The notes beneath the pieces were generated by a model. It was not told where the DNA came from. It saw only the letters and a program-made list of their open reading frames with translations, and ran no database searches. DNA of 64,000 bases from SAR202 cluster bacterium bin87 (GTDB lineage Bacteria > Chloroflexota > Dehalococcoidia > Lucifugimonadales > UBA3495): positions 62,001-126,000 of the forward strand of contig MPNC01000005.1 of assembly GCA_002238825.1 (NCBI GenBank), read 5' to 3'. This document shows, in pieces, positions 1 through 64,000 of the stretch. The position numbers and the translations under genes are program-made. The first letter of the stretch is position 1, and every line of letters begins with the position of its first letter.

Positions 1-879
1 GATCAGGTCTTCCCATTCCTGAGCGGTACGAGTCCGGAAAAGATCCTCAATTCGCTGCTGGGCCTCGGCGCGGAATTGGGGGACTTCCAGGGGTCGATCG
101 AAGTCAGTAAGACCCTCATCGTCCCAGGACGTGATCCCGGCGGCTTCGACGAACTGCCGGAAATTCTGGTTGCCGGGTCCGCCGAATCGCACGTACTCGC
201 CGTCGCTGCATTGGAAGATGCCGCCCCACAATTCCTGTAGCGTCGGTACGGAAGGCGGGGCGTTGTGCACTCGCACGCCGAAACGCCCGATGGACTGGAA
301 CATGCTGTCAAACAGGGGGACTTCGATTCGTTGCCCCACGCCGTCGCGCTCCCGGGCATTCAGGGCGACGGTGATGGCTACCACCGACTGAAAGGCCCCG
401 TAGACCGAAGCGATGGGAATGGCCGTGTAGACCGGACGCGCACTATCGGCGTTGGGCGGGCGGAAACTGGCGGATGCCGCTCCCACAATCCCTTCGTAGG
501 CCGGCATGGCCGCCCGGGGATCGTCCGACGCAAATCCGGGGATGGAGCAGTAAACCAGGCTCGGGGTGTCCCGGGTCATCTCCTCGGGCCCCAATCCCAA
601 CCGGTCCATGGTTCCGGGACGGAAGTTCTCGACCACCACGTCGGCAGTCTGGATGAGGGAGCGGGCAGTGGCCGCGTCATCCGCATTTTTGAGGTCCAGG
701 GTAATGCTCCGCTTGCCCCGGTTCCACGTTGAATTGGCCGGGGTGTTCCAGCGGGGCCCGCCGGGAGGATCAACCCGCACGACGTCAGCGCCCTGATCGG
801 CCAGCAACATTCCCGCCAGTGGGCCGGCTATATATTGCCCGAAGTCGATTACCCGAATGTGTTCCAGTGCTCCAGCCAT
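1..879 (-). CDS. Type III (CaiB/BaiF) CoA-transferase, 3' end cut by window edge
   Basis: The frame is open from the ATG at 879 to base 1, giving 293 residues of a protein that continues outside the window. The N-terminus (IRVIDFGQYIAGPLAGMLL, then GADVVRVDPPGG and NRGKRSITLDLK) is the CaiB/BaiF Rossmann domain, which moves CoA between carboxylic acids. The position of the catalytic Asp of formyl-CoA transferase (Asp169) is Ser158 here (IPIASVYGAF). The same substitution occurs in the first half of the double CoA-transferase at 47428-49710, so this gene may also continue into a second, intact half beyond base 1. It diverges from the comD-like gene, and each has its own promoter. The family call is sure; the substrate is unknown. 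Confidence 0.9.
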   Translation of the reverse strand, partial: MAGALEHIRVIDFGQYIAGPLAGMLLADQGADVVRVDPPGGPRWNTPANSTWNRGKRSITLDLKNADDAATARSLIQTADVVVENFRPGTMDRLGLGPEEMTRDTPSLVYCSIPGFASDDPRAAMPAYEGIVGAASASFRPPNADSARPVYTAIPIASVYGAFQSVVAITVALNARERDGVGQRIEVPLFDSMFQSIGRFGVRVHNAPPSVPTLQELWGGIFQCSDGEYVRFGGPGNQNFRQFVEAAGITSWDDEGLTDFDRPLEVPQFRAEAQQRIEDLFRTRTAQEWEDLI

Positions 880-931
880 GTTCGAACCGTCCACCTTGTT
901 GGCCTAAAGATTAGCCTGATCGATTGGGCGC

Positions 932-960
932 ACGCTAACATCGCGGGTATGCGCGGTCAA
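932..960 (-). promoter_or_regulatory. Sigma-70 type promoter for the CoA-transferase gene
   Basis: On the minus strand, TTGACC (955-960) and TAGCGT (932-937) are 17 bp apart, and a TGT precedes the -10 (extended -10). The CoA-transferase start at 879 lies about 50 bases downstream. The same -35/-10 pair recurs at 21157-21185. Confidence 0.6.
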
Positions 961-1034
961 CCGATGGCGTTCAAGCGTGCGGACGCAACGCCCGTGGCGT
1001 CAGGGCGTTTCGTTGTTCACCCCGCGTCCCAAGA

Positions 1035-1063
1035 TTGACCCTCTCGATATGGGTTACTATAAT
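1035..1063 (+). promoter_or_regulatory. Strong sigma-70 promoter for the comD/comE-like pair
   Basis: TTGACC (1035-1040) and a perfect TATAAT (1058-1063) are separated by 17 bp. The start codon is at 1151, leaving a leader of about 80 nt. This promoter lies inside the longer upstream reading frame, which argues against any start before 1151. Confidence 0.75.
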
Positions 1064-1150
1064 CGCCAACACCCACAGCAGTACCGGGACTTTGCCCACG
1101 CAACGGAAACCGTGACTGCCACATTCACTGCTTACGTGAGGAGGACTTTC

Positions 1151-1669
1151 ATGGTTGAACAGCAGGCAGCGGTACTGAGCCCCCAGGCTTTGATCGAAGA
1201 ATTCGAGAAGAACGGTGTCACCCATGTGGTGACCATTCCCGACAGCGAGACCAACTACCTTTACGAGTTGATGAAGGAAGAGCCCTGGATGGACATCGTT
1301 CCCGCATCCCGGGAAGGCGAAACCTTCGGTGTGGCCCTGGGACTGTTGGTCGCCGGCAAGACTCCGGTGGTCCTGATCCAGAATACGGGCATGATGGAAT
1401 CTGGCGACTCCATTCGGGGCATGGTCCTTGATGCCGGGTTCCCGCTGGTAATGGTGGTGGGCTATCGTGGCTGGAATCGCCACGGCGTCATAACTGACTC
1501 GGCAGCCACTTATACCGAGCCTTTCCTGAACGCCTTCCGCATCAACTACTACCTGGTGGAACATGATGCCGACAGTTCGCGCATCAGCACGGCCTTCGAG
1601 GAGGCCCGGGCCACCAAGCGGCCGGTTGCCATCCTCGTGGGCGACGAATACCACGGGTTCAACCGCTAG
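1151..1669 (+). CDS. ComD-like TPP-enzyme N-terminal (PYR) subunit
   Basis: This 172-residue protein matches the alpha subunit of sulfopyruvate or phosphonopyruvate decarboxylase, which carries only the pyrimidine-binding half of a TPP enzyme. The motif PASREGETFGVALGL contains the Glu that activates the cofactor, followed by LIQNTGMMESGDS. The start at 1151 is chosen because GAGGAGG precedes it and because the promoter lies downstream of the alternative ATG at 977. The partner subunit follows 117 bases later. The decarboxylated 3-substituted pyruvate (sulfo-, phosphono- or another) cannot be read from sequence alone. Confidence 0.85.
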   Translation: MVEQQAAVLSPQALIEEFEKNGVTHVVTIPDSETNYLYELMKEEPWMDIVPASREGETFGVALGLLVAGKTPVVLIQNTGMMESGDSIRGMVLDAGFPLVMVVGYRGWNRHGVITDSAATYTEPFLNAFRINYYLVEHDADSSRISTAFEEARATKRPVAILVGDEYHGFNR

Positions 1670-1786
1670 ACGGATAACCATACGCCAAAAATTGCTTGCT
1701 CCGCTGGAGCCCCAACAACCGCAGTACATCGTCTCGGACTGAGGCGGGACACGGAGCAAGAAAGACCCACCCAACGGAGGCAAAGT

Positions 1787-2377
1787 ATGATTCAATCCCA
1801 GGACGTATTCCGAGTGTTCCAGGAGCACCGGGGCGACGCCATCGTGATTCCCACTGGCACGTCCGGTCGCCACTGGCGGGAATTCAGCACCAACGAGAAC
1901 CGGGACCTGAACATGGGAGGCGCGATGGGCCAGACCACTTCGGCTGCCCTGGGACTGGCCCTGGGTCTGCCTGATGAAAAGGTGGTGCTGTTCGATTCCG
2001 AAGGCGCGCTGCTGATGAACCTGGGGATACTGGCCACCATCGCGGGCAAGAAGCCCGAAAACTTCTGCCACATCCTACTGGACAACGAGTGCTACGCCAC
2101 CACCGGCGGGCAGCCGGTTCCCAACGCGCAGGATATCAACTACGCCGGCATGGCCAAGGAATCCGGTTATACGACCGCCTACAGCTTTGACGACCTGGAA
2201 GAGTTCGCCACAAATGTGGAGCAGATCATGCGGGATACCGGCCCGGTATTCGTCGCGATCAAAGTTGTGCCCGAGGTCGAGAACGAGCCAATCGGCATGC
2301 GAGTGCGTGTTCCCACCCGCAACCGCGCCGAGACCATTCGGGACTTGCAGTCGGAGTTGGGCATCAGCAACGACTAA
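1787..2377 (+). CDS. ComE-like TPP-binding (PP) subunit with altered GDG motif
   Basis: This 196-residue protein is the diphosphate-binding half that pairs with the upstream subunit. It ends the TPP motif with LLDNECYATTGGQ, typical of sulfopyruvate/phosphonopyruvate decarboxylases. The Mg-binding GDG triplet is replaced by Ser71-Glu72-Gly73 (FDSEGALLMNLG). Glu may still bind Mg2+, but the change is unusual. The gene starts at ATG 1787 after a CGGAGG site. Together the two genes should form an alpha/beta heteromer. Family confidence is high; activity and substrate are open. Confidence 0.85.
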   Translation: MIQSQDVFRVFQEHRGDAIVIPTGTSGRHWREFSTNENRDLNMGGAMGQTTSAALGLALGLPDEKVVLFDSEGALLMNLGILATIAGKKPENFCHILLDNECYATTGGQPVPNAQDINYAGMAKESGYTTAYSFDDLEEFATNVEQIMRDTGPVFVAIKVVPEVENEPIGMRVRVPTRNRAETIRDLQSELGISND

Positions 2378-2517
2378 CCTCGCTGCGTATCGCCGTTCGC
2401 CAGGAATGCGCGGCTGCAGGGTCGGCAAAAACACCGCTGGCCTGTACCGAGTCCGGACCGGACGGCGGTGAATACCAGGTGAACGCCGGCGAACGGACGT
2501 CACTCCGATGAACACGG

Positions 2518-2550
2518 CCCCGAGGCTAGCGCCTCGGGGCTGTTGCGTTG
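2518..2550. terminator. Bidirectional stem-loop between convergent genes
   Basis: A perfect 9-bp stem (CCCCGAGGC / GCCTCGGGG, 2518-2526 with 2531-2539) with a TAGC loop lies between the comE-like gene and the convergent gene at 2557. The following T-rich stretch is weak. Confidence 0.6.
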
Positions 2551-2556
2551 TCCGGG

Positions 2557-3234
2557 TCAGACCGACTGGTCGGCATCTTCGGGATCCGACGGCCCTGAGG
2601 CCATTTCCCGTTGCAGCTGTTCGCTCCAATTCTGGAACCAGCGACGGAACTCGTCCAGGGCGGGCGGGGCGATGTAGATCACCTCGATATCGACGGGGAA
2701 CTGCACCTGATGCCTTTCGTTGATGAGGAGCAGGCCGGTCTCATCTTCGCCCAGGGTGGTGTCGATAGCTTCGGCGACAAACTCATACCGCCGGTGATTG
2801 GCTTCACCAAACCATTCCTGGAGCCGGGATGCCACGGCAGGGCTCATTAACGGCTGCATCAGGCAACGCTGCAGGTCCAGAGCCTCGGCCATAACCTCCA
2901 TGGATTCGGTGGTTTCCAGGATAGCCCCGGCTTCGACCAGGCTGGATAACAATTTATGGCTACTCTGACCCGTGGCCTCCAGATAGCCCAGGCCCGCGTC
3001 ACCACCCTCCGGGAGATTTTCGTGGTAGACGTGGGTGACGCTCCCCAATGCGTTCTGAACGGCCCGGACCTGGACATCCACCTGGTCCCAGTATCGCGCC
3101 AGGATATCGGCGCCTTCGGCCGGCGCCGTGTCAGTCGGAACGGCCAGATGAACCAGCGGAGCCAGCAACAACTTGCGTTTCCCCTGGTAGTTGGCGGTCG
3201 CCGGCCGCGTGATTCTGCCGAGTTCCTCCACCAT
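2557..3234 (-). CDS. Uncharacterised protein, 225 aa
   Basis: I do not recognise this family. It is a soluble, acidic, mostly helical-looking protein beginning MVEELGRITRP. It has a KRKLLLAPLVHL segment near the N-terminus and a C-terminal part with two short beta-like stretches (TGLLLINERHQ, IEVIYIAPP) before a charged tail. The start at 3234 is preceded by AAGGAGT. The gene is single, with its own promoter, and runs towards the comE-like gene. Confidence 0.7.
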   Translation of the reverse strand: MVEELGRITRPATANYQGKRKLLLAPLVHLAVPTDTAPAEGADILARYWDQVDVQVRAVQNALGSVTHVYHENLPEGGDAGLGYLEATGQSSHKLLSSLVEAGAILETTESMEVMAEALDLQRCLMQPLMSPAVASRLQEWFGEANHRRYEFVAEAIDTTLGEDETGLLLINERHQVQFPVDIEVIYIAPPALDEFRRWFQNWSEQLQREMASGPSDPEDADQSV

Positions 3235-3270
3235 GTTTTCACTCCTTGCCCCTAAGATGAAGGCCACCAT

Positions 3271-3299
3271 ATGATACCCAGAGGCGGGGCGAAGACCAA
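3271..3299 (-). promoter_or_regulatory. Promoter for the uncharacterised gene at 2557-3234
   Basis: On the minus strand TTGGTC (3294-3299) and TATCAT (3271-3276) are 17 bp apart, 37 bases before the start codon. Confidence 0.45.
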
Positions 3300-3318
3300 G
3301 ACCAGCGTGAAGCCATCC

Positions 3319-3347
3319 TTGTCCGATGGATACCACTCTGCTAACCT
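3319..3347 (+). promoter_or_regulatory. Promoter of the lut operon
   Basis: TTGTCC (3319-3324), a 17-bp spacer ending in TGC, and TAACCT (3342-3347) form an extended -10 promoter. Because the -10 lies downstream of the ATG at 3326, translation of lutA more likely starts at the TTG at 3374. Confidence 0.45.
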
Positions 3348-3373
3348 TGCCAAGCCGCAAACGAGGATTTGAT

Positions 3374-4141
3374 TTGACGTTACCACAGCCCACCAGGGCG
3401 TCTCTTTTCGTAACATGCATCGTCGACCAGCTTTATCCCGAGGTTGGGGTCAGCGTGGTGCGCGTGCTGAGGAGAGCCGGCGTTGCGGTCGACTTTCCGG
3501 ACGGCCAAACTTGCTGCGGCCAGCCTCTCTACAACTCCGGATATGTCAGCGAGGCGCGAAAGCTGGCGGAGCGCACGCTGGATATCCTGAGTGACAAAGA
3601 GTATGTGGTCGTGCCGTCGGGCTCCTGCGGCGCGATGATGCGGGTGTTCTATCTCGATCTGTTCGCGAACGACCCGGAACTGCTGGCCCGCGCCAAAGAT
3701 CTGAGCCAACGCGTGTACGAGTTCACGGAATTCCTGGTCGACGTCGTGGGGTACGAGTCGACGCCAGTCGAGCCGGCCACGGATGATCGACCCGAGCGCG
3801 GCTCTGCGGTTGCGTACCACCCGTCCTGTCACCTGCTGAGAGAGATGGAGGTAACGAATGCGCCGCAACGCCTGTTGGACGCGGCTCCCGGAGTTGATCG
3901 GGTCGAATTGCCGGACGCCGAGCAGTGCTGCGGCTTTGGCGGGACCTTCGCCGTGAAGTATCCCCACATCTCGGAAGAGATGCTGGCCGACAAGGTCGCT
4001 GCCGCGACCAGCAGCGGCGCGGATACCCTGACCGCGTGCGATATGGGCTGCCTGATGCACATCGGCGGGGCAGTCAGCCGTCAAAAATTGCCGTTCCAGG
4101 TGCGGCACATCGCGCAAGTCCTCGACGGGTCGGCCGGTTAG
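3374..4141 (+). CDS. lutA: L-lactate oxidation iron-sulfur subunit LutA
   Basis: This protein of about 255 residues carries two CCG cysteine-rich domains, as in GlcF and heterodisulfide reductase HdrB. The first has TCCGQPLYNSGY and the second has SCHLLREM followed by QCCGFGGTFAVK. LutA works with LutB and LutC to oxidise L-lactate to pyruvate at the cytoplasmic membrane and passes electrons towards quinone. The start is placed at TTG 3374, after a CGAGG site and downstream of the promoter; an in-frame ATG at 3326 would add 16 residues. It is separated from lutB by two bases, so the operon is tight. Confidence 0.9.
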   Translation: MTLPQPTRASLFVTCIVDQLYPEVGVSVVRVLRRAGVAVDFPDGQTCCGQPLYNSGYVSEARKLAERTLDILSDKEYVVVPSGSCGAMMRVFYLDLFANDPELLARAKDLSQRVYEFTEFLVDVVGYESTPVEPATDDRPERGSAVAYHPSCHLLREMEVTNAPQRLLDAAPGVDRVELPDAEQCCGFGGTFAVKYPHISEEMLADKVAAATSSGADTLTACDMGCLMHIGGAVSRQKLPFQVRHIAQVLDGSAG

Positions 4142-4143
4142 CC

Positions 4144-5604
4144 ATGGCGGAAGTCGTTACTCGGCAGTTTGTGCCCGCTTCCCAGGCGGCGGTGAAGGAT
4201 GCGCAACTCCGCCAGGCGCTGCGCCGCGCCGGCACCGGTTTTGACGGGACGCGGCGGGAGGCCATCGAAGAGGTCAGTCCCGAGGTCTGGGAAGAGTGGC
4301 GGGAGGAGGCACGGCGGATCAAGGAACACACCATCGGGCATCTGGACTACTACCTGGAGATGCTGGAACGGAACGTGACCGCGGCCGGCGGGACGGTCCA
4401 TTTTGCGGTCGACGCGCAGCAGGCCAACGCAATCGTTTCGCAGATCGCCCGCGCCAACAACGTTCAGACGGTCACCAAGAGCAAGTCGATGGTGTCCGAG
4501 GAGCTTGGCCTGAACCACACCCTGGAGGCGCAAGAGATCGATGTTTTCGAGACCGACCTGGGTGAGTACATCATCCAACTGGCGGACGAGACGCCTTCCC
4601 ACCTGGTAGCGCCGGCGCTGCACAAGACGCGGGGGCAGGTGGCCCAACTGTTCGCGGACCAACTCGGCGTGCCGTACACGGAGGACATCGAGGAGATGGC
4701 CCGCATCGCGCGTGTGGCGCTGCGCCAGAAGTTCCTGGACGCCGACATGGGCATCAGCGGGGCCAACTTCCTGGTAGCCGAAACCGGTTCGTTGGTGATC
4801 ATCACCAACGAGGGCAACGGCCGCCTCTGCACCTCGGCGCCGCGGGTTCACGTGGGCCTGGCGGGCATGGAGAAAGTGATCCCGTCGCTACAGGACCTGG
4901 CAGTGTTCCTGAGGCTGTTGCCGCGCTCGGCCACCGGGCAGCGCATCACGTCGTACATGAGCATGGTCACCGGGCCCCGGCGGGACGAGGATGAGGACGG
5001 GCCGGAGGAATTTCACCTGGTGATCGTGGACAACGGGCGCAGCCGCTTGTTGGCGGATCCGGCGCTCCGCGAGTCGTTGTACTGCATCCGCTGCGGGGCA
5101 TGCCTCAACGTGTGTCCGGTTTATCAGCGGGTGGGCGGCCACGCCTACGGCTGGGTGTATCCCGGCCCGATAGGGTCGATCGTGACGCCAGGCCTGGTCG
5201 GACTCGGACAGGCCAAGGACTTGCCCAACGCGTCGACGCTATGCGGCGCGTGTCGGGACGCCTGCCCGGTGCAGATCAACATTCCCCGGATGCTGCTGCA
5301 CCTGCGGCACAATATCGCTGAAGGTCCGGAATCGTATCGTGACGCGGGGTCGGATACAGGGAGCTTGCTGGCCCGAGGATTCGCCGCCATTATGTCGAGT
5401 CCGCGTTTGCTGGGCGTGGGGCGCAAGATCGGCCGGCGGTTGCTGGCGCCCATGGCGAAAGGCGGTGTGTTGGGTCAGTCGCGAATTCCCCTGGTATCCC
5501 GCTGGACGCGTTCGCGAGACTTGCCCGTGCCGGCGCCCCGGTCGTTCTCCGAAATCTGGCGGGACGAGCTGTCGGGCAAAGGCCCCACCGGTCTTCAGGA
5601 CTAG
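4144..5604 (+). CDS. lutB: L-lactate oxidation ferredoxin-like subunit LutB
   Basis: This 486-residue protein has an N-terminal LUD domain (TKSKSMVSEELGLNHTLE, GISGANFLVAETGSLVI) and a C-terminal pair of 4Fe-4S motifs (CIRCGACLNVCPVY and CGACRDACPVQIN). A C-terminal extension (MLLHLRHNIAEGP) is as in Bacillus YvfW/LutB. It is the electron-transfer subunit of the LutABC complex. Its ATG follows the lutA stop directly and lutC begins four bases after its stop, so all three are co-translated. Confidence 0.95.
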   Translation: MAEVVTRQFVPASQAAVKDAQLRQALRRAGTGFDGTRREAIEEVSPEVWEEWREEARRIKEHTIGHLDYYLEMLERNVTAAGGTVHFAVDAQQANAIVSQIARANNVQTVTKSKSMVSEELGLNHTLEAQEIDVFETDLGEYIIQLADETPSHLVAPALHKTRGQVAQLFADQLGVPYTEDIEEMARIARVALRQKFLDADMGISGANFLVAETGSLVIITNEGNGRLCTSAPRVHVGLAGMEKVIPSLQDLAVFLRLLPRSATGQRITSYMSMVTGPRRDEDEDGPEEFHLVIVDNGRSRLLADPALRESLYCIRCGACLNVCPVYQRVGGHAYGWVYPGPIGSIVTPGLVGLGQAKDLPNASTLCGACRDACPVQINIPRMLLHLRHNIAEGPESYRDAGSDTGSLLARGFAAIMSSPRLLGVGRKIGRRLLAPMAKGGVLGQSRIPLVSRWTRSRDLPVPAPRSFSEIWRDELSGKGPTGLQD

Positions 5605-5607
5605 CGC

Positions 5608-6390
5608 ATGGGTATCCCATTCAATCGTGACAGTGGGCGCGGTGTTGACTCGTTGGGTATCCCATCGGAACAGTTCCGTGAAACGGTCCGCGCGGCCCTG
5701 GGCCGGCAGGACGGGCCGCCCAGCGAGCCTTACAGCGCCCTCACGCACAACCTCACCGATATCGAAGCGCAGGCGCAAACCGTGCGGGAGCGCATCGCCC
5801 GGGAAACGCCGGAATTGCTGGACCGGTTGGCAGCGACGGCGGGGCTGCGAGGATGGAATGTGCACCGTTGTGACGGAGCGGAGGAAGCGCTGGGTTATGT
5901 AACGTCGCTGGTGCAGACGCTCGGAGCGTCGTCGGTGGCGAGGTCGGAACAGGCGGTGTTTGATTCCATGCCGGTGGACGCTGCCATCGCGGGAGCCGGC
6001 GGCCTGTGCTGGCCGGCGGTATACGAGGGTCCAGCCAGTCGGACGGGAGTGCGGCAGCGGTTGGCTGAATCGGGCATGGGGATCACCGGGGCCGACTACG
6101 CGATTGCGGAAACCGGGTCCGTCGTGGTGCTGCCCAGACGGGGCCTCAGTCGCCTGGTGTCGGTGGTCCCGCCGGTGCACGTGGCGATCGTGCGACCTTC
6201 GGACGTCGTTGGAACCCTGGACGACCTGTTTGCCCTGCGTCGGCTGGAATACGTCAGGAACGGGGGCGACATGGGCAGTTACCTGAATTTCATCACCGGG
6301 CCCAGTCGAACCGCCGATATTGAACAGACGATCGTGGTGGGTGTGCACGGCCCCCGTGAGGTCCACATGGTGCTTCTGAACGAGGAGTAG
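5608..6390 (+). CDS. lutC: LUD-domain subunit LutC
   Basis: This 260-residue protein contains a single LUD domain. The conserved segment GITGADYAIAETGSVVVLP parallels the same motif in LutB, followed by VSVVPPVHVAIV. The first 60 residues form a variable N-terminal arm. It is the third member of the lactate oxidation complex. A NTase/HEPN pair follows within five bases and is probably on the same transcript. Confidence 0.9.
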   Translation: MGIPFNRDSGRGVDSLGIPSEQFRETVRAALGRQDGPPSEPYSALTHNLTDIEAQAQTVRERIARETPELLDRLAATAGLRGWNVHRCDGAEEALGYVTSLVQTLGASSVARSEQAVFDSMPVDAAIAGAGGLCWPAVYEGPASRTGVRQRLAESGMGITGADYAIAETGSVVVLPRRGLSRLVSVVPPVHVAIVRPSDVVGTLDDLFALRRLEYVRNGGDMGSYLNFITGPSRTADIEQTIVVGVHGPREVHMVLLNEE

Positions 6391-6394
6391 GACG

Positions 6395-6736
6395 ATGCCG
6401 ATGCGAGTAGGGTTCATCCAGTTCAGGCGCCAGATGATGGAGCAGCAGCTGGACGAGATCATGGGCGTGCTCCCCACGCTGGGGATCGAGAAGGCGATTT
6501 TGACCGGGGACATGGTCAGCGGCGATTATTCGCCAGCCAGCACCATTGACCTGGTGTTTGTGCACGATACCGACCGGCCATTCGGGCGGCGCGCCGACTT
6601 CTTCGCCTACCATATCGGTTCCCAGGTGGGCATGACGGCACAGGTGTACACACCGTCTGAATTCAAAGAGTTGCAAGACACGTTGCCGGCGCTGTACCAG
6701 GCCTGCAAGCGAGGAAGGGTGATTTTCGATGCCTGA
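6395..6736 (+). CDS. MNT-type minimal nucleotidyltransferase, degenerate active site
   Basis: This 113-residue protein resembles the small nucleotidyltransferases that act as antitoxins of HEPN partners. The usual GS-(x)n-SDIDLLV signature appears as [20 protein letters not shown]: the Ser after Gly and the first catalytic Asp (now Thr) are missing, while the second Asp remains. It overlaps the HEPN gene by 8 bases, the standard arrangement of an MNT/HEPN module. It sits directly after lutC without a promoter of its own. It probably binds the HEPN partner but may not transfer AMP. Confidence 0.75.
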
Positions 6737-7130
6737 TTTCGTGGCGGAAGGCGCACGCTGGTTTCGACAGGCAGAGCAGGACCTTGAGGACGCGGGTTTC
6801 AACCGGGGCGGAGGCCGTTACAACGTCGCGTGCTTCCTCAGCCAGCAGGCCGCAGAGAAGGCGGTGAAGGCCTACCTGTACCGGCGCGGGGCTGAGGACG
6901 TTTGGGGCAACTCCCTGATCGATCTGTGCGAAGACGCCAAGATTTTCGAGATGTTTTTCGACACGATCAAGGCGGACGCTCGGCAGCTCGACAAGTACTA
7001 CGACATCACCAGGTATCCGGAATACCTTCCCAGCGGGATACCGTCCGAAGCGTTCGACGACGTGGACGCGGAGCGGGCGATGGAGTTGGCGGGGATCGTC
7101 GTGCAGTTCGTGTCCACGCGCATCACCTGA
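6729..7130 (+). CDS. HEPN-domain protein, partner of the upstream MNT protein
   Basis: This 133-residue protein has the HEPN signature (family PF05168): [12 protein letters not shown] at the start, [15 protein letters not shown] in the second helix, and [11 protein letters not shown] before the last helix. The conserved His of the helix-2/3 turn (usually GHSL) is Asn here (WGNSLIDL). HEPN/MNT pairs can be toxin/antitoxin modules in which the HEPN protein is an RNase, but many chromosomal pairs have unknown roles. Co-transcription with lutABC makes a role in that operon possible. Confidence 0.8.
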
Positions 7131-7170
7131 TCCGGGTCGCGGTCCTAACGGCGCACAACAGGGCTGAGCC

Positions 7171-7617
7171 CTAGCCGCCGAAGATTTCGGCGAGGCGTTG
7201 CTGGCGAAAGGCGAAGATGCGACTGAGGTCGCGGCGGACCAACAGGCGGTCGGCCAGCCAGCCCCCGAGCATTGCATATTCCACGTGGTCGCCAACCAGG
7301 GTGCCGCCTTCGTGTGACGTGAACGTGTGCTGGTGGATCCAGGTTCGATATGGCCCCCGGACCTGCTCGTCGACAAAGCGGTGCGGCGGATCCCATAGGG
7401 TGATTCGGCTGCGCCATTTCAGATTCAGACCGTGCAACCGCAGGCGGTAGTCGATTTCCACGCCCGTCCGCATGTTGATGGGAGCCGGCGTGACAACCTC
7501 GAACCGCAGCCAGGGCGGAGTCAGCTGCTCGAGGTTGAACGCATCGGCGTAGAAATCGAACACGTCCTCGGGTTGCCGGGGTAGCCAATGCTCGGTGGCC
7601 AGGTTGAAGGCCGGCAT
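7171..7617 (-). CDS. SRPBCC (START-like) ligand-binding protein
   Basis: This 148-residue protein has the pattern of the polyketide cyclase/CoxG-like SRPBCC fold: LATEHWLPRQPEDVFDFYAD at the N-terminus, a central ITLWDPPHRFVDEQVRGPYR, and a C-terminal long helix. Relatives bind hydrophobic ligands or act in cell-division-inhibitor-like proteins of the SulA/YfcH neighbourhood. It overlaps the glycerate kinase stop by one base (ATGA), so it is translationally coupled. No catalytic residues can be assigned. Confidence 0.8.
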   Translation of the reverse strand: MPAFNLATEHWLPRQPEDVFDFYADAFNLEQLTPPWLRFEVVTPAPINMRTGVEIDYRLRLHGLNLKWRSRITLWDPPHRFVDEQVRGPYRTWIHQHTFTSHEGGTLVGDHVEYAMLGGWLADRLLVRRDLSRIFAFRQQRLAEIFGG

Positions 7618-8762
7618 CAGCGATCGCGTCCCAATCCGTACAGACGGATGGCGCGTTCGGCGGCCCTTTCGAGCAGTTCGGCGCCCCGCTGCAGGCTGGT
7701 ATCGAGATCCGATGGCTCCTCTCCAATGGGCAGGATGGCGTCGATCCCATGGTCGTAAAGGGTGTCGTAGCCCGGGCCCAGGCTGCCGGCAATCAGGACC
7801 GTGGGGACGCCGAATTGTCGGGCGCGACGGGCGATCCCCACCGGAGCCTTGTCGAACGCCGTGGAACGATCGGCCCGACCCTCGCCGGTGATCACGAAGT
7901 CGGTTCCCGGGGCGTGACGGTCGAAATCGAGCACGTCGCAGACCATGTCGATACCGGAGCGCAATTCCGCGCCGGTGAAGGCGATCAGGCCCGCGCCCAG
8001 GCCGCCGGCCGCGCCCGAGCCAGGGGTGTGCAGGACGTCGATGCCCAGGTCAGAAAGGACCACGCTGGCATACTTCGACAGGCAACCATCCAACTCGGCA
8101 ACCGTTTCGGGAGTGGCCCCCTTCTGCGGGCCGAAGATCGCGGACGCACCCGTTTCGCCGCACAGGGGGTTGGTCACGTCCGTCGCACCGATTATGGTGG
8201 TTTCGGACAGCGCGGGGTCCAGGGCGGTAGTGTCGACGTGGGCCAGGTTGGCCAGAGCGGCCCCGCCGGGTGGCAAGGGATCGCCGGCGGCGTCCCGGAA
8301 CCGCGCGCCCAGCGCTGACGCCATGCCGGTTCCGCCGTCGTTGGTGGCGCTGCCGCCCAGGCCGACGATGATGCGCCGGTAGCCATCTTCAAGGGCGGCG
8401 CGGATCAACTCTCCGGTGCCGTAGGTGGTAGCGCGGCGCGGGTCGCGACGGTCGTCGGGGATCAGGGCCAGACCCGAGGCGAGGGCCATCTCGATGACGG
8501 CGGTTTCACCGTCGCCCATGACACCCCAACGCGCCTGGATAGCGTCTCCGAGCGGGCCGGTCACGGTGGCCTCGCGATAGCTGCCGCCGGTGGTATCGAT
8601 CAGCGCGGCCAGGGTCCCATCGCCGCCGTCGGCCACCGGTATCAGGACGGTCTCGGCGTCGGGCACGGCGCGAAGGACGCCGCGCTGAATGGCCAACGCA
8701 GCTTCACGCGCGCCGATGCTGTGCTTGAAGGCCTGGGGAGAGATGACGATTCGCAAAGACAT
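7617..8762 (-). CDS. Glycerate kinase (GlxK/GarK type)
   Basis: This 381-residue protein belongs to the type I glycerate kinase family: IVISPQAFKHSI at the N-terminus, ADGGDGTLAALI, GLGGSATNDGGTG and FVITGEGRADRST are all family signatures. It phosphorylates D-glycerate to 2- or 3-phosphoglycerate and so links glycolate, glyoxylate or tartronate catabolism to glycolysis. The start at 8762 is chosen because of MSLRIVISPQ alignment; a TATAAT ends only six bases upstream, which suggests a leaderless message. Confidence 0.95.
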   Translation of the reverse strand: MSLRIVISPQAFKHSIGAREAALAIQRGVLRAVPDAETVLIPVADGGDGTLAALIDTTGGSYREATVTGPLGDAIQARWGVMGDGETAVIEMALASGLALIPDDRRDPRRATTYGTGELIRAALEDGYRRIIVGLGGSATNDGGTGMASALGARFRDAAGDPLPPGGAALANLAHVDTTALDPALSETTIIGATDVTNPLCGETGASAIFGPQKGATPETVAELDGCLSKYASVVLSDLGIDVLHTPGSGAAGGLGAGLIAFTGAELRSGIDMVCDVLDFDRHAPGTDFVITGEGRADRSTAFDKAPVGIARRARQFGVPTVLIAGSLGPGYDTLYDHGIDAILPIGEEPSDLDTSLQRGAELLERAAERAIRLYGLGRDR

Positions 8763-8768
8763 GCTGGA

Positions 8769-8774
8769 ATTATA
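8769..8774 (-). promoter_or_regulatory. -10 box of the glycerate kinase gene, leaderless arrangement
   Basis: A perfect TATAAT on the minus strand is followed by six bases and then the ATG at 8762. Transcription would start at or next to the initiation codon. No good -35 is visible at 16-18 bp. Confidence 0.5.
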
Positions 8775-8861
8775 ACTTGGCGACGATCCGGACCGGGCGC
8801 AACCGGGCACTGTTTAACCGAACCGCGCAGGACTGGAATTCGCGCTGGCGACCGGCCCGAA

Positions 8862-8890
8862 TAGGCACGGACGGCGGGTTATGTTACCAT
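8862..8890 (+). promoter_or_regulatory. Promoter of the M20D hydrolase pair
   Basis: TAGGCA (8862-8867) and TACCAT (8885-8890) are 17 bp apart, and the -10 is preceded by TGT (extended -10). The start codon is 50 bases downstream at 8941. Confidence 0.4.
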
Positions 8891-8940
8891 TCGCGGCGCG
8901 GTCGCAGAGCGTGGCCCAAGATTGCCCAGGAGGGCTTCGG

Positions 8941-10272
8941 ATGCCAACCAAAGAAGAGTTGAAGGACCGGGCATTCGCCGAAATCGATTCCCGCGCTGAG
9001 GAATTGATCGGCGTGTCCAAGCAGATCCTGGCCAACCCCGAGCCGGGATTCCGGGAATTCAAAACGGCGGCGCTGGTCGGCGAGCAATTCGCAGCCATGG
9101 GAGTGCCGTTCCGGTCCGGTTTGGGCATGACCGGCCTGCGCGGGGAGATCATCGGTGGCAGCGAAGGGCCCAGCATGGCGATCATGGGCGAACTGGACAG
9201 CCTGATCGTCAACGAGCATCCGCACGCGAACGCGGAAACGGGCGCGGCCCACGCCTGCGGGCACCATTGCCAGATCGCCATGATGCTGGGAGTAACCCGG
9301 GCGCTGATGCGCGACGACGTCCTGCCCCACCTGAGCGGGCGCATCCTGTCCATGGCGGTCCCCGCCGAGGAATACATCGAGATCGAATACCGGGACCAGT
9401 TGCGCCGGGACGGCAAGATCGAATTCCTGGGCGGCAAGCCGGAGTTCATCCGGTTGGGTGAATTCGACGACGTGCACCTGGCGATGATGATGCACACCAC
9501 CAGCACGCCGAGCGAAAAGCAACTGTGCCTCACCGGCACCAACAACGGCACCGTGGCCAAAAGGATCCAGTTCGTGGGCAAGGGCGCCCACGCCGGCGGT
9601 TCGCCACACCTGGGGATCAACGCGCTGAACGCGGCGACGCTGGCGATGACGGCGATACACTTCAACCGCGAGACCTTCGTGGACACCGACACGGTCCGCG
9701 TGCATCCCATCATCACCAAGGGCGGCGAAGCGGTGAGCGCGGTGCCGGCCGACGTTCGCATGGAAACGTTCGTGAGGGCCAAGACACTGGACGCCATCAT
9801 GGACGCCAATCGCAAGGTTGACCGCGCGTTGCGGGCGGGTGCCATGGCGATGGGCGCGACGGTGAACATCCAGACCATCCCCGGGTACATGCCGATGCTG
9901 CAGAACGACCGGATGCAGGCGATTTTCCGCGCGAACGCCGAAAACCTGGTGGGCGCCGAGAACATCGGCCGGACTGAGCATCGGACCGGCAGCACCGACA
10001 TGGGAGACGTGGGCACGATCATGCCCGTGCTGCACCCGTACGTGGGCGGGGCGACCGGCATCGGCCACGGCGACGACTACGTGATCCAGGACTACCATAT
10101 GGCTGTGGTGACCGGAGCCAAGGCGATGGCTTCGACGGTGATCGACCTGATGGCGGACGGAGCAAAAGAAGCCAACCAGGTGGTGGCCAACCATCGGCCC
10201 GACATGACCTCACGAGAATACCTGAAATTCATGCGAAGCCTGGCGGTCGAAGAAACGTACACCGAGCGATAA
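8941..10272 (+). CDS. M20D amidohydrolase/carboxypeptidase-like protein, first copy
   Basis: This 443-residue protein has the M20D metallohydrolase layout. HACGHHCQIAMM carries the Cys and His metal ligands, AVPAEEYIEIE carries the catalytic Glu pair, and the dimerisation lid begins near FVGKGAHAGGSPHLGINAL. Relatives cleave N-acyl amino acids, p-aminobenzoyl-glutamate or indole-acyl conjugates. The start at 8941 follows AGGAGG; longer upstream frames lie across the promoter. A paralog follows after 87 bases. The exact amide substrate cannot be told. Confidence 0.9.
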   Translation: MPTKEELKDRAFAEIDSRAEELIGVSKQILANPEPGFREFKTAALVGEQFAAMGVPFRSGLGMTGLRGEIIGGSEGPSMAIMGELDSLIVNEHPHANAETGAAHACGHHCQIAMMLGVTRALMRDDVLPHLSGRILSMAVPAEEYIEIEYRDQLRRDGKIEFLGGKPEFIRLGEFDDVHLAMMMHTTSTPSEKQLCLTGTNNGTVAKRIQFVGKGAHAGGSPHLGINALNAATLAMTAIHFNRETFVDTDTVRVHPIITKGGEAVSAVPADVRMETFVRAKTLDAIMDANRKVDRALRAGAMAMGATVNIQTIPGYMPMLQNDRMQAIFRANAENLVGAENIGRTEHRTGSTDMGDVGTIMPVLHPYVGGATGIGHGDDYVIQDYHMAVVTGAKAMASTVIDLMADGAKEANQVVANHRPDMTSREYLKFMRSLAVEETYTER

Positions 10273-10359
10273 TCGCTGCCGATATACCGGCGGGACCCAC
10301 GTCCGGAAGCCCCTGGATCCAGCACCCAAATCCCTCCTCCTGGAAACGGAAGGAATTGC

Positions 10360-11709
10360 ATGGCCACGCGCGAAGAATTGAAGCAGGCGGCATGTGCCGC
10401 GATCGAACGGCACAGCGACGACCTGATCGCGGTGGCCAAAGACATCCTCGCAAACCCGGAACCCGGGTACAGCGAATACCGGACGGCCCGGGTCGTGGCC
10501 GAACAGTTTGCCAAGCTCGGGGTGCCATTCCGCGCCAATCTGGCGTTGACCGGACTCAAGGGCAGTATCAAGGGTGGGGCCGGCGCCGGTCCACGCGTGG
10601 CGATCATTGGCGAGCTCGACAGCCTGATCGTTGACGGCCATCCCTTTGCCGCCGATGCCACCAGGGCGGCGCATGCCTGCGGGCACCACTGCCAGATCGG
10701 CATGATGCTGGGGGCCGTGATAGGACTGTCCTCGTCGGAAGTGTTGCCCGAGCTTAGCGGGGAAATCGTGCCGTTCGCGGTGCCGGCCGAGGAGTTCATC
10801 GAGGTGGCGCGCCGCCTGGACCTGCGTGAGTCCGGCAAGATCGAATTCCTGGGCGGGAAGCAGGAACTGATCAAGCTGGGCGAATTCGACGATGTCGACA
10901 TCGCGATGATGTGCCATACCGCCAGCGACATGGGATCTCACGCGTTCGCCATGGGCGGCACGAGCAACGGACACGTGGTGAAGTACGTGCGTTTCATCGG
11001 GCGGGCGGCTCATGCGGGGTCATCGCCGCATCTGGGCATCAACGCGCTGAACGCGGCCAACTTCGCGCTGCAGGCGGTCAACGCCAACCGGGAACTTTAC
11101 CGGGAGCAGGACACGGTGCGGATACACGGGATCATGACGTACGGCGGGCAGGCGGTGAACTCGGTGCCTTCCGACGTACGTTTGGAATGGAGGGTCAGGT
11201 CAGGCACTCCGGAGGCGGTGGTGCGCTACTCGGATATCGTGGACCGCTGCTTCCGTTCGGGCGCTCTTGCCGTGGGGGCGTCGGTGTCGATCACCAACAT
11301 ACCGGGTTACCTGCCCATGCGGCACGACCAGAACCTCCTGGACGTGTTCCGGGTCAACGCGAAGGGCCTGCTGCAGGAAAACCGCGTCCTGATGATGCCG
11401 CCCACACGCAACCGGGGCGGGTCCACCGACATGGGCGACCTTAGCCACATCATCCCCTCGATTCACCCGTACACCGCCGGCGCCGAAGGCCCGGGCCACA
11501 GCTCGGAGTACCTGATCACGGATTACCACCAGGCCGTCGTGAACCCGGCCAAGATCATGGCGATGTCGGTTATCGACCTGTTGTCGGACAACGCCGAAGG
11601 CGCGCGGCGGGTCACCACCTCGTTCCGCCCGGCGATGTCGAAAGGGTCGTATCTCAACTTCCAGCGCCAACGCGCGGAAGTGATCGAGTTCGACGGCGCA
11701 GCAACCTAG
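10360..11709 (+). CDS. M20D amidohydrolase/carboxypeptidase-like protein, second copy
   Basis: This 449-residue paralog of the preceding gene shares its whole layout: HACGHHCQIGMM, AVPAEEFIEVA, RFIGRAAHAGSSPHLG and a C-terminal STDMGDLSHIIPSIHPY containing the last metal-binding His region. By eye roughly half of the positions match the first copy. The start has a GGAAGGAA site. The two proteins may form a heteromer or split related substrates. The gene probably shares the promoter at 8862. Confidence 0.9.
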   Translation: MATREELKQAACAAIERHSDDLIAVAKDILANPEPGYSEYRTARVVAEQFAKLGVPFRANLALTGLKGSIKGGAGAGPRVAIIGELDSLIVDGHPFAADATRAAHACGHHCQIGMMLGAVIGLSSSEVLPELSGEIVPFAVPAEEFIEVARRLDLRESGKIEFLGGKQELIKLGEFDDVDIAMMCHTASDMGSHAFAMGGTSNGHVVKYVRFIGRAAHAGSSPHLGINALNAANFALQAVNANRELYREQDTVRIHGIMTYGGQAVNSVPSDVRLEWRVRSGTPEAVVRYSDIVDRCFRSGALAVGASVSITNIPGYLPMRHDQNLLDVFRVNAKGLLQENRVLMMPPTRNRGGSTDMGDLSHIIPSIHPYTAGAEGPGHSSEYLITDYHQAVVNPAKIMAMSVIDLLSDNAEGARRVTTSFRPAMSKGSYLNFQRQRAEVIEFDGAAT

Positions 11710-11719
11710 GCCGGCGCGG

Positions 11720-12322
11720 TCACAAACCAACAGTTCGCGCCAGCGCCATAAAGCCGCCGGCGATCAGCGGCACCGTCAGGTTGTCGTCCAGCGGCAACGG
11801 CAGGAATTCAACGGCGGCGGCAAAGATCGCCGTGACCACCACGGCCCACGACCACGCTCCGTATCCCGCCGCCACGAGAAGGGCCCACACGGCCAGAGAG
11901 GCGGCGACGAACGCCAGGGTGCCCAAAGGCGACTTGCCCCAAACACGCGGCCCCGGACAGCGCGACCCAATGAGCGCGGCGGCAGGGTCACCCACGGCGA
12001 CGAACATCAGCACCGGCAACGCCACCTCTATTCCGTAGAAGTAGAACGCGAAGAACGCCGCGATCAACAGGTAGGTGGCCCCGGTTATGTCGGTGGCTTC
12101 AGCAGGCTTCAAGATGGATCCGAAAACCCCCATATAGACGCGGTTGAAGATACCGGCGCGCTGGCGACCGACGTCCACTGCCAGCGAAAGCAGCGCGCCA
12201 CCGCCGACCAGTGTCATATAGGCAGGCTCCGGAATTACGAGGGCCAACAGGGTCGTACAACTGGCGGCAACCAGATGGAATACGCGTCGACCCACGGGCA
12301 CCGCGCCGGCGGGTTGGTTCAT
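11720..12322 (-). CDS. Dolichol/phytol-kinase-like integral membrane protein
   Basis: This 200-residue protein is almost entirely hydrophobic, with about six membrane segments. It begins RRVFHLVAASC, and its central motif VGDPAAALIGSR with GKSPLGTLAF matches the CTP-dependent polyprenol/phytol/diacylglycerol kinase family (SEC59/VTE5/Dgk1). A conserved acidic segment, EFLPLPLDDNLTVPL, lies near the C-terminus. It probably phosphorylates an isoprenoid or lipid alcohol in the membrane. It lies downstream of the lipoprotein gene in the same direction. Confidence 0.75.
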   Translation of the reverse strand: MNQPAGAVPVGRRVFHLVAASCTTLLALVIPEPAYMTLVGGGALLSLAVDVGRQRAGIFNRVYMGVFGSILKPAEATDITGATYLLIAAFFAFYFYGIEVALPVLMFVAVGDPAAALIGSRCPGPRVWGKSPLGTLAFVAASLAVWALLVAAGYGAWSWAVVVTAIFAAAVEFLPLPLDDNLTVPLIAGGFMALARTVGL

Positions 12323-12422
12323 ATCAGGGGCGCGGAGAGGCGCAATGGCGCTGCGGTTCGCGCCGGCCGGCTCATCCCCGAAATCCGCTCAGTGTCCCGT
12401 CGAAGGTAAACGCCAACAGCGA

Positions 12423-13082
12423 TCAGAAATCAATGATGACGGTGTCGCCGGCACCCCAGCGGAAAGAACGGAACTCGGTGTCCCTGGGCACCTCGAACAC
12501 CAGCCAACCGTCCAGGCCGGTCCCACGAGGCAGTTGCTGGGCACGCTGGACCAACTTGATCTGGCCGTCGGGCTGTTGCTCCTCATAGGTAGCATTCCAG
12601 AGGAACCGCACGCATTCCGTGGGGGTTTCGGGATTCACCGGGACGGTGCAGCGGTCCGATGGCTTTTCCGGCACCTCGGCATCCTCCGCCAGAGCGCCGA
12701 CGTTGATGGGCGCGTATTTGCCCTGGAAGAAGTCCCGCAACTGCGCCGCATCTCGATCGATGTTGACAATGGCGCTGGTGGCCGAGTGATTTTCGACTTT
12801 CACGCGTAGCAGGACGAGCTCGTTTTCGTCCGTTTGCGGGGACAACTTGTAGAGGGGTTCGCCGCTTGCGCCCTGGCCGGGATAGCGGGCCGAAGTAGTC
12901 CAGCGCAACTCATCGGTGCGCTCCAGAGCCGCGACACTGACGTGGAGGATCCGGCCCTTGTAATACCTGCCGATGTTGGGCGACTGGGACGAACAGGCCA
13001 AACTGGCGGCCAGGACCAGCAACGCCAACAGGAGAACCGGCGCGATTCGCCGGACGCGGACACGACCGTACAGACTAGTCAT
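12423..13082 (-). CDS. Uncharacterised lipoprotein
   Basis: The 219-residue product begins with a basic stretch and a hydrophobic core ending in AASLAC, a lipobox with Cys30 as the lipidated residue. The mature part looks beta-rich ([36 protein letters not shown]) and resembles the DUF4352-type immunoglobulin-like domains of secreted lipoproteins. It overlaps the end of the cysteine desulfurase gene by 8 bases, so the two are co-translated. The function is unknown. Confidence 0.8.
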
Positions 13083-14271
13083 CGCCGGTTCCGGTCAAAG
13101 TGGGCAGCTGGCGCAGGTCGCCAATGAGATCGATCAGCACGGTCAACATGCGATCAACCTCGGCGTCGGTGTTGTGCTTCCCGAGGGTGACGCGCAGGGA
13201 GCCCCGCGCGGTATCGGCGGTTTGGCCCAGGGCCAGGAGAACGTGGGAGGGTTCCAACGATCCGCTGCTGCAGGCGCTGCCGCTGCTGGCCGCGATGCCC
13301 TGGAGGTCCAACCCAAGCAGGATCGATTCGCCCTCGACGCCATCGAAGGAAAAGTTGACATTGTTAGGCAGCCGGTCGGTGGGATGGCCGTTGAGGATGG
13401 CGTCCGGAATGCGATGCCGGATCTCGGCGACGATGCGGTCGCGCAGGGCAGCGCACTGGGCGCCGACCTCTGCTTTCTGGTTGTCGGCCTGTTCCAGAGC
13501 CACGGACAGTCCGATGATGCCGGCCACGTTTTCGGTGCCGGACCGGCGCTCGCGCTCCTGGCCGCCTCCGGTGATCAATGGAAGATAGGGGACACCCCGG
13601 CGCAAGAAGAGCACGCCCACGCCCTTGGGCCCGTAGAATTTGTGCCCCGACAGGCTCATCATGTCCACGCCGAGGCGGCGAACATCCAGGTCCAGGAAGC
13701 CGGCGGCCTGCACCGCGTCCGTATGCATGACGATGGTGCGGCTGAGAGTCTGGGCGCGTTCCTTGACCGCGGCGGAAATCTCCGGGATGGGATTGATCGT
13801 GCCGATCTCGTTGTTGGCATACATTATGGAAACGAGGGCGGTCTCCGGCGTGATGGCGTTGGCGACCTGCTGCGGATCCACGCGGCCGTAGTCGTCGACG
13901 GGCAGGTAGGTCACCTCCCAGCCACGATTTTCCAGCATCTGGCAGGCGTGCAGCACGGCATGGTGTTCCGCGGCCGCGGTGATGACGTGGCGTCCGGTTT
14001 CTTCCAGCGCGTAGGCGCCGCCGCGAATGGCGGCGTTGTCGGATTCGGTGCCGCCGCTGGTAAAGACCACCTCACGGTTGCGACAGTTGAGCACGCGGGC
14101 GACGCGTTCGCGGGCGGCGTCCAGTGCGTACCGCGCCTCCTGTCCAACGGTATGAACGCTGGAGGCGTTGCCGTAGAGCCGTGTGAAGTAGGGCAGCATC
14201 GCCTCCAGGACGCTCTCGTCCATGGGCGTGGTGCCGGCGTGGTCGAAGTAAATGTGATTTTGGGTGGTCAT
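13075..14271 (-). CDS. Cysteine desulfurase (NifS/IscS family)
   Basis: This 398-residue PLP enzyme moves sulfur from cysteine to scaffold or tRNA-modification proteins. [11 protein letters not shown] is the N-terminal signature, [12 protein letters not shown] contains the PLP-binding Lys, and [15 protein letters not shown] holds the catalytic Cys in the flexible loop. The start at 14271 (MTTQNH) fits the family; the frame stays open upstream without a good site. No iscU or mnmA follows; instead a lipoprotein gene overlaps its end. Confidence 0.95.
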
Positions 14272-14291
14272 ACGATGGTGTACCAGATTGA

Positions 14292-14300
14292 ATTTTAGCA
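14292..14300 (-). promoter_or_regulatory. Extended -10 of the cysteine desulfurase gene
   Basis: TGCTAAAAT on the minus strand, 20 bases before the start codon at 14271. There is no recognisable -35, as expected for a strong extended -10. Confidence 0.5.
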
Positions 14301-14355
14301 TAGGGACCGGCGGCCCCCGGCGATTGCCAGACGGCGCCAAACCATCGAGACGCGG

Positions 14356-14451
14356 TCAGCGAAGCCACTTGTACCACAACAACGCGCCGCACGCGATAGT
14401 AACCAGCAATCCGATTACGATTGAAGTGGTCTGCTCGAAACGGCGGTTCAC
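14356..14451 (-). CDS. Possible small membrane protein with GTG start, about 31 aa
   Basis: Read from a GTG at 14451 the frame encodes NRRFEQTTSIVIGLLVT, then IACGALLWYKWLR, ending at TGA 14356. This is one clean transmembrane helix with a basic tail, and the codons look real. The frame can be extended upstream by about 18 codons without an ATG, and no Shine-Dalgarno site is visible. It may be a genuine small protein or the C-terminal remnant of a larger one. Confidence 0.3.
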   Translation of the reverse strand: MNRRFEQTTSIVIGLLVTIACGALLWYKWLR

Positions 14452-14629
14452 GGCATCACGGGACGCGATACACAGAGGATGACCACCGGAACCCCGGAGA
14501 CGCCTAGCCAGAACTCACAAAATCGGGCGCCCATCAGCCCGCCGATCCGGCCGGCCGGTGCGAACCAGTGCGCCACGAATTCAACGGCAGCCATACGGCG
14601 TTGCTATACCGGGCTCCGCACAGCCTGCC

Positions 14630-14658
14630 TTGCGACGCCCGAGGTCGGCGGCTATAGT
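14630..14658 (+). promoter_or_regulatory. Promoter of the alpha/beta hydrolase gene
   Basis: TTGCGA (14630-14635), a 17-bp spacer and TATAGT (14653-14658), 34 bases before the start codon. Confidence 0.5.
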
Positions 14659-14692
14659 GAGCCGCAACCGAGAGAGCTCCCGAGGGATGAAG

Positions 14693-15541
14693 ATGGCTAT
14701 TGCAGAGATCAACGGATACCGCATGAACTACCAGGTGTTCGGGGATGACACGGCGCCGGCGTTGGCGCTGATACACGGCGGACTGGGAGGCGGAGACGGA
14801 AGCAAGGATACGATCAACCGTCAGGCAGATGCGCTGTCAGCGGGGTATCGCTGCGTGTTCTACGACCGGCGGGCGTGCGGTGGGTCCGACACGCCGGCCG
14901 ATGGGTACGGCATGGCCAACTGCGCGCGCGACCTGCGCGAATTGATGGGCCACCTGGGCATCAGCAAAGCCCACATCCTGGGATCGTCAGCGGGCGGGCC
15001 CATCGCGACGCAGTTCGCGCTGGACTATCCGGAACTGACGGACTCACTGATCCTCATCAATACGATGACCTATTCTGAGGAGGCGCAGCAGGAGATCCGA
15101 CGTCAGGAACTGCGCCGACTCCAGGAGCGAGTCGCGGCGGTGGGCAGATCGGCAGCCGTGGAACACGCATTGTCAGACCGGTTCCCCCAGATGATATCCG
15201 ACGATCCGGAACGGTTTGCGCGAATTGCCGCGGAGAATCTGGCCCGCATCGACGGAATCGCCGCCACTCAGCAGGCGTACCTGGACATCGGTGATTCGCT
15301 GGAATCGCGGTTGGCCGAACTCAAGATGCCGACGCTGGTGGTCCACGGGGACGCCGACAGCCGGATACCGGTGGAATGCGGCCGGAGCCTGGCCGCGGGG
15401 ATCGCCGGGGCCGAACTGCACGTGATCTCCGGAGCGGAGCACGGCCTGATGACCAACGAGGCGGCCGGCGAGACGCAGCGAATCATCCTGGACTTTCTGC
15501 GGCGAGCCTCCGCCGGCCAGGCTCAAGCGGCCGCGAACTGA
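14693..15541 (+). CDS. Alpha/beta-hydrolase, proline iminopeptidase/lipolytic-like
   Basis: This 282-residue hydrolase has the oxyanion motif LALIHGGLGGG, the nucleophile elbow GSSAGG, the acid in HGDADSRIP and the catalytic His in SGAEHGLMTN, so the triad is complete. The ATG at 14693 has GAGGG six bases upstream; the ATG at 14687 is too close to it. The gene heads a group with two VOC proteins and a TPP enzyme, which suggests a small-molecule catabolic role. The true substrate is unknown. Confidence 0.9.
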   Translation: MAIAEINGYRMNYQVFGDDTAPALALIHGGLGGGDGSKDTINRQADALSAGYRCVFYDRRACGGSDTPADGYGMANCARDLRELMGHLGISKAHILGSSAGGPIATQFALDYPELTDSLILINTMTYSEEAQQEIRRQELRRLQERVAAVGRSAAVEHALSDRFPQMISDDPERFARIAAENLARIDGIAATQQAYLDIGDSLESRLAELKMPTLVVHGDADSRIPVECGRSLAAGIAGAELHVISGAEHGLMTNEAAGETQRIILDFLRRASAGQAQAAAN

Positions 15542-15626
15542 CTGGCGCCATTGGCAAAATACGGACCAGCCTCCCGCCACATGAACGCGGGCATGGCCTG
15601 AGCGCAATCAACCGGAGGAACAACGT

Positions 15627-16040
15627 ATGACAACGGTGAGCATTGACCACGTGGCGATGCCCACGGCGGACGCGGATCGACTGATCGGGTACTACAAGAA
15701 CCTGGGCTTTGAGATCAACGACGAGGCGGAATGGCGGGCGGGGACGGCGAATATTTTCTCGATCCAGATCGGCGATTCGAAGATCAACGTGCACCCGGAG
15801 CGATACATGGCAGGCCTGCGAGGGCCAACCGCAGTGCCCGGCTGCATGGATATGTGCTTCGTGTGGGACGGAACGGTTGAAGAGTGCCAGCGAATGCTCG
15901 CCGGAGCTGGAGTGGAAGTCGTGCAGGGTCCGGTGCCCCGAAAGGGGGCGCGGCAACGAGGCGCGGCGCCATCGCTGAGCCTGTACGCCCGGGACCCGGA
16001 CGGCAACCTGCTGGAATGGATGATTTACGAACAGGACTGA
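15627..16040 (+). CDS. VOC-family protein, first tandem copy
   Basis: This 137-residue protein has the vicinal oxygen chelate fold used by glyoxalase I, extradiol dioxygenases and fosfomycin-resistance enzymes. The three metal ligands of the family are visible: His8 (IDHVAMP), His56 (INVHPE) and Glu130 (NLLEWMIY). The start has CCGGAGGA. A close paralog begins 18 bases after its stop. The reaction is not predictable from sequence. Confidence 0.9.
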   Translation: MTTVSIDHVAMPTADADRLIGYYKNLGFEINDEAEWRAGTANIFSIQIGDSKINVHPERYMAGLRGPTAVPGCMDMCFVWDGTVEECQRMLAGAGVEVVQGPVPRKGARQRGAAPSLSLYARDPDGNLLEWMIYEQD

Positions 16041-16057
16041 CTGAGGAGGAATGCAAC

Positions 16058-16465
16058 GTGGCTACGGTTGGGATAGATCACATAGCAATGCCCACGGCCG
16101 ATGCGGAACAGCTGATGGCGTTCTACAAGAGTCTGGGATTTGCCATCAACGACGAGGCAGAATGGCGCGCCGGCACGGCGAACATCTTCTCCATTCAGAT
16201 CGGCGACTCGAAGATCAACGTGCATCCCGAGGGGCATATTGCGGACTACCGGGGGCCCACGGCGGTGCCCGGGTGCACCGACATCTGCTTCGTTTGGGAC
16301 GGCACCGTTGACGAGTGCCAGAAAATGCTGGCGGATGCCGGCGTCGATATCATACGGGGGCCCGGGCCGCGCAAAGGCGCACGGCAGCGTGGCGTGCTGC
16401 CGGCGGTGAGCCTCTACGCTCGCGACCCCGACAACAACCTGCTGGAGTGGATGATCTACCAGTAG
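16058..16465 (+). CDS. VOC-family protein, second tandem copy
   Basis: This 135-residue protein is about three quarters identical by eye to the preceding one and keeps His8, His56 and the C-terminal Glu. It starts at GTG 16058 with a strong GAGGAGGA site; no ATG in frame fits. VOC proteins often dimerise, so the two copies may form a heterodimer. The differences cluster around the segment after VHPE and near the C-terminus, which could shape different substrate pockets. Confidence 0.88.
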   Translation: MATVGIDHIAMPTADAEQLMAFYKSLGFAINDEAEWRAGTANIFSIQIGDSKINVHPEGHIADYRGPTAVPGCTDICFVWDGTVDECQKMLADAGVDIIRGPGPRKGARQRGVLPAVSLYARDPDNNLLEWMIYQ

Positions 16466-16580
16466 ATCACAATGCCATTGCACCGTGGCGAGTGTCGCAT
16501 TCACCCTTACGTATGCCAACCCGGATCCCCGGCGGACCAGGGTTTACTCGGTGCGGAAGCCGGACTGAAGGAGATAGATT

Positions 16581-18254
16581 ATGACGCGGATGCTTGGCAA
16601 GCACGCCCTGGCGCAGATGCTGGTGGCCGAAGGGGTGGAGTACATATTCGGCAACCCCGGCACCAGCGAGACTCCGTTCCTGGACGGTCTGCAGGATTTT
16701 CCACAACTGCGGTACATACAGGCGTTGCAGGAAGGGACCGCCGTGGGGATGGCCGACGGCTACGCACGGGCCACCGGCAAGCCGGCGTTCGCGAACATTC
16801 ACATCGCCGGCGGTCTGGCGAACGGGATCAGCGGTTTGTACAACGCGTTTCGGGGCGGGACACCGCTGGTGCTGACCGCCGGTAACTCGGACACGCGCAT
16901 GCTGATCAGCGAGCCGGTGCTGTCCGGCGACCTGGTGGAGATGACCCAGCAGTACACCAAATGGAGCATCGAGATCCGCCACGCCTCGGATATACCGGTG
17001 GCAATCCGGCGGGCGTTCAAGGAAGCCAAGACGCCACCGACCGGGCCCGTGTTCGTGTCGTTCCCATGGGACACGTTGGACGAAGAGGTTGATTTTGAGC
17101 CCGTGGCCTCGTCCGACGGTTACTTCCGGATTCGGCCCGATGCCGCGGCGGTAGACCGGGCGACGGAGTTGCTGGCCGGCGCGGAGAACCCCGTGATCGT
17201 GGTGGGCGACCGCGTGGCGCAGTCTAACGCCGTGGAGCAGGTGGTGCGGGTCGCCGAGCAGACTGGAGCCCGGGTGGTCGCCACCTCTTACTCGGAAGTG
17301 AACTTCCCGACGTCTCACCCGCAGTGGGGCGGGATGCTGAACACGAACAGTCCGGCAACCGCGCGCCAGTTCCAGAACGCCGACGTGGTGATGGCGGTGG
17401 GCACAGACGTGTTCGCGTCGTTCCTGTACGTTGATGTGCCCTTCCTGAACCCCGACACAAAACTCATCCACCTGGACAGCAACTACTGGGAAATCGAAAA
17501 GAGCTATCCCACCGAAGTGGGGATCATGGCGGACCCGGCGGCCGGAATGGCCGATCTGGCGGTATCGCTGGAGTCGAACCTGACCGGCGGGCAGCGGGAG
17601 GCCGCGGCTACCCGGGCGGCCACGCTGGCGGCGGCTCGGGAGCGGGACGCCCAGCGATACCAGGAGCGGATCGCGGCAACGTGGGACAACTCACCGATGC
17701 CGGTGGAGCGCATGATGCACGAACTGGCAGATGCGGTTCCTCCCAACACCATCATAGCGGACGAAGCGGTGACCTCGCGTCCTGCGGTGAACCGGGCCTT
17801 TGACTTCGAGAAGCCCGGCGACATCTACGGCATCAGGGGCGGCGCGTTGGGCTGGGCCATGCCGGGAGCGCTGGGAGTTAAGCTGGCGCATCCGGACCGA
17901 CCGGTGCTGGCAGTGGTGGGCGATGGGGCGTCGATGTACACGGTGCAGGCGCTTTGGACGGCGAGCCGGTACAACATTCCGGTGGTCTATGCCATCTGCA
18001 ACAACCAGGCGTACCGGATCCTGAAGGTCAACATGGAGGTCTACCTGCGTGACATGCTGGACGACCGTGAGCGAGACAGCGACTATGTGGGGATGGACTT
18101 CGCGAACCGGCTGGACCTGGCGATGATGGCGCAGGCCATGGGTGTCCATGGTGAGCGGGTGGACGATCCGGCGGAAATCGCACCGGCGATCCAGCGGGCG
18201 TTCGAGAGCGGCAAACCGGCGCTGCTGGACATCACCATCAGCGGAGCGCTGTAG
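16581..18254 (+). CDS. Benzoylformate-decarboxylase-like TPP enzyme
   Basis: This 557-residue protein has the three-domain fold of TPP decarboxylases. NPGTSETPFLDG and QALQEGTAVGMADGYARA (with the cofactor Glu) match benzoylformate decarboxylase best, and VVGDGASMYTVQALW plus NNQAYRIL complete the GDG-NN cofactor motif. The His equivalent to BFD His70 is kept (NIHIAGG), but BFD Ser26 is Thr and the BFD His281 region (DVFASFLYVDVPF) has no His. The substrate is therefore probably a different 2-oxo acid. AAGGAGA precedes the start, and a strong terminator follows. Confidence 0.85.
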   Translation: MTRMLGKHALAQMLVAEGVEYIFGNPGTSETPFLDGLQDFPQLRYIQALQEGTAVGMADGYARATGKPAFANIHIAGGLANGISGLYNAFRGGTPLVLTAGNSDTRMLISEPVLSGDLVEMTQQYTKWSIEIRHASDIPVAIRRAFKEAKTPPTGPVFVSFPWDTLDEEVDFEPVASSDGYFRIRPDAAAVDRATELLAGAENPVIVVGDRVAQSNAVEQVVRVAEQTGARVVATSYSEVNFPTSHPQWGGMLNTNSPATARQFQNADVVMAVGTDVFASFLYVDVPFLNPDTKLIHLDSNYWEIEKSYPTEVGIMADPAAGMADLAVSLESNLTGGQREAAATRAATLAAARERDAQRYQERIAATWDNSPMPVERMMHELADAVPPNTIIADEAVTSRPAVNRAFDFEKPGDIYGIRGGALGWAMPGALGVKLAHPDRPVLAVVGDGASMYTVQALWTASRYNIPVVYAICNNQAYRILKVNMEVYLRDMLDDRERDSDYVGMDFANRLDLAMMAQAMGVHGERVDDPAEIAPAIQRAFESGKPALLDITISGAL

Positions 18255-18276
18255 CCGGCGCCGCGCATCACAAGAG

Positions 18277-18314
18277 AAGAGCAGGGCGGGTTCGCAAACC
18301 CGCCCTGCTCTTTT
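18277..18314. terminator. Strong intrinsic terminator
   Basis: A perfect 16-bp stem (18277-18292 with 18297-18312) with a 4-nt loop is followed by TTTT. It ends the TPP enzyme gene and faces the convergent EVE gene, so it may act both ways. Confidence 0.9.
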
Positions 18315-18340
18315 CGCTCTGTTAGCTTGGCCGGACTAGT

Positions 18341-18823
18341 TCAGGACTCGGGCAGCTCGGCCATCGCCAGCACCTCCGCCCACTCGTCGGCAGTTACGGG
18401 CTGGATGGAGAGGCGCTGACCACGCTTGATGACCTGCATGTCGGCCAGGGCCGGGTTGGCCTTGAGCTCGTTGAGACTCACAAAACGCGGGAGGCGCTGC
18501 TCGGCCTTGATGTCGACCATCAGCCAGGTGGGGTTGCCCGGATCGGACTTGGGGTCGTAGTAGCGGGAGTTGGGGTCCCAGGCGGTGTCGTCAGGGTAGG
18601 CTTCACCGACGATACGAGCGGTACCTATGACCCCAGGCGGCTTGGCGTTGCTGTGGTAGAAGAGGATGTAGTCGCCGACGCGCATGTCGTCACGCATGAA
18701 GTTGCGCGCCTGGTAATTGCGGACGCCGTCCCATTCGGCCGTCTGGTTGTCTTCGGCCACGAGGTCGTCGTAGGAGAAAGAAGAGGGCTCGGACTTGAAC
18801 AGCCAGTAGCGGGGTTCAGGCAT
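18341..18823 (-). CDS. EVE-domain protein (THYN1-like)
   Basis: This 160-residue protein is a stand-alone EVE domain, a PUA/YTH-like fold that binds modified bases in RNA or DNA. YWLFKSEP, EWDGVRNYQARN, DYILFYHSN and GVIGTARIVGEAYPD are the signature segments. Relatives include human THYN1 and restriction-associated readers. No methylase or nuclease lies beside it, so a housekeeping role is as likely as defence. Confidence 0.92.
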   Translation of the reverse strand: MPEPRYWLFKSEPSSFSYDDLVAEDNQTAEWDGVRNYQARNFMRDDMRVGDYILFYHSNAKPPGVIGTARIVGEAYPDDTAWDPNSRYYDPKSDPGNPTWLMVDIKAEQRLPRFVSLNELKANPALADMQVIKRGQRLSIQPVTADEWAEVLAMAELPES

Positions 18824-18879
18824 CGGGTCAACTCCGGGGATAGAGCCCCAGGAAGGGCGAACGGAATAGGCGGGAGGCG

Positions 18880-18904
18880 GATTCCTGCTTTCGCTGGAAT
18901 GACG
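18880..18904. repeat. REP-like imperfect hairpin
   Basis: ATTCCTGC-TTTC-GCTGGAAT followed by GACG belongs by appearance to the dispersed extragenic palindromes of the form ATTCCCGC...GCGGGAATGAC found in many genomes. It lies between the EVE and PII genes. Confidence 0.4.
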
Positions 18905-18972
18905 TTCTCCCGGGCCGTGGATTCTCGAGCGGACCTGGATCAGGCCGCCGACTGATTGAGCGCCGAGTGGCG

Positions 18973-19317
18973 CTAAACGGCGTCCGTTCCGTGCTCACCG
19001 GTTCGGATCCGGATAGCGTCGCCCACGGGGTAGATGAAAATCTTGCCGTCGCCGGGCGCGCCCGTGATGGCGTTAGTGCGAATGACGTCCACCGCCCGGT
19101 CGGTGTCCTCGTCGTTGACCACGACCTCCACCTTGACCTTGGGCAGCATGTCGATGCGGTAGGTCCCGAGGCCGCGGGCCGCAGTGACTTCCACACCACC
19201 CTGGTTACCCCGACCTGAAACCTGGCTCACGGTAAGGCCCACGACGCCGGCTTCGCTGAGAGCATCCTTGACAACATCGAGACGTTCGGGCCGGAAAATG
19301 GCTTCGATTTTATTCAT
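18973..19317 (-). CDS. PII signal protein (GlnB/GlnK family)
   Basis: The 114-residue protein has the PII signatures MNKIEAIFRPERLD, LPKVKVEVVV, GDGKIFIYPVGDAIRIRTGE. PII senses ATP/ADP and 2-oxoglutarate and controls nitrogen metabolism. The T-loop (GRGNQGGVEVTAARGLGTYR) is about two residues longer than in E. coli GlnB, with a Tyr at the place of Tyr51. No amtB or glnA is next to it, which is unusual. A TACAAT -10 lies upstream. Confidence 0.92.
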   Translation of the reverse strand: MNKIEAIFRPERLDVVKDALSEAGVVGLTVSQVSGRGNQGGVEVTAARGLGTYRIDMLPKVKVEVVVNDEDTDRAVDVIRTNAITGAPGDGKIFIYPVGDAIRIRTGEHGTDAV

Positions 19318-19341
19318 TGGGTTTGCACCTCGCTGAACTCA

Positions 19342-19347
19342 ATTGTA
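19342..19347 (-). promoter_or_regulatory. -10 box of the PII gene
   Basis: TACAAT on the minus strand lies 24 bases before the start codon at 19317. A matching -35 is poor. Confidence 0.3.
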
Positions 19348-19464
19348 ATCGTTATGTCGACTTGCGTGCATGTGGTTGACGATTTTACGGCCGGGCTCTC
19401 AAAAAAGTGCGCTGCTCTGCGAACAAACAAGCCTGATCCGCCGGCGGTTACACCGGAGCGCCGG

Positions 19465-21096
19465 CTACCGCCGGATCTGGATGCCGGCCGCCTCGCGATC
19501 AAAGCAACCTGAGATGAGGTCCTCGCGCTCCTGGCGCAACACGTCCTTTCGCACTCGAAGGCTGGGGGTCCGCGGCAGTTCGTCGCGGATTTCGATGTAG
19601 CGGGGCACCTTGAAGTAGGCCAGGCGGTCGGCGCACCAGTAGATGACGTCCTCGGGCTGCGGAGACGCGCCGGGCCGTGGGGTGATGTAGGCCTTTACCT
19701 CATCCTCGCCCAGTTCGGAGGGGACCGCAATGATGGCGCAGTCCAGGACGTGCTCGTGGCTCTTGATCACGTCCTCGACTTCTTGCGACGAAATGTTCTC
19801 GCCGCGCCGGCGGATGACGTCCTTCTTCCGGTCGACGAAGTACAGGTAGTCGTCGTCGTCAAGCCAGCCGAGGTCACCGGTGAAAAGCCAACCGCCGCGC
19901 AGGGACGCGCTGGTCTCCGTTTCGTTGCGCCAGTAGCCGGCCATGGTGGCGGGGTTGCGAATGGTGATCTCGCCCGGTTGGCCATTGGCTACCGGATTGC
20001 CACCGTCGTCAACAATGCGAACAGTGTTTTCGAACGCGGCGTCCGGGTGACGGCGGGGCTGACCTGACGAGTTCGGCCGCCGATCGCCCCGTATGGCCTC
20101 AATGGTGCCGTAGCAGGTCTCGGTCATGCCAAAGCCGACGATGATATCGGTGCCGAAGCGCTGCTCGAAGTCGGCGAGAAATTCGGGCGAAAAGGCCGGA
20201 GAGCCGTAGAAGAGCCGCACGGTGTTATCCGCATCGTCGGGCCGGGGGTCGTTCTTGGCCAGCACGGGCATCATCATGCCGATGAAGTTGACCACTGTGG
20301 CGCGCGCGTCCCGCACCTGGTCCCAGAAACGCGAGGCGCTGAAACGATCCTGCACGATCAGGGTTGCGCCGGCGGCCAGGGTGCCCATGGTGCTGTAGTA
20401 CTGGGCATTGGCGTGGAAGTACGGAAGACAGGTGAAAAAGCGGTCGTCAGGCGTGGCCTGCGTCCAGAGGGCAAATCCCTGCCCGGCGGACACATACATC
20501 TGATGGGTCACCTGAACGCCCTTGGGGTTGCCGGTGGTTCCAGAGGTGTACTGGAGCATCGAGATGTCGGTGGGAGCCACGCGCGGGAGTTCAGCGATTT
20601 CAGGAGACGCCGCAAGGAGGTCGGAGTACGCGGCCCACCCAGGCGGCGGAGCATCGCCACCCACGTACAGGCGATGGCGGACACAGGGTGCGATGTCGGC
20701 TGCCTGGGTCGCGACGTCGAGCAGGTCTTCGTGGGCGACGAGAGCGGAGGCTTCCGAATTGTTGAGGATGAATGCCATTTCGTCGCGACGGTAGGCCGTG
20801 TTGATGGTGACGGTGATACCGCCGATGAGCGCGAGGCCAAACCAGGAGTACAGGACCTCGGGAACATTGGGGAGGAAGAGACAGACGCGATCGCCGTGAC
20901 CGATACCCAAATTGCGGAACATCGTGGCTGCCGAACGGCAGCGGCGATAGAAGTCAGAGTAGGAGATCTGCTGCCCGGCGATCTCCACGAAGATCTTGTC
21001 CGGATTGGAGCTGGCCACAATCTCCAGAAATTCGCCGAGGGATTTTTCCCACGAATGGCGATTGGAGATGGGCTCCAGACCGAGGATGCTACTCAT
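19465..21096 (-). CDS. Acyl-CoA synthetase (AMP-forming)
   Basis: This 543-residue protein is an ANL-superfamily ligase that activates a carboxylic acid to acyl-AMP and then acyl-CoA. Motifs are YTSGTTGNPKGVQ (P-loop), GFGMTETCYG, TGDLGWLDDDDYLYFVDRK with the hinge, and LPRTPSLRVRKD with the catalytic Lys. It is closest in style to CaiC/long-chain ligases. It stands alone with its own promoter, next to the ABC importer genes. The acid it uses is unknown. Confidence 0.92.
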   Translation of the reverse strand: MSSILGLEPISNRHSWEKSLGEFLEIVASSNPDKIFVEIAGQQISYSDFYRRCRSAATMFRNLGIGHGDRVCLFLPNVPEVLYSWFGLALIGGITVTINTAYRRDEMAFILNNSEASALVAHEDLLDVATQAADIAPCVRHRLYVGGDAPPPGWAAYSDLLAASPEIAELPRVAPTDISMLQYTSGTTGNPKGVQVTHQMYVSAGQGFALWTQATPDDRFFTCLPYFHANAQYYSTMGTLAAGATLIVQDRFSASRFWDQVRDARATVVNFIGMMMPVLAKNDPRPDDADNTVRLFYGSPAFSPEFLADFEQRFGTDIIVGFGMTETCYGTIEAIRGDRRPNSSGQPRRHPDAAFENTVRIVDDGGNPVANGQPGEITIRNPATMAGYWRNETETSASLRGGWLFTGDLGWLDDDDYLYFVDRKKDVIRRRGENISSQEVEDVIKSHEHVLDCAIIAVPSELGEDEVKAYITPRPGASPQPEDVIYWCADRLAYFKVPRYIEIRDELPRTPSLRVRKDVLRQEREDLISGCFDREAAGIQIRR

Positions 21097-21156
21097 AAAT
21101 AAGCTCGGGATCCAACGGACGCAAAACAGCGGCCGGCGACGGATTACGCAGGGCTC

Positions 21157-21185
21157 ACGCTATCACGCGAGTTGGGGGTGGTCAA
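21157..21185 (-). promoter_or_regulatory. Promoter of the acyl-CoA synthetase gene
   Basis: Minus strand TTGACC (21180-21185), 17 bp, TAGCGT (21157-21162) with TGA before the -10. It is the same core as the promoter at 932-960. Confidence 0.6.
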
Positions 21186-21320
21186 GAGACGGATGCGCCG
21201 CGGGCACGAGCACTCTTGCGGTATACCGGTACTCACGTGAACTGCAGACACGGCCGCGATTAGAGTTGGAGGCTTGGCGCCGCATCATTGCTTACCGATC
21301 AGCCGTCCAATGACCACCCG

Positions 21321-21329
21321 TGCTAGAAT
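21321..21329 (+). promoter_or_regulatory. Extended -10 upstream of a small membrane protein gene
   Basis: TGCTAGAAT, 56 bases before the GTG at 21385. The -35 is poor. Confidence 0.4.
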
Positions 21330-21384
21330 TGGCTCGCTTTCACCTGAGCAAGTTGTATCGAATCGTACGCGAAGGACGCGCGAA

Positions 21385-21639
21385 GTGCAGATAACCGGCA
21401 GAGGCATTTGGATCGCCTTGACCTCCGCAATATTGTGGGCGGCATCGATAGCCGCGATGCTTGGCGGCGGCTATGTAGTGGCGGTTGGTACGCCATGCCT
21501 GTGCGCCGATGTCAACGGCCTCATGCTGGGCGGAGGCCTGGTCATCATCCTGGTCAGCGCCGCAGCGTTGCTCTGGTCCAGAGAATTGGCGCGCCTGGTC
21601 GTTGACCGGGTGACCAGCCTGACCGCTCAACAGAAATAG
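21385..21639 (+). CDS. Small two-helix membrane protein, 84 aa
   Basis: The product starts at GTG 21385 after GAAGGA. It has two membrane helices (WIALTSAILWAASIAAML and LMLGGGLVIILVSAAALLW) joined by a short loop with two close cysteines (PCLCADVNG), and a charged C-terminal tail. An ATG at 21310 is in frame but lies upstream of the extended -10, so it is unlikely. It is not recognised, and it converges on the ABC permease genes. Confidence 0.55.
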   Translation: MQITGRGIWIALTSAILWAASIAAMLGGGYVVAVGTPCLCADVNGLMLGGGLVIILVSAAALLWSRELARLVVDRVTSLTAQQK

Positions 21640-21671
21640 TCACCAGCGGAAGCATTCGCGCCAGCCGCAAT

Positions 21672-21719
21672 CCGGCGGAGTTGCTCAAGGTTCGTCGCTG
21701 TCCGACGAACCTCTCCGGC
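21672..21719. terminator. Hairpin between convergent genes
   Basis: A perfect 10-bp stem (AGGTTCGTCG / CGACGAACCT, 21688-21712) with a 5-nt loop, extended by partly paired CCGG flanks. There is no T-tract, so it may be a Rho-assisted or attenuating end. Confidence 0.4.
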
Positions 21720-21731
21720 AAAAAGGAGCGC

Positions 21732-22634
21732 CTAAAGCTGGCGCAGTTTGGGATCCAGGCGGTCTCTGAGCCAGTCCCCGAACACGTTGAACGCGATCAC
21801 AACCATGGTTATCGCGACGCCGGGGATAATGGAAATCCACCACGCGGTGGCGACCTTGGCCCGGCCGTCGGCGACCATCTGTCCCCACGATGGCGTGGGC
21901 GGCGGGATTCCGGCGCCGAGAAAGCTGAGCGATGCTTCAGTCAGGATGACGAGGCCGACGTGCAACGTCAACATGACCATGAAGGAATTGAAAACGTTGG
22001 GCATTATGTGGACGAACATGATCCGGGTGCCGGAGCAACCGTGGACGTGGGCCAGCGCGACAAAGTCGTTGTCTTTGAGCCCCAGCACCTCGCCTCGCGT
22101 GACCCGGGCGAACCTCGCCCACAGGATCAGGGTCACGGCAAGAACCACGGTCTGTAGCCCCTGCCCCATGGTCACCGCTAATAATAAGGCGAACAGAATT
22201 GTCGGGAAGGCAAGGGTGGCGTCCACCGCCCTCATGATGAACGTGTCCGTCTTGCCACCCGCGTAGCCCGACAGCAGGCCCAGGACACCGCCGATGGCGC
22301 CCCCGGCCAGGAGAGCGGTGAAGGCCACTATCAAGCTGACCCGGGCTCCGTAGATCAAACGGCTGAGGATGTCCCGGCCCAGAATATCGGTGCCCAACAG
22401 GTGTTTGGCTGACCCCTCTTCCTGCCAGGCCGGCGGCTGGAGCTTGTCTCGCAGTGACTGCTTGGTCGGAGAATGGGGGGCGATGAGCGGCGCGAATATG
22501 GCGGCGAACACCATCAAGAAAATGATGACCACGGGTATCCAGGGCAGCCGCTTGAGTTCGTACCTCAATCGCTCCTGCCGCTCGCCGGAAACCTCCAGCA
22601 CCTGCACGCTGGTATCTACGCGGTCGCTGGCCAT
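21732..22634 (-). CDS. ABC transporter permease, DppC/OppC family
   Basis: This 300-residue membrane protein has an N-terminal DppC-type segment before the first helix, HLLGTDILGRDILSRLIYG, and the EAA loop region (DFVALAHVHGCSGTRIMFVH). It forms the translocation pore with the DppB-like protein encoded eight bases upstream. It imports peptides, nickel or other small solutes. No ATPase genes follow, so the ATPases must be elsewhere. Confidence 0.93.
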   Translation of the reverse strand: MASDRVDTSVQVLEVSGERQERLRYELKRLPWIPVVIIFLMVFAAIFAPLIAPHSPTKQSLRDKLQPPAWQEEGSAKHLLGTDILGRDILSRLIYGARVSLIVAFTALLAGGAIGGVLGLLSGYAGGKTDTFIMRAVDATLAFPTILFALLLAVTMGQGLQTVVLAVTLILWARFARVTRGEVLGLKDNDFVALAHVHGCSGTRIMFVHIMPNVFNSFMVMLTLHVGLVILTEASLSFLGAGIPPPTPSWGQMVADGRAKVATAWWISIIPGVAITMVVIAFNVFGDWLRDRLDPKLRQL

Positions 22635-22641
22635 ATCGCTC

Positions 22642-23559
22642 CTAGTCGTACCGGATCCTCGGATTTATGTAGGCGTACAGTATGTCAACCATCAAATTTA
22701 CGGCCAGGATTATCACCGCGTCCAGCAGGATCACTGCCTGGAGCAGGGGAAAGTCGCGTTGCGCCACGGCATCGATGGTGAGGCGGCCGATACCCGGCCA
22801 GGCAAACACGGTCTCGGTAACGATGGCTCCGGTGACGAACCCGCCGACGAAGACACCGAAGAGCGTCAGCACCGGGATCAGCGCGTTGCGCAGGCAGTGC
22901 TTCCAGAAGACCTTCCATTCCTGCAGTCCCTTGATCCGGGCGAGCTTGACGTACTCGGTATCGAGCACCTCCAGCATGCTTGACCGGATCAGCCGCATGA
23001 TACCGGCGATGGAGAATGTCCCCAGGGTGAACGCCGGCAAGATGTAGTGGAGGGGCCCGCCCATTCTCCCGGGCGGGAGCACGTCCAACCACACGCTGAA
23101 TATGTAAATGCAGACGATGGCGATCCAGAAATTTGGAGTAGCCACCCCGAACACCGCGATAGCCCCGGCCACCTGGTCGATCCATGTGCCCCGCTTGACC
23201 GCTGCGACCACCCCCAACGGGATGGCGACTGAAATTGCGATGAACATCGACAGCGGCAGCAGCTTCAGGGTGTTGGGCAGCCGTTCGAAGAAAAGCTCCG
23301 CTGCCGGCTTTTTGTACACGATGGAGTCGCCAAAATCGCCGCGAACGATGCCGGTAAGAAACACGAAGAGCTGGACGTGATACGGGCGGTCGAGGCCAAG
23401 GTTCCGCTCGACGAATTGGCGCTCTTCCTCGGTGGCATCTTCGGGCACCATGAGGTCTGCCGGATTGCCGGTAGCCCTGGCCAGGGCAAACACGATCAGC
23501 GCGACGATGAAGAGCAGGACGATGCCCTGCAAAAGCCGGTTGAGGATATATTTCTGCAA
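22642..23559 (-). CDS. ABC transporter permease, DppB/OppB family
   Basis: A six-helix permease of about 305 residues with LNRLLQGIVLLFIVALIVF at the N-terminus, LGLDRPYHVQLFVFL and the EAA loop EYVKLARIKGLQEWKVFWKH. The TTG at 23559 is preferred because GAGGT lies seven bases before it; a GTG at 23583 lacks a site. It pairs with the DppC-like permease and the lipoprotein encoded upstream. Confidence 0.9.
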   Translation of the reverse strand: MQKYILNRLLQGIVLLFIVALIVFALARATGNPADLMVPEDATEEERQFVERNLGLDRPYHVQLFVFLTGIVRGDFGDSIVYKKPAAELFFERLPNTLKLLPLSMFIAISVAIPLGVVAAVKRGTWIDQVAGAIAVFGVATPNFWIAIVCIYIFSVWLDVLPPGRMGGPLHYILPAFTLGTFSIAGIMRLIRSSMLEVLDTEYVKLARIKGLQEWKVFWKHCLRNALIPVLTLFGVFVGGFVTGAIVTETVFAWPGIGRLTIDAVAQRDFPLLQAVILLDAVIILAVNLMVDILYAYINPRIRYD

Positions 23560-23699
23560 ATGCCCGACCTCAATGAATGGCACGCGCCGGGAGGTTCAGC
23601 AAGTTCCCGGCGCGGCCCGCGTGTGGTGTCAAGCGTTGGATTGTTGAATACGGGTTGGGTAAGGCCGCCGAGCGGGCTCACCCATCCGGATCTCAACCT

Positions 23700-25556
23700 T
23701 TATTGCTGCCAGGGGTTGCCCTCGGCGTGCGGTATGCGATGGAACACGTCACCGAGCTCACCACGGCCGTAGATGCCCTGCCAGCGGCCCACGGTTTCCG
23801 GATTGGAGGCGTACAGGCTAACGCCCTGGACAATCGGCACACCGATCCACTGATCGGCCACCAACTGGATGATGTCGTTGGTAGCCTCGGCCCGCTTGGC
23901 ATCGTCGCGCTCCGAGATCGCGATCTCGTGGAGCCGGAGGTATTCCTCCGTCAGCGCGCTCATGTGATCCCGATCGCCAAACGCGTAGTGACCGCTGTCG
24001 GGATGGAACGTGGTCTGATAGCGGGGCACGGGAAGGGGACGGCCCGCGTTGCGGAAAATGCTCACGGCACCGTTGAACCCCTCACCCCACTCATCATGGC
24101 CGGGGGCGCGGGTCATCGGGCTGAATACACCGATCTCAATGACCTTGAGGTCGGATTTGATGCCTATCTCGTCCCAGAACCCGGTGACGGCCTGGCTGAG
24201 GTCGTTCATGTACGGGGTGCCCGAGAAGTTGGTGCTCCAGAAGGTGATCTCGAAACCGTCGGCATATCCGGCTTCAGCCAGCAGCGCCCGAGCGCGATCC
24301 GGATCGTAAACCAGTTCCGTCTCGCCCCACTCTTGCCACCGGGGAACGTCGACGTCGACGCTGGTGGGGAAGGTGGCAAAGGGCATGGAGGGTCGCCCGT
24401 AGCCGTTCAGGGTGAAGTCGATGATGTCCTGCCGGTTGATGGCCAGTGACATGGCTTGCCGAACGCGAATATCGCCGATGGGCAATGCCTGGGCCTCGTC
24501 GAAGTAGAGACCCCAGAACTGGTAGATGAACATGCCCACGCCCTCGATGACCGTGAGCTGCGCGCCGGCGGCTTCCACCTCGGGGGCGGACTCCGGCACC
24601 AGGTCGATGAGGTCGGCCTGGCCGGTGCGGACCATGGCCAGCTTGGTGCTCTCTTCAGGGACCAGCAGCAGGCTCATGTTGGCGAAGTGGGGGATACCGC
24701 GGTGCGACTTGTCGAAAGCCTCGTACCGGAAGTAGTCGCCCACCGAGTGCTCAGCGTACATCCAGGGACCGCTGCCCACTGGCTGGGCGCGGAAACCGTC
24801 ATCGCCGACGGTCTCGATGTAGTCCTTGGGCATGATCTGGCCGCCCTGGAACACCGCCCGGGTCAGCAGGCTCCAGAAGTGAGGCTTGGTTCCTTCGGTG
24901 TGCATCCGCACGGTGAGATCATCAACGACCTCGATGGCTTCCTCGGACGGCTGCCTGAGCTGCCGGTTGAGGCGGTTGCCGTCGCCCACGACACTTTCGT
25001 CGTGGTACATGGTGCGCTCGAGGCTGAACTTCACGTCGTGCGCGTCCAGGACCTCACCGTTGTGGAACACCAGGCCCGGCGCGATGTTGAACGTCCAGCT
25101 GGTGCCATCGGGGTCAATTCCCCATTCCTGCGCCACTCCGGGCCCGACGCCGCCGTACTGGGACTCATGGTTAAAGCCCAGAAGAGCGTCGTAAATGGGC
25201 GCCTGGTACTGCGCGTGACCAGCGCGGGTTTGCAGAATCGGATCGGTATTCTGTGAACCGAGATTTTGCAGGCTCACGGTCAGCGTGCCGGTGGGATCTC
25301 CCTGCCGGACCACAGCTTCAACCGGGGGCACCGGGGTGGCCACCACCAGGACTTCCCGGGTGACCTCGACTTCTCTTTCTACCTCTTTCTCGACCTCGAC
25401 CTGCTCGGTCACGACCTTTTCAACCTCAACTTGTTCAGTCACGACGCGCGTGACCTCGACGATTTGAGGTTCAGCAGGGGTAGCGGCTCCTCCGCAGGCG
25501 AGGACGAGTGCGAGGGACAAGGTTAATGATCCCAGGCAGACTGCCCTAAGCGACAT
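23700..25556 (-). CDS. ABC transporter substrate-binding lipoprotein (family 5)
   Basis: A 618-residue secreted lipoprotein. The signal ends in LVLAC (lipobox), followed by a stretch of Val/Glu repeats (VTEQVEVEK, VEREVEVTREV) that forms a stalk, a pattern I associate with Chloroflexota binding proteins. The body is a family-5 solute-binding domain (WTFNIAPGLVFHNGEVLDAHD, RQAMSLAINRQDI). It captures oligopeptides or related solutes for the DppBC-like permeases. It starts at 25556 after CGGAGGTG and has its own promoter. Confidence 0.93.
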   Translation of the reverse strand: MSLRAVCLGSLTLSLALVLACGGAATPAEPQIVEVTRVVTEQVEVEKVVTEQVEVEKEVEREVEVTREVLVVATPVPPVEAVVRQGDPTGTLTVSLQNLGSQNTDPILQTRAGHAQYQAPIYDALLGFNHESQYGGVGPGVAQEWGIDPDGTSWTFNIAPGLVFHNGEVLDAHDVKFSLERTMYHDESVVGDGNRLNRQLRQPSEEAIEVVDDLTVRMHTEGTKPHFWSLLTRAVFQGGQIMPKDYIETVGDDGFRAQPVGSGPWMYAEHSVGDYFRYEAFDKSHRGIPHFANMSLLLVPEESTKLAMVRTGQADLIDLVPESAPEVEAAGAQLTVIEGVGMFIYQFWGLYFDEAQALPIGDIRVRQAMSLAINRQDIIDFTLNGYGRPSMPFATFPTSVDVDVPRWQEWGETELVYDPDRARALLAEAGYADGFEITFWSTNFSGTPYMNDLSQAVTGFWDEIGIKSDLKVIEIGVFSPMTRAPGHDEWGEGFNGAVSIFRNAGRPLPVPRYQTTFHPDSGHYAFGDRDHMSALTEEYLRLHEIAISERDDAKRAEATNDIIQLVADQWIGVPIVQGVSLYASNPETVGRWQGIYGRGELGDVFHRIPHAEGNPWQQ

Positions 25557-25610
25557 TCGGCACCTCCGACGCTAAACGCGAATACTGTGTTGCGGTTATG
25601 TTCTCGCCGC

Positions 25611-25640
25611 ACGATACACCGCATCACCGAAATCGGTCAA
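25611..25640 (-). promoter_or_regulatory. Promoter of the ABC importer operon
   Basis: Minus strand TTGACC (25635-25640), 18 bp, TATCGT (25611-25616), about 54 bases before the start codon. Confidence 0.5.
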
Positions 25641-25646
25641 ATTATT

Positions 25647-25661
25647 TCCGCTAAAAGCGGA
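25647..25661. promoter_or_regulatory. Possible operator palindrome
   Basis: TCCGCT-AAA-AGCGGA, perfect 6-bp arms, begins six bases upstream of the -35 of the importer promoter. It could bind a dimeric regulator. Confidence 0.3.
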
Positions 25662-25957
25662 GCAATCGCAATTCACGCGGAATATTTCACGATACCGTCA
25701 ATGCACGAAAAACGGCATGCCTGGAGTGTGAGCTGGAACCTTTACGCGTTTCGCACCGTTCTGAGGATATGGCAACGATTGTCGTTAGCATCGCCGGCGC
25801 CTGGAGGTCTGGGGCCGGAGCCCTTGAAATGTTGCCGGCCAGTCCGGGGTAATCCGCGTGAATTGACAGCCAAATGGGGCGGATTTAGACTGCCTTTCAC
25901 TCGATTGATGCGGGCGTTGGCCAATGGGACTGACGCCTGAAACAATGATGGTTGCAT

Positions 25958-26365
25958 ATGGTCGTTTCCGTCGATGAAAAATGCCTGCGCCTGACCGACG
26001 AGAGCGGTGAGCGTGGCGTGTTGCTGGGAATGCGGTGCCCGAATTGCGGAGTTTGCGTGTTCGGACCGGCCACGTTTTGCCAGTCGTGCACATCCGCCGA
26101 CCTGGAAGAGGTCGAACTGTCCACCGAGGGAACTCTGTACAGTTTCACCATCGTCAGGGTGCCTCCGTCGGGCTGGCCGGGCCCGGTGCCGTACGTTTTG
26201 GGGGAAGCCGAATTGCCGGAGGGTCCGCACGTGCTGGCCGAAGTGATCGACTGCGCCCACGACGACCTGCGGGTGGGCATGGCGGTCACACTCGCGATTC
26301 AGACCGTGGCCATGGATGGCGTCGCAGGCTCGGAGCGGGCGGTGTACAAGTGGCGGCCCGCCTAA
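25958..26365 (+). CDS. DUF35 zinc-ribbon/OB-fold protein
   Basis: A 135-residue protein with a rubredoxin-like zinc ribbon (CPNCGVCVFGPATFCQSC, four Cys) and an OB fold (GTLYSFTIVRVPP, PYVLGEAELPEG). DUF35 proteins form complexes with SCP2-type thiolases, as in the ChsH2/Ltp2 aldolase and archaeal HMG-CoA complexes, where they channel CoA. The thiolase gene follows, so the pair is probably a functional unit. The start is ATG 25958; a TTG two codons earlier is possible. Confidence 0.9.
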   Translation: MVVSVDEKCLRLTDESGERGVLLGMRCPNCGVCVFGPATFCQSCTSADLEEVELSTEGTLYSFTIVRVPPSGWPGPVPYVLGEAELPEGPHVLAEVIDCAHDDLRVGMAVTLAIQTVAMDGVAGSERAVYKWRPA

Positions 26366-26366
26366 G

Positions 26367-26400
26367 AGTGACGAGATTGCCGCTCTTCGCTCGCAATGAC
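26367..26400. repeat. REP-like element
   Basis: The sequence GAGATTGCCGC...TCGCAATGAC resembles the common extragenic repeat containing CGTCATTGCGAG. It runs directly into the 48-bp tandem array. Confidence 0.4.
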
Positions 26401-26535
26401 AGGTTTGCCGGGACGGACACAGGTCCGTCGCCCTCCGCCCGCAATGACATGCTCACCGGGGCGGACGCAGGTTCATCGCCTTTCGCTCACAATGACAGGC
26501 TCACCGGGGCGAACGCAAGTTCGTCGCCCTTAGCT
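26392..26535 (+). repeat. Three tandem 48-bp imperfect repeats
   Basis: Units 26392-26439, 26440-26487 and 26488-26535 each begin CGCAATGACA or a close variant and contain CACCGGGGCGGACGCA or variants. Units two and three are the most alike. The array fills most of the gap between the DUF35 and thiolase genes and appears to derive from the REP-like element at its left edge. Confidence 0.85.
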
Positions 26536-26561
26536 CGCAGACACGATCAGGTGGTAAACAA

Positions 26562-27716
26562 ATGACGCAGTTTCGTCCCGGGCGAGAAGTGATGGTAGTG
26601 GGGGTCGGATTGCACGCCTTCGGCAGGTTCCCCGAGCAGGGCCTGTCGGACCTGGCGCGGGACGCCGTGGTTGACGCCCTGCGAGACTCCGGAGTGCCGT
26701 GGTCGGCGATACCGGTGGCGTACTTCGGGCACGTCTATTACCACGGCATGTCGATTGGCGAGACGACGCTGGCGCAGCTGGGTCTGACCGGCGTGCCGAT
26801 CATCAACGTGGAGAACGCGTGCTCCAGCGGCTCCACGGCGTTCTGGCAGGCATACTGGGGGATCACGTCCGGGGTGTTCGACATGGCCCTGGCGTTCGGC
26901 GCGGAGAAGGTGCCCAGCGGGCCGGTGACGGTAACCGCAGAGAACAGTCCCGCCCGATACATCGGCGGCGACCACATGATGGCGGGCTACGCGCTGCGCA
27001 TGAAGCGATACATGGAGGAGACGGGAGCACCTGCGTCGGCGCTGGCGCAGGTGTCGGTGAAGGCGCGACAGGCGGCCTCGATGAACCCCTACGCCCACCG
27101 CAAGGAAACCTACTCGGTGGAGGATGTGCTGAACTCACGCCTGATCGCCGACCCACTGACCCTGTACCAATGCTGCCCCACCAGCGAGGGCGGCGCGGCG
27201 GCGGTGCTGTGCGCGGCGGACGCGCTGGACACCTACGGTCTGGACCGGAGCCGGGCCATTCGCGTGGCGGCTGCCGCATTGACCTCGGGGAACTACAACG
27301 GGCGAGGCAGCGACCACTCCGCGTTCAGTCCGTACCGCACGGAGCCGGCCGCGCTGCAGGCCTACGAGATGGCGGGCATCGGCCCTGAGGATGTTGACAT
27401 CGCGCAGGTCCACGACGCGGCGACCATCGGAGAGTTGCAGCAGATCGAGGCGTTGCACCTGACGCCGTTCGGTGAGGCCTGGCGAGCGACGGAAGAAGGG
27501 CGGACGGCGCTGGGTGGCGATATTCCGGTGAACACCGATGGAGGTCTGCTGGCGATGGGTCATCCGTTCGGAGCCAGCGGCATCCGCATGGTGCATGAGA
27601 CGGTGACGCAACTACGGGGCGAGGCCGGTCCGCGGCAGGTGGAGAACGCGCGGGTCGGCGTGGCGCAGTGCTCCGGCGCCGGGGACGTCACCACGGTGCA
27701 TATACTGACGCGCTAG
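26562..27716 (+). CDS. SCP2-type thiolase, partner of the DUF35 protein
   Basis: This 384-residue protein has the thiolase fold. ENACSSGS holds the nucleophilic Cys, HDAATIGELQQ the first His region, GHPFGASG the conserved His, and QCSGAGDV the second Cys. The HDAAT motif marks the SCP2/Ltp2-like group rather than biosynthetic thiolases. With its DUF35 partner it may cleave or condense acyl-CoA, for instance as a retro-aldolase. AGGTGG precedes the start. Confidence 0.9.
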   Translation: MTQFRPGREVMVVGVGLHAFGRFPEQGLSDLARDAVVDALRDSGVPWSAIPVAYFGHVYYHGMSIGETTLAQLGLTGVPIINVENACSSGSTAFWQAYWGITSGVFDMALAFGAEKVPSGPVTVTAENSPARYIGGDHMMAGYALRMKRYMEETGAPASALAQVSVKARQAASMNPYAHRKETYSVEDVLNSRLIADPLTLYQCCPTSEGGAAAVLCAADALDTYGLDRSRAIRVAAAALTSGNYNGRGSDHSAFSPYRTEPAALQAYEMAGIGPEDVDIAQVHDAATIGELQQIEALHLTPFGEAWRATEEGRTALGGDIPVNTDGGLLAMGHPFGASGIRMVHETVTQLRGEAGPRQVENARVGVAQCSGAGDVTTVHILTR

Positions 27717-27813
27717 CTTCGTGACCAGGACTGCCACGCTCCGCTCCCGGTAGCAGAATTGGATGCAGCGGCGGATTGCGTCGATAGCTTCTGGCCAACA
27801 GGTTGAATGGATC

Positions 27814-28098
27814 ATGGCAAATTTCATGATCATGGCGGCGATGAAGGGCCGGTTCATGTCGGAGCAGGGCAACCTGTACGACAATTTTCAGATGCTGGGA
27901 TATATGGAAGGCGCAACGACCTTCGACGCGGTGGCGGCGTTTTTCGACCAACCGAAATTTCCGATTGTGTGGGCGGACGTGGAGTACATGTGGGCGGAAC
28001 GGCTGGCGGACGATCCGGCGAACGGGCACCACGGGGAATACGAAAAGGTCTACATTGCGTCTCTGCGAGAGCGGTGGGAAGGAAGTTCGCGGAATTAG
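27814..28098 (+). CDS. Uncharacterised small protein, about 94 aa
   Basis: The reading frame begins MANFMIMAAMKGRF and continues with an aromatic-rich body (DNFQMLGYMEG, FPIVWADVEYMWAERLAD). It looks coding but matches nothing I know. It lies downstream of the thiolase in the same direction and ends before the palindrome at 28191. The start is uncertain, because ATG codons at 27814 and 27841 both lack a clear ribosome site. Confidence 0.45.
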   Translation: MANFMIMAAMKGRFMSEQGNLYDNFQMLGYMEGATTFDAVAAFFDQPKFPIVWADVEYMWAERLADDPANGHHGEYEKVYIASLRERWEGSSRN

Positions 28099-28190
28099 CC
28101 ATCGCATGGACGGACAGGATATTCGTGATCGGGGCCTTCACCGGCAAATGGGCTGGCTATCAGAGTCCGGCAATCCGCGACGCTAACGAA

Positions 28191-28218
28191 GTAGGGGCGA
28201 ATGATCATTCGCCCCTAC
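28191..28218. repeat. 28-bp perfect palindrome, family A copy 1
   Basis: The element begins GTAGGGGCGAATGA and is its own reverse complement over all 28 bases. It lies between convergent genes and is followed by TTTTT after the right arm on the plus strand. Related copies are at 37051-37078 and 49738-49763. Confidence 0.85.
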
Positions 28219-28260
28219 AATTTTTGCCCTCGCGCGTTGGACGCGCCCTTCGGTCGGCCG

Positions 28261-29043
28261 TTACACGGAGGCAGCTTTGTCCCGGAGGCGGGTGAACTCG
28301 GTTCGGAAACCCTCGGCGAGCGCACGGCGGTCAGTGCCATGGAGCACGAAACGGGCGCCCTGCTCAATCCAGTATTCAGAGAGTTCGGGGGTCTGGTGAT
28401 GGACGAGAGTGGGCAGCCCCTTGGCCTCGCACTTGTCGATGATCCCCTTTACTGTGGTCTTGTAAACTTCCTGGGCGTAGTCATCGGGCACGCCGAGGGA
28501 GATGCTCATGTCGTTGGGGCCGACGAAGATGGCGTCGATGTGGGGTACGGCCAGCATGGCGTCGAGGTTGTCGACTGCCGCCTGGCTCTCGATGCCGATG
28601 ATGCAGATGTTGTCGCGGTTGCGGTTGGCGAGGTAATCCTGGCTGGCATCGCTGGGGAAACTTCCGGATTCCAGGGCCTCTTCGGCGGCCGCGCCCTTCA
28701 GCGGGCGGAACTTGGCCGCCTTGACCACCTCGCGCACCTGGTCGACGGTCTCGCAGTAGGGAGCAAGGATGCCCTGGGCGCCGGCGTCGATGGCCATGGT
28801 GACATAGTGGGAGTCGGGGATGGGGATGCGGACGATGGGAACCACGCTGATGGTATTGAACATGGTCAGGTAGTCGCCCAACTCGCCACGGCCACGGGGG
28901 CTATGTTCAGTGTCGATGATGACGTAGTCGAGGCCCACGCCGTCGAGGACGGGGATCCAGCGAGGGCTGCGGTTGATGCTGATCATGGTGCCGAAGATAC
29001 GGCCGCCCTGTTTCAGGGTATTCTTGAGGTCTGCGCCGCTCAT
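28261..29043 (-). CDS. HpcH/HpaI-type aldolase
   Basis: A 260-residue class II aldolase of the 2,4-dihydroxyheptanedioate aldolase family. VIIDTEHSPRGRGE has the active-site Glu-His, and IGIESQAAV and FVGPNDMSISLG provide the metal-binding Glu and Asp. It makes or cleaves 2-oxo-4-hydroxy acids to pyruvate (or glyoxylate) and an aldehyde. The start at 29043 has AAGGAGC; an upstream in-frame ATG at 29088 overlaps the promoter. Confidence 0.92.
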   Translation of the reverse strand: MSGADLKNTLKQGGRIFGTMISINRSPRWIPVLDGVGLDYVIIDTEHSPRGRGELGDYLTMFNTISVVPIVRIPIPDSHYVTMAIDAGAQGILAPYCETVDQVREVVKAAKFRPLKGAAAEEALESGSFPSDASQDYLANRNRDNICIIGIESQAAVDNLDAMLAVPHIDAIFVGPNDMSISLGVPDDYAQEVYKTTVKGIIDKCEAKGLPTLVHHQTPELSEYWIEQGARFVLHGTDRRALAEGFRTEFTRLRDKAASV

Positions 29044-29078
29044 GGGGTGGATTGCTCCTTGCGATGGGATGTTGTGCG

Positions 29079-29087
29079 AGTATAGCA
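29079..29087 (-). promoter_or_regulatory. Extended -10 of the aldolase gene
   Basis: TGCTATACT on the minus strand, 35 bases before the start codon at 29043. Confidence 0.5.
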
Positions 29088-29325
29088 CGCAGGGAATCGG
29101 GTAGATTTGGTCTGCTCCGAGGAGGTTGCGCGCGGTTAGAATGATCCCGTCGGGCCACGTGCCGGGGAGTGGGACGAGCGCTGATGCAACGGATGCAAGG
29201 TTTCTACGTGCGCTGGAGGAACTGGAAGCGATCGATCAAAATGTGATTGCCTCGGCATGATGAAGCCGGCTCAGAGCCTCATGCGTACCCGCTTTCGTAA
29301 ATCGTCAGAAGCAAGATTTGCGCGA

Positions 29326-29400
29326 TTTTAAGATTTGGCAGGATTGGGATATCTCCATCACAGAACCGTACAAATCCTGCGAGTCCCTAAATCTTGAAAA
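29326..29400. repeat. AT-rich nested inverted repeat (MITE/REP-like)
   Basis: Outer arms TTTTAAGATTT (29326-29336) and AAATCTTGAAAA (29389-29400), inner arms GCAGGATT (29338-29345) and AATCCTGC (29373-29380). Base composition is far more AT-rich than the surroundings. This is the style of short dispersed elements in many bacterial genomes. Confidence 0.5.
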
Positions 29401-29470
29401 TTCTGATCCTCATGTTTCTCCGACGCCAAACCGGGTGCGCGTGAGGCACAGAGCGGGTGGCGGTCAGGTG

Positions 29471-29479
29471 TGCTAAACT
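29471..29479 (+). promoter_or_regulatory. Extended -10 upstream of the RNase D gene
   Basis: TGCTAAACT. An ATG seven bases after it opens an eight-codon frame that ends before the RNase D start. Confidence 0.45.
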
Positions 29480-29523
29480 GCCCCAAATGAAAGGGATCGA
29501 ATCGATTGCGTAATCCGGGGTAG

Positions 29524-30654
29524 TTGTTGCGGAATCAGTATCGTTATATCGGCGAACAGGGTGATTGGGACGCGGTGGCGGAGGAGTTGCGGCAGGCGCC
29601 ACGATTGGCGCTGGACACTGAGCGAAATGGCCGATTCGCGTACCGTGAGCGGATCTGCCTGATCCAGATTTCGGACGGGCGGGACACATACCTGCTGGAC
29701 CCGTTGGCGGTGAAGCAGTTGGATACCCTGGGCGTCGTGCTGGCGGATGAGGCGGTGGCGATCGTGATGCACGGTTGCGAAGAGGACGTGCGCTACTTCG
29801 ACCGCGACTTCGGGTTCACGGTAAACAACCTGTTCGACACCGGGCTGGCGGCTCGGTTCCTGGGGGTTTCGAGGCCAAACCTGGGCGCAGTACTCGAAGA
29901 ATTCTGCGGAGTGGGGATCGCCAAGGATCCCAAGTTGCAGGTTTCGCACTGGGGGCTGCGGCCGCTATCGGGTCCGGCGCTGGACTACGCGGCCAGCGAC
30001 GTGCACCACCTGCTGCCGCTGGCGGACGAGCTGGCGTACCGATTGGACAAACTGGGCCGCGAGGATTGGGTGAAGGAAGAGTGCGCGCGGCTAGAAGCGC
30101 TGCGGCATCCATCTGACGAACCATTGGAGACCGCGTTCCGGCGGGTGAAAGGTTGGGAAACGCTCAATCCCCGGGAGGCGGCGGTGCTCCAGGAACTGTA
30201 TGCGTTTCGAGACGGCAAGGCGTGCGCCTGGGATGTTCCTCCGACACAGGCGGCGAGCAACGGCGACCTGCTGGAACTGGCGCAGTCCAGCGGCAGCCCC
30301 CCGCGAGGGATCGGCGGCATGTTGGCGTCCCGTTGTTTCGGTGAGCTGCTGGAGGCCCTCGAACGGGGGATGACCGGCCCGGAGACGCCGAAACCGCCCC
30401 GAACGGACCGGGGACCCGAGCCCTGGACACCGGAAAGCCGGGAGCGGCTGAAGGCGCTGAAACAATGGCGAACGGGATTGAGCCAAGAGCTGGGGCTGGC
30501 GGTGAGCCACATCTGGCCCACGCCCAGCCTGGAGAGGATCGCGTTGCGGCCAGATCGGCTTGACCATGAATTGGGCGGCGGGTACGGAGAAGTCCGGGGG
30601 TGGCAGCGGGATGAGTTCGGGGAAGGGTTGTCGAGAGTGGTGACCGGCGCGTAA
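29524..30654 (+). CDS. rnd: Ribonuclease D (3'-5' exoribonuclease)
   Basis: This 376-residue protein has a DEDDy exonuclease domain (LALDTERN with the DxE pair, HGCEEDVRYFDRDFG, YAASDVHHLLPL) followed by a C-terminal helical region where HRDC domains sit. RNase D trims tRNA 3' ends. Translation must start at TTG 29524 or 29527, because a TAG lies directly upstream and no ATG is close. A strong terminator follows. Confidence 0.9.
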   Translation: MLRNQYRYIGEQGDWDAVAEELRQAPRLALDTERNGRFAYRERICLIQISDGRDTYLLDPLAVKQLDTLGVVLADEAVAIVMHGCEEDVRYFDRDFGFTVNNLFDTGLAARFLGVSRPNLGAVLEEFCGVGIAKDPKLQVSHWGLRPLSGPALDYAASDVHHLLPLADELAYRLDKLGREDWVKEECARLEALRHPSDEPLETAFRRVKGWETLNPREAAVLQELYAFRDGKACAWDVPPTQAASNGDLLELAQSSGSPPRGIGGMLASRCFGELLEALERGMTGPETPKPPRTDRGPEPWTPESRERLKALKQWRTGLSQELGLAVSHIWPTPSLERIALRPDRLDHELGGGYGEVRGWQRDEFGEGLSRVVTGA

Positions 30655-30657
30655 ACG

Positions 30658-30695
30658 GAAACCGGGCGTCCGCATGATGCGGACGCCCGGTTTTT
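30658..30695 (+). terminator. Intrinsic terminator of the RNase D gene
   Basis: A 13-bp perfect stem (ACCGGGCGTCCGC with its complement) closing a short ATGAT loop is followed by TTTTT. Confidence 0.9.
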
Positions 30696-30847
30696 GCTGG
30701 CCTGGCATCTGAAACGGAGGGCGTTTTCGATGCCGGGCGACCGCGGGATCAACACGGCCTCGGGTTGTGGCAGAGCCTTGGTCGCACCGGCGGGTTGGCC
30801 GCGCCGCGCTCCGTGATGCAGCTGACGGTTGGGACAGGCGCCTGGGG

Positions 30848-31930
30848 TCAGGCTCCGAAGGTCATCAGTTCTTCACAGAATCGGGCAGTGTTGACGAGGT
30901 CGGGGACCACGACGTACTCGTCGATGGTGTGCATCAGGTTGGTGGCCATGCCCACCACCACGCTCTCGATGCCGTGCAGGCGGAACACGTTGCCGTCGGT
31001 GCCGCCGCCGGAGGGGCGGATGTCGGGTTGGAGTCCCATGTCGCGCATGACTCTGGTGACCAGCTGAGCGGTGGCCTCGTTGGAATCCAGGCGGTACATC
31101 TGGAACATCATTTCCAGGTTCTCGTTGATTTCAGCGTCCGTATAGCGGCCGCGGATGGTGTTGACCGCCGTGACGAGCTGTATGCGCAGTATCTCCAGGG
31201 ACTCCATACTCATGCTGCGGAACTCGCCGGACACGGTGGCCTCGGAGGGGACGGCGTTGCGCACGGTGCCGCCGGTGATGGTGCCCACGTTGAACGTCGT
31301 TTCGTGGTCAATGCGGCCCTGGGGAAGCTCGGCGATGATGTCGCTGGCGATCCGGATGGCGGACAGGCCCTTTTCGGGTTCGACGCCGGCGTGAGCGCCG
31401 CGGCCCTTGATATCGATGTCGAAGGCCATGTAGGTGGGGCTGCCACCGGTGATGGTGTTGACCGGACCATTGCCGTCGAAGACGACCGCCTCGGTGCTGC
31501 TGATCATCGAGAAGTCGAGGTTCGATGCGCCGACGAGTCCGATTTCCTCGCCCCGGGTGAACACGACCTGCACCGGGCGACGGGGACGGCCATCTTCACG
31601 CACCGCCTGGAGCGCTTCTAGAATCGCAGCGACGCCGGCCTTGCAATCGCCTCCAAGAATGGTGTTGCCATCCGAGGTGACGCGGTCGCCGACGACCTGG
31701 GGCCGAATGCTGCGGCCGGGGTCCACGGTGTCCATGTGGGCCGATAGCAGGAGCGGCTGATCTCCGTCCTCACGGGCGATGACGTTGCCATGTTCGTCGC
31801 GGCCCACCTGGAAACCCAGGTTGGCCAGCCGGTCTGAAACGTGAAGAGCGACGTCCCACTCCTCACCGGAGGGGCTGTCGATACGGACCAAGTCGCAGAA
31901 GTCGTTGATCAATCGTTCCTGGTTAGGCAT
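30848..31930 (-). CDS. M20-family metallopeptidase (PepT-like)
   Basis: A 360-residue zinc peptidase. SAHMDTVDPG, GGDCKAGVAAILEAL and FTRGEEIGLVGAS carry the two-metal centre and general base, and GRGAHAGVEPEKG lies in the dimerisation domain. It most resembles tripeptidase-T-like and M20/M25/M40 peptidases. The start at 31930 has GAGGAG. The Asp usually in GADDKAG is Cys here. It stands alone, convergent with RNase D. Confidence 0.88.
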   Translation of the reverse strand: MPNQERLINDFCDLVRIDSPSGEEWDVALHVSDRLANLGFQVGRDEHGNVIAREDGDQPLLLSAHMDTVDPGRSIRPQVVGDRVTSDGNTILGGDCKAGVAAILEALQAVREDGRPRRPVQVVFTRGEEIGLVGASNLDFSMISSTEAVVFDGNGPVNTITGGSPTYMAFDIDIKGRGAHAGVEPEKGLSAIRIASDIIAELPQGRIDHETTFNVGTITGGTVRNAVPSEATVSGEFRSMSMESLEILRIQLVTAVNTIRGRYTDAEINENLEMMFQMYRLDSNEATAQLVTRVMRDMGLQPDIRPSGGGTDGNVFRLHGIESVVVGMATNLMHTIDEYVVVPDLVNTARFCEELMTFGA

Positions 31931-32105
31931 GGGGGCTCCTCGTTGGTCGAACGATGCGATATGTGTGTATTCCGGCTGTCGTAACCGTAATTGCGAGAGA
32001 GGGCGCAAGTCCACCGAGACCACGGCAAAGGTCGCGAAGCGGGCCTGGACGCCGGTTCGGCGCTGGGGACGGTGAAACCCGGCGGGCGTGAGTATTGCTT
32101 TCCGG

Positions 32106-32134
32106 TTGCCTATTATATCGTGGGTAACTAGAAT
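32106..32134 (+). promoter_or_regulatory. Promoter of the GNAT gene, leaderless arrangement
   Basis: TTGCCT (32106-32111), 17 bp, TAGAAT (32129-32134). The start codon at 32144 is only nine bases further, so the transcript would have almost no leader. Confidence 0.5.
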
Positions 32135-32143
32135 TATGAGACC

Positions 32144-32602
32144 ATGCCAGGGGAGTTCAACATACGCCAAGGCGGGGTCGACGACGGCGAGACCATCGCC
32201 ACGTTCAACGCGGCGATGGCGCTGGAATCGGAAGGGATATCACTGGACCGGGCGACGCTGCGGGCAGGGGTCGACGCCGCGTTGGCCGACGAATCCAAGG
32301 CGTTCTACCTGATTGCTGAAGCCGGCGGAGAACCGGTGGGCCAGCTGATGGTCACGACCGAATGGAGTGACTGGCGGAACGGTTGGATCTGGTGGATCCA
32401 GTCGGTTTATGTCAAGCCTGAAGCGCGGCGACAAGGCGTGTACCGGAGGCTGTACCAGCGGTTGACGGATATGGCAAACGCGCGGTCTGACATACGGGGC
32501 ATGCGGTTGTACGTGATGCGGGAAAACTGGGGGGCCAAGCGGACCTACGAAGCCCTGGGCATGAGCCACTCCGAGTACGATTTGTACGAAACGGAGTTGT
32601 GA
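32144..32602 (+). CDS. GNAT-family N-acetyltransferase
   Basis: This 152-residue protein has the GNAT fold with motif A QSVYVKPEARRQGVYRRLY; the pyrophosphate loop RRQGVY has Tyr where Gly or Ala is usual. The C-terminal AKRTYEALGMSHSEYDLYE is standard for the family. The acceptor is unknown. It has no Shine-Dalgarno site, in line with a leaderless start. Confidence 0.88.
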   Translation: MPGEFNIRQGGVDDGETIATFNAAMALESEGISLDRATLRAGVDAALADESKAFYLIAEAGGEPVGQLMVTTEWSDWRNGWIWWIQSVYVKPEARRQGVYRRLYQRLTDMANARSDIRGMRLYVMRENWGAKRTYEALGMSHSEYDLYETEL

Positions 32603-32637
32603 GCCTCCGGGAAAGAGGCGCCGCAGAGGTGCGCCCA

Positions 32638-32665
32638 TTGACCCGGTCGGCGCGGGCCCGATACT
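32638..32665 (+). promoter_or_regulatory. Promoter of the TPR-protein operon
   Basis: TTGACC (32638-32643), 16 bp, GATACT (32660-32665), about 55 bases before the start at 32721. Confidence 0.4.
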
Positions 32666-32720
32666 CGGCCGGCAAGCTTGAGAGAAACGACGAAACAATG
32701 GCGGTCAACAGGCAAACAAG

Positions 32721-33773
32721 ATGACCACGGGCGGCGACTTACCCACCGAATTTCACTATACAGCGCGGGGACAACTGGCTCTGAGGGCGGGTCAACTGCA
32801 CGCTGCCATTGACGATTTCAACCACGCGTTGGAACTCAACGACGAATTCGCTCCGGCCTATTACTATCGCGGACTGGCATACCGCAATGTCGGTGACCTC
32901 AACCAGGCGATCGCGGACTACACGCGAGCGATAGTCTCTGATCCCGATTACCCGGTGCCCTACTACGCGCGGGGCGTGGTCAGGAGGCACCTGGGATTTT
33001 ACGAGGACGCGATCAGCGACTACTCGGCGGCCATCGAGCTGGAACCGGACGATCCCGATTATTACTACGCGCGCGGTGTCGCGAGGATTTCGCTGGGGCG
33101 GTATCAGGACGCCATCGCAGACTTCCTGGTCTGCACGCGCATCAACCCCGAGCACGCCAATGCCCAGTACAACCTGGGGATCGCGTACCGGGACTCGGGG
33201 GACCGGGAAACAGCCCTGTCCTACTACAACCGCGCCATAGAGCTGAGGCCCGGGGAACCGGACTACCGATACGCACGGGGCAATCTGTACAGCGACCGCA
33301 GGGAGTACGATGCGGCGATCGCAGATTATGACGCAGCCATCGAGATGGTGCCGACGTTCGCGAACGCGCTGTACAACCGGGGCATTGCCAAGCGCAACCG
33401 CGGAGAACCGACTGACGCCATTGCCGATTTTGACCTGGCGCAGGGCTGCGGTATGGACACGGCCACGCTGCACCACAACCGGGGTGTGGCGCGGGCGGAC
33501 CTGGGCGATCACGGCGCGGCGATTGCCGAGTATGAAATCGCCATCGAAAAGAACGCCGATCTGGCCGGCGTCTGGCTGTCGATGGGCAACTCCAAGGCAG
33601 CGCTGGGAGATTATGCGACGGCCGTGGAAGCTTTCGGCAAGGCGGTGGAGCTCAACTCCAGCCTGGCGGAGGCATACCGGGGCCGGGGTCTGGCCAACCG
33701 CGCGTTGGGCAACGAAGACGCGGCGGCGGCGGACCTGCTGGAGTTCGCGCGGCGGGCGAGCGATAGCGCATGA
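32721..33773 (+). CDS. Tetratricopeptide-repeat protein
   Basis: This 350-residue protein is made of about ten consecutive 34-residue TPR units (for example YYRGLAYRNVGDLNQAIADY and YNRGIAKRNRGEPTDAIADF). It has no signal peptide, so it is probably a cytoplasmic protein-interaction scaffold. Its stop overlaps the ATG of the next gene (ATGA), which implies co-translation. The partner is unknown. Confidence 0.92.
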   Translation: MTTGGDLPTEFHYTARGQLALRAGQLHAAIDDFNHALELNDEFAPAYYYRGLAYRNVGDLNQAIADYTRAIVSDPDYPVPYYARGVVRRHLGFYEDAISDYSAAIELEPDDPDYYYARGVARISLGRYQDAIADFLVCTRINPEHANAQYNLGIAYRDSGDRETALSYYNRAIELRPGEPDYRYARGNLYSDRREYDAAIADYDAAIEMVPTFANALYNRGIAKRNRGEPTDAIADFDLAQGCGMDTATLHHNRGVARADLGDHGAAIAEYEIAIEKNADLAGVWLSMGNSKAALGDYATAVEAFGKAVELNSSLAEAYRGRGLANRALGNEDAAAADLLEFARRASDSA

Positions 33774-34603
33774 CGGTTGCGGACTCCTGGCACGGACTGC
33801 GCGCCGGCGATCAGGTCGGCAATCTTGAATACATGGTTGACGCCGCGGCGCTGGCGCGGTACCGGCAGATCGTGGGCGCCAACGGGTCGTTCCCCGATCT
33901 CATGGCGGAAGACTGCAGGGCGATGCTGGCAACCCGCGCGGCCGGGGAAACGCTGACCACAGTTTGGCAACGACTGGAGTTCATGCGACCTCCCATCCGG
34001 GGCCGGCGCATCCAGGTGGGCGGATGGATACGGGAAGTGCGGCACGCGCGCGACCGGGTCTGGATAAGGGCGGCAGCGTTCGCCGTCGACGAAATCGGTA
34101 CGGAGATTCTCCGTTCCGAAGGCGCATTTGTTGTGGGTTGCGCGACGGCTCGCTCAGAGCACATCGCGAGATTGGCCGAGGCGCAACCGGAGGCGCTCAA
34201 TCTGCCGTCCAGTCATGTTGGCGACGCCGGCCGCCTGGGCCAGCTGCGCCTGCCGGGGCAGGAGCAGCTGGACGAGTATCGGCAGGTTGCGAACGCGATG
34301 GCCGCAACTGACCTGAGCCGGGATGGAAATGGCCCGACATCGATCATAGCCGGATGGCTGGAAGGCCTGATGGGCGCCAATTTCGGTGAAGATTTCCGGT
34401 GGGGCGGCGAACTATCGATTGTCCATCACCGAGCGCTGACACCGGCCATGACGCTGCACTGCGACGGCGTGGTACTTGGCCGTGACACGGACGTCCGTGG
34501 CGTGGAGAAGTGGCGGGTGGCCATGTTGGTTCGCGATGCCGCCGGCCACCAGGCAGCGACGGCGGAGGCGGTGGTAGAGTCGCCCAGTCCGAGACTCGTT
34601 TGA
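33770..34603 (+). CDS. Hotdog-fold (MaoC-like) protein, tentative
   Basis: The 277-residue product seems to hold two hotdog-like halves. The first contains LARYRQIVGANGSFPDLM and RGRRIQVGGWIREVRHARDR; the second begins near residue 155 (LRLPGQEQLDEYRQVANAMA) and has GWLEGLMGANFGEDFRWGG. Such double hotdogs occur in MaoC-like dehydratases and related acyl-CoA-binding proteins. The usual Asp/His dehydratase motif is not clear, so the activity is uncertain. Confidence 0.55.
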   Translation: MTVADSWHGLRAGDQVGNLEYMVDAAALARYRQIVGANGSFPDLMAEDCRAMLATRAAGETLTTVWQRLEFMRPPIRGRRIQVGGWIREVRHARDRVWIRAAAFAVDEIGTEILRSEGAFVVGCATARSEHIARLAEAQPEALNLPSSHVGDAGRLGQLRLPGQEQLDEYRQVANAMAATDLSRDGNGPTSIIAGWLEGLMGANFGEDFRWGGELSIVHHRALTPAMTLHCDGVVLGRDTDVRGVEKWRVAMLVRDAAGHQAATAEAVVESPSPRLV

Positions 34604-34694
34604 TCCCGGCGGCGGTTCCAAGGACACAAGGGCCGGCGCCATCGTGCGGCCGAGCCGCGCCATTTTCATAGTTGAGGGGACTACGGAGGGATTC

Positions 34695-35441
34695 ATGCAG
34701 CAACGCGAAGCGCCGAACGTGCCCATGCCGGAGAACTGGCAGCGGGGTCTGGCGATTGTCGCCCACCCGGACGACCTGGAATACGGAGGGGCGGCGGCGA
34801 TCGCCAAGTGGACCGCGCAAGGGAAGCGCATCACGTACGTCATGGTGAGCCGGGGCGAGGCCGGGATCGACGGCATGCATCCGTCGGAAGTGGGGCCGCT
34901 GCGGGCCAAAGAAGAGGTCAACGCGGCGCAGGTTGTCGGCGTGGATACTGTGGAATTCCTGGACCACACCGATGGAGTGATAGAGTACGGTTTGCCGCTG
35001 CGGCGGGATCTGAGCCGAATGATCCGCAAGCACCAGCCGGACGTGGTTATCACCATCAACCACCATTTGCAATTTTTCAGTGGGCACCTGAACATGGCGG
35101 ACCACCGGTGGGTGGGACTGGCGGTGTTCGACGCGGCGCGAGACGCGGGCAACCGCTGGATATTTCCGGAACTGTTGGAAGAAGGGCTCGAGCCGTGGAA
35201 CGAGGTGCGCTTCGTTACCGTGTTCGGGTCGACCGCGCCGTCGCACGCGGTGGACGTGTCGGAACATTGGGAGACGGGACTGGCGTCGCTGCGGGAACAC
35301 AAGGCATACTTGGAGAATCTGGGCGACGTGGGAAACAGCCCGTTCGAGTTTCTGACCGCGCATGCCCGGGAAGCGGGAGCGGGTTTTGGGTGCCGGTACG
35401 CCGCGCACGCGGAGTTGGTGATGATCAACGAGTCCTTCTAG
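34695..35441 (+). CDS. PIG-L/LmbE-family deacetylase
   Basis: A 248-residue zinc hydrolase: VAHPDDLEYGG is the metal-binding motif, followed by VSRGEAGIDG and VDTVEFLDHTDG. Members remove N-acetyl groups from GlcNAc conjugates, mycothiol or bacillithiol precursors. ACGGAGGG precedes the ATG at 34695. It lies in a run of unrelated enzyme genes in the same direction. Confidence 0.9.
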   Translation: MQQREAPNVPMPENWQRGLAIVAHPDDLEYGGAAAIAKWTAQGKRITYVMVSRGEAGIDGMHPSEVGPLRAKEEVNAAQVVGVDTVEFLDHTDGVIEYGLPLRRDLSRMIRKHQPDVVITINHHLQFFSGHLNMADHRWVGLAVFDAARDAGNRWIFPELLEEGLEPWNEVRFVTVFGSTAPSHAVDVSEHWETGLASLREHKAYLENLGDVGNSPFEFLTAHAREAGAGFGCRYAAHAELVMINESF

Positions 35442-35510
35442 CGCCGGTTGCGGCCGGGTCTCCGTCGGGGTACGGTCCCATTCAGACCAAGTTCACACAA
35501 AGGGGAAAAC

Positions 35511-36164
35511 ATGACCGGATTCAGCGAGCTATTGCGGGCGGAAGCGGAACCGATTTGGCGGGCCATATTCGGGCATCCTTTCCTGCGCGAGATCAAGGAC
35601 GGAACGCTGCCCCTGGAAACATTCCAGTACTACCTGGGGCAGGACTACCACTACCTGGAAGGGTTCGGCCGGGCCGTGGCCATGACGCTGGCTAAAGCCC
35701 CGGACGCCGACCTGCTGCAGGATCTGGCGCACCGGGTGATGACGCCCGTGGAACGGCCCCTGCATCACCAGCTTATCGAAGCGGCGGGCCTGACGATGCC
35801 GGAGGTTGAGGGCGCGACCAGATCGCCGACGAACACGGCCTACGTAAACCATATGCTGGTGACCGCGGAGATGTACGGGTTGGGTCCGACGGCGGCGGCG
35901 CTGCTTCCCTGCCCATGGACGTATCACCTGCTGAAGGACGAAATAGGGCAGTCGGAACACCCGCTGTACGGGCAATGGACGCGGTTTTACGTGGAAGGGT
36001 TCCTGCAGTCCAGCGTGGACGCCTGGACGGGGTTCGTCGACGAGATGGCGGAACGGGTCGGCGAACAGGAGAGGGAGGCGATGCGCTACGCGTTCATGGC
36101 GAGCAGCCGGTACGAGTACATGTTCTGGGACGCCGCCTACCGGCGTGAGGCGTGGCCAGTTTAG
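35511..36164 (+). CDS. TenA-family thiaminase II-like protein
   Basis: A 217-residue all-helical protein. QDYHYLEGFGRAVA has the catalytic Asp, LPCPWTYHLL the active-site Cys, and ASRYEYMFWDAAYR the Glu near the C-terminus, so the TenA active site is complete. TenA salvages thiamine by hydrolysing aminopyrimidine derivatives. No thi genes or TPP riboswitch lie nearby. The start at 35511 has AGGGG. Confidence 0.9.
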   Translation: MTGFSELLRAEAEPIWRAIFGHPFLREIKDGTLPLETFQYYLGQDYHYLEGFGRAVAMTLAKAPDADLLQDLAHRVMTPVERPLHHQLIEAAGLTMPEVEGATRSPTNTAYVNHMLVTAEMYGLGPTAAALLPCPWTYHLLKDEIGQSEHPLYGQWTRFYVEGFLQSSVDAWTGFVDEMAERVGEQEREAMRYAFMASSRYEYMFWDAAYRREAWPV

Positions 36165-36230
36165 ATCTCGCCGGCGGCGCGGACACGGTGTCTCCCGGAG
36201 CAAACCGGTAAACATTCGGGGAGGAGTTAC

Positions 36231-37028
36231 ATGCCATACGCAGATATCAATGGGACGCAGATGTTTTATGAGAGCCACGGTGAGGGGCCGGCGCTGGTGT
36301 TTGCCCACGGCCGGGGAGGAAGCCACCTCAGCTGGTGGCAGCAGGTGAGCGCGTTCCAGCAGGAATACCGATGTGTGACATTTGACCACCGGGGGTGGGG
36401 ACTAACGCCGGGCCAGGGTGGTCAACCGGAGCCTACGACGTTTGCGGCTGACCTGGAAGCGCTGCTGGATCACCTTGGAATCGACCGGGCGACGCTGGTC
36501 GCGCAGTCCATGGGCGGAGTGACGAGCCTGGGGTTTGCGCTGGCGCATCCCGAGCGGGTCACCGGGCTGGTGCTGGGAGACACAACCGGGGGCATCGGAG
36601 ACCCGTCCGTAGTGTCACTGCTGGAAGACGTGCATCCGCCGGAGCACCCGCTGCGCCGCGCGCTGAGTGACGGGTTCATCGAGAGCCAGCCGGAGCTGAC
36701 TTTTCTCTTCGGCTCGATCGGGAGGATGAACCCGCCCATGCCGTTGAGCGTCGTGTCCGGACTGTTCCGCAACCCCGCCGGACCACACGCGGGAGACCTG
36801 GCAGAGTTCACCGTGCCGACACTGTTGATCGTGGGCGAGGAAGACCGGATATTCCCGCCCAATGTCATTGAGGCGGCGCACCGACTGATTCCGGGGAGCC
36901 GGCTGGAGGTGGTCGCCGGGGCAGCGCACTCGACGCACTATGAGCAGGCGGCGATCTTCAACGCGCTGCTGGCTGGGTTCCTGGCGGAGATCGGCGTCGG
37001 GGCAGTGGGAGTTGCGGCGGACGATTAG
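36231..37028 (+). CDS. Alpha/beta-hydrolase
   Basis: A 265-residue hydrolase with ALVFAHGRGGSHLSWWQQ at the oxyanion region, the nucleophile elbow AQSMGGVTSLG, the acid in VGEEDRIFPP and the His in AGAAHSTHYEQ. The style is that of 3-oxoadipate enol-lactonase or haloperoxidase-like esterases. GGGAGGAG precedes the ATG. It runs into a palindromic element and the convergent oxidase gene. Confidence 0.92.
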   Translation: MPYADINGTQMFYESHGEGPALVFAHGRGGSHLSWWQQVSAFQQEYRCVTFDHRGWGLTPGQGGQPEPTTFAADLEALLDHLGIDRATLVAQSMGGVTSLGFALAHPERVTGLVLGDTTGGIGDPSVVSLLEDVHPPEHPLRRALSDGFIESQPELTFLFGSIGRMNPPMPLSVVSGLFRNPAGPHAGDLAEFTVPTLLIVGEEDRIFPPNVIEAAHRLIPGSRLEVVAGAAHSTHYEQAAIFNALLAGFLAEIGVGAVGVAADD

Positions 37029-37050
37029 TCAGCCAACAAGGCAGAAAAGA

Positions 37051-37078
37051 GTAGGGGCGTATGGTAATCCGCCCCTAC
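37051..37078. repeat. GTAGGGGCG inverted repeat, family A copy 2
   Basis: Arms GTAGGGGCG and CGCCCCTAC enclose a 10-nt loop. As with copy 1, it lies between convergent genes and may serve as a transcription end. Confidence 0.8.
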
Positions 37079-37106
37079 ACAATTTGGATCGTCCGGAGAA
37101 ACGCAA

Positions 37107-38228
37107 CTAGAAAGGCAGGTGCTCCGCGATGTCGTTCTCGGTGCGGAAGGGGCCCCACTCGCGCGGCACGTTGAGCAGACGGTCTTCCAGGTCGTCAACG
37201 CTGTTCTGGCCGCAATAGGCCATGGCTCGGTTGAACTCCTCGCGAAGAAGCTCCAGCATGTGGTGGACTCCCTCGGCGCCATTGACGGCGAGGCCCCAAT
37301 AGAGGGGGCGACCGACGGCGACCGCGCGGGCGCCCAACGCCAGGGCCTTGAGCACATCGCTGCCGCGACGCACGCCGGAGTCGACGTACACCTCAGCGTG
37401 ATTGCCACAGGCGGCGACGATTTCGGGCACCATCTCGATGCTGGACATCGTGCTGTCGAGTTGGCGGCCACCGTGGGTGGAGACCAGCACGCCGTTGACG
37501 CCGTGGTCGACGGCCATGCGGGCGTCCTCGGCCACGCGAACACCCTTGAGCACCAGGGGAAGATCGGTCAGGCTGCGGAGCCAATCGATTTCCGCCCAGG
37601 TCAGCGGAGGCGACTGGGGCATTTCCCAACGCGGTGACTCGTCGGTTCCGCTGACCGCAGCCAACTGATCCTGCTCGTCGCGGAAGTTGCCGAGTTCACC
37701 GGGTCGCTCGTAGCGATTGCGGACATCCCGTTCCTTGGGGCTGGGCGCCGGAGTATCGACGGTGAGGACGATGGCCCGGTAGCCGGCGGCCTCGGCGCGC
37801 TTGACCAGGTTTTCGGTGATGTCGTAGCCACGGTGGTAGAGCTGGAACCACAGGGGTCCGGTGGCGGCTTCGGAGATCTCTTCCAGGCTGCAGTTGGAAG
37901 AGGTGCTGCACATCATCAGCGTGTTGGACATGCCGGCGCCGCGAGCGGTTGCGCACTCGGCTTCGGGATGGGCGTTTCCGTGGCCGCCGGTGGGGGCGAT
38001 CATTACGGGGAAACTGATGTCCTCGCCAAGCACAGTGGTGGACACTTTGCGCTCGGTGGTGTCGCGCATGAAACGCGGGCGCAGTGTGAGCGCTTCGAAA
38101 GCGGAACGATTGCGGGCAGTGGTGATTTCATCCATCGAACCGGCTTCGATGAATTCCCAGTTGTTGTGGGGTAACACCTGCTTCGCCCGAGCCTCATAAT
38201 CGTAGAGGTTAATGGGGTCCATTCTCAT
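37107..38228 (-). CDS. FMN-dependent 2-hydroxy-acid oxidase/dehydrogenase
   Basis: A 373-residue TIM-barrel flavoprotein of the lactate/glycolate oxidase family. FQLYHRGYD, VLTVDTP, LVLKGVRVAEDA and VDSGVRRGSDVLKAL form the FMN site, and STHGGRQLD contains the catalytic His. The carboxylate-binding Tyr24 of glycolate oxidase is Phe26, and the usual SNHGGRQ is STHGGRQ, so the substrate or electron acceptor may differ. A CGGAG site precedes the ATG at 38228. Confidence 0.9.
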   Translation of the reverse strand: MRMDPINLYDYEARAKQVLPHNNWEFIEAGSMDEITTARNRSAFEALTLRPRFMRDTTERKVSTTVLGEDISFPVMIAPTGGHGNAHPEAECATARGAGMSNTLMMCSTSSNCSLEEISEAATGPLWFQLYHRGYDITENLVKRAEAAGYRAIVLTVDTPAPSPKERDVRNRYERPGELGNFRDEQDQLAAVSGTDESPRWEMPQSPPLTWAEIDWLRSLTDLPLVLKGVRVAEDARMAVDHGVNGVLVSTHGGRQLDSTMSSIEMVPEIVAACGNHAEVYVDSGVRRGSDVLKALALGARAVAVGRPLYWGLAVNGAEGVHHMLELLREEFNRAMAYCGQNSVDDLEDRLLNVPREWGPFRTENDIAEHLPF

Positions 38229-38279
38229 AGGGATACTCCGGTGTTGACTAGTCCGAGAGGTCAACCGTTGGGATGCCGC

Positions 38280-38308
38280 AGAGTAGCATTACAGGTTTAG
38301 CCTGACAA
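38280..38308 (-). promoter_or_regulatory. Promoter of the 2-hydroxy-acid oxidase gene
   Basis: Minus strand TTGTCA (38303-38308), 17 bp ending in TGC, TACTCT (38280-38285). It overlaps the end of the upstream gene. Confidence 0.55.
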
Positions 38309-38777
38309 TAGCGTCGGCGACGTCCGGGAGCATTCTGTATTCGTCGGCCTGAGAGTCGAAAGACATCGGATGGGGAAGAGAGACGTTGTGAACGCGACGG
38401 ATGCGACGCACCGCGTGTCCTTGAGAGGAGAGGCGACCCGAGAGTTGGCGCACGGTGAGATGCATTTCTTCCAGCAAGGCCTGACGAGAGAGCACGTAGC
38501 CTGCGCTCTGGGCAACTCTTTGGTAGATTTCCCTGGCATCATCTGCCAGGAAACCCCAGAAGGCACGGACATGTTCTATGGTCCACCGACCTTCAGGGAC
38601 ATCGGCCAATGCGATCGATGATGCTTCGTCGGACGCATTGGCGAGAGCAGTCGCCACGGATGTTTCGGTATTGTTGACAATAGGTGAAGCGGCAGAAGCA
38701 TCCCCGGCTGCGAGTTGTCGCATCGCAAGGATCACATCATCGGCATCACCTTCAAATGTCAGGGCAACCTTTACCAT
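38289..38777 (-). CDS. Uncharacterised protein with a winged-helix-like C-terminus
   Basis: A 162-residue protein, not recognised. The N-terminal half is Ala/Ser-rich with a short beta start (VKVALTFEGDADDVILAM). The middle (WTIEHVRAFWGFLADDAREIY) and the following helices (SRQALLEEMHLTVRQLSGRL) look like a small DNA-binding helix-turn-helix. GAGGT precedes the ATG, and there is a good promoter. The region is less GC-rich than its neighbours, so transfer is possible. Confidence 0.6.
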   Translation of the reverse strand: MVKVALTFEGDADDVILAMRQLAAGDASAASPIVNNTETSVATALANASDEASSIALADVPEGRWTIEHVRAFWGFLADDAREIYQRVAQSAGYVLSRQALLEEMHLTVRQLSGRLSSQGHAVRRIRRVHNVSLPHPMSFDSQADEYRMLPDVADAIVRLNL

Positions 38778-38808
38778 TGTTTTACCTCGCGGAGTCAGTT
38801 CCGCGACA

Positions 38809-38836
38809 AGTCTAACACATTATTACGAGAGGTCAA
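38809..38836 (-). promoter_or_regulatory. Promoter of the gene at 38289-38777
   Basis: Minus strand TTGACC (38831-38836), 16 bp ending in TGT, TAGACT (38809-38814). Confidence 0.6.
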
Positions 38837-38885
38837 CGTACGCTTTAGGTGTTGAACGCATAGACGACATTACAAGTATCAAACC

Positions 38886-38912
38886 AAAAGGGCGGGTGTT
38901 GAACCCGCCCTT
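38886..38912 (-). terminator. Intrinsic terminator of the POR operon
   Basis: A perfect 10-bp stem (AAGGGCGGGT / ACCCGCCCTT) with a 5-nt loop is followed on the minus strand by TTTT. It lies just after the porB stop. Confidence 0.85.
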
Positions 38913-38945
38913 GAACAACGTTGGCTTGGGATGCCGCGTATGCGA

Positions 38946-39944
38946 TTACTCGCCTTCGTCGTGGGGACCGAAGGGCACGATGCCCGGAATCCACCATTTC
39001 TCCCAAGTCTCGTCGATGCGATCCTGGAAGAACTGGAGGTCCTCTTCGGTCAGGTGGGCGAAGCGGCCCTGGCGCTGGAGGTAATCCGTGACGGGCTTGC
39101 GCCGCCGGATGCCCCGGGAGATGGCACGAGAGGGTCCGTTCAGGATCAACTCGCCGTCGACGATTTCGTACTGCACCCAGATACCGGTTTCCACGGCGAG
39201 CATGCCCAACTCGTGGGAGTACTTGGGATCGTAATCCCAACCCTTGGGGCACGGGTCGATGCTGTGGATGAAGGTCGGGCCGCCGATGGTGAGGGCGCGA
39301 CGGATCTTGTTGGTGAAGTCCGGCCCGTAGGACCCGCAGGCCGTGGCGACGTAACGAACGTCGGGGTGCCCGGCGGCGAGCATGGGGACGGTGTTCTTCT
39401 TCCACCGGCGGTTCATGATGCGGTGAACCTTGCCCGGAGGGGAGAAGGTGGAGTTGGCGCCCCAAGGGCTGGAGCCAGACACCTGGATGTCGGTATTGGC
39501 GTAGGACTCGTTGTCGTAGCACAGAATGAGCAGGTTGTACTCATCGTGCTGCAGAGCCGCAGAGATGGCGGACAATCCCATGTCGACGCCACCGCCGTCG
39601 CCGCAGAATGCGATGACGTTGATGGGCTCTTCCTGCATCTTGCCCTTGCGCATGAGCGAGGCCAGTCCGGCGGCGGTGCCGGTGGCGGCGGAGCCGCTGG
39701 AGCCAAGCTGGGTGTGCATCCACGGCACAACCCAAGGGGTGCTGTAGTAGGTGGTGTTGGCGACGTACATGCAGCCGGTGCTACCGACCACAATAGTGCG
39801 CGGGCCGGCGGCCTTGATCATCAGGCGCATCACCAGGGCGGATTCGCAGCCCTGGCAAGTACGGTGCCCGGAGGTGAAACCTTCGAAAACTGGGATTTGT
39901 TTGACGCCCCTGACCTGGGGGAGCTCTTGGGTTACAGTAGTCAT
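38946..39944 (-). CDS. porB: Pyruvate:ferredoxin oxidoreductase beta subunit
   Basis: A 332-residue TPP-binding subunit: GHRTCQGCESALVMRL (Cys pair for the proximal cluster), FCGDGGGVDMGLSAIS with CYDNESYANTDIQ (GDG-N TPP motif) and PCPKGWDYDP. With PorA and PorGD it oxidises pyruvate or a similar 2-oxo acid to acyl-CoA, CO2 and reduced ferredoxin. The start is at 39944 with AGGAG; ten bases separate it from porA. Confidence 0.93.
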   Translation of the reverse strand: MTTVTQELPQVRGVKQIPVFEGFTSGHRTCQGCESALVMRLMIKAAGPRTIVVGSTGCMYVANTTYYSTPWVVPWMHTQLGSSGSAATGTAAGLASLMRKGKMQEEPINVIAFCGDGGGVDMGLSAISAALQHDEYNLLILCYDNESYANTDIQVSGSSPWGANSTFSPPGKVHRIMNRRWKKNTVPMLAAGHPDVRYVATACGSYGPDFTNKIRRALTIGGPTFIHSIDPCPKGWDYDPKYSHELGMLAVETGIWVQYEIVDGELILNGPSRAISRGIRRRKPVTDYLQRQGRFAHLTEEDLQFFQDRIDETWEKWWIPGIVPFGPHDEGE

Positions 39945-39954
39945 TGCGGCACTC

Positions 39955-41172
39955 CTATTCGCGGACACCAATCCAGGTGTTCTCTTCCTTGACCTGTCCG
40001 GAGTCGATTGAGTCCTGGACCATGGCGGTCATCTCTTCCACGTCACGGACCAAGACTTCACGGCCACCGAGGCCGGCGATGAAGCTCTGCATGAGCGGTC
40101 GATTGTCCAGGGTGTACAGGGCGGACCGGATCTCGTTGAACAGCACGCCGCCATAGGATGGCGAGCCGTAAGAATAGTCGCGGTCGATCACGCCGACGGC
40201 CTTGCAGTGGCTGAGGGCTTCACGGATCTCATCGGTGGCGAAGGGGCGGAAGAACTTGACGCGGACGAATCCGACCTTCTTGCCCTGTTCCCGCATGCGG
40301 CGGACGGCGACGCGGACGGGCATGGCCAGCGTGCCCATGCCGACCAGCACGATATCGGCGTCCTCGGTCATGTACTCTTCGATGAAGGGGCTATCGTCGC
40401 CACGGCCAAAGAGTTGCTTGAATTCTTCGTAGGCTTCACGGATCACGTCGCTGCTGCGACGCATGGCGTCGTCGGTCTGGCGGCGGATCTCCATGAGCCA
40501 GTCTTCGTTGACCTGTGGCGCGACGGTGATGGGGTTGTCGGGGTGCAGCTGGAGGCGGCCCCGATCATACTGCGGCAGGAACTGGTCGACCATCTCCTGT
40601 GTCGGCACATTTACGATGGCCTGGGAGTGGGTCAGGAAGGAGCCGTCGCAGGAGATGGCCATGGGCAGGAAGACCCGAGGGTCCTCAGCAATGCGCCAGG
40701 AAAGCAGCGCGATATCCAGGGCTTCCTGGGCGGTGCCGACCCAATAGAGCATCCAGCCGAGGTCGCGAACGGCCATGGCATCGTTGTGCTCGACGCCGAA
40801 GGCCCCCGGATCGTCAAGGGCGCGATTGCCCACCATGGCGACCACAGGCAGGCGCAGACCGGCGGTTACGGTGATTGCCTCAAAGGCGTAGAACCAGCCC
40901 ACGCCGCTGGAGCCGCAGAACGTGCGGGCGCCGACGGCGGAGGCATGCTTGACGATTTCGAACTGGGAATGCTCGCTTTCGGCAACGATGAAGTCGCAGT
41001 CGAAAGCGCCATCGGCCTTGAGCTTCGACACGTACTGCATGACCGTGTCGTAAGGCCGAATGGGGTAGGCGGTAATCACGTCGACGTCGGCGAGGGAGCA
41101 GGCGATGGCAATGGCTTCGCTACCGCTGATGAGCTCCTCACGCTCGGTCTGGGGAAGGGTTTCGGTGGCCAT
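39955..41172 (-). CDS. porA: Pyruvate:ferredoxin oxidoreductase alpha subunit
   Basis: A 405-residue subunit with the N-terminal SGSEAIAIACSLADVDVITAYP motif, ESEHSQFEIVKHASAVGARTF, and the C-terminal transketolase-like domain (KVGFVRVKFFRPF). It overlaps the end of the gamma/delta gene by one base (ATGA), so translation is coupled. Confidence 0.93.
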   Translation of the reverse strand: MATETLPQTEREELISGSEAIAIACSLADVDVITAYPIRPYDTVMQYVSKLKADGAFDCDFIVAESEHSQFEIVKHASAVGARTFCGSSGVGWFYAFEAITVTAGLRLPVVAMVGNRALDDPGAFGVEHNDAMAVRDLGWMLYWVGTAQEALDIALLSWRIAEDPRVFLPMAISCDGSFLTHSQAIVNVPTQEMVDQFLPQYDRGRLQLHPDNPITVAPQVNEDWLMEIRRQTDDAMRRSSDVIREAYEEFKQLFGRGDDSPFIEEYMTEDADIVLVGMGTLAMPVRVAVRRMREQGKKVGFVRVKFFRPFATDEIREALSHCKAVGVIDRDYSYGSPSYGGVLFNEIRSALYTLDNRPLMQSFIAGLGGREVLVRDVEEMTAMVQDSIDSGQVKEENTWIGVRE

Positions 41173-42398
41173 CAGTCATCGTCTCCGGTCAGGGCAACTT
41201 CGGATTCGGATTCAGCTTCGTACTTGCCGGGGCTGTGGTAGCCGTGGCTGCGCTCGGAGTCGGCGTCGTGGGCCTTCTGGACCTCGATCAACTCGGTCAT
41301 CCACTTCTGGTAGCCGTCCTTGTCGCGGGTCCAGTGTTCCCACTGGCTGTTGTTGTCGTTGAATTCGGCCTCGTTGACCATGGTGATGCAGTCGGGCACG
41401 GGGCAGACGGCTTCGCAGACGGCGCAGCCGCAACAAGCGTCCATGTTGGCGTCATACAGGCCGTCGGGGGTCACGTCGAAGCAGGTATCCGGACACTGGA
41501 GCCAGCACAGGGTGCACTTGATGCAGGTCTCGAAGTTGATCACTGGTCGCATCGAGCGGGTGCTGAACTTCTTGAAGACCGAGTTGCGCGTGGGCTCGTA
41601 GCCTTGCTCCCCCCCGTCAGCCGGAGAGTTGATGGGATCGTAGCTATCACCCAGGGCACTGCCACGGAAGCCGGTGGCCCCTTCGATCCCCCTGATGACC
41701 AGACCATCTTCCATGGCGCGCCAGCCGAGCAGTTCGAAGGTAAAGGGGGTGTCGTCGTTACCCTCACCGGGCTCGACCGGGCGCTGGGTGGTGCGATCAA
41801 AGGAATTGCGAGCGGATGTGAGTTTCAAACCACCCCAGTCCTGATCCTCCAGAGCGGCCAGCATGGAGTCGAGGCCGACCAACTCGGGGCAGACCTTGGC
41901 GAGAGCGCCGAGGATGCGGACGTCAGTGTGGTCGTCCTTGTACACCCAGAGGCCGGAGAAGCTGGTGGTGGCGGGGACGATGGACAGATTGTAAGCGCTG
42001 TCCTTCTGATGGATGTCCTCGATGAGGGCATCGGCTTCCTGGCGAGACGTCACGATCAGGGTTCCGCCCGGCTTGGTGAGGGCGTTGATCGGCTGCAAGC
42101 CATACCAGGCCCAGGACTCGATGCCCTTGCACATGGTGTCGTCAACGTTGATGGTGACGTCCACCTCGCCGGCCTCGTAGACGGCCAGGTTTTCCTCAAG
42201 TTCCTCGGGGCTGTCGGACACGATGGCAAACTGTTTGGCAGGGATGCCGTTCCGTTCGGGGGAGTCGCCGTAGCGACCAAATGCTGTGCCTATTTTGCCT
42301 TCTTTACGGGCGGCAAAAACGATGGTGCGGACGATGTTCCGGGCCAGGGTTTTCTGAAAAATCCCCCGGTACACCACCTCCACTGCCACTGTGCTCAT
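41172..42398 (-). CDS. Fused gamma-delta subunit of pyruvate:ferredoxin oxidoreductase
   Basis: A 408-residue protein. Residues 1 to about 190 form the gamma domain (VVYRGIFQKTLARNIVRTI, TAFGRYGDSPERNG). The C-terminal third is a two-cluster ferredoxin (CIKCTLCWLQCPDTC and CCGCAVCEAVCPVPDC), the delta subunit. A linker of about 90 residues separates them. In many organisms gamma and delta are separate. GAGGAGG precedes the ATG, and a perfect extended -10 lies upstream. It is the first gene of the operon. Confidence 0.9.
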   Translation of the reverse strand: MSTVAVEVVYRGIFQKTLARNIVRTIVFAARKEGKIGTAFGRYGDSPERNGIPAKQFAIVSDSPEELEENLAVYEAGEVDVTINVDDTMCKGIESWAWYGLQPINALTKPGGTLIVTSRQEADALIEDIHQKDSAYNLSIVPATTSFSGLWVYKDDHTDVRILGALAKVCPELVGLDSMLAALEDQDWGGLKLTSARNSFDRTTQRPVEPGEGNDDTPFTFELLGWRAMEDGLVIRGIEGATGFRGSALGDSYDPINSPADGGEQGYEPTRNSVFKKFSTRSMRPVINFETCIKCTLCWLQCPDTCFDVTPDGLYDANMDACCGCAVCEAVCPVPDCITMVNEAEFNDNNSQWEHWTRDKDGYQKWMTELIEVQKAHDADSERSHGYHSPGKYEAESESEVALTGDDD

Positions 42399-42430
42399 GT
42401 TGGGGAGGCCTCCTCGGTGATTGATGCCGC

Positions 42431-42439
42431 ATTATAGCA
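42431..42439 (-). promoter_or_regulatory. Extended -10 of the POR operon
   Basis: TGCTATAAT on the minus strand, a perfect extended -10, 32 bases before the start. The -35 is weak. Confidence 0.65.
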
Positions 42440-42459
42440 TGGGAACCATCGCCACACGA

Positions 42460-43302
42460 TCAGGACGCAGTAGTCAGTGAGTAGGGTGCCAAGCGGGCGA
42501 GCATTCTCTTGGAAGGGTTTGCTGAACTGTACCACCCTCTATCACGCCAACAATGGCTGTCGAGCCACGGAGTCGTTTCACCAGCGATGCCCACCAAACC
42601 GTCGTGCGGCACAAGATACCAACTGCCGTGAGCCGGGAAACAAACATAGAGATCCCTTTCCAAGAACTTGGCTTGAATGGCAACCCGTCCCGGGCATCGC
42701 ACTTTTATCGACATGTTTTCGCCTGGAACCCGAGCCAAAATTTGAGCGTCTTGCGTGCCGTAAGAAGGTGTAATGCATGTGTAGCCGTATTGCGTGAGTG
42801 CGCGGCTGGCCTGAACAACGTTGTAGGCCGTACCAGACGGTGCATTGGTCTCGGTGACAACCAAGCGTTCACGTCGATTGCGAGCTTCATCAGCGGACTC
42901 AGAGGAGACTTGATCATTTAGTTTGCCACCTCCGTACCTGGCGACGCGATACTGTTCTTTGCTCCACTTCAACTGAGCGGCCTGCTCAGCGGCTCCGATC
43001 GCCTCCAACAGACGCTCCATCGAGTCCAGAGCCCGGTCGGTTTCGTCGTCGTCGAAATGCCTGCTGTTATGCGCCCAGCCGTTACGAATATCCCTGATTT
43101 CATAAAGCAGATTTTTGACCCGGTAGCCGAGAGGTCGGTGGAAGGCGTCCTCCCACCTTTCCAGCATCAACCTTATCAGAGCGGATGGGTCTGCATCGAC
43201 TTTCTGGTTCGTTTTTTCTGCTACGAAGGGTCGTAAACCGATGGCGAATATATTGAGCGCCTCGTCAATTACGTGTCGGTTGTTCGAGTTCCTGGAAACC
43301 AT
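42460..43302 (-). CDS. Swt1-like HEPN protein with a C-terminal domain of unknown function
   Basis: A 280-residue protein. Residues 10-105 resemble a Swt1-type HEPN domain (VIDEALNIFAIGLRPFVAE, IRDIRNGWAHNSRHF) with an intact RX4H RNase motif, Arg73 to His78. The C-terminal 120 residues (NVVQASRALTQYGYTCI, ERDLYVCFPAHGSWYLVPHDG) look like a separate alpha/beta domain, similar in style to group-I-intron-associated PD-(D/E)XK proteins, though catalytic residues cannot be assigned. The base composition is less GC-rich than its neighbours. It could be a defence or toxin-like RNase. Confidence 0.65.
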   Translation of the reverse strand: MVSRNSNNRHVIDEALNIFAIGLRPFVAEKTNQKVDADPSALIRLMLERWEDAFHRPLGYRVKNLLYEIRDIRNGWAHNSRHFDDDETDRALDSMERLLEAIGAAEQAAQLKWSKEQYRVARYGGGKLNDQVSSESADEARNRRERLVVTETNAPSGTAYNVVQASRALTQYGYTCITPSYGTQDAQILARVPGENMSIKVRCPGRVAIQAKFLERDLYVCFPAHGSWYLVPHDGLVGIAGETTPWLDSHCWRDRGWYSSANPSKRMLARLAPYSLTTAS

Positions 43303-43353
43303 TGCTGTTCGCCACCTACCCTAGCGCCGCGGTCCTTTTGCGGTTCACCCCTA

Positions 43354-43362
43354 TGTTACACT
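43354..43362 (+). promoter_or_regulatory. Extended -10 of the Xsc-like gene
   Basis: TGTTACACT, 35 bases before the start at 43398; a weak -35. Confidence 0.4.
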
Positions 43363-43397
43363 TCCGGTCGATTTACGCACAAAAGGAGCGTTTGGCC

Positions 43398-45095
43398 ATG
43401 GCCCAACGGATGAACGCAGGTGAGGCAGTCATTGAACTGCTGCGGCAGGAAGGGGTGAGCAAGATCTTCGGGATCGTGGGCTCGTCCTTCCTCGACGTGC
43501 TGGATCCGCTTTACGACCGCGACGACATCGAGTTCGTAGGGGTGCGGCACGAGCAGGGAGCAGCGTTGATGGCGGACGGCTACAGCCGCATTGCCGGCGC
43601 GCCGTCGGTGTGCCTGGTCACCAACGGTCCTGGTGTGCTGAACCTTACCTATGGCATCGGATCGGCGTACGTGGCCCACTCGCCGGTGGTGGTGCTGGCG
43701 CCGTCAGCGTCGCGGGACCATCAGCACCTGGACTCGACTCAGGAATTCGACCAGGTAGCGCTGTTCGAGCCAATCACCAAGGCGAGTTTCTCCATCAACA
43801 AGATCGAACGGCTGCCGGACGCGCTACGACAGGCGTTCCGGATCGCCACTTCGGGCAAGATGGGCCCGGTGCTGGTGGACATTCCGCGGGACCTGCTGCC
43901 GGGGGCCGAAGTGGACATCGACCTGATGGCGCCAACGGCGTACCGGACCGGGCAGGGTCATTCACGGGGAGACCGCGCGCAAGTCGAGGCGGCGGCACAG
44001 GAGATACTGGGAGCGAAGCGGCCGGTGATCGTGGCCGGCGGCGGCGTGGAATGGAGCCTGGCTGACGCGGCCGTCGCACGGCTCTCCGAGTTGACGGGCG
44101 CGCCCATCGTGACCTCCTACGGCCGCGCCGACGCGGTGCCCAACGACCATCCCAACTACCTGGGTCATCTGGGCCGGCTGGGAGCCCAGGAAGCCATCGA
44201 CGCCGTGCGGAACGCTGACGTGGTCGTTGCAGCGGGAACCCGGCTGGGTCAGTCCACAACGTTCTTCGACCATAGGTTCCTACCTGCCGACGCCCGGATC
44301 GTGCATATCGAGATCGACCCCAAGGAGATTGGGCGGATCTACCCGATTGCGGTGGGCGTCGAAGGCGACGTGGGCGCGGTTGTGGACGAGATCAACGGCA
44401 TCGTGGCGGCGGCCGAACTGCGGCCTGACCCCGAGTGGACCCGGCGGGTGGCCGGCTGGAACGCGGCGCGAGCGGCACGCCTCGCAGCAGAGGGCGAGTT
44501 GACCGGAGACTACATCAAACCCCAGCGGGTGTACGCCGAGTTGCGCAAGGTGATGCCTCGGGACGCCATCGTCGCGCTGGACGCTGGGCTGGCGCCGAAC
44601 TTCGGTCAGGACCGGTTGAACTACTACCAGCCGCGCAGCCTGATTATGGCACTGGACCTGGGCGGGTTGGGGTTCAGCTTCCCTGCGTCGATAGGCGCGA
44701 ACTTCGCGGCGCCGGAGCGGCCCGTGGTGAACTTCAACGGCGACGGCGGCTTCCTCTTTAACGCCCAAGAGTTCGAGACGGCGGTGCGATACGGGTTGAA
44801 GAACATATCGGTGGTGATGAACAACGACTGTTGGGGATCCGAGAAGGCCTACCAGAAGTACGCGTTCAACGAACGGTACGTGGGCGCGGACACGGTGAAC
44901 CCGCGGTTCGACAAGTACGCGGAGTTGTTCGGCGGGACTGGATTTTATGTCGACCGGCCGGAGGACATCGCGGACGCCTTCGCGCAGGCGCTGGCGGTGG
45001 ACGGGCCGAGCATCATCGAGATACCCACCGACCCGGACGAGATGCCCAGGCCGGCGCGGCTGGCGGAAGTCCAGTCGCCGAGCTCCGGCGGATAG
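43398..45095 (+). CDS. TPP enzyme of the acetolactate synthase/Xsc group
   Basis: This 565-residue protein has all three TPP-enzyme domains. IFGIVGSSFLDVLDP, RHEQGAALMADGY (cofactor Glu), QEFDQVALFEPITK, and the C-terminal FNGDGGFLFN followed by NNDCWGSEKAYQ and NERYVGADTV resemble sulfoacetaldehyde acetyltransferase (Xsc) more than acetolactate synthase. Xsc converts sulfoacetaldehyde plus phosphate to acetyl phosphate and sulfite. No pta gene lies beside it, so the call stays at family level. AAAGGAG precedes the ATG at 43398. Confidence 0.8.
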   Translation: MAQRMNAGEAVIELLRQEGVSKIFGIVGSSFLDVLDPLYDRDDIEFVGVRHEQGAALMADGYSRIAGAPSVCLVTNGPGVLNLTYGIGSAYVAHSPVVVLAPSASRDHQHLDSTQEFDQVALFEPITKASFSINKIERLPDALRQAFRIATSGKMGPVLVDIPRDLLPGAEVDIDLMAPTAYRTGQGHSRGDRAQVEAAAQEILGAKRPVIVAGGGVEWSLADAAVARLSELTGAPIVTSYGRADAVPNDHPNYLGHLGRLGAQEAIDAVRNADVVVAAGTRLGQSTTFFDHRFLPADARIVHIEIDPKEIGRIYPIAVGVEGDVGAVVDEINGIVAAAELRPDPEWTRRVAGWNAARAARLAAEGELTGDYIKPQRVYAELRKVMPRDAIVALDAGLAPNFGQDRLNYYQPRSLIMALDLGGLGFSFPASIGANFAAPERPVVNFNGDGGFLFNAQEFETAVRYGLKNISVVMNNDCWGSEKAYQKYAFNERYVGADTVNPRFDKYAELFGGTGFYVDRPEDIADAFAQALAVDGPSIIEIPTDPDEMPRPARLAEVQSPSSGG

Positions 45096-45100
45096 CGGTT

Positions 45101-45439
45101 ATGGCCACCAACGAAATCATCAAGCCGACGGACGTTGACATCACCGGCAGCTCGATCATCATCAACTGGGACGACGGGCACCGCGGGATCTACCCGCACC
45201 GCATGCTGCGGCTGCGGTGTCCGTGCGCCTCATGTGTGGAAGAGATGACGGGCCGGGCGCTGTTGAATCCGGACACGGTGCCCCAGGACGTGCGGGCGCT
45301 GGACCAAATGGCGGTGGGACAATATGCGCTCCAGTTTCTGTGGAGCGACGCCCACTACACCGGGATATACACCTACCGTTCCCTCAGGGCAGCCTGCACG
45401 TGCATTCCGTGCAACGAGGCCAGGGCCAGGCAACCCTAA
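45101..45439 (+). CDS. DUF971-domain protein
   Basis: A 112-residue protein matching DUF971, the domain also found at the N-terminus of gamma-butyrobetaine hydroxylase: IIINWDDGHRGIYPHRMLR, LRCPCASCVEEMTG and the Cys-rich end ACTCIPCNEAR. The Cys residues suggest a metal site. It begins five bases after the Xsc-like gene, so it is probably in the same operon. Its stop overlaps the convergent FmdB-like gene by four bases. Confidence 0.88.
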   Translation: MATNEIIKPTDVDITGSSIIINWDDGHRGIYPHRMLRLRCPCASCVEEMTGRALLNPDTVPQDVRALDQMAVGQYALQFLWSDAHYTGIYTYRSLRAACTCIPCNEARARQP

Positions 45440-45693
45440 CCAGCCGGCTGCCCAGCGTCGGGTTGCTGCGTTTCCCCAACTGTTTCGGAGCGATTGCCGC
45501 GGAAGGTCTGTCCGGGACGGTTCTTCAGTTTGGGCGCGGTGAACGTGTCGGACTTGAACGAGAAATTTGAGATCTGCCGCGTAGCAGGCTTGCCACACAC
45601 TTTGCAATTCATGGGGTCGTCGGCGCGGGAAACCGGGCGAATGGATTCGAACTCGGCGCCGCAGTCGGAGCACCGGTACTCGTAGATTGGCAT
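45436..45693 (-). CDS. FmdB-family zinc-ribbon protein
   Basis: An 85-residue protein beginning MPIYEYRCSDCGAEFE with a second Cys pair in NCKVCGKP, a typical FmdB zinc ribbon, followed by a basic disordered tail. FmdB proteins are small putative regulators or folding factors. GGGAGGTG precedes the start and a TATAAT lies upstream. Confidence 0.92.
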   Translation of the reverse strand: MPIYEYRCSDCGAEFESIRPVSRADDPMNCKVCGKPATRQISNFSFKSDTFTAPKLKNRPGQTFRGNRSETVGETQQPDAGQPAG

Positions 45694-45711
45694 AGACACC
45701 TCCCAACCAGG

Positions 45712-45717
45712 ATTATA
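45712..45717 (-). promoter_or_regulatory. -10 of the FmdB-like gene
   Basis: A perfect TATAAT on the minus strand, 19 bases before the start. No convincing -35. Confidence 0.45.
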
Positions 45718-45756
45718 TCCTAACGCAATTTTACGGCAGCAATTGAGGACGAAAGC

Positions 45757-46887
45757 ATGAGCGACCAAACAGCGGACGTAGTCATCATCGGCGGAGGAGC
45801 GGCAGGATGCGCGGCCGCCTATTACCTGGCGTCCAACGGGGTGAAAGCCACCATCATTGAACGGGAGGGTGTAGCCAGCCACGCCTCGGGATACAACGCC
45901 GGTGGGCTCAATCCTTTGGAAGGACACGGTTGGCCGGATCCTCTAATGCCGATGGCGCTGCAATCCTTTGCTCTGCACAAGGAGTTGTGGGACGCGCTGC
46001 CGGCGGAGACGGGCATCGACTACAACGGCCGGATCATGTCGATCCTCAAGGTCGCCCTGGACCCCGAGGACCTGGACGACCTGCGCGCTACATTGGAAAC
46101 CTTCAACAGCGCGCCGGAGCCGGGATTCTCCGCGGAATGGCTGGAGCGCGAGGACGTGCTCGCCCTGGAACCGCGCATCACTCCGGAGGTCATCGCCGGA
46201 ATCCGGGCGGTGGGCAATGGGGCATTGGATGGGCTGGAATTCACGCAGGCGCTGGCCGCCGGGGCGGAGAAACTGGGCGCGACGGTGGTCGCCGGTAGCG
46301 CCGTTGGGTTCCGATTGGGCAACGGAAAGGTGGAGGCCGTGGTAACCAACGACGGCGAAATCGCCTGCGGTGCGGTGCTGATCGCGGCAGGACCGTGGTG
46401 CCGGACGGCCGAGCAATGGCTGGACATCGCGATACCGGTGGATCCGCTGAAAGGGCAGATCATCCGCGTACGGCCGGACGGCCCCGGCCTGGACTATGAG
46501 TTGATCGGTGGCGGCAGTTCGATGTACGCGAAGCCCGACGGACTGATCTGGTGCGGGGCGACCGAAGAGGAAGTGGGTTTCGATCTGTCACTGACCGACG
46601 AGGCGCGGAACGACATCATGCGCCGGGCGACGCGGTTGATGCCGGCGCTGAGCAGTGCGGAGCAGGTTCTGCACACGGCGTGCCTGCGGCCGGTTACGCC
46701 GGACTGGCTGCCCATCGTGGGACAGGCCCCGGGCTGGGACAACGTCTACATCTGCGCCGGCGGCCAGAAGAAGGGCATCCTGCTGGGTCCGGCCATGGGC
46801 AAGGGGATAGCGGAGATCATGGCGTCCGGCGGCACCGAGATCAGCCTACAGGGGTGTGACCCGGGGCGATTCGCCGGCTCCAGATAA
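45757..46887 (+). CDS. FAD-dependent amine/amino-acid oxidoreductase (DAO family)
   Basis: A 376-residue flavoprotein: ADVVIIGGGAAGCAAAYYLAS is the FAD Rossmann motif, SGYNAGGLNP follows, and RPVTPDWLPIVGQAPG and AGGQKKGILLGPAMG form the C-terminal FAD and substrate sites, as in sarcosine oxidase, glycine oxidase and D-amino-acid dehydrogenases. GAGGA precedes the start. The substrate is unknown. Confidence 0.9.
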   Translation: MSDQTADVVIIGGGAAGCAAAYYLASNGVKATIIEREGVASHASGYNAGGLNPLEGHGWPDPLMPMALQSFALHKELWDALPAETGIDYNGRIMSILKVALDPEDLDDLRATLETFNSAPEPGFSAEWLEREDVLALEPRITPEVIAGIRAVGNGALDGLEFTQALAAGAEKLGATVVAGSAVGFRLGNGKVEAVVTNDGEIACGAVLIAAGPWCRTAEQWLDIAIPVDPLKGQIIRVRPDGPGLDYELIGGGSSMYAKPDGLIWCGATEEEVGFDLSLTDEARNDIMRRATRLMPALSSAEQVLHTACLRPVTPDWLPIVGQAPGWDNVYICAGGQKKGILLGPAMGKGIAEIMASGGTEISLQGCDPGRFAGSR

Positions 46888-46913
46888 GTGCCCGTGCGGC
46901 ATCGACCAGTGCC

Positions 46914-47423
46914 ATGAGGCGGGCCGAGATTGAATGGGACCAATGGGAAGAACGCACCGGCATTCTCAACATACCGACCAGGCTGATCCGGTGGTTTTCG
47001 GGTACCTTCACGACGGTTTGGCTTATACTGATTGGCATAAGCAGCTACAACAGTGTCACGACCCTGCGCGGCGAAAGTTGGGACGCACAGGCCGTTGGCA
47101 TCATCACAGCCGGCGCTACCAACATCGGCTTCGCGCTTCCCGTGGCGTACGTGCTGACGGAGGTCATCGACATGGTATTCGGGACGTGGTACCGGCAACG
47201 GACCCGCGCAAGGGCCCGTGCGGAAGGCCTCGAAGAGGGGCGGAAAGCAGGGGTGGAACAGGGCAGGGAGGCGGGCCTGGAAGCAGGCAAGAAAGCGGGG
47301 ATGCACGAGCAGCACGAACGCTGGATTCAATGGCTTGATCGGCGGCGGCAGGCGGAAGAAAACGGTCTGCCATTCGACGAGCCACCACCAGGACTGAATG
47401 GTGAACACCCAACCGAGGAGTAG
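46914..47423 (+). CDS. Small membrane protein with a Gly/Ala/Glu coiled-coil-like tail
   Basis: The 169-residue product has two membrane helices (TVWLILIGISSY and GFALPVAYVLTEVIDMVF). The cytoplasmic tail contains short repeats of the type EGRKAGVEQGREAG and LEAGKKAG, in which Gly recurs every four residues, and a Pro-rich end. Such repeats form helical extensions in many uncharacterised membrane proteins. It is followed four bases later by the double CoA-transferase gene, so the two may share a transcript. I do not recognise a function. Confidence 0.65.
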   Translation: MRRAEIEWDQWEERTGILNIPTRLIRWFSGTFTTVWLILIGISSYNSVTTLRGESWDAQAVGIITAGATNIGFALPVAYVLTEVIDMVFGTWYRQRTRARARAEGLEEGRKAGVEQGREAGLEAGKKAGMHEQHERWIQWLDRRRQAEENGLPFDEPPPGLNGEHPTEE

Positions 47424-47427
47424 ATAG

Positions 47428-49710
47428 ATGACTACCAACGGCACTGCAGGCGCTTTGCGAGACATCCACGTGGTGGAATTCGGGCAGTACGTGCCCGGGC
47501 CGATGCTGGGGATGCTGCTGGCCGATCAGGGCGCGCACGTGATCAAGATCGAGCGGCCGGGCGGAGATCCCGCGCGGTCGGAGCCGGCATTCGCCACGTG
47601 GAACCGTGGCAAGCGATCGGTAACGCTGGATCTGAAGACCGACACCGGGCGGCAAAACGCGCGACGGCTGGTCGCCAATGCCGACGTGGTCATCGAAAAT
47701 TTCCGACCGGGAGTCGCCGACCGGTTGGGCGTCGGGTACGAAGAGCTGTCGGCAAACAACCAGCGGCTGATCTACTGTTCGCTGCCGGGATACGGCGAGG
47801 AACATCCCAGCCGCAACGAGCCGGGCTGGGATCCCGTCATCAGCGCGGAGACCGGCTTCTACCCCGAAACTACGGAAAGCGACGGGGAGCCGCTGTTCAC
47901 GCCACTGCCCATTGCCAGCACCTTTTCCGCGTTGCTGGGGTCGGTGTCCGTCGCCATGGCAATCAACGCGCGGGACAAGTCGGGCAAGGGGCAGCGGATT
48001 GAGGTTCCGCTGCACTCCGCGATGTTTACGGCGATGGGCAGCCGGATCATCAAGTTCAACAGCTACGAGTACGTTGACCTGTTCGACTTTCCGCGCACGG
48101 TGATGTCCCATCCCTATCAGTGCGCCGACGGCCGGTGGGTGTACCACCACGGCATGTTCGAGCGGTTCGCGCGGCAGACGCTGACGGCGGCGGGCAAGAC
48201 GGAATGGATCGAAGAGGCCACGTCGCTGTTCGGCCGGCCGGTGGACGCGGACACGCTGGCGTTCTGGCAGGACCGGTTCGCGGAAATGTTCAAGGAGCGG
48301 ACGGCGTGGCAGTGGGAGGCCGACATCAACGCGCAAGGTGGGGCCTGCACAGTGTGCAAGACCGTGGACGAGTGGCTGGTTCACGAGCACGCCGTTGACG
48401 CGAAGATGGTGGCGGAGGTCGAGGATGCCGAGCAGGGCATGATGAAGCAGCCGGGCGTGCAGGTGCGGCTCCGCGGAACCCCTGGCGCGATACAGGGTCG
48501 CGCGCCCAAGCTGGGCGAGCATACCGACGAGGTTTTGGCGGAGTTGGAGAGCACGCCAGCACGGCCGGCCCCCAGCAACGGACACGGTGACGTGATGTCC
48601 GCGCTTCAGGGGGTACGGGTCCTGGACCTGTGCATCATCCTGGCGGGACCGACGTGCGGACGCACCCTGGGCGAATTCGGGGCGGACGTGATCAAGATCG
48701 ACGACCCGACCCGCATCCTGGACCCGATTGGCTACATCGACGTCAACCGGGGCAAGCGCAGCATAATGCTGAACCTGAAGACCGACGAGGGTCGCGAGGT
48801 TTTCTGGAAATTGGTCGAATCGGCCGACGTGATCGTGGAGAACAACCGCAAGTCGGCGGTGCAGCGGCTGGGCCTCGGATACGAAGAGGTCAAGAAGGTG
48901 AAGCCGGACATCGTCTACGCTTCCCTGAACGCGTTCGGATACGATGGGCCCTGGTCGGAGCGGGCCGGATGGGAGCAGTTGGCGCAGGGCACCAGCGGGA
49001 TGCAGGTGCGGCGCGGCGGACGGGACGGCAAGCCGATGCTGGCTCCCTACGCGGTGAACGACTACGGCACCGGCCTCATGGGAGCCTACGCAGTGGCCCT
49101 GGCCTTGCACGAAAGGAACCGGACCGGTAAGGGCCAGTCGGTAGACAGCGGGCTGGCGCTGACTGCCGGAATTTTGCAGTCGCCGTACTTCCTGGATTAC
49201 GAGGGATACCAACGCGAGGAAATCGAGGGAGTCGAAGCTCGCGGTTACTCGGCCCGTTCGCAGTTGTACCAGGCCGCCGACGGGTGGCTGTATATCCATT
49301 GCCCCGACGGCGGGACGTACGGGTCGCTGTTGTCGGCGCTGAATTTCCGAGACATCCACTATGACAGCGACGCGATCGCGGACGTCATCAGGGGCAACAC
49401 CATCGAGCACTGGATGCAGGAGTTACGTCCGCTGGGAGTGTCGGTTAGCCCGAACCTGACGATGGAAGACTACCGCCACGACCCGGTGGTGCGTAACGCG
49501 GGTTTCGTTGTGACGCGGGAACACACCGTATGGGGCAGCGTCGACCACTCGGGCACGACGGCGCGACTGTCCGCCACGCCACCGAGGCTGGGGCCGCCCG
49601 CTCCGTGGTTCGGGATGCATACGGATGAGATCCTGGCGGAAGCGGGCTACTCCGCAGCCGAGATTGAGGTGCTGAAAGCCTCGGGAGCGGCCGTGACACG
49701 CAGTCCATAA
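47428..49710 (+). CDS. Tandem-domain type III (CaiB/BaiF) CoA-transferase
   Basis: A 760-residue protein made of two complete CaiB/BaiF domains in one frame, roughly residues 1-375 and 390-760, joined by a Pro/Ala-rich linker. Each has its own N-terminal motif (VVEFGQYVPGPMLG and VLDLCIILAGPTCG). The Asp that forms the acyl-CoA anhydride (Asp169 of formyl-CoA transferase) is present in the second half (Asp545, AVNDYGTG) but is Ser164 in the first (IASTFSAL). Natural CoA-transferases are interlocked homodimers, so the fused chain would have one active and one structural half. It starts after GAGGAG. Confidence 0.92.
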   Translation: MTTNGTAGALRDIHVVEFGQYVPGPMLGMLLADQGAHVIKIERPGGDPARSEPAFATWNRGKRSVTLDLKTDTGRQNARRLVANADVVIENFRPGVADRLGVGYEELSANNQRLIYCSLPGYGEEHPSRNEPGWDPVISAETGFYPETTESDGEPLFTPLPIASTFSALLGSVSVAMAINARDKSGKGQRIEVPLHSAMFTAMGSRIIKFNSYEYVDLFDFPRTVMSHPYQCADGRWVYHHGMFERFARQTLTAAGKTEWIEEATSLFGRPVDADTLAFWQDRFAEMFKERTAWQWEADINAQGGACTVCKTVDEWLVHEHAVDAKMVAEVEDAEQGMMKQPGVQVRLRGTPGAIQGRAPKLGEHTDEVLAELESTPARPAPSNGHGDVMSALQGVRVLDLCIILAGPTCGRTLGEFGADVIKIDDPTRILDPIGYIDVNRGKRSIMLNLKTDEGREVFWKLVESADVIVENNRKSAVQRLGLGYEEVKKVKPDIVYASLNAFGYDGPWSERAGWEQLAQGTSGMQVRRGGRDGKPMLAPYAVNDYGTGLMGAYAVALALHERNRTGKGQSVDSGLALTAGILQSPYFLDYEGYQREEIEGVEARGYSARSQLYQAADGWLYIHCPDGGTYGSLLSALNFRDIHYDSDAIADVIRGNTIEHWMQELRPLGVSVSPNLTMEDYRHDPVVRNAGFVVTREHTVWGSVDHSGTTARLSATPPRLGPPAPWFGMHTDEILAEAGYSAAEIEVLKASGAAVTRSP

Positions 49711-49737
49711 GGGCCGATTACATACGCCGAAGGACGA

Positions 49738-49763
49738 TAGGGGCGAATGACTGTTCGCCCCTA
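49738..49763. repeat. TAGGGGCGAA inverted repeat, family A copy 3
   Basis: Arms TAGGGGCGAA (49738-49747) and TTCGCCCCTA (49754-49763) with a 6-nt loop, downstream of the CoA-transferase gene. Confidence 0.8.
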
Positions 49764-49792
49764 CGCATGATTTTGGCCAGGAGTACCTCCGG

Positions 49793-50335
49793 ATGCCGTT
49801 CACACCGTTTCACATGGGACCCGGGCTGGCAGCCAAAGCGGTTTTGGGACGTCACTTCAGCATCCCAATATACGGTTTCACGCAGGTGGCGATAGATAGC
49901 GAAGTTCTGGCTGGATATCCGTTTCGCCGAGATTTGTCGTTTCACAAGATAATGCACACGTTTGCGGGGGCTACCGCGGTAGCCACTCTCACGCTGTTTC
50001 TTTCGCGTCCGGCAATCTTGCCGTTGATGAGATGGTGGAACCGGTCCGTGCGCGCCGCACCCGGCAGCAAATGGCACATGGAGCCGAGATTGTCTCCGGT
50101 GGCGGCAGTGCTGTCAGCCTTCGGCGGAGCGTGGGGTCACGTCCTGCTGGATGCCCCCACCCACTCGCACATGGAGCCGTTGGCTCCCGTCAGACGGGGA
50201 AATCCGCTGAACGGGATGGCCTCCCAACGCCAGGTGATGGTGTGGTGCGTTGGATTGGCGGCGATTGGGGGTGTGGCAATATTGGCGCGTTCCCATCGCA
50301 AAAGGATTGGCGCCACCAGCGCGGAAAGCCGGTGA
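49793..50335 (+). CDS. DUF4184/YdjM-like membrane protein
   Basis: A 180-residue protein starting MPFTPFHMGPGLAAK, with FTQVAIDSEVLAGY, HKIMHTFAGA and a His/Asp-rich HVLLDAPTHSHME between membrane helices. This is the pattern of the putative membrane metal-dependent hydrolases (DUF4184, YdjM). No enzymatic role is proven. GGAG precedes the start. Confidence 0.75.
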   Translation: MPFTPFHMGPGLAAKAVLGRHFSIPIYGFTQVAIDSEVLAGYPFRRDLSFHKIMHTFAGATAVATLTLFLSRPAILPLMRWWNRSVRAAPGSKWHMEPRLSPVAAVLSAFGGAWGHVLLDAPTHSHMEPLAPVRRGNPLNGMASQRQVMVWCVGLAAIGGVAILARSHRKRIGATSAESR

Positions 50336-50375
50336 GCATGTTCGGGCGGCGTGAGTGCAAACCGGGCGATGTGCG

Positions 50376-50384
50376 TGCTAAACT
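50376..50384 (+). promoter_or_regulatory. Extended -10 of the cysS fusion gene
   Basis: TGCTAAACT, 31 bases before the ATG at 50416. Confidence 0.55.
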
Positions 50385-50415
50385 TGGGCCAACTGCGCCC
50401 GCCGGAGGTAGAGGT

Positions 50416-52626
50416 ATGTTACGCATCTACAACACCCTGACGAAGAACGTCGAGGAGATCCGGCCAATGACGCCCGGCAAGGTGTCGATGTACACCTGCG
50501 GGCCCACAGTGTACCGGTATGCGCACATCGGCAATCTGCGCACCTACTTGATGGCGGACTGGATCCGCCGCATTCTGGTGGCCGACGGCAACGAGGTCTA
50601 CCACATCAAGAACATCACCGATGTGGGACACATGCGCCAGGAACTGGCTGAGGCCGGCGGCGACAAGATGATCATGGCGGCCCTGGCCGAAGGCAAGTCC
50701 CTACAGGAAATTGGCGAATTCTACGCGGACGTTTTCTGGCAGGACGAGGAGCGGATCAACATCCTGCCGGCGCACGTGTTCCCCTGGGCGTCGCACCATA
50801 TTCCCGAGATGCTGGAGATGGTGGGCACGCTGATGAACAACGGGGCGGCGTATGAAGCCGGTGGGAATATCTACTTTGACGTGAACAGCTACCCGGAGTA
50901 CGGGAAGCTGTCGCGCAACTTCGGCGGCGACCTGCTCGAGGGTGTCCGGGCGGAAGCGGACCCGCTGAAGCATGATCCGAGGGACTTCACCCTGTGGAAG
51001 GCGGCAGAACCGGGACGGGACGTGAAGTGGGACAGCCCGTGGGGCGAAGGGTTCCCCGGCTGGCATATCGAATGCTCAGCAATGGCGCATAAGTACCTGG
51101 GCGAGAAGTTCGACATCCACACGGGCGGGGTCGACAACGTGTTCCCGCACCACGAGGACGAGATCGCACAGAGTGAGGGGGCCTTCGGAGAGCGGCACGT
51201 GAACTACTGGGTGCACGGACAGCACCTCCTGGCGGATGGGGCCAAGATGGCGAAGTCAGCCGGGAACGTGTTCCTGATCGAAGACCTGTCGTCGCGGGGA
51301 TTTGACCCGCTGGCGTTCCGGTACCTGTGCATGACAGTGCGATACCGGCACCGGATGAACTTCACCTTCACGTCGCTGCGGGCGGCTGAAAAAGCCCTGA
51401 CCGGATTGCGCAACCGCATCTGGGTATGGCGCAACATGGCGGGCAACGGCTCGGGCCAGCATGCCCTGAGCGCCGAAGGCCAGGAGTGGAGCGGCAGATT
51501 CTGGGACGCGGTTCACAACGACCTGGACCTGCCCACCGCGCTGGCGATTACGTGGGCGATGGTGCGGTCGGAACTTCCGGCGGCGGACAAGCTGGCACTG
51601 ATTCTCGACTTTGACCGAGTATTCGGGCTGGACCTGGACGAGGTGCCGGAGCGGTACGAGATCGACAGTCAGAACAGCGATGTGCTGGAGCGCCGGTCCG
51701 AGCTGCGTCAGCAGGCAGCCTATCGCGACGCCGACGCGCTGCGGTCCCAGGTGGTGGAAGGCGGCATGGTGGTGCAGGACACGGGAGTGGCGACGCTGGT
51801 GCGTCCGCAAACGCCCCTGGAACTGCAGGAGGCGCGGTGGCCTTCGATATCCGCTTCGCGGGAAGTGCCTTCCTTGCTGGGAGAACCCGACCTGTACGAC
51901 TTCACGTTCCTCGTCAACGCCTATGACTACGTAGACGACGTGCGGCGGTGCGTGGAGGCGGTCCTGCGACACACCGGCGGAGAGTCGGTGGAGATCATCG
52001 TGGTCGACAACGGGTCCACGGACGGCACGGCAGAGTACCTGGAAGAGGCCCAGGCCGAGCACTCCAACGTGTGTGTCATCCACTGCGACCATGTGTTAGG
52101 CGACGCCGCGGGCAAGAACATCGGACTCAAGCAGGCCCGGGGACGGTACATCGTGCTTCTGGACGCCTCGACGGAAGTGGTTGGAGACATCCTGTCCCCA
52201 GTGGCGGAACACCTGGCGGATAGCAGCATCGGCGTGTTCGGCCCATACGGGTTGACCACGGATGACATGCAGCATTTCCACGAGGAGGTGGACCGGGGCG
52301 ACGCCGACGCGATGCAGGCCTACTGCATGGCGTTCCGGCGCGCGGACCTGCCGTCTGTGGGGTTGATGCACGAGTCCTTCCGGTTCTACCGAAACCTGGA
52401 CATCGACTATTGCTTCCAGTTCAAGAACGCCGGCTACCGGGTGGTGTGCGACAGCAGCCTGCCGCTGGTGCGTCACGAGCACCGCCAATGGGAGGAACTC
52501 GAGGAGAACCAACGCGACGAGTTGAGCCGCAAGAACTTCGGGCGATTCCTGAAGCGGTGGGGCGGCCGGCCCGACCTCCTCATCAACCCCGACGCGCGCG
52601 GGTTCGATACGGGGTTCCGGCACTAA
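50416..52626 (+). CDS. cysS: Cysteinyl-tRNA synthetase fused to a GT2 glycosyltransferase domain
   Basis: A 736-residue protein. Residues 1 to about 465 are a complete class I CysRS: zinc ligands Cys28 (CGPTVY), Cys220 (WHIECSAM) and the His pair at 245-246, HIGN at 37-40, KMAKS at 277-281. It charges tRNA-Cys in the cytoplasm. Residues from about 492 to the end form a GT-A glycosyltransferase (EIIVVDNGSTDGT at 527-539, RGRYIVLLDAST at 576-586, NLDIDYCFQFKNAGY at 660-674). The usual DxD is DAS. The junction is in frame with no stop. The start is chosen by GGAGGTAGAGGT and the upstream -10. Confidence 0.92.
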   Translation: MLRIYNTLTKNVEEIRPMTPGKVSMYTCGPTVYRYAHIGNLRTYLMADWIRRILVADGNEVYHIKNITDVGHMRQELAEAGGDKMIMAALAEGKSLQEIGEFYADVFWQDEERINILPAHVFPWASHHIPEMLEMVGTLMNNGAAYEAGGNIYFDVNSYPEYGKLSRNFGGDLLEGVRAEADPLKHDPRDFTLWKAAEPGRDVKWDSPWGEGFPGWHIECSAMAHKYLGEKFDIHTGGVDNVFPHHEDEIAQSEGAFGERHVNYWVHGQHLLADGAKMAKSAGNVFLIEDLSSRGFDPLAFRYLCMTVRYRHRMNFTFTSLRAAEKALTGLRNRIWVWRNMAGNGSGQHALSAEGQEWSGRFWDAVHNDLDLPTALAITWAMVRSELPAADKLALILDFDRVFGLDLDEVPERYEIDSQNSDVLERRSELRQQAAYRDADALRSQVVEGGMVVQDTGVATLVRPQTPLELQEARWPSISASREVPSLLGEPDLYDFTFLVNAYDYVDDVRRCVEAVLRHTGGESVEIIVVDNGSTDGTAEYLEEAQAEHSNVCVIHCDHVLGDAAGKNIGLKQARGRYIVLLDASTEVVGDILSPVAEHLADSSIGVFGPYGLTTDDMQHFHEEVDRGDADAMQAYCMAFRRADLPSVGLMHESFRFYRNLDIDYCFQFKNAGYRVVCDSSLPLVRHEHRQWEELEENQRDELSRKNFGRFLKRWGGRPDLLINPDARGFDTGFRH

Positions 52627-52642
52627 CCGAAAAAGGCGCTGG

Positions 52643-53092
52643 ATGGGCAACGCCGTCATCTCTCCAAACCAGCAAGATACCCTGACCCATCAGTGCGGCC
52701 TATACATGACCACCACTTCAATTCAGGACGGCGTAGACGAAATCTTCGCAGACGCCCGTCAGATTCACGCGCAGGCTATCGAACGCCTTGAATGCGGCGA
52801 CATCCGAGACGCCGCGGAAAAGGCATGGTGCGCGACCAAGCGCGCCACCGACGCGCTTGTCCTTGCCCTTATGGGCGAAGAGCCGGGACCAACGGGTTTT
52901 ACCAGCAATTGCCTCGACGACCTGGTCGAATCAGGCCGTGCAACCAATTCCCTGCAAAGACGCTACTATAGCCGTCTCAGCCAGTTGCACGGCGCGTGTT
53001 TCTACACTGGAGCCTGCAATCGGCACACCGAGCGGCGTATCAGAGAAACCGACGCCTACATTGCTGATGCCGTGGCTCTTTCCGCCGGATAG
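52643..53092 (+). CDS. PaREP1-like HEPN-family protein
   Basis: A helical protein of 149 residues (or 128 if it starts at ATG 52706). The segment ECGDIRDAAEKAWCATKRAT and the later SRLSQLHGACFYTG match PaREP1-type proteins, a HEPN-related group common in archaea and found in some bacteria. An RX4H pattern (Arg-Leu-Ser-Gln-Leu-His) is present. It follows the cysS fusion gene by 16 bases and may share its transcript. Its role is unknown; an RNA-binding or RNase function is possible. Confidence 0.65.
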   Translation: MGNAVISPNQQDTLTHQCGLYMTTTSIQDGVDEIFADARQIHAQAIERLECGDIRDAAEKAWCATKRATDALVLALMGEEPGPTGFTSNCLDDLVESGRATNSLQRRYYSRLSQLHGACFYTGACNRHTERRIRETDAYIADAVALSAG

Positions 53093-53122
53093 ATCTCGCG
53101 GAGCCGAGCGGATCAGCAAAAA

Positions 53123-53154
53123 CGGGGCGGGCTCGACACCCGCCCCGCCGTTTT
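53123..53154. terminator. Bidirectional terminator
   Basis: A perfect 9-bp stem CGGGGCGGG / CCCGCCCCG with a 7-nt loop and TTTT shortly after on the plus strand, AAAA before it. It ends both the PaREP1-like gene and the convergent SDR gene. Confidence 0.85.
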
Positions 53155-53173
53155 GGCGGACTGGCGTCGTCGG

Positions 53174-54049
53174 TCAGCCGCGGCCAAACCAGTCCGGGTG
53201 GACGGCTTGGAGGCCAAGCTGTGGCCAGGCGGCGGGTGCGCCGCACTTTTCGAGCCTAGCTTCCAGAGGCAAGGACTCGTCCCAATGGTAGGCGATGATG
53301 CGGCGACCGTTCCATTCGCTGGCATCATCAGAGGCGATCCAGACCACCGGCGCCTGCATGACCTCGGGCTGGATGAGGGCGTCGGCTGTGGCGCCCTCCG
53401 GCGGGAGGACCATGTTGGTGGCGGTGGCGCCGCCGGGAGTGAGCACATTGGCGGTGACGCCGGTGCCCTCAAGGTCCTGGGCCATGATGGCAACCAGGGC
53501 TTCGTGTCCGGCCTTGGAGGGCCCGTAAGGCGCCCCGCCCTTGCGCCACATGGTGTCCATGCTGGTGGTGACGCCGATGATGCGGCCAAAGCCCTGTTCC
53601 ATCATGTGGCTGGCCACGGCGTTGGCCATGAGGAACGGGCCGCTGAGGTTGACGGAAATTACGCGCAGCCAGGCGTCCGGGACAATATCGAAGAACCCGG
53701 TGCGACTGCCGGCAGTGCTGCCGCCAAAGCCGGCGGTGCGGGGATTGATGCCAGCGTTGTTGACCAGGATGTGGAGGCCGCCCATTTCGCCGATCGTGCG
53801 TTGCACGGCGTTCTGCACGGATTCGGGGTCGGTGACGTCGGCGATGATGGGCATGACGCAATCGTCTCCGCCCAGTTCGCGCATGTCGTTGGCGGTCTGG
53901 TCGAGCCAGTCCTCGTTGATGTCGAGCATGGCGACACGGGCGCCGGCGCGGACCAGGCCGGTAGTGATGGAACGGCCCATGCCGATGGGACTGGCGGCGC
54001 CGGTCACAATGGCAACTCGGCCCTGGAGGGTTTCGGAGCGGGTAGTCAT
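53174..54049 (-). CDS. Short-chain dehydrogenase/reductase
   Basis: A 291-residue SDR: AIVTGAASPIGMGRSI is the NAD(P) motif, HILVNNAGINP follows, and TTSMDTMWRKGGAPYGPSKAG contains the Ser-Tyr-Lys triad. AMLDIN with Asp after the second strand suggests NAD. The start at 54049 has GAGGTGAT. The substrate alcohol or ketone is unknown. It diverges from the meaB gene. Confidence 0.92.
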   Translation of the reverse strand: MTTRSETLQGRVAIVTGAASPIGMGRSITTGLVRAGARVAMLDINEDWLDQTANDMRELGGDDCVMPIIADVTDPESVQNAVQRTIGEMGGLHILVNNAGINPRTAGFGGSTAGSRTGFFDIVPDAWLRVISVNLSGPFLMANAVASHMMEQGFGRIIGVTTSMDTMWRKGGAPYGPSKAGHEALVAIMAQDLEGTGVTANVLTPGGATATNMVLPPEGATADALIQPEVMQAPVVWIASDDASEWNGRRIIAYHWDESLPLEARLEKCGAPAAWPQLGLQAVHPDWFGRG

Positions 54050-54092
54050 GGAGATCACCTCTGGGTTTAGGTGTAGGTTCGGGAGCGCAAAG

Positions 54093-54121
54093 ATGATAAC
54101 CGCTGGGGCAGGACTTGTTAA
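54093..54121 (-). promoter_or_regulatory. Promoter of the SDR gene
   Basis: Minus strand TTAACA (54116-54121), 17 bp, TATCAT (54093-54098), 43 bases before the start. Confidence 0.6.
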
Positions 54122-54142
54122 GGGCGCGACATTCCACCATCC

Positions 54143-54171
54143 TTGACCCACGAACGGCCCGATGCTAAATT
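54143..54171 (+). promoter_or_regulatory. Promoter of the meaB gene
   Basis: TTGACC (54143-54148), 17 bp ending in TGC, TAAATT (54166-54171), 51 bases before the start. Confidence 0.65.
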
Positions 54172-54222
54172 GGCCGTCGTGTTTCGTTACCAACATTACG
54201 ATTTTCGTCGCCTGGATGTGGA

Positions 54223-55197
54223 ATGAGCGAACTGGCCGAACGGGTGCTGAACGGCGAATTGCGGGCGCTATCGCGCGTGCTGACACTGCTGGAACGTGGC
54301 GATCCGGCGGCTGCCGAGGCGATGGCCGCGCTGGACCCGCATACGGGCGCGGGATACGCGGTGGGCATCACCGGCCCTCCGGGGGTCGGCAAGAGCACAC
54401 TGGTGGACCGGCTGGCCGAGCATCTGCGCGGGATGGGCCTGACGGTGGGAATCCTGGCGGTGGACCCAACGAGTCCTTTCACCGGCGGAGCGCTGCTGGG
54501 AGATCGCATCCGAATGCAGCGGCACTACCTAGACGACGGGGTGTTCATCCGGAGCGTGGCGACGCGAGGTCAGTCCGGCGGGCTGCCGCGCATCGTCAAG
54601 AGCATGGTACGAGCGCTGGACGCGGCCGGGAAGGACGTGACCCTGGTGGAGACGGTCGGCGTCGGGCAAACCGAGTTGGGCATCATGGGCGTGGCGGACA
54701 CCGTGGTGGTCGCAATGACGCCGGAGTCGGGGGATTCTATCCAGACTCTGAAGGCCGGCGTCATGGAGATCGCCGATCTTTATGTAATCAACAAGGCCGA
54801 CCGCGACGGGGCCAATCGGCTATCGGCGGCGGTGACGGCGATGCTGCAATTGTCGGACCTGAGCGACGGCTGGAACCCGCCGGTTCTGCTGACCCAGGCG
54901 TACGCAAACGTCGGGATCGGCGAACTGTGGGACAGTGTGGCCCAGCATCGCGATTACCTGGCTGACACCGGCGGTCTCGAAAAACGGCGGGCCGAGCGGC
55001 GCCGGGCGGAGTTCCTGGAGACGGTGCAGGAGGAGTTGTACCGGCGCATCACGGAGCGGCTGCAAGACGACGCGGAGCTGGTTGAGCTGCTCAGGCAGAT
55101 AGATGGGAAGGCGGCGGAACCATACGGCGCGGCGATGGGGTTGCTGGCCAATGGAGAGGGACTGGTCCATCTTGCGGGTGGCAGGGCCGTCGACTAG
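54223..55197 (+). CDS. meaB: MeaB/ArgK-type G3E GTPase
   Basis: A 324-residue GTPase: GITGPPGVGKSTLVD is the P-loop, DPTSPFTGGALLGDRIRM and VETVGVGQTE the switch motifs, and VINKADRDGAN the base-specific motif. MeaB protects and loads adenosylcobalamin into methylmalonyl-CoA mutase or related mutases. The mutase genes are not in the window, although they are usually neighbours. Confidence 0.95.
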   Translation: MSELAERVLNGELRALSRVLTLLERGDPAAAEAMAALDPHTGAGYAVGITGPPGVGKSTLVDRLAEHLRGMGLTVGILAVDPTSPFTGGALLGDRIRMQRHYLDDGVFIRSVATRGQSGGLPRIVKSMVRALDAAGKDVTLVETVGVGQTELGIMGVADTVVVAMTPESGDSIQTLKAGVMEIADLYVINKADRDGANRLSAAVTAMLQLSDLSDGWNPPVLLTQAYANVGIGELWDSVAQHRDYLADTGGLEKRRAERRRAEFLETVQEELYRRITERLQDDAELVELLRQIDGKAAEPYGAAMGLLANGEGLVHLAGGRAVD

Positions 55198-55227
55198 CTG
55201 GTCGCGAAACACACCCGCTCGAAATGG

Positions 55228-55258
55228 AAACGGGGCGGCCGAATTGGCCGCCCCGTTT
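55228..55258. terminator. Bidirectional terminator
   Basis: A perfect 13-bp stem (AAACGGGGCGGCC with its complement) with a 5-nt loop, between meaB and the convergent slipin gene. Confidence 0.85.
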
Positions 55259-55277
55259 GCGGTAACTAGCGTGTCGG

Positions 55278-56204
55278 TTATGTAGTTGAGTTGCGGTTTT
55301 CGCCGTCCGCGGAAGCGCCGTTGCCCGTGCCTCCACGGTTGTTATTGCCGTTGCCGTCCGGCTGGCTCATGCCGCCCATGCCGAGGAACGGGGAAAGCAT
55401 GGAAGTGAATTCCATGGGGAAGATGAACTTGGTGGACGGGCTGGAGCCGAGGGACTTGAGCGTTTCGAAGTATTGGAGGCTCATGGTGCGCCCGTCGATG
55501 GTGCTGGCCACGCTGTAGATGCGCTCCAGGGCGGTGCTGAAACCCTCGGCGCGGAGGATGGCGGCCTGCTGGTCGCCCTCGGCCTGGAGAATTTCCGACT
55601 CACGCTCACCCTGCGCATTGAGGATGGCAGCCTGACGCTGGCCCTCGGCCAGGTTGATGGCAGCCTGACGCTGCCCTTCGGATTCGGTGATCTCTGCGGT
55701 GCGGATGGCATCGGCGGATTTCTGACGTTCCATGGCGGCCTTGACCCCGACAGGAGGGTCGACCTCGTTGATTTCCACCTGGGATACCTTAACCCCCCAT
55801 CGGGTGGTGACCTCGTCCATGCGGACCTGGACATCGTCACGGATACGCTCGCGTTCGGAAAGGGTGGTGGACAAGTCGAGGGAACCGATCACGGAGCGGA
55901 GGGTCGCGAACGCGAGGTTGATGACCGCTGCCTCGAAGTTCTGGACCTCCAGCACGGCACGGTCAGCGAGGTCTTCCATCACGCGGTAGTAGATCACGAA
56001 GTCCATGTCCACCACGACGTTGTCGGCGGTAATGTACTTCTGGGTGGGAACGCGGGTGACGCGTTCGCGAAGGTCAACTTTGGTGCCGTGGTAGAGGATG
56101 GGGATAAGCAAGCGCAGTCCGGGCCCTCGGGTGCCCACATACGAACCGAAACGCTGAACTACCATGCGCTGGTATTGCTGGACGACTACAATCCCTGCGG
56201 CCAT
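55278..56204 (-). CDS. SPFH/Band 7 protein (slipin-like)
   Basis: A 308-residue protein of the stomatin/prohibitin superfamily. GSYVGTRGPGLRLLIPI, DMDFVIYYRV and QVRMDEVTTRWGVKV form the SPFH domain; a charged helical stretch with AEGQRQAAI repeats follows, then an unstructured Gly/Asn-rich tail. The usual N-terminal membrane helix is missing: AAGGAGG fixes the start at 56204, giving MAAGIVVVQQYQ. It works with the NfeD protein encoded upstream, and has an internal promoter. Confidence 0.9.
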   Translation of the reverse strand: MAAGIVVVQQYQRMVVQRFGSYVGTRGPGLRLLIPILYHGTKVDLRERVTRVPTQKYITADNVVVDMDFVIYYRVMEDLADRAVLEVQNFEAAVINLAFATLRSVIGSLDLSTTLSERERIRDDVQVRMDEVTTRWGVKVSQVEINEVDPPVGVKAAMERQKSADAIRTAEITESEGQRQAAINLAEGQRQAAILNAQGERESEILQAEGDQQAAILRAEGFSTALERIYSVASTIDGRTMSLQYFETLKSLGSSPSTKFIFPMEFTSMLSPFLGMGGMSQPDGNGNNNRGGTGNGASADGENRNSTT

Positions 56205-56250
56205 GTTGGTGCCTCCTTATGGGGCTCGGCGTGGGCGAAGTGTTGGTGCC

Positions 56251-56259
56251 ATTCTAGCA
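56251..56259 (-). promoter_or_regulatory. Extended -10 of the slipin gene, at the end of nfeD
   Basis: TGCTAGAAT on the minus strand abuts the nfeD stop codon and lies 46 bases before the slipin start. It allows slipin to be made apart from nfeD. Confidence 0.5.
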
Positions 56260-57708
56260 TCATTCCTGACCCTCAACGGCCGCGGGGCCCGCATCAGCCT
56301 CCACGGTGAGCAACAGGCCCTGCACGGCGACCACCCGCACGCGACGCCCTTCTGGGATCGTGAGGCCGTCGTTGCTGACGCCGGACCAAGTCTCGTCGGC
56401 GAGAGCCACGACGCCCCGAGGTTGGAGAGCAGATGTGACCACGCCGGTCTGCCCGACGAGACTTCCGGGCGAACTCCGCCCGTCACTGCCGCTGCCCCCG
56501 CCTCGGCCGGCGCCGCGCCGTCGGCCCGTACGGGACATGATGACCTCGTAGGCGAGATATCCGGCGATGGACAGCACCGCACCACCGACTCCGACCAGCA
56601 CCCAGCGGTTCACCGAAACGGTGGGAAAGCTTGGGGGAGTAATCCGGCCGCCACCGAAATCACCGAACAGCAGGAAACCGCCAACCACGAGGCTCACCGC
56701 AGCGCCAATTCCTAAAGCGCCGAACCCTGACACGAAGATCTCCAGGGCGGCCAGGACGATTGCCAAAAGGATGAATGCCACGCCGGCCCAATTGAACGGC
56801 AGGTTGCCCAGGGCCAGAAATCCCAAACCCAGGCAGATGATGCCGGCGATGCCAGGACCTATCGCGCCGGGGGTGAGCATCTCGATGATCAGCCCGATGC
56901 TGCCCAGGGACAACAGCAGGAAGGCAATGTTGGGATTGGAGATGAAATCGACGAAGCGCTCGCGCCACTGCATCTTGAGTTCCCTGACCTCAACGCCGGC
57001 GAGGTCCAGCGTGTGCTCTCCGGATACGGTGACCACGGTGCGTCCGTCCAGGGCGACCAGAAGCGCGGGGATGTCATCGGCAATGAGGTCGATGATTTCC
57101 GCGTCCAGGGCTTCGGTGGCGCTGAAGGAGGCGGCGGTACGGACGGTTTCCTCCAGGGCGTCGGGGTTGCGACCGCGCTCCTCGGCGATGGCGCGGATGA
57201 GGGCGGCGGCGTCATTGGTGGCCTTGTCCGCCAGGGTCTCGCTGATCTCCTCGCCGGTGCTGGATACTGGCGTGGCGGCGCCGATGTTGGAACCCGGGGT
57301 CATTGCAGCGACATGGGCCGCGGCGGTGATGAAAGTTCCGGCGGAGCCGGCCTGGGCTCCGCGCGGCGACACGAACACGGCGACGGGCACTGGTGAGCCG
57401 AGGAGGATTTCGACGATGTCACGCGTGCTGTCGTAGAGGCCGCCGGGTGTATCCAGGCCGATGATCAGCAGCTGGGCGCCGTTCTCGCTGGCGCGGGTCA
57501 CGGCCCGCTGAATGACACGGACCTTCACCGGGCTGATGGTCTTTTCGATGCGAAGATTGAAGACGGTATCCGCCTGGGCGCCGACGCGTGCGTCGGGGGC
57601 GGTCAGGCCGAACATGCCGAGGCTGATGAAAAGAGCGCAGGTTGCCACCACGGCCCACCGCCTCACGTGGGGGCGGACCGAGCGGCGATTGGTCACGGCG
57701 AAAAGCAT
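56260..57708 (-). CDS. nfeD: NfeD-family membrane serine protease
   Basis: This 482-residue protein has a signal region (residues 1-45), a ClpP-like protease domain with Ser122 (GAQAGSAGTF) and Lys162 (LADKATND) as catalytic dyad, four to five membrane helices around 250-380, and a C-terminal OB fold (LVGQTGVVTSAL). This is the long NfeD form that cleaves stomatin-type partners. The slipin gene follows 55 bases downstream, the classic pairing. Confidence 0.93.
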   Translation of the reverse strand: MLFAVTNRRSVRPHVRRWAVVATCALFISLGMFGLTAPDARVGAQADTVFNLRIEKTISPVKVRVIQRAVTRASENGAQLLIIGLDTPGGLYDSTRDIVEILLGSPVPVAVFVSPRGAQAGSAGTFITAAAHVAAMTPGSNIGAATPVSSTGEEISETLADKATNDAAALIRAIAEERGRNPDALEETVRTAASFSATEALDAEIIDLIADDIPALLVALDGRTVVTVSGEHTLDLAGVEVRELKMQWRERFVDFISNPNIAFLLLSLGSIGLIIEMLTPGAIGPGIAGIICLGLGFLALGNLPFNWAGVAFILLAIVLAALEIFVSGFGALGIGAAVSLVVGGFLLFGDFGGGRITPPSFPTVSVNRWVLVGVGGAVLSIAGYLAYEVIMSRTGRRRGAGRGGGSGSDGRSSPGSLVGQTGVVTSALQPRGVVALADETWSGVSNDGLTIPEGRRVRVVAVQGLLLTVEADAGPAAVEGQE

Positions 57709-57726
57709 CGGCAGGTACCTGAGTTC

Positions 57727-57755
57727 ATAATCAGGGCGGCGGGGTGGTATGTCAA
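57727..57755 (-). promoter_or_regulatory. Promoter of nfeD
   Basis: Minus strand perfect TTGACA (57750-57755), 17 bp, GATTAT (57727-57732), 18 bases before the nfeD start. Confidence 0.5.
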
Positions 57756-57764
57756 TCGGCTGGT

Positions 57765-57794
57765 TTGACTACGGCCGGCGGCTGCCCATACAAT
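57765..57794 (+). promoter_or_regulatory. Promoter of the crotonase-like gene
   Basis: TTGACT (57765-57770), 18 bp, TACAAT (57789-57794), 38 bases before the start. It lies back to back with the nfeD promoter. Confidence 0.6.
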
Positions 57795-57832
57795 GCGGCC
57801 ACTTGAACCGTGCAACAGGAGCGACGATTTCC

Positions 57833-58693
57833 ATGGCTTACCAGTACATTGTGTCCGACAAAGAACGTGTCTCCAAGTGGGAAGGCAGCGGCGACCGGCG
57901 TCGCGAAGTGGTGGGACACGTCGCGTTTCTAACCATGAACCGGCCGGAAGTGCTCAACGCCATGAACCGGCAGCTTACGGAAGAGCTGCACGATGCGGTG
58001 AGGTGCGCTAACGAAGATCCGGAGATCGGGTGCATCGTTGTCACGGGCGCGGACACTCACCCGCGAGTCCCGGCGTTTACCGCCGGCGGCGACATCCACG
58101 AACAGCGCGAGGACCAGGCGGCGCTCAATGCTGGCACGCTCACCAGGGACGGCATGGACGAGCGAGCCATCCGCCGGCAGCGGGGCGGGTACGAAGTCAG
58201 CGCGTCGGACAAGCCGGTGATCGGGATGATCAACGGCCTGGCCTACGGCGGCGGCGCGGTGCTGTCGTCGTCGCTGGACATCCGTATCGGGTCGGACGCC
58301 GCGCGGTTCCGGTTCCTGGCGGCGGCCTACGGGCGGATCAACTCGACGTGGACGCTGACCAACCAGGTGGGCTGGCCACAGGCCAAGGAGTTGCTGTTCA
58401 CGGCGAGGATTGTGGAAGCGGAGGAGGCATACCGGATCGGTTTGCTCAACCACCTGGTGCCATCCTACCGTTTGCGGCAGAAGACCATGGAGATTGCCAC
58501 CGAGATTGCCACCAACGACACGCCGTCGGTGATCGGCATCAAGCGTCTGCTGTTGCAGCACAAGGGGGAGAGCCTCGAGCAACAGTGGATGAATGAGAAG
58601 GACTTCACCACCAACGTGCTGCGGGGCACCTTGGCGGAAGAGGCGTTCCCGGATTTCCTCGCCCGGCGGGGGCGACCGGTGCGTGGCTCGTAA
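57833..58693 (+). CDS. Crotonase-fold protein lacking both hydratase Glu residues
   Basis: A 286-residue enoyl-CoA hydratase/isomerase family protein. VAFLTMNRPEVLNAMN, AFTAGGDIHE (first oxyanion-hole strand) and NGLAYGGGAVLSSS are clear. The catalytic Glu144 of rat crotonase is Val143 here (GGGAVL) and Glu164 is Ala163 (FLAAAYG), so ordinary hydration of enoyl-CoA is unlikely. Other crotonases use different residues for isomerisation, hydrolysis or ring cleavage. It has its own promoter and terminator. Confidence 0.9.
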   Translation: MAYQYIVSDKERVSKWEGSGDRRREVVGHVAFLTMNRPEVLNAMNRQLTEELHDAVRCANEDPEIGCIVVTGADTHPRVPAFTAGGDIHEQREDQAALNAGTLTRDGMDERAIRRQRGGYEVSASDKPVIGMINGLAYGGGAVLSSSLDIRIGSDAARFRFLAAAYGRINSTWTLTNQVGWPQAKELLFTARIVEAEEAYRIGLLNHLVPSYRLRQKTMEIATEIATNDTPSVIGIKRLLLQHKGESLEQQWMNEKDFTTNVLRGTLAEEAFPDFLARRGRPVRGS

Positions 58694-58719
58694 CCGCGAC
58701 CACATTGACAATACGAAGA

Positions 58720-58745
58720 CCCTCCCCGGACCGGGGAGGGCTTTT
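58720..58745 (+). terminator. Intrinsic terminator
   Basis: A perfect stem CCCTCCCCGG / CCGGGGAGGG with a one-base apex is followed by CTTTT. Confidence 0.9.
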
Positions 58746-58771
58746 GATTTCAGCCGGTTAGCCTCACGGCA

Positions 58772-59044
58772 TCAGCGCGGGTTGCGATGGCGGTGCTCAG
58801 GATTTTCGTTGAGTTCAGCCGTGTCGCCGCTCCACCGGGTTTTGCCTTCGGAATCGATAATCGTGTAGGCGACCGGTGAAGAATCCGGAGGACAGTCACC
58901 GGGCATGGCGTAGTTGAGGTAGCGACTGGTCAGCGTGTTGGCGATCGGTTGGAACGGTGACAGTACGCGGGCCACAAAAGGCTTGTCCAGGACATTCACA
59001 AGGACCCGGTTGAACTGATTGACGCTGCTGTGAACGATGGTCAT
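58772..59044 (-). CDS. Uncharacterised small protein, 90 aa
   Basis: The product begins MTIVHSSVNQFNRVLVNVLDK and contains a hydrophobic middle (FVARVLSPFQPIANTL) and a hydrophilic C-terminus. It is not recognised. A strong AGGAGGG site and an upstream TATAAT make it a convincing gene. It lies downstream of the his operon in the same direction but has its own promoter. Confidence 0.65.
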   Translation of the reverse strand: MTIVHSSVNQFNRVLVNVLDKPFVARVLSPFQPIANTLTSRYLNYAMPGDCPPDSSPVAYTIIDSEGKTRWSGDTAELNENPEHRHRNPR

Positions 59045-59089
59045 GGTGCCCTCCTGTCAAAGCTGGATCATCGGGCTCTGACAATCCTC

Positions 59090-59095
59090 ATTATA
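59090..59095 (-). promoter_or_regulatory. -10 of the 90-aa protein gene
   Basis: A perfect TATAAT on the minus strand, 45 bases before the start; no clear -35. Confidence 0.45.
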
Positions 59096-59212
59096 CGCGA
59101 ACGGAGGGCCGCATAGCAGCCAATCGTCCCCTTGAGCGGTCGCGGAGGTCCGCATGCACCTTGCGGGGCGAAACCCCACAGACGTCGTCTGGACCGCGAG
59201 CAGGGGCCGGGG

Positions 59213-59827
59213 TCAGGCGTCCAGCGTCCCCTTGGTGCTGGGAACCTGGCCGGCGGCGCGAGGGTCGGGTTCCACTGCGTCGCGGAGGGCGCGGGCCAGG
59301 GCCTTGCAGAGGGCTTCGGCCTTGTGATGGGGACTGACGCCGGCCAGCACCCGGGCGTGCAGATTGATGCGCGCCTCGATGGCGAAGGACTCGAGAAAGT
59401 GGGCGACCAAATCGCCGGACAACGTCTCGACCATGGTTTCGTTGAGGGTGGTGTCGACGGCAACGTACGGCCGGCCGCTCCAGTCAACGGCCACCATCAC
59501 CAGTGTCTCGTCCAGGGGGACGATTGCATGACCCATGCGGCGAATGCCGCGCGGCTCGCCCAGGGCCTGACCGAAGGCGCGGCCCAGCATGATGGCGGTG
59601 TCCTCAACGAGGTGGTGCCAGCCGACGTGGGTATCGCCCTCGGCTTTCAACTCAATGTCGAACAGGCCATGACGCGCGATCTGGCTGACCATGTGGTCGA
59701 GAAAACCGTTGCCGGTGTCAACGTCATATCGACCCTGGCCGTCCAGGTCCACGGATATCGCAATGCTGGTTTCGGCGGTGGCACGCTCCAAGCTCGCGGT
59801 CCGCGCGGTTGGATCCGGAATGGTCAT
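59213..59827 (-). CDS. hisB: Imidazoleglycerol-phosphate dehydratase
   Basis: A 204-residue enzyme of step 6 of histidine synthesis. FLDHMVSQIARHGLFD, HVGWHHLVEDTAIMLGRAF and the C-terminal metal-binding SPHHKAEALCKALARAL are the HisB signatures. Only the dehydratase domain is present, with no phosphatase. The ATG at 59827 follows the hisC stop by one base. Confidence 0.97.
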   Translation of the reverse strand: MTIPDPTARTASLERATAETSIAISVDLDGQGRYDVDTGNGFLDHMVSQIARHGLFDIELKAEGDTHVGWHHLVEDTAIMLGRAFGQALGEPRGIRRMGHAIVPLDETLVMVAVDWSGRPYVAVDTTLNETMVETLSGDLVAHFLESFAIEARINLHARVLAGVSPHHKAEALCKALARALRDAVEPDPRAAGQVPSTKGTLDA

Positions 59828-59828
59828 G

Positions 59829-60923
59829 CTAGTCAACCCCGAGAGCAGCGCGGAAACCAGCGACCACCGCGTCGGTTTCCTCGGGTTTGCCGACGCTGGA
59901 TCGGATGTAGTCGCGCAGGAGTTCGTTGTCGAAATAGCGCAGGAAGACGCCGCGTCGACACATGGCCTCGTACACTTCGAGGCCGCGCCCGTCGGGCATC
60001 TTGCAGAGGATGAAGTTCGCCTGGGAGGGCCAGACGGTTATTCCGGGAATCTCGCACAACAGCCGGTACATCCGGCCGCGCTCCTTGACGATGGCGTCGA
60101 CGCGATCCAGGAGGTGGGCGGTGTCGGACAGGGAAGCCAGGAGGGCGATTTCGGCGGCCAGGTTGACGTTGTACGGGGGCTTCATGCCCATCATGGTGGC
60201 GGCCAGCTCGGAGTCCATGGCGCCGGCGCCAATACGAAGCCCCGCCAGGCCGGCCCACTTGCTGAAGGTGCGCAGAACCACCAGGTTGCGGTACTCGGAC
60301 AGCAGCGGCATCAGGGTCTGGCCGCAGAAGTCGTAGTAGGCCTCATCGGAAACGACCAGGAGGCCGGTGTCGAGCAGGGCCCGGGCCTGGGCTTCGGTAA
60401 CGACGTTGCCGGTGGGGTTGTTGGGCGTCGGGAAGAAGATCGCCTTGGTACGCGGGGTGATGGCCCCCTGTATGGCTTCGATGTCGATGTCGAAGTTCTC
60501 GTCGCGCGGGACGGAGACGGCTTCGGCGCCCGCCACATCGGCAGAGAAGGAATACATGCCGAAGGTCGGCACCGGGATGATGATCTCGTCGCCGGGCGCA
60601 AGGAACATGCGCATCAAAAGGTCGATTATCTCGTCGCTGCCGTTGCCGGCTACGATGTTGTCTTCCGGGACGCCAAGGTAATCGGACAGGGCTTCGCGCA
60701 GCCGGCGTTGGGCGGGATCGGGATAGTGGTTGTAGTCGCGGAAACTGCCCAGCGCCTCGGCGACCTGGGGCGAAGGGCCGTAGGGGTTTTCATTGCCGTT
60801 CAGGCGGATGACCTGTTCCAGCGGGATGCCTGCCTCCTCGGCGAGCGTTTCGCTGGGAGAGACGCCCTGGTAGGTTTTCAGGCGACTGATGTGGGGGAGC
60901 AACAGTTCTTCAATTTCAGACAT
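59829..60923 (-). CDS. hisC: Histidinol-phosphate aminotransferase
   Basis: A 364-residue PLP enzyme: NGNENPYGPSP, AGNGSDEIIDLLMR, TPNNPTGNV and TFSKWAGLAGLRIG with the PLP Lys are typical of HisC. It converts imidazole-acetol phosphate to histidinol phosphate. It starts at ATG 60923, 20 bases after hisD. Confidence 0.96.
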   Translation of the reverse strand: MSEIEELLLPHISRLKTYQGVSPSETLAEEAGIPLEQVIRLNGNENPYGPSPQVAEALGSFRDYNHYPDPAQRRLREALSDYLGVPEDNIVAGNGSDEIIDLLMRMFLAPGDEIIIPVPTFGMYSFSADVAGAEAVSVPRDENFDIDIEAIQGAITPRTKAIFFPTPNNPTGNVVTEAQARALLDTGLLVVSDEAYYDFCGQTLMPLLSEYRNLVVLRTFSKWAGLAGLRIGAGAMDSELAATMMGMKPPYNVNLAAEIALLASLSDTAHLLDRVDAIVKERGRMYRLLCEIPGITVWPSQANFILCKMPDGRGLEVYEAMCRRGVFLRYFDNELLRDYIRSSVGKPEETDAVVAGFRAALGVD

Positions 60924-60943
60924 GTGCGGACGTTCCAAATGCG

Positions 60944-62278
60944 TTAGCGGGTTTGCGTGGCAGCAATATGGTCGAGGCGGGCCTGCACTGCACCGGCGTG
61001 GCCGGGCAGCCCCTCGGCCTCGGCGATGCGGACGGCCGCGGCGCCGAGGTCAGTGAAACTCTGGGGGCTGAGGCCAACCACCGGCATGGTGCGCAGGAAG
61101 TGGTGGACGCTGAGAGCGGAGCTGAAGCGCGCGGTCCCGCCGGTGGGCATCACGTGGGATGGGCCGGCGATGTAGTCGCCCATGACCTCGGGCGAGAACT
61201 CGCCGAGGAAGAGGCCGCCGGCGTTTCGCACCTGGCCGGCCCAGGCCCACGGGTCGGCGACCATGAGGCAAAGGTGTTCGGGGGCAATGCGATTGGCGAC
61301 GGCGATGGCTTCGTAGAAGTCATCCACAACTACGATGCAGCCCTGTCGTTCCAGGGAATGGCGGATGGTCTCGGCGCGGGGATTGCCGGCGATCTGTACA
61401 TCCAGTTCGGCTTCGACGGTGTCGATCAGGGATTGGGAGTCGGTCACGAGGATGGCCGAGGCCATGGGATCGTGTTCGGCCTGGGCGATGAGATCGGCAG
61501 CGCAGAAAATAGGATTGGCGGTGTCGTCGGCGAGGAGGATGGTCTCGGTGGGGCCGAATACTCCGTCGATGTCCACCTGGCCCTGTACCATCCGTTTGGC
61601 GTAGGCAACGAAGACGTTGCCGGGGCCACAGATCTTGTCGACCTTGCGGATGGACTCGGTTCCGTAGGCAAGGGCGCCAATGGCGGGTACCCCGCCGACC
61701 TGGTAGACCGCGTCGACGCCGGCGATCCGGGCGGCGGCAAGGACGGTGGCATTTAGCGGCTCATTGCCGCGGCGCGGGGTGGCCAGGACCACCTCGTTGA
61801 CGCCGGCGACGCGAGCCGGGATGGCGGTCATCAGGACGGTGGAAGGGTAGGCAGCGGTGCCGCCGGGGGCGTACAAACCGACACGTTCCAGGGGCCGAAT
61901 CAGCTCGCCCAAACCTCCGCCGAGGTCGACCCAATCCCGGGGCATCGTGGCCTCGTGGAATTCGGTGATGCGGCGAGCGGCCAACTCCAGGGCACGTTTG
62001 AGGTCATCGGGGGTGGATTCCCAGGCGGCATCGAGCTCAGCCGCGGGCACTTGCAGGCTGTCCAGATTGGCGCCGTCGAGGAGACTGGCGTAACGGCGGA
62101 CAGCATCATCACCACCGGCGCGAACGTCGCGAAGCATCTGCAGGACTGAGGACTCCGGCGTCGCGTCGGCGCCGAAGAGGTCGCGGGTGCGTTGGAGAAC
62201 AGGCTCGGGCAACGACGAGAGGTCCAGGGGGTCGATGCGGGTCAGAACCGATTCGGCGGCGGACAGCCCGCGCACCAT
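60944..62278 (-). CDS. hisD: Histidinol dehydrogenase
   Basis: A 444-residue zinc enzyme that catalyses the last two steps of histidine synthesis. ICGPGNVFVAYAKR, IFCAADLIAQAEHDP and GPSHVMPTGGTARF are the family motifs. The ATG at 62278 comes one base after the stop of the upstream gene, so it depends on translation of that gene. Confidence 0.97.
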   Translation of the reverse strand: MVRGLSAAESVLTRIDPLDLSSLPEPVLQRTRDLFGADATPESSVLQMLRDVRAGGDDAVRRYASLLDGANLDSLQVPAAELDAAWESTPDDLKRALELAARRITEFHEATMPRDWVDLGGGLGELIRPLERVGLYAPGGTAAYPSTVLMTAIPARVAGVNEVVLATPRRGNEPLNATVLAAARIAGVDAVYQVGGVPAIGALAYGTESIRKVDKICGPGNVFVAYAKRMVQGQVDIDGVFGPTETILLADDTANPIFCAADLIAQAEHDPMASAILVTDSQSLIDTVEAELDVQIAGNPRAETIRHSLERQGCIVVVDDFYEAIAVANRIAPEHLCLMVADPWAWAGQVRNAGGLFLGEFSPEVMGDYIAGPSHVMPTGGTARFSSALSVHHFLRTMPVVGLSPQSFTDLGAAAVRIAEAEGLPGHAGAVQARLDHIAATQTR

Positions 62279-62279
62279 C

Positions 62280-63041
62280 TTAAGTCGCACTGAGATACTC
62301 CCGGGCCTGGGCCTTGGTTTCGTCGATGACCCGCTGGCGGTAGGTTTCGATATGTTCGCGGGGGATCCGTTCGTACACACGCTCCAGACTCTGAGGCATA
62401 TGCTCCAGGAATCCGTCCACGACCTGCTGCACATCGTCGTTTTCGCGGTACATGCGGTTGAGGGCGCGCTTGAGTCGTTCCCAGGTGAAATCCCAGCCGA
62501 GAAGCCGGGCCACCCAACCACGCCACTCGTCGATCAGTTCGTCCTCGAGGAATTCCAGGGACGGCATCTGGTCCACCGCCGCAATGGCGTCGTTCTCAAC
62601 CACGAGACGGGCATTTTCGTCGAGAACGACGCGGTCCATATCCAGTTGCAGCGCTCGGTCCCAGATGTGCGATTCAATTTCCGTGTCGGTGACACGGCTC
62701 TCGGGAGCAAAGTGCGGGCGGAACATGGTGGTGATCCACATCTCGTCCGCAACCAGATGGCTCACGTAACCGAGAAGGAACGACCGTGTCTCGGGCGACA
62801 AGCCGTTATCGGAGCCGGCCAACTGCGGGTGCAGTTCGAACATACGCTGGACGCTGGCGCCCACATGGGTCACCGACAGGTCGGAGAAGTGGGTGCGAGC
62901 GCGGTCCCACTTGGTCATGGCGCGAATGTCGGGCGTAGTTGACCCGAGGTACGCGGCGCCGGGGTGGTCGTGGGCGTAACCCCAATCCAGCTCGATGGCT
63001 ACCTGCTGGCACAGGTAGATGTGCACGGGCAAGTTAGGCAT
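62280..63041 (-). CDS. Zinc-dependent phospholipase C-like protein inside the his operon
   Basis: A 253-residue protein beginning MPNLPVHIYLCQQV, with AYLGSTTPDIRAMT, HFSDLSVTHVG and FLLGYVSHLVADEMWI. The spaced His/Asp residues match the zinc-dependent phospholipase C/S1-P1 nuclease-like family (PF00882). It has no signal peptide, so it is intracellular. It overlaps hisG by 8 bases and precedes hisD by one base, a tight fit for a non-histidine gene. Confidence 0.75.
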   Translation of the reverse strand: MPNLPVHIYLCQQVAIELDWGYAHDHPGAAYLGSTTPDIRAMTKWDRARTHFSDLSVTHVGASVQRMFELHPQLAGSDNGLSPETRSFLLGYVSHLVADEMWITTMFRPHFAPESRVTDTEIESHIWDRALQLDMDRVVLDENARLVVENDAIAAVDQMPSLEFLEDELIDEWRGWVARLLGWDFTWERLKRALNRMYRENDDVQQVVDGFLEHMPQSLERVYERIPREHIETYRQRVIDETKAQAREYLSAT

Positions 63042-64000
63042 GGTAGGCGTCCTGCCCTTTCAGCGCGTCGACACGGTCCATAAAGCCGGCGAAGGCCTGG
63101 GACTCGCCCTTGAACAGGTACGATAACTGGGCTGCGGCGATATCGACGCCACCGCACTCACGCAGGTGCGAAACGACGTCCAGCAGGCGGTTCTTGCGGA
63201 TCAGCAGGGAGACGGCGTACCAGTCCTCCTCCTCGACGCTGAACACGCGGGCGACGGTGGGTCCCTGGATGCCGGCGATTTCGGGGCGCGCCAATATCAT
63301 GGCGCTGACGTCCTCGGCGGTACGGCCCTGGACGTTGGCGGTGATGCGGTAGTACGGGTCGGCGCGGAGGTGGGCTTCCAGCATCTCTGTGAACGAGCGT
63401 GCCAGTTCGAGGTCGTCGGGACAACTGGCGAGGGCGGACGGATTGGCTATGAGACAGGCCTGGGAGGTGAGGATCGTGCCGCCGTCCAGGGTCTTGAGGC
63501 GGTTTTCCCTGAGGGTTGTGCCGGTAGCGGAAAGATCTGCGATCAGATCGGCGTAGCCGGCGATGGGCGCGGCTTCCAGGGTACCGCTGGCCGGCACGAG
63601 GGTGAAGTAGTTGATGCCCCGCTCGAACAGGTAGCGGCGCAGGAGACGCGGATACTTGGTGGCGATGCGAAGCTGGCGACCGCGCTCGTGGAACTCCAGG
63701 GCCAGGTCGGCGAGGTCGTCGACGGATGTTACGTCAAGCCAGGAGTCGGGCACGGCCAGCACGTAGTCGCAGCCGCCGAATCCGAGGTCCTCCATGACGG
63801 GTATTACCGCGTCATCGTCGTGGCGGTATTCCATCATCCGGTCCAGGCCGGTGATGCCCATCTCAGCGCTGCCCTCTTCCACCTTGGTGGTGATGTCGGC
63901 GGTGCGCTGGAAGAGCACGTCGATGCCGGGCAGGGACGGGATGGAACCGGTGTAGCGGCGGGAGTTGGGCCGATTCACCTTGACGCCACAGGAGGCCAGG
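63034..64000 (-). CDS. hisG: ATP phosphoribosyltransferase, 5' end cut by window edge
   Basis: About 322 residues are visible from LASCGVKVNRPNSRRYTG to the C-terminus; only the first 15 or so residues are missing. FQRTADITTKVEEGSAEMGITG, TKYPRLLRRYL and SGTLEAAPIAG with DLSATGTTLREN are the catalytic core. A C-terminal ACT-like domain (residues from about 235) makes it the long form, feedback-inhibited by histidine. It is the first enzyme of the pathway and the first visible gene of the operon. Confidence 0.96.
   Translation of the reverse strand, partial: LASCGVKVNRPNSRRYTGSIPSLPGIDVLFQRTADITTKVEEGSAEMGITGLDRMMEYRHDDDAVIPVMEDLGFGGCDYVLAVPDSWLDVTSVDDLADLALEFHERGRQLRIATKYPRLLRRYLFERGINYFTLVPASGTLEAAPIAGYADLIADLSATGTTLRENRLKTLDGGTILTSQACLIANPSALASCPDDLELARSFTEMLEAHLRADPYYRITANVQGRTAEDVSAMILARPEIAGIQGPTVARVFSVEEEDWYAVSLLIRKNRLLDVVSHLRECGGVDIAAAQLSYLFKGESQAFAGFMDRVDALKGQDAYHA

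Follow-up and report, generated by a model that had tools for sequence, protein, structure and literature searches.

Synthetases fused to a second enzyme have been described before; LysX, for example, is a LysRS fused to MprF, and its Lys-tRNA is used to decorate lipid. To our knowledge, no sugar modification of a bacterial tRNA-Cys is on record, and we know of no queuosine in tRNA-Cys (GCA). The MetRS of Mycoplasma penetrans carries an appended aminotransferase (PMC7694997). A glycosyltransferase activity at an anticodon is found in animals, where QTGAL (B3GNTL1) and QTMAN (GTDC1) glycosylate queuosine at position 34 (PMC11705514). In E. coli CysRS, Arg427 and Asp436 hydrogen-bond to G34 of the anticodon, which stacks on Trp432, and a water network includes Arg423 (PMC12684709). 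For a fusion of CysRS to a glycosyltransferase we found no paper in the openly accessible literature, mostly without subscription journals, in agreement with the original prediction that the pairing is not a standard one.

Such a fusion is encoded in the window, by which we mean the whole stretch of DNA analyzed here (64,000 nucleotides, G000:C28:62001-126000), which lies inside a 4.96-Mb genome. A single open frame on the plus strand (50416-52626; 736 codons and a stop) encodes CysRS followed by a GT2-family glycosyltransferase domain, with Pfam matches to both halves, as had been predicted from the reading frame, and its homologues are open over the full length. A Shine-Dalgarno-like GGAGG, read from the sequence, is located 7 bases 5′ of the ATG (50404-50408, same strand). 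The class I CysRS catalytic core occupies residues 1-325 (50416-51390; PF01406, tRNA-synt_1e, at residues 16-325, E 1.6e-94) and contains HIGN at residues 37-40 (50524-50535), KMAKS at residues 277-281 (51244-51258) and the zinc ligands C28, C220, H245 and E249. It is followed by a helical DALR-like region (residues 326-415, 51391-51660), recognized from the helices of the predicted model aligned to 1u0b; a Pfam scan of this region gave no DALR_2 match. The CysS_C anticodon-binding domain spans residues 418-464 (51667-51807) and is defined by residue conservation and by a PF23493 match at residues 422-460 that scores 18 bits in one scan, under the cut-off of 23, and 23.2 bits, just over it, in the genome scan. 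A linker (residues 465-492, 51808-51891) separates it from the GT-A fold, GT2-family domain at residues 493-736 (51892-52623), which is supported by structure-model matches and by PF00535 (Glycos_transf_2) at residues 500-609 (E 3.2e-21). The glycosyltransferase had been predicted to start after about residue 490, and it does begin at about residue 493, but the linker precedes it and the anticodon domain (about residues 418-464) lies directly before that linker.

The CysRS half has the features of a working enzyme. It scores 405 bits against TIGR00435 (cysS), for which the cut-off is 340, and the zinc ligands (equivalent to E. coli C28, C209, H234 and E238) are 100% conserved in 35 fused sequences, with HIGN and KM[A/S]K at or near 100%. 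An AlphaFold2 model of the fusion (pLDDT 84.4, pTM 0.78) aligns over residues 1-465 with tRNA-bound E. coli CysRS (1u0b_B) at a Z-score of 49.8 and an rmsd of 2.6, with 442 residues aligned. The sequence strongly indicates that this half is active as a synthetase. It is not, however, the cell's only CysRS. All genomes with the fusion and a completeness of 90% or more have at least one further CysRS match, which rules out the fusion as sole CysRS; it is a specialized paralogue, not the housekeeping enzyme. In the genome of the window the second CysRS has 473 amino acids and is 37% identical to the fusion; this ordinary enzyme (L002, G000:C42:661346-662710) has DALR_2 and lacks a CysS_C Pfam match. 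In a quick CysRS tree, whose only branch support is SH-aLRT, the fused sequences all group in a single clade (SH-aLRT 99) that adjoins standalone Chloroflexota sequences, here called CysRS2, and the ordinary CysRS of the fused genomes lie elsewhere in the tree. In related small genomes of the class there is just one CysRS match, 35-40% identical to the fusion, and we take it to be of the ordinary type. Among the wider CysRS2 relatives, some are the only CysRS match in their genome, e.g. in G163, which is 99% complete; from this genome content, the CysRS2 lineage would contain working CysRS enzymes.

In the GT half, the motif DNGSTDG (residues 531-537, 52006-52026), a GT2 nucleotide-binding motif, is present as predicted, as are HIGN, KMAKS and the zinc ligands in the CysRS half. 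The anticipated GT-A fold was likewise recovered: a separate model of CysS_C plus GT (pLDDT 82.8) matches the GT2 structures PcManGT, WrtF and SpsA over its GT part at Z-scores of 19-20. The metal-binding DxD motif of GT2 enzymes is absent and most members have D-x-S-x-E instead; in the fusion this position, which had been called a weakened DxD (DAS), reads DASTE (residues 583-587, 52162-52176). Within the fused set D583 is conserved in 91-96%, S585 in 72-87% and E587 in 94-97% of sequences, and the D and the E are 100% conserved in Actinomycetota. D531, the first Asp of DNGSTDG, which is expected at the uracil, is retained by 83-85% of the sequences in the fused and Actinomycetota sets, whereas families f58 and f70 have Ala there. 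D662 (52399-52401), the presumed catalytic base (the Asp of the ED motif) from alignment only, is invariant in the fused and Actinomycetota sets and 95% conserved in the unfused Chloroflexota proteins. The possible metal-ligand histidines of the aligned HEH motif (residues 687-689, 52474-52482) are similarly retained, H687 at 97% and H689 at 100% in fused sequences and both at 100% in Actinomycetota. This pattern of conservation suggests that the GT domain is probably active, with an unusual metal site. The replacement of a DxD Asp by Ser, together with the loss of the uracil-binding Asp in f58 and f70, implies that nucleotide-sugar binding may fail in some members.

The fusion is widespread among relatives. 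Counting the window's own genome, the full-length fusion, uninterrupted by any stop, is encoded in 46 of 60 relative genomes: all 14 of the genus, 35 of the 36 of the family and 11 of the 24 others in the order. The one family genome in which it is missing is 73% complete. An assembly error or frameshift, which the original prediction had suggested might show as a stop near 51860-51900, is ruled out by these uninterrupted frames. Nor do close relatives always have two separate genes; in a sample of 400 Chloroflexota genomes the GT half was found in 105, in one open reading frame with CysRS in many families across the phylum, and named carriers of the fusion include Dehalococcoidia, SAR202, Anaerolineae and Thermoflexales MAGs. 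Across five close pairs, dN/dS was 0.035-0.058 for the CysRS half and 0.033-0.063 for the linker and GT half, values that place both under purifying selection. Outside Chloroflexota, a profile of the CysS_C-GT2 unit, applied at E≤1e-35, matched none of 348 genomes from the Syntrophaceticus phylum and none of 349 from the Gluconobacter phylum. The same profile at E≤1e-22 had matches in 36 of the 296 genomes searched from the Streptomyces phylum (Actinomycetota), four of these matches reaching only 80-84 bits and lacking the CysS_C part. Planctomycetota, Nitrospinota and Myxococcota were represented in this test by one genome each. In a Myxococcales MAG, a CysRS2 fragment that is 50% identical to the window's CysRS lies at a contig end (L107, 2784-4154), where it is perhaps mis-binned; CysS_C-GT2 was not found elsewhere in that genome.

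The GT half also occurs unfused, and there too it bears the anticodon domain. Standalone homologues of the GT half, of which 26 from Chloroflexota and 20 from Actinomycetota were examined, start with CysS_C. Their PF23493 scores are over the cut-off in some of the Chloroflexota proteins and just under it in others, and are 45.1 bits in the Actinomycetota locus L302 and 30.4 bits in L298. When eight genomes were scanned in full with PF23493 and unclear matches were checked by sequence, matches over the cut-off were found only in CysRS and CysS_C-GT2 proteins, so in these genomes the domain is nearly exclusive to these two families. Residues of the E. coli anticodon domain, among them those that contact G34, could be traced in the alignment, fusion residues R427, R431, Y436, D440, R443 and D455 corresponding to E. 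coli R423, R427, W432, D436, R439 and D451, respectively. Equivalents of R423, R427 and D436 are conserved in 91-100% of the fused sequences and in 94-100% across the alignment of fused, unfused Chloroflexota and Actinomycetota proteins, and the D451 equivalent in 94-100% across these three sets. The Trp432 position is aromatic (Y, F or W) in nearly all fused sequences and aromatic in the unfused and Actinomycetota sets as well. Some of this conservation could be structural.

A GT tree was rooted with Actinomycetota, an outgroup that does not fall perfectly on one side of a branch. All fused sequences, together with a standalone paralogue of family f67, whose genomes measure 3-14 Mb, form one clade (100/98), and the standalone CysS_C-GT2 proteins from Actinomycetota, like those from the Chloroflexota families f58, f68 and f70, branch outside it. 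On this tree the simplest history would be that CysS_C-GT2 is the older unit, that it was fused once to CysRS2 and that it was later released once, in f67. Since the fusion holds one copy of CysS_C and the split state two, we propose that this single fusion took place through the shared domain. Where the two genes are separate, CysRS2 occurs in f58, f68 and part of f70, and at three f70 loci CysRS2 and CysS_C-GT2 are tail-to-tail neighbors (L155, 5380-8011; L156, 2342-6253; L221, 316-2980). All three Actinomycetota carriers of CysS_C-GT2 that were checked also have a CysRS in the CysRS2 group, apart from other Actinomycetota CysRS. The two are not strictly coupled, because several f70 genomes keep CysS_C-GT2 with no recognizable CysRS2.

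We also looked at the tRNA-Cys genes and at the genes around the fusion. A pattern search returned one ordinary tRNA-Cys gene per genome in 16 of 20 genomes and none in the other four; the genome of the window, with its two CysRS, has one standard-type tRNA-Cys gene by this search. No special second tRNA-Cys was found in the 20 genomes with this pattern, which odd variants could escape, and the tRNA-Cys genes of genomes that have the gene did not visibly differ from those of genomes that lack it. Normal-looking tRNA-Cys genes neither support nor refute a modification. Conservation of the genes that flank the fusion does not extend beyond the family, which rules out a linked operon, and the survey revealed no conserved neighbor that would supply an unusual sugar or tRNA precursor. 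Directly 3′ of the fusion, the window has an open reading frame (52643-53092, plus strand) with a match to PaREP1/PaREP8 (PF05942, E 1e-5), a family whose name comes from archaea, and a frame of 760 amino acids at 47428-49710 (plus strand) contains two tandem copies of CoA-transferase family III (CaiB). Two contexts recur in Actinomycetota. In one (L288-L301; e.g. L291, 8273-14088, and L298, 8855-14291), CysS_C-GT2 follows a cNMP-binding protein and an alpha/beta hydrolase; next come FtsH, encoded on the opposite strand, an ECF-type sigma factor and, at some of the loci, a PIG-L deacetylase, and a tRNA-Met gene is nearby. In the other (L302-L304, L306 and L307; e.g. L302, 8642-16714), it is found with two MaoC-type dehydratases, a sigma factor and tRNA-Trp, upstream of apparent ribosomal protein and rpoB genes.

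What carries our interpretation is that a CysRS-type anticodon domain stands directly before the GT-A domain, in the fused and in the standalone proteins as aligned here, and that it is strongly conserved. As the GT domain also carries a tRNA-anticodon-reading domain where no synthetase is attached, it may add a sugar to tRNA-Cys. We infer three things, namely binding of tRNA-Cys by CysS_C, an active GT, and the bound tRNA as its acceptor, the simplest site being the anticodon region; modification of tRNA-Cys had been among the guesses of the original prediction. In this model the N-terminal 465 residues would bind tRNA-Cys through its acceptor end and GCA anticodon and make Cys-tRNA-Cys. The GT-A domain, tethered directly behind the domain that grips G34, would then take a sugar from a nucleotide-sugar donor and attach it to a nucleotide of the anticodon loop or close to that loop; a different site on the bound tRNA would be a less likely target. 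Because tRNA-Cys is not known to carry queuosine, the acceptor would have to be a non-queuosine nucleoside. In the two-gene state, CysRS2 and CysS_C-GT2 would do the same with two proteins that read one anticodon, and the fusion, made once at the shared CysS_C, would couple charging and modification, the likely purpose being to mark, tune or protect part of the tRNA-Cys pool or the decoding of cysteine by it. We hold with somewhat less than even confidence that the fusion is a bifunctional enzyme dedicated to tRNA-Cys, which it would charge and glycosylate near the anticodon. The wider proposal is more tentative still: that CysS_C-GT2, whether it stands alone or is joined to CysRS2, represents the first family of bacterial tRNA glycosyltransferases to have an anticodon-reading domain of its own, and that in much of Chloroflexota and some Actinomycetota it places a sugar on the tRNA-Cys anticodon loop, a modification unrecorded so far.

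The main competing explanation takes the GT-fold domain to be a tRNA-binding or regulatory appendage that transfers nothing, such as a nucleotide-sugar sensor or tRNA clamp, on a second CysRS that serves as a regulated or stress isoform. The degraded DxD and the loss of the uracil-binding Asp in f58 and f70 would fit such a role, as would the presence of two CysRS beside the one standard tRNA-Cys gene found in the window's genome, and appended domains are common on synthetases (e.g. PMC7694997). However, D662, the HxH histidines and E587 are near-invariant, as for an active site rather than a relic, and CysS_C-GT2 persists in Actinomycetota with no synthetase attached. We consider an inert appendage less likely than the tRNA-Cys glycosyltransferase, but a serious competitor. 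By analogy with LysX, the GT could instead act on cysteine or the aminoacyl-tRNA end, with Cys-tRNA-Cys as substrate or donor for S-glycosyl-cysteine or for a Cys-decorated envelope sugar. GT2 members that glycosylate cysteine thiols exist (SunS), synthetase and transferase share one chain, and CysRS2 occurs alongside the GT where their genes are separate. Yet the anticodon-reading domain is all that the standalone GT keeps, and this domain is far from the aminoacyl end; neither an aminoacyl-transferase domain nor a conserved envelope-sugar gene cluster around the fusion was found; we regard this reaction as improbable.

We are about equally doubtful of an accidental fusion that was kept for a useful CysRS2, as a back-up or inhibitor-resistant enzyme, with a GT target unrelated to tRNA. 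Extra synthetase copies do often serve resistance or stress, and the neighborhood is not conserved outside the family, but chance joining does not account for a CysS_C with the same invariant anticodon residues on the unfused GT, or for the way in which GT and CysRS2 occur in parallel in two phyla. The original prediction had drawn a parallel with thiol biology, in which the CysRS half, like MshC, would join cysteine to an aminosugar made by the GT and yield a low-molecular-weight thiol. MshC does have a CysRS fold, and some of the Actinomycetota loci have a PIG-L deacetylase gene at a distance of some kilobases from CysS_C-GT2. Against this, the fusion scores 232.7 bits with the MshC model TIGR03447, whose cut-off is 485, and is separated from MshC by a long branch in the tree; it retains the full anticodon domain with its G34-contact residues 91-100% conserved; the standalone GT carries CysS_C too; and no gene of any kind is conserved beside the fused genes outside the family. 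An MshC-like ligase is therefore very unlikely, and overall the earlier interpretation is partly supported. The ordinary CysRS of the window's genome reaches 324 bits with the MshC model, above the fusion's 233 and still below the cut-off.

If glycosylation of tRNA-Cys is correct, a sugar modification of this tRNA exists in two bacterial phyla and mass spectrometry could detect it directly. It would also follow that one fusion event joined a synthetase to a tRNA-modifying enzyme with which it shares an anticodon, and that much of a phylum has retained the product. Even with an inactive GT, a CysRS anticodon domain has been reused on a non-synthetase protein, and a conserved second CysRS still calls for an explanation. 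Annotation as "cysteine--tRNA ligase" or "glycosyltransferase" alone would hide both the reused CysS_C and the second CysRS.

Compared with canonical CysRS (E. coli 1u0b/1li5; TIGR00435), the fusion shares the catalytic core, the zinc ligands, the HIGH/KMSKS motifs, the helical region and CysS_C, but adds a C-terminal GT2 domain, has no DALR_2 match and is always a second CysRS in near-complete genomes. With the GT2 structures of the WrtF fucosyltransferase (9omh), PcManGT (6yv7) and SpsA (1h7l) it has in common the GT-A fold and the presumed catalytic Asp; it differs in having D-x-S-x-E in place of DxD and in the attached CysRS anticodon-binding domain. The mycothiol cysteine ligase MshC (3c8z) has a CysRS-derived catalytic fold that matches the fusion model at a Z-score of 45, whereas MshC is without an anticodon domain and the fusion reaches only about half of the MshC model's cut-off score and is distant in the tree. 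QTGAL and QTMAN are the nearest functional precedent for a glycosyltransferase acting on anticodon position 34, a functional analogy only, and their target is queuosine, which is not known in tRNA-Cys (GCA). LysX and the M. penetrans MetRS resemble the fusion in that a synthetase is joined to a second enzyme, and differ from it in both the synthetase and the second activity.
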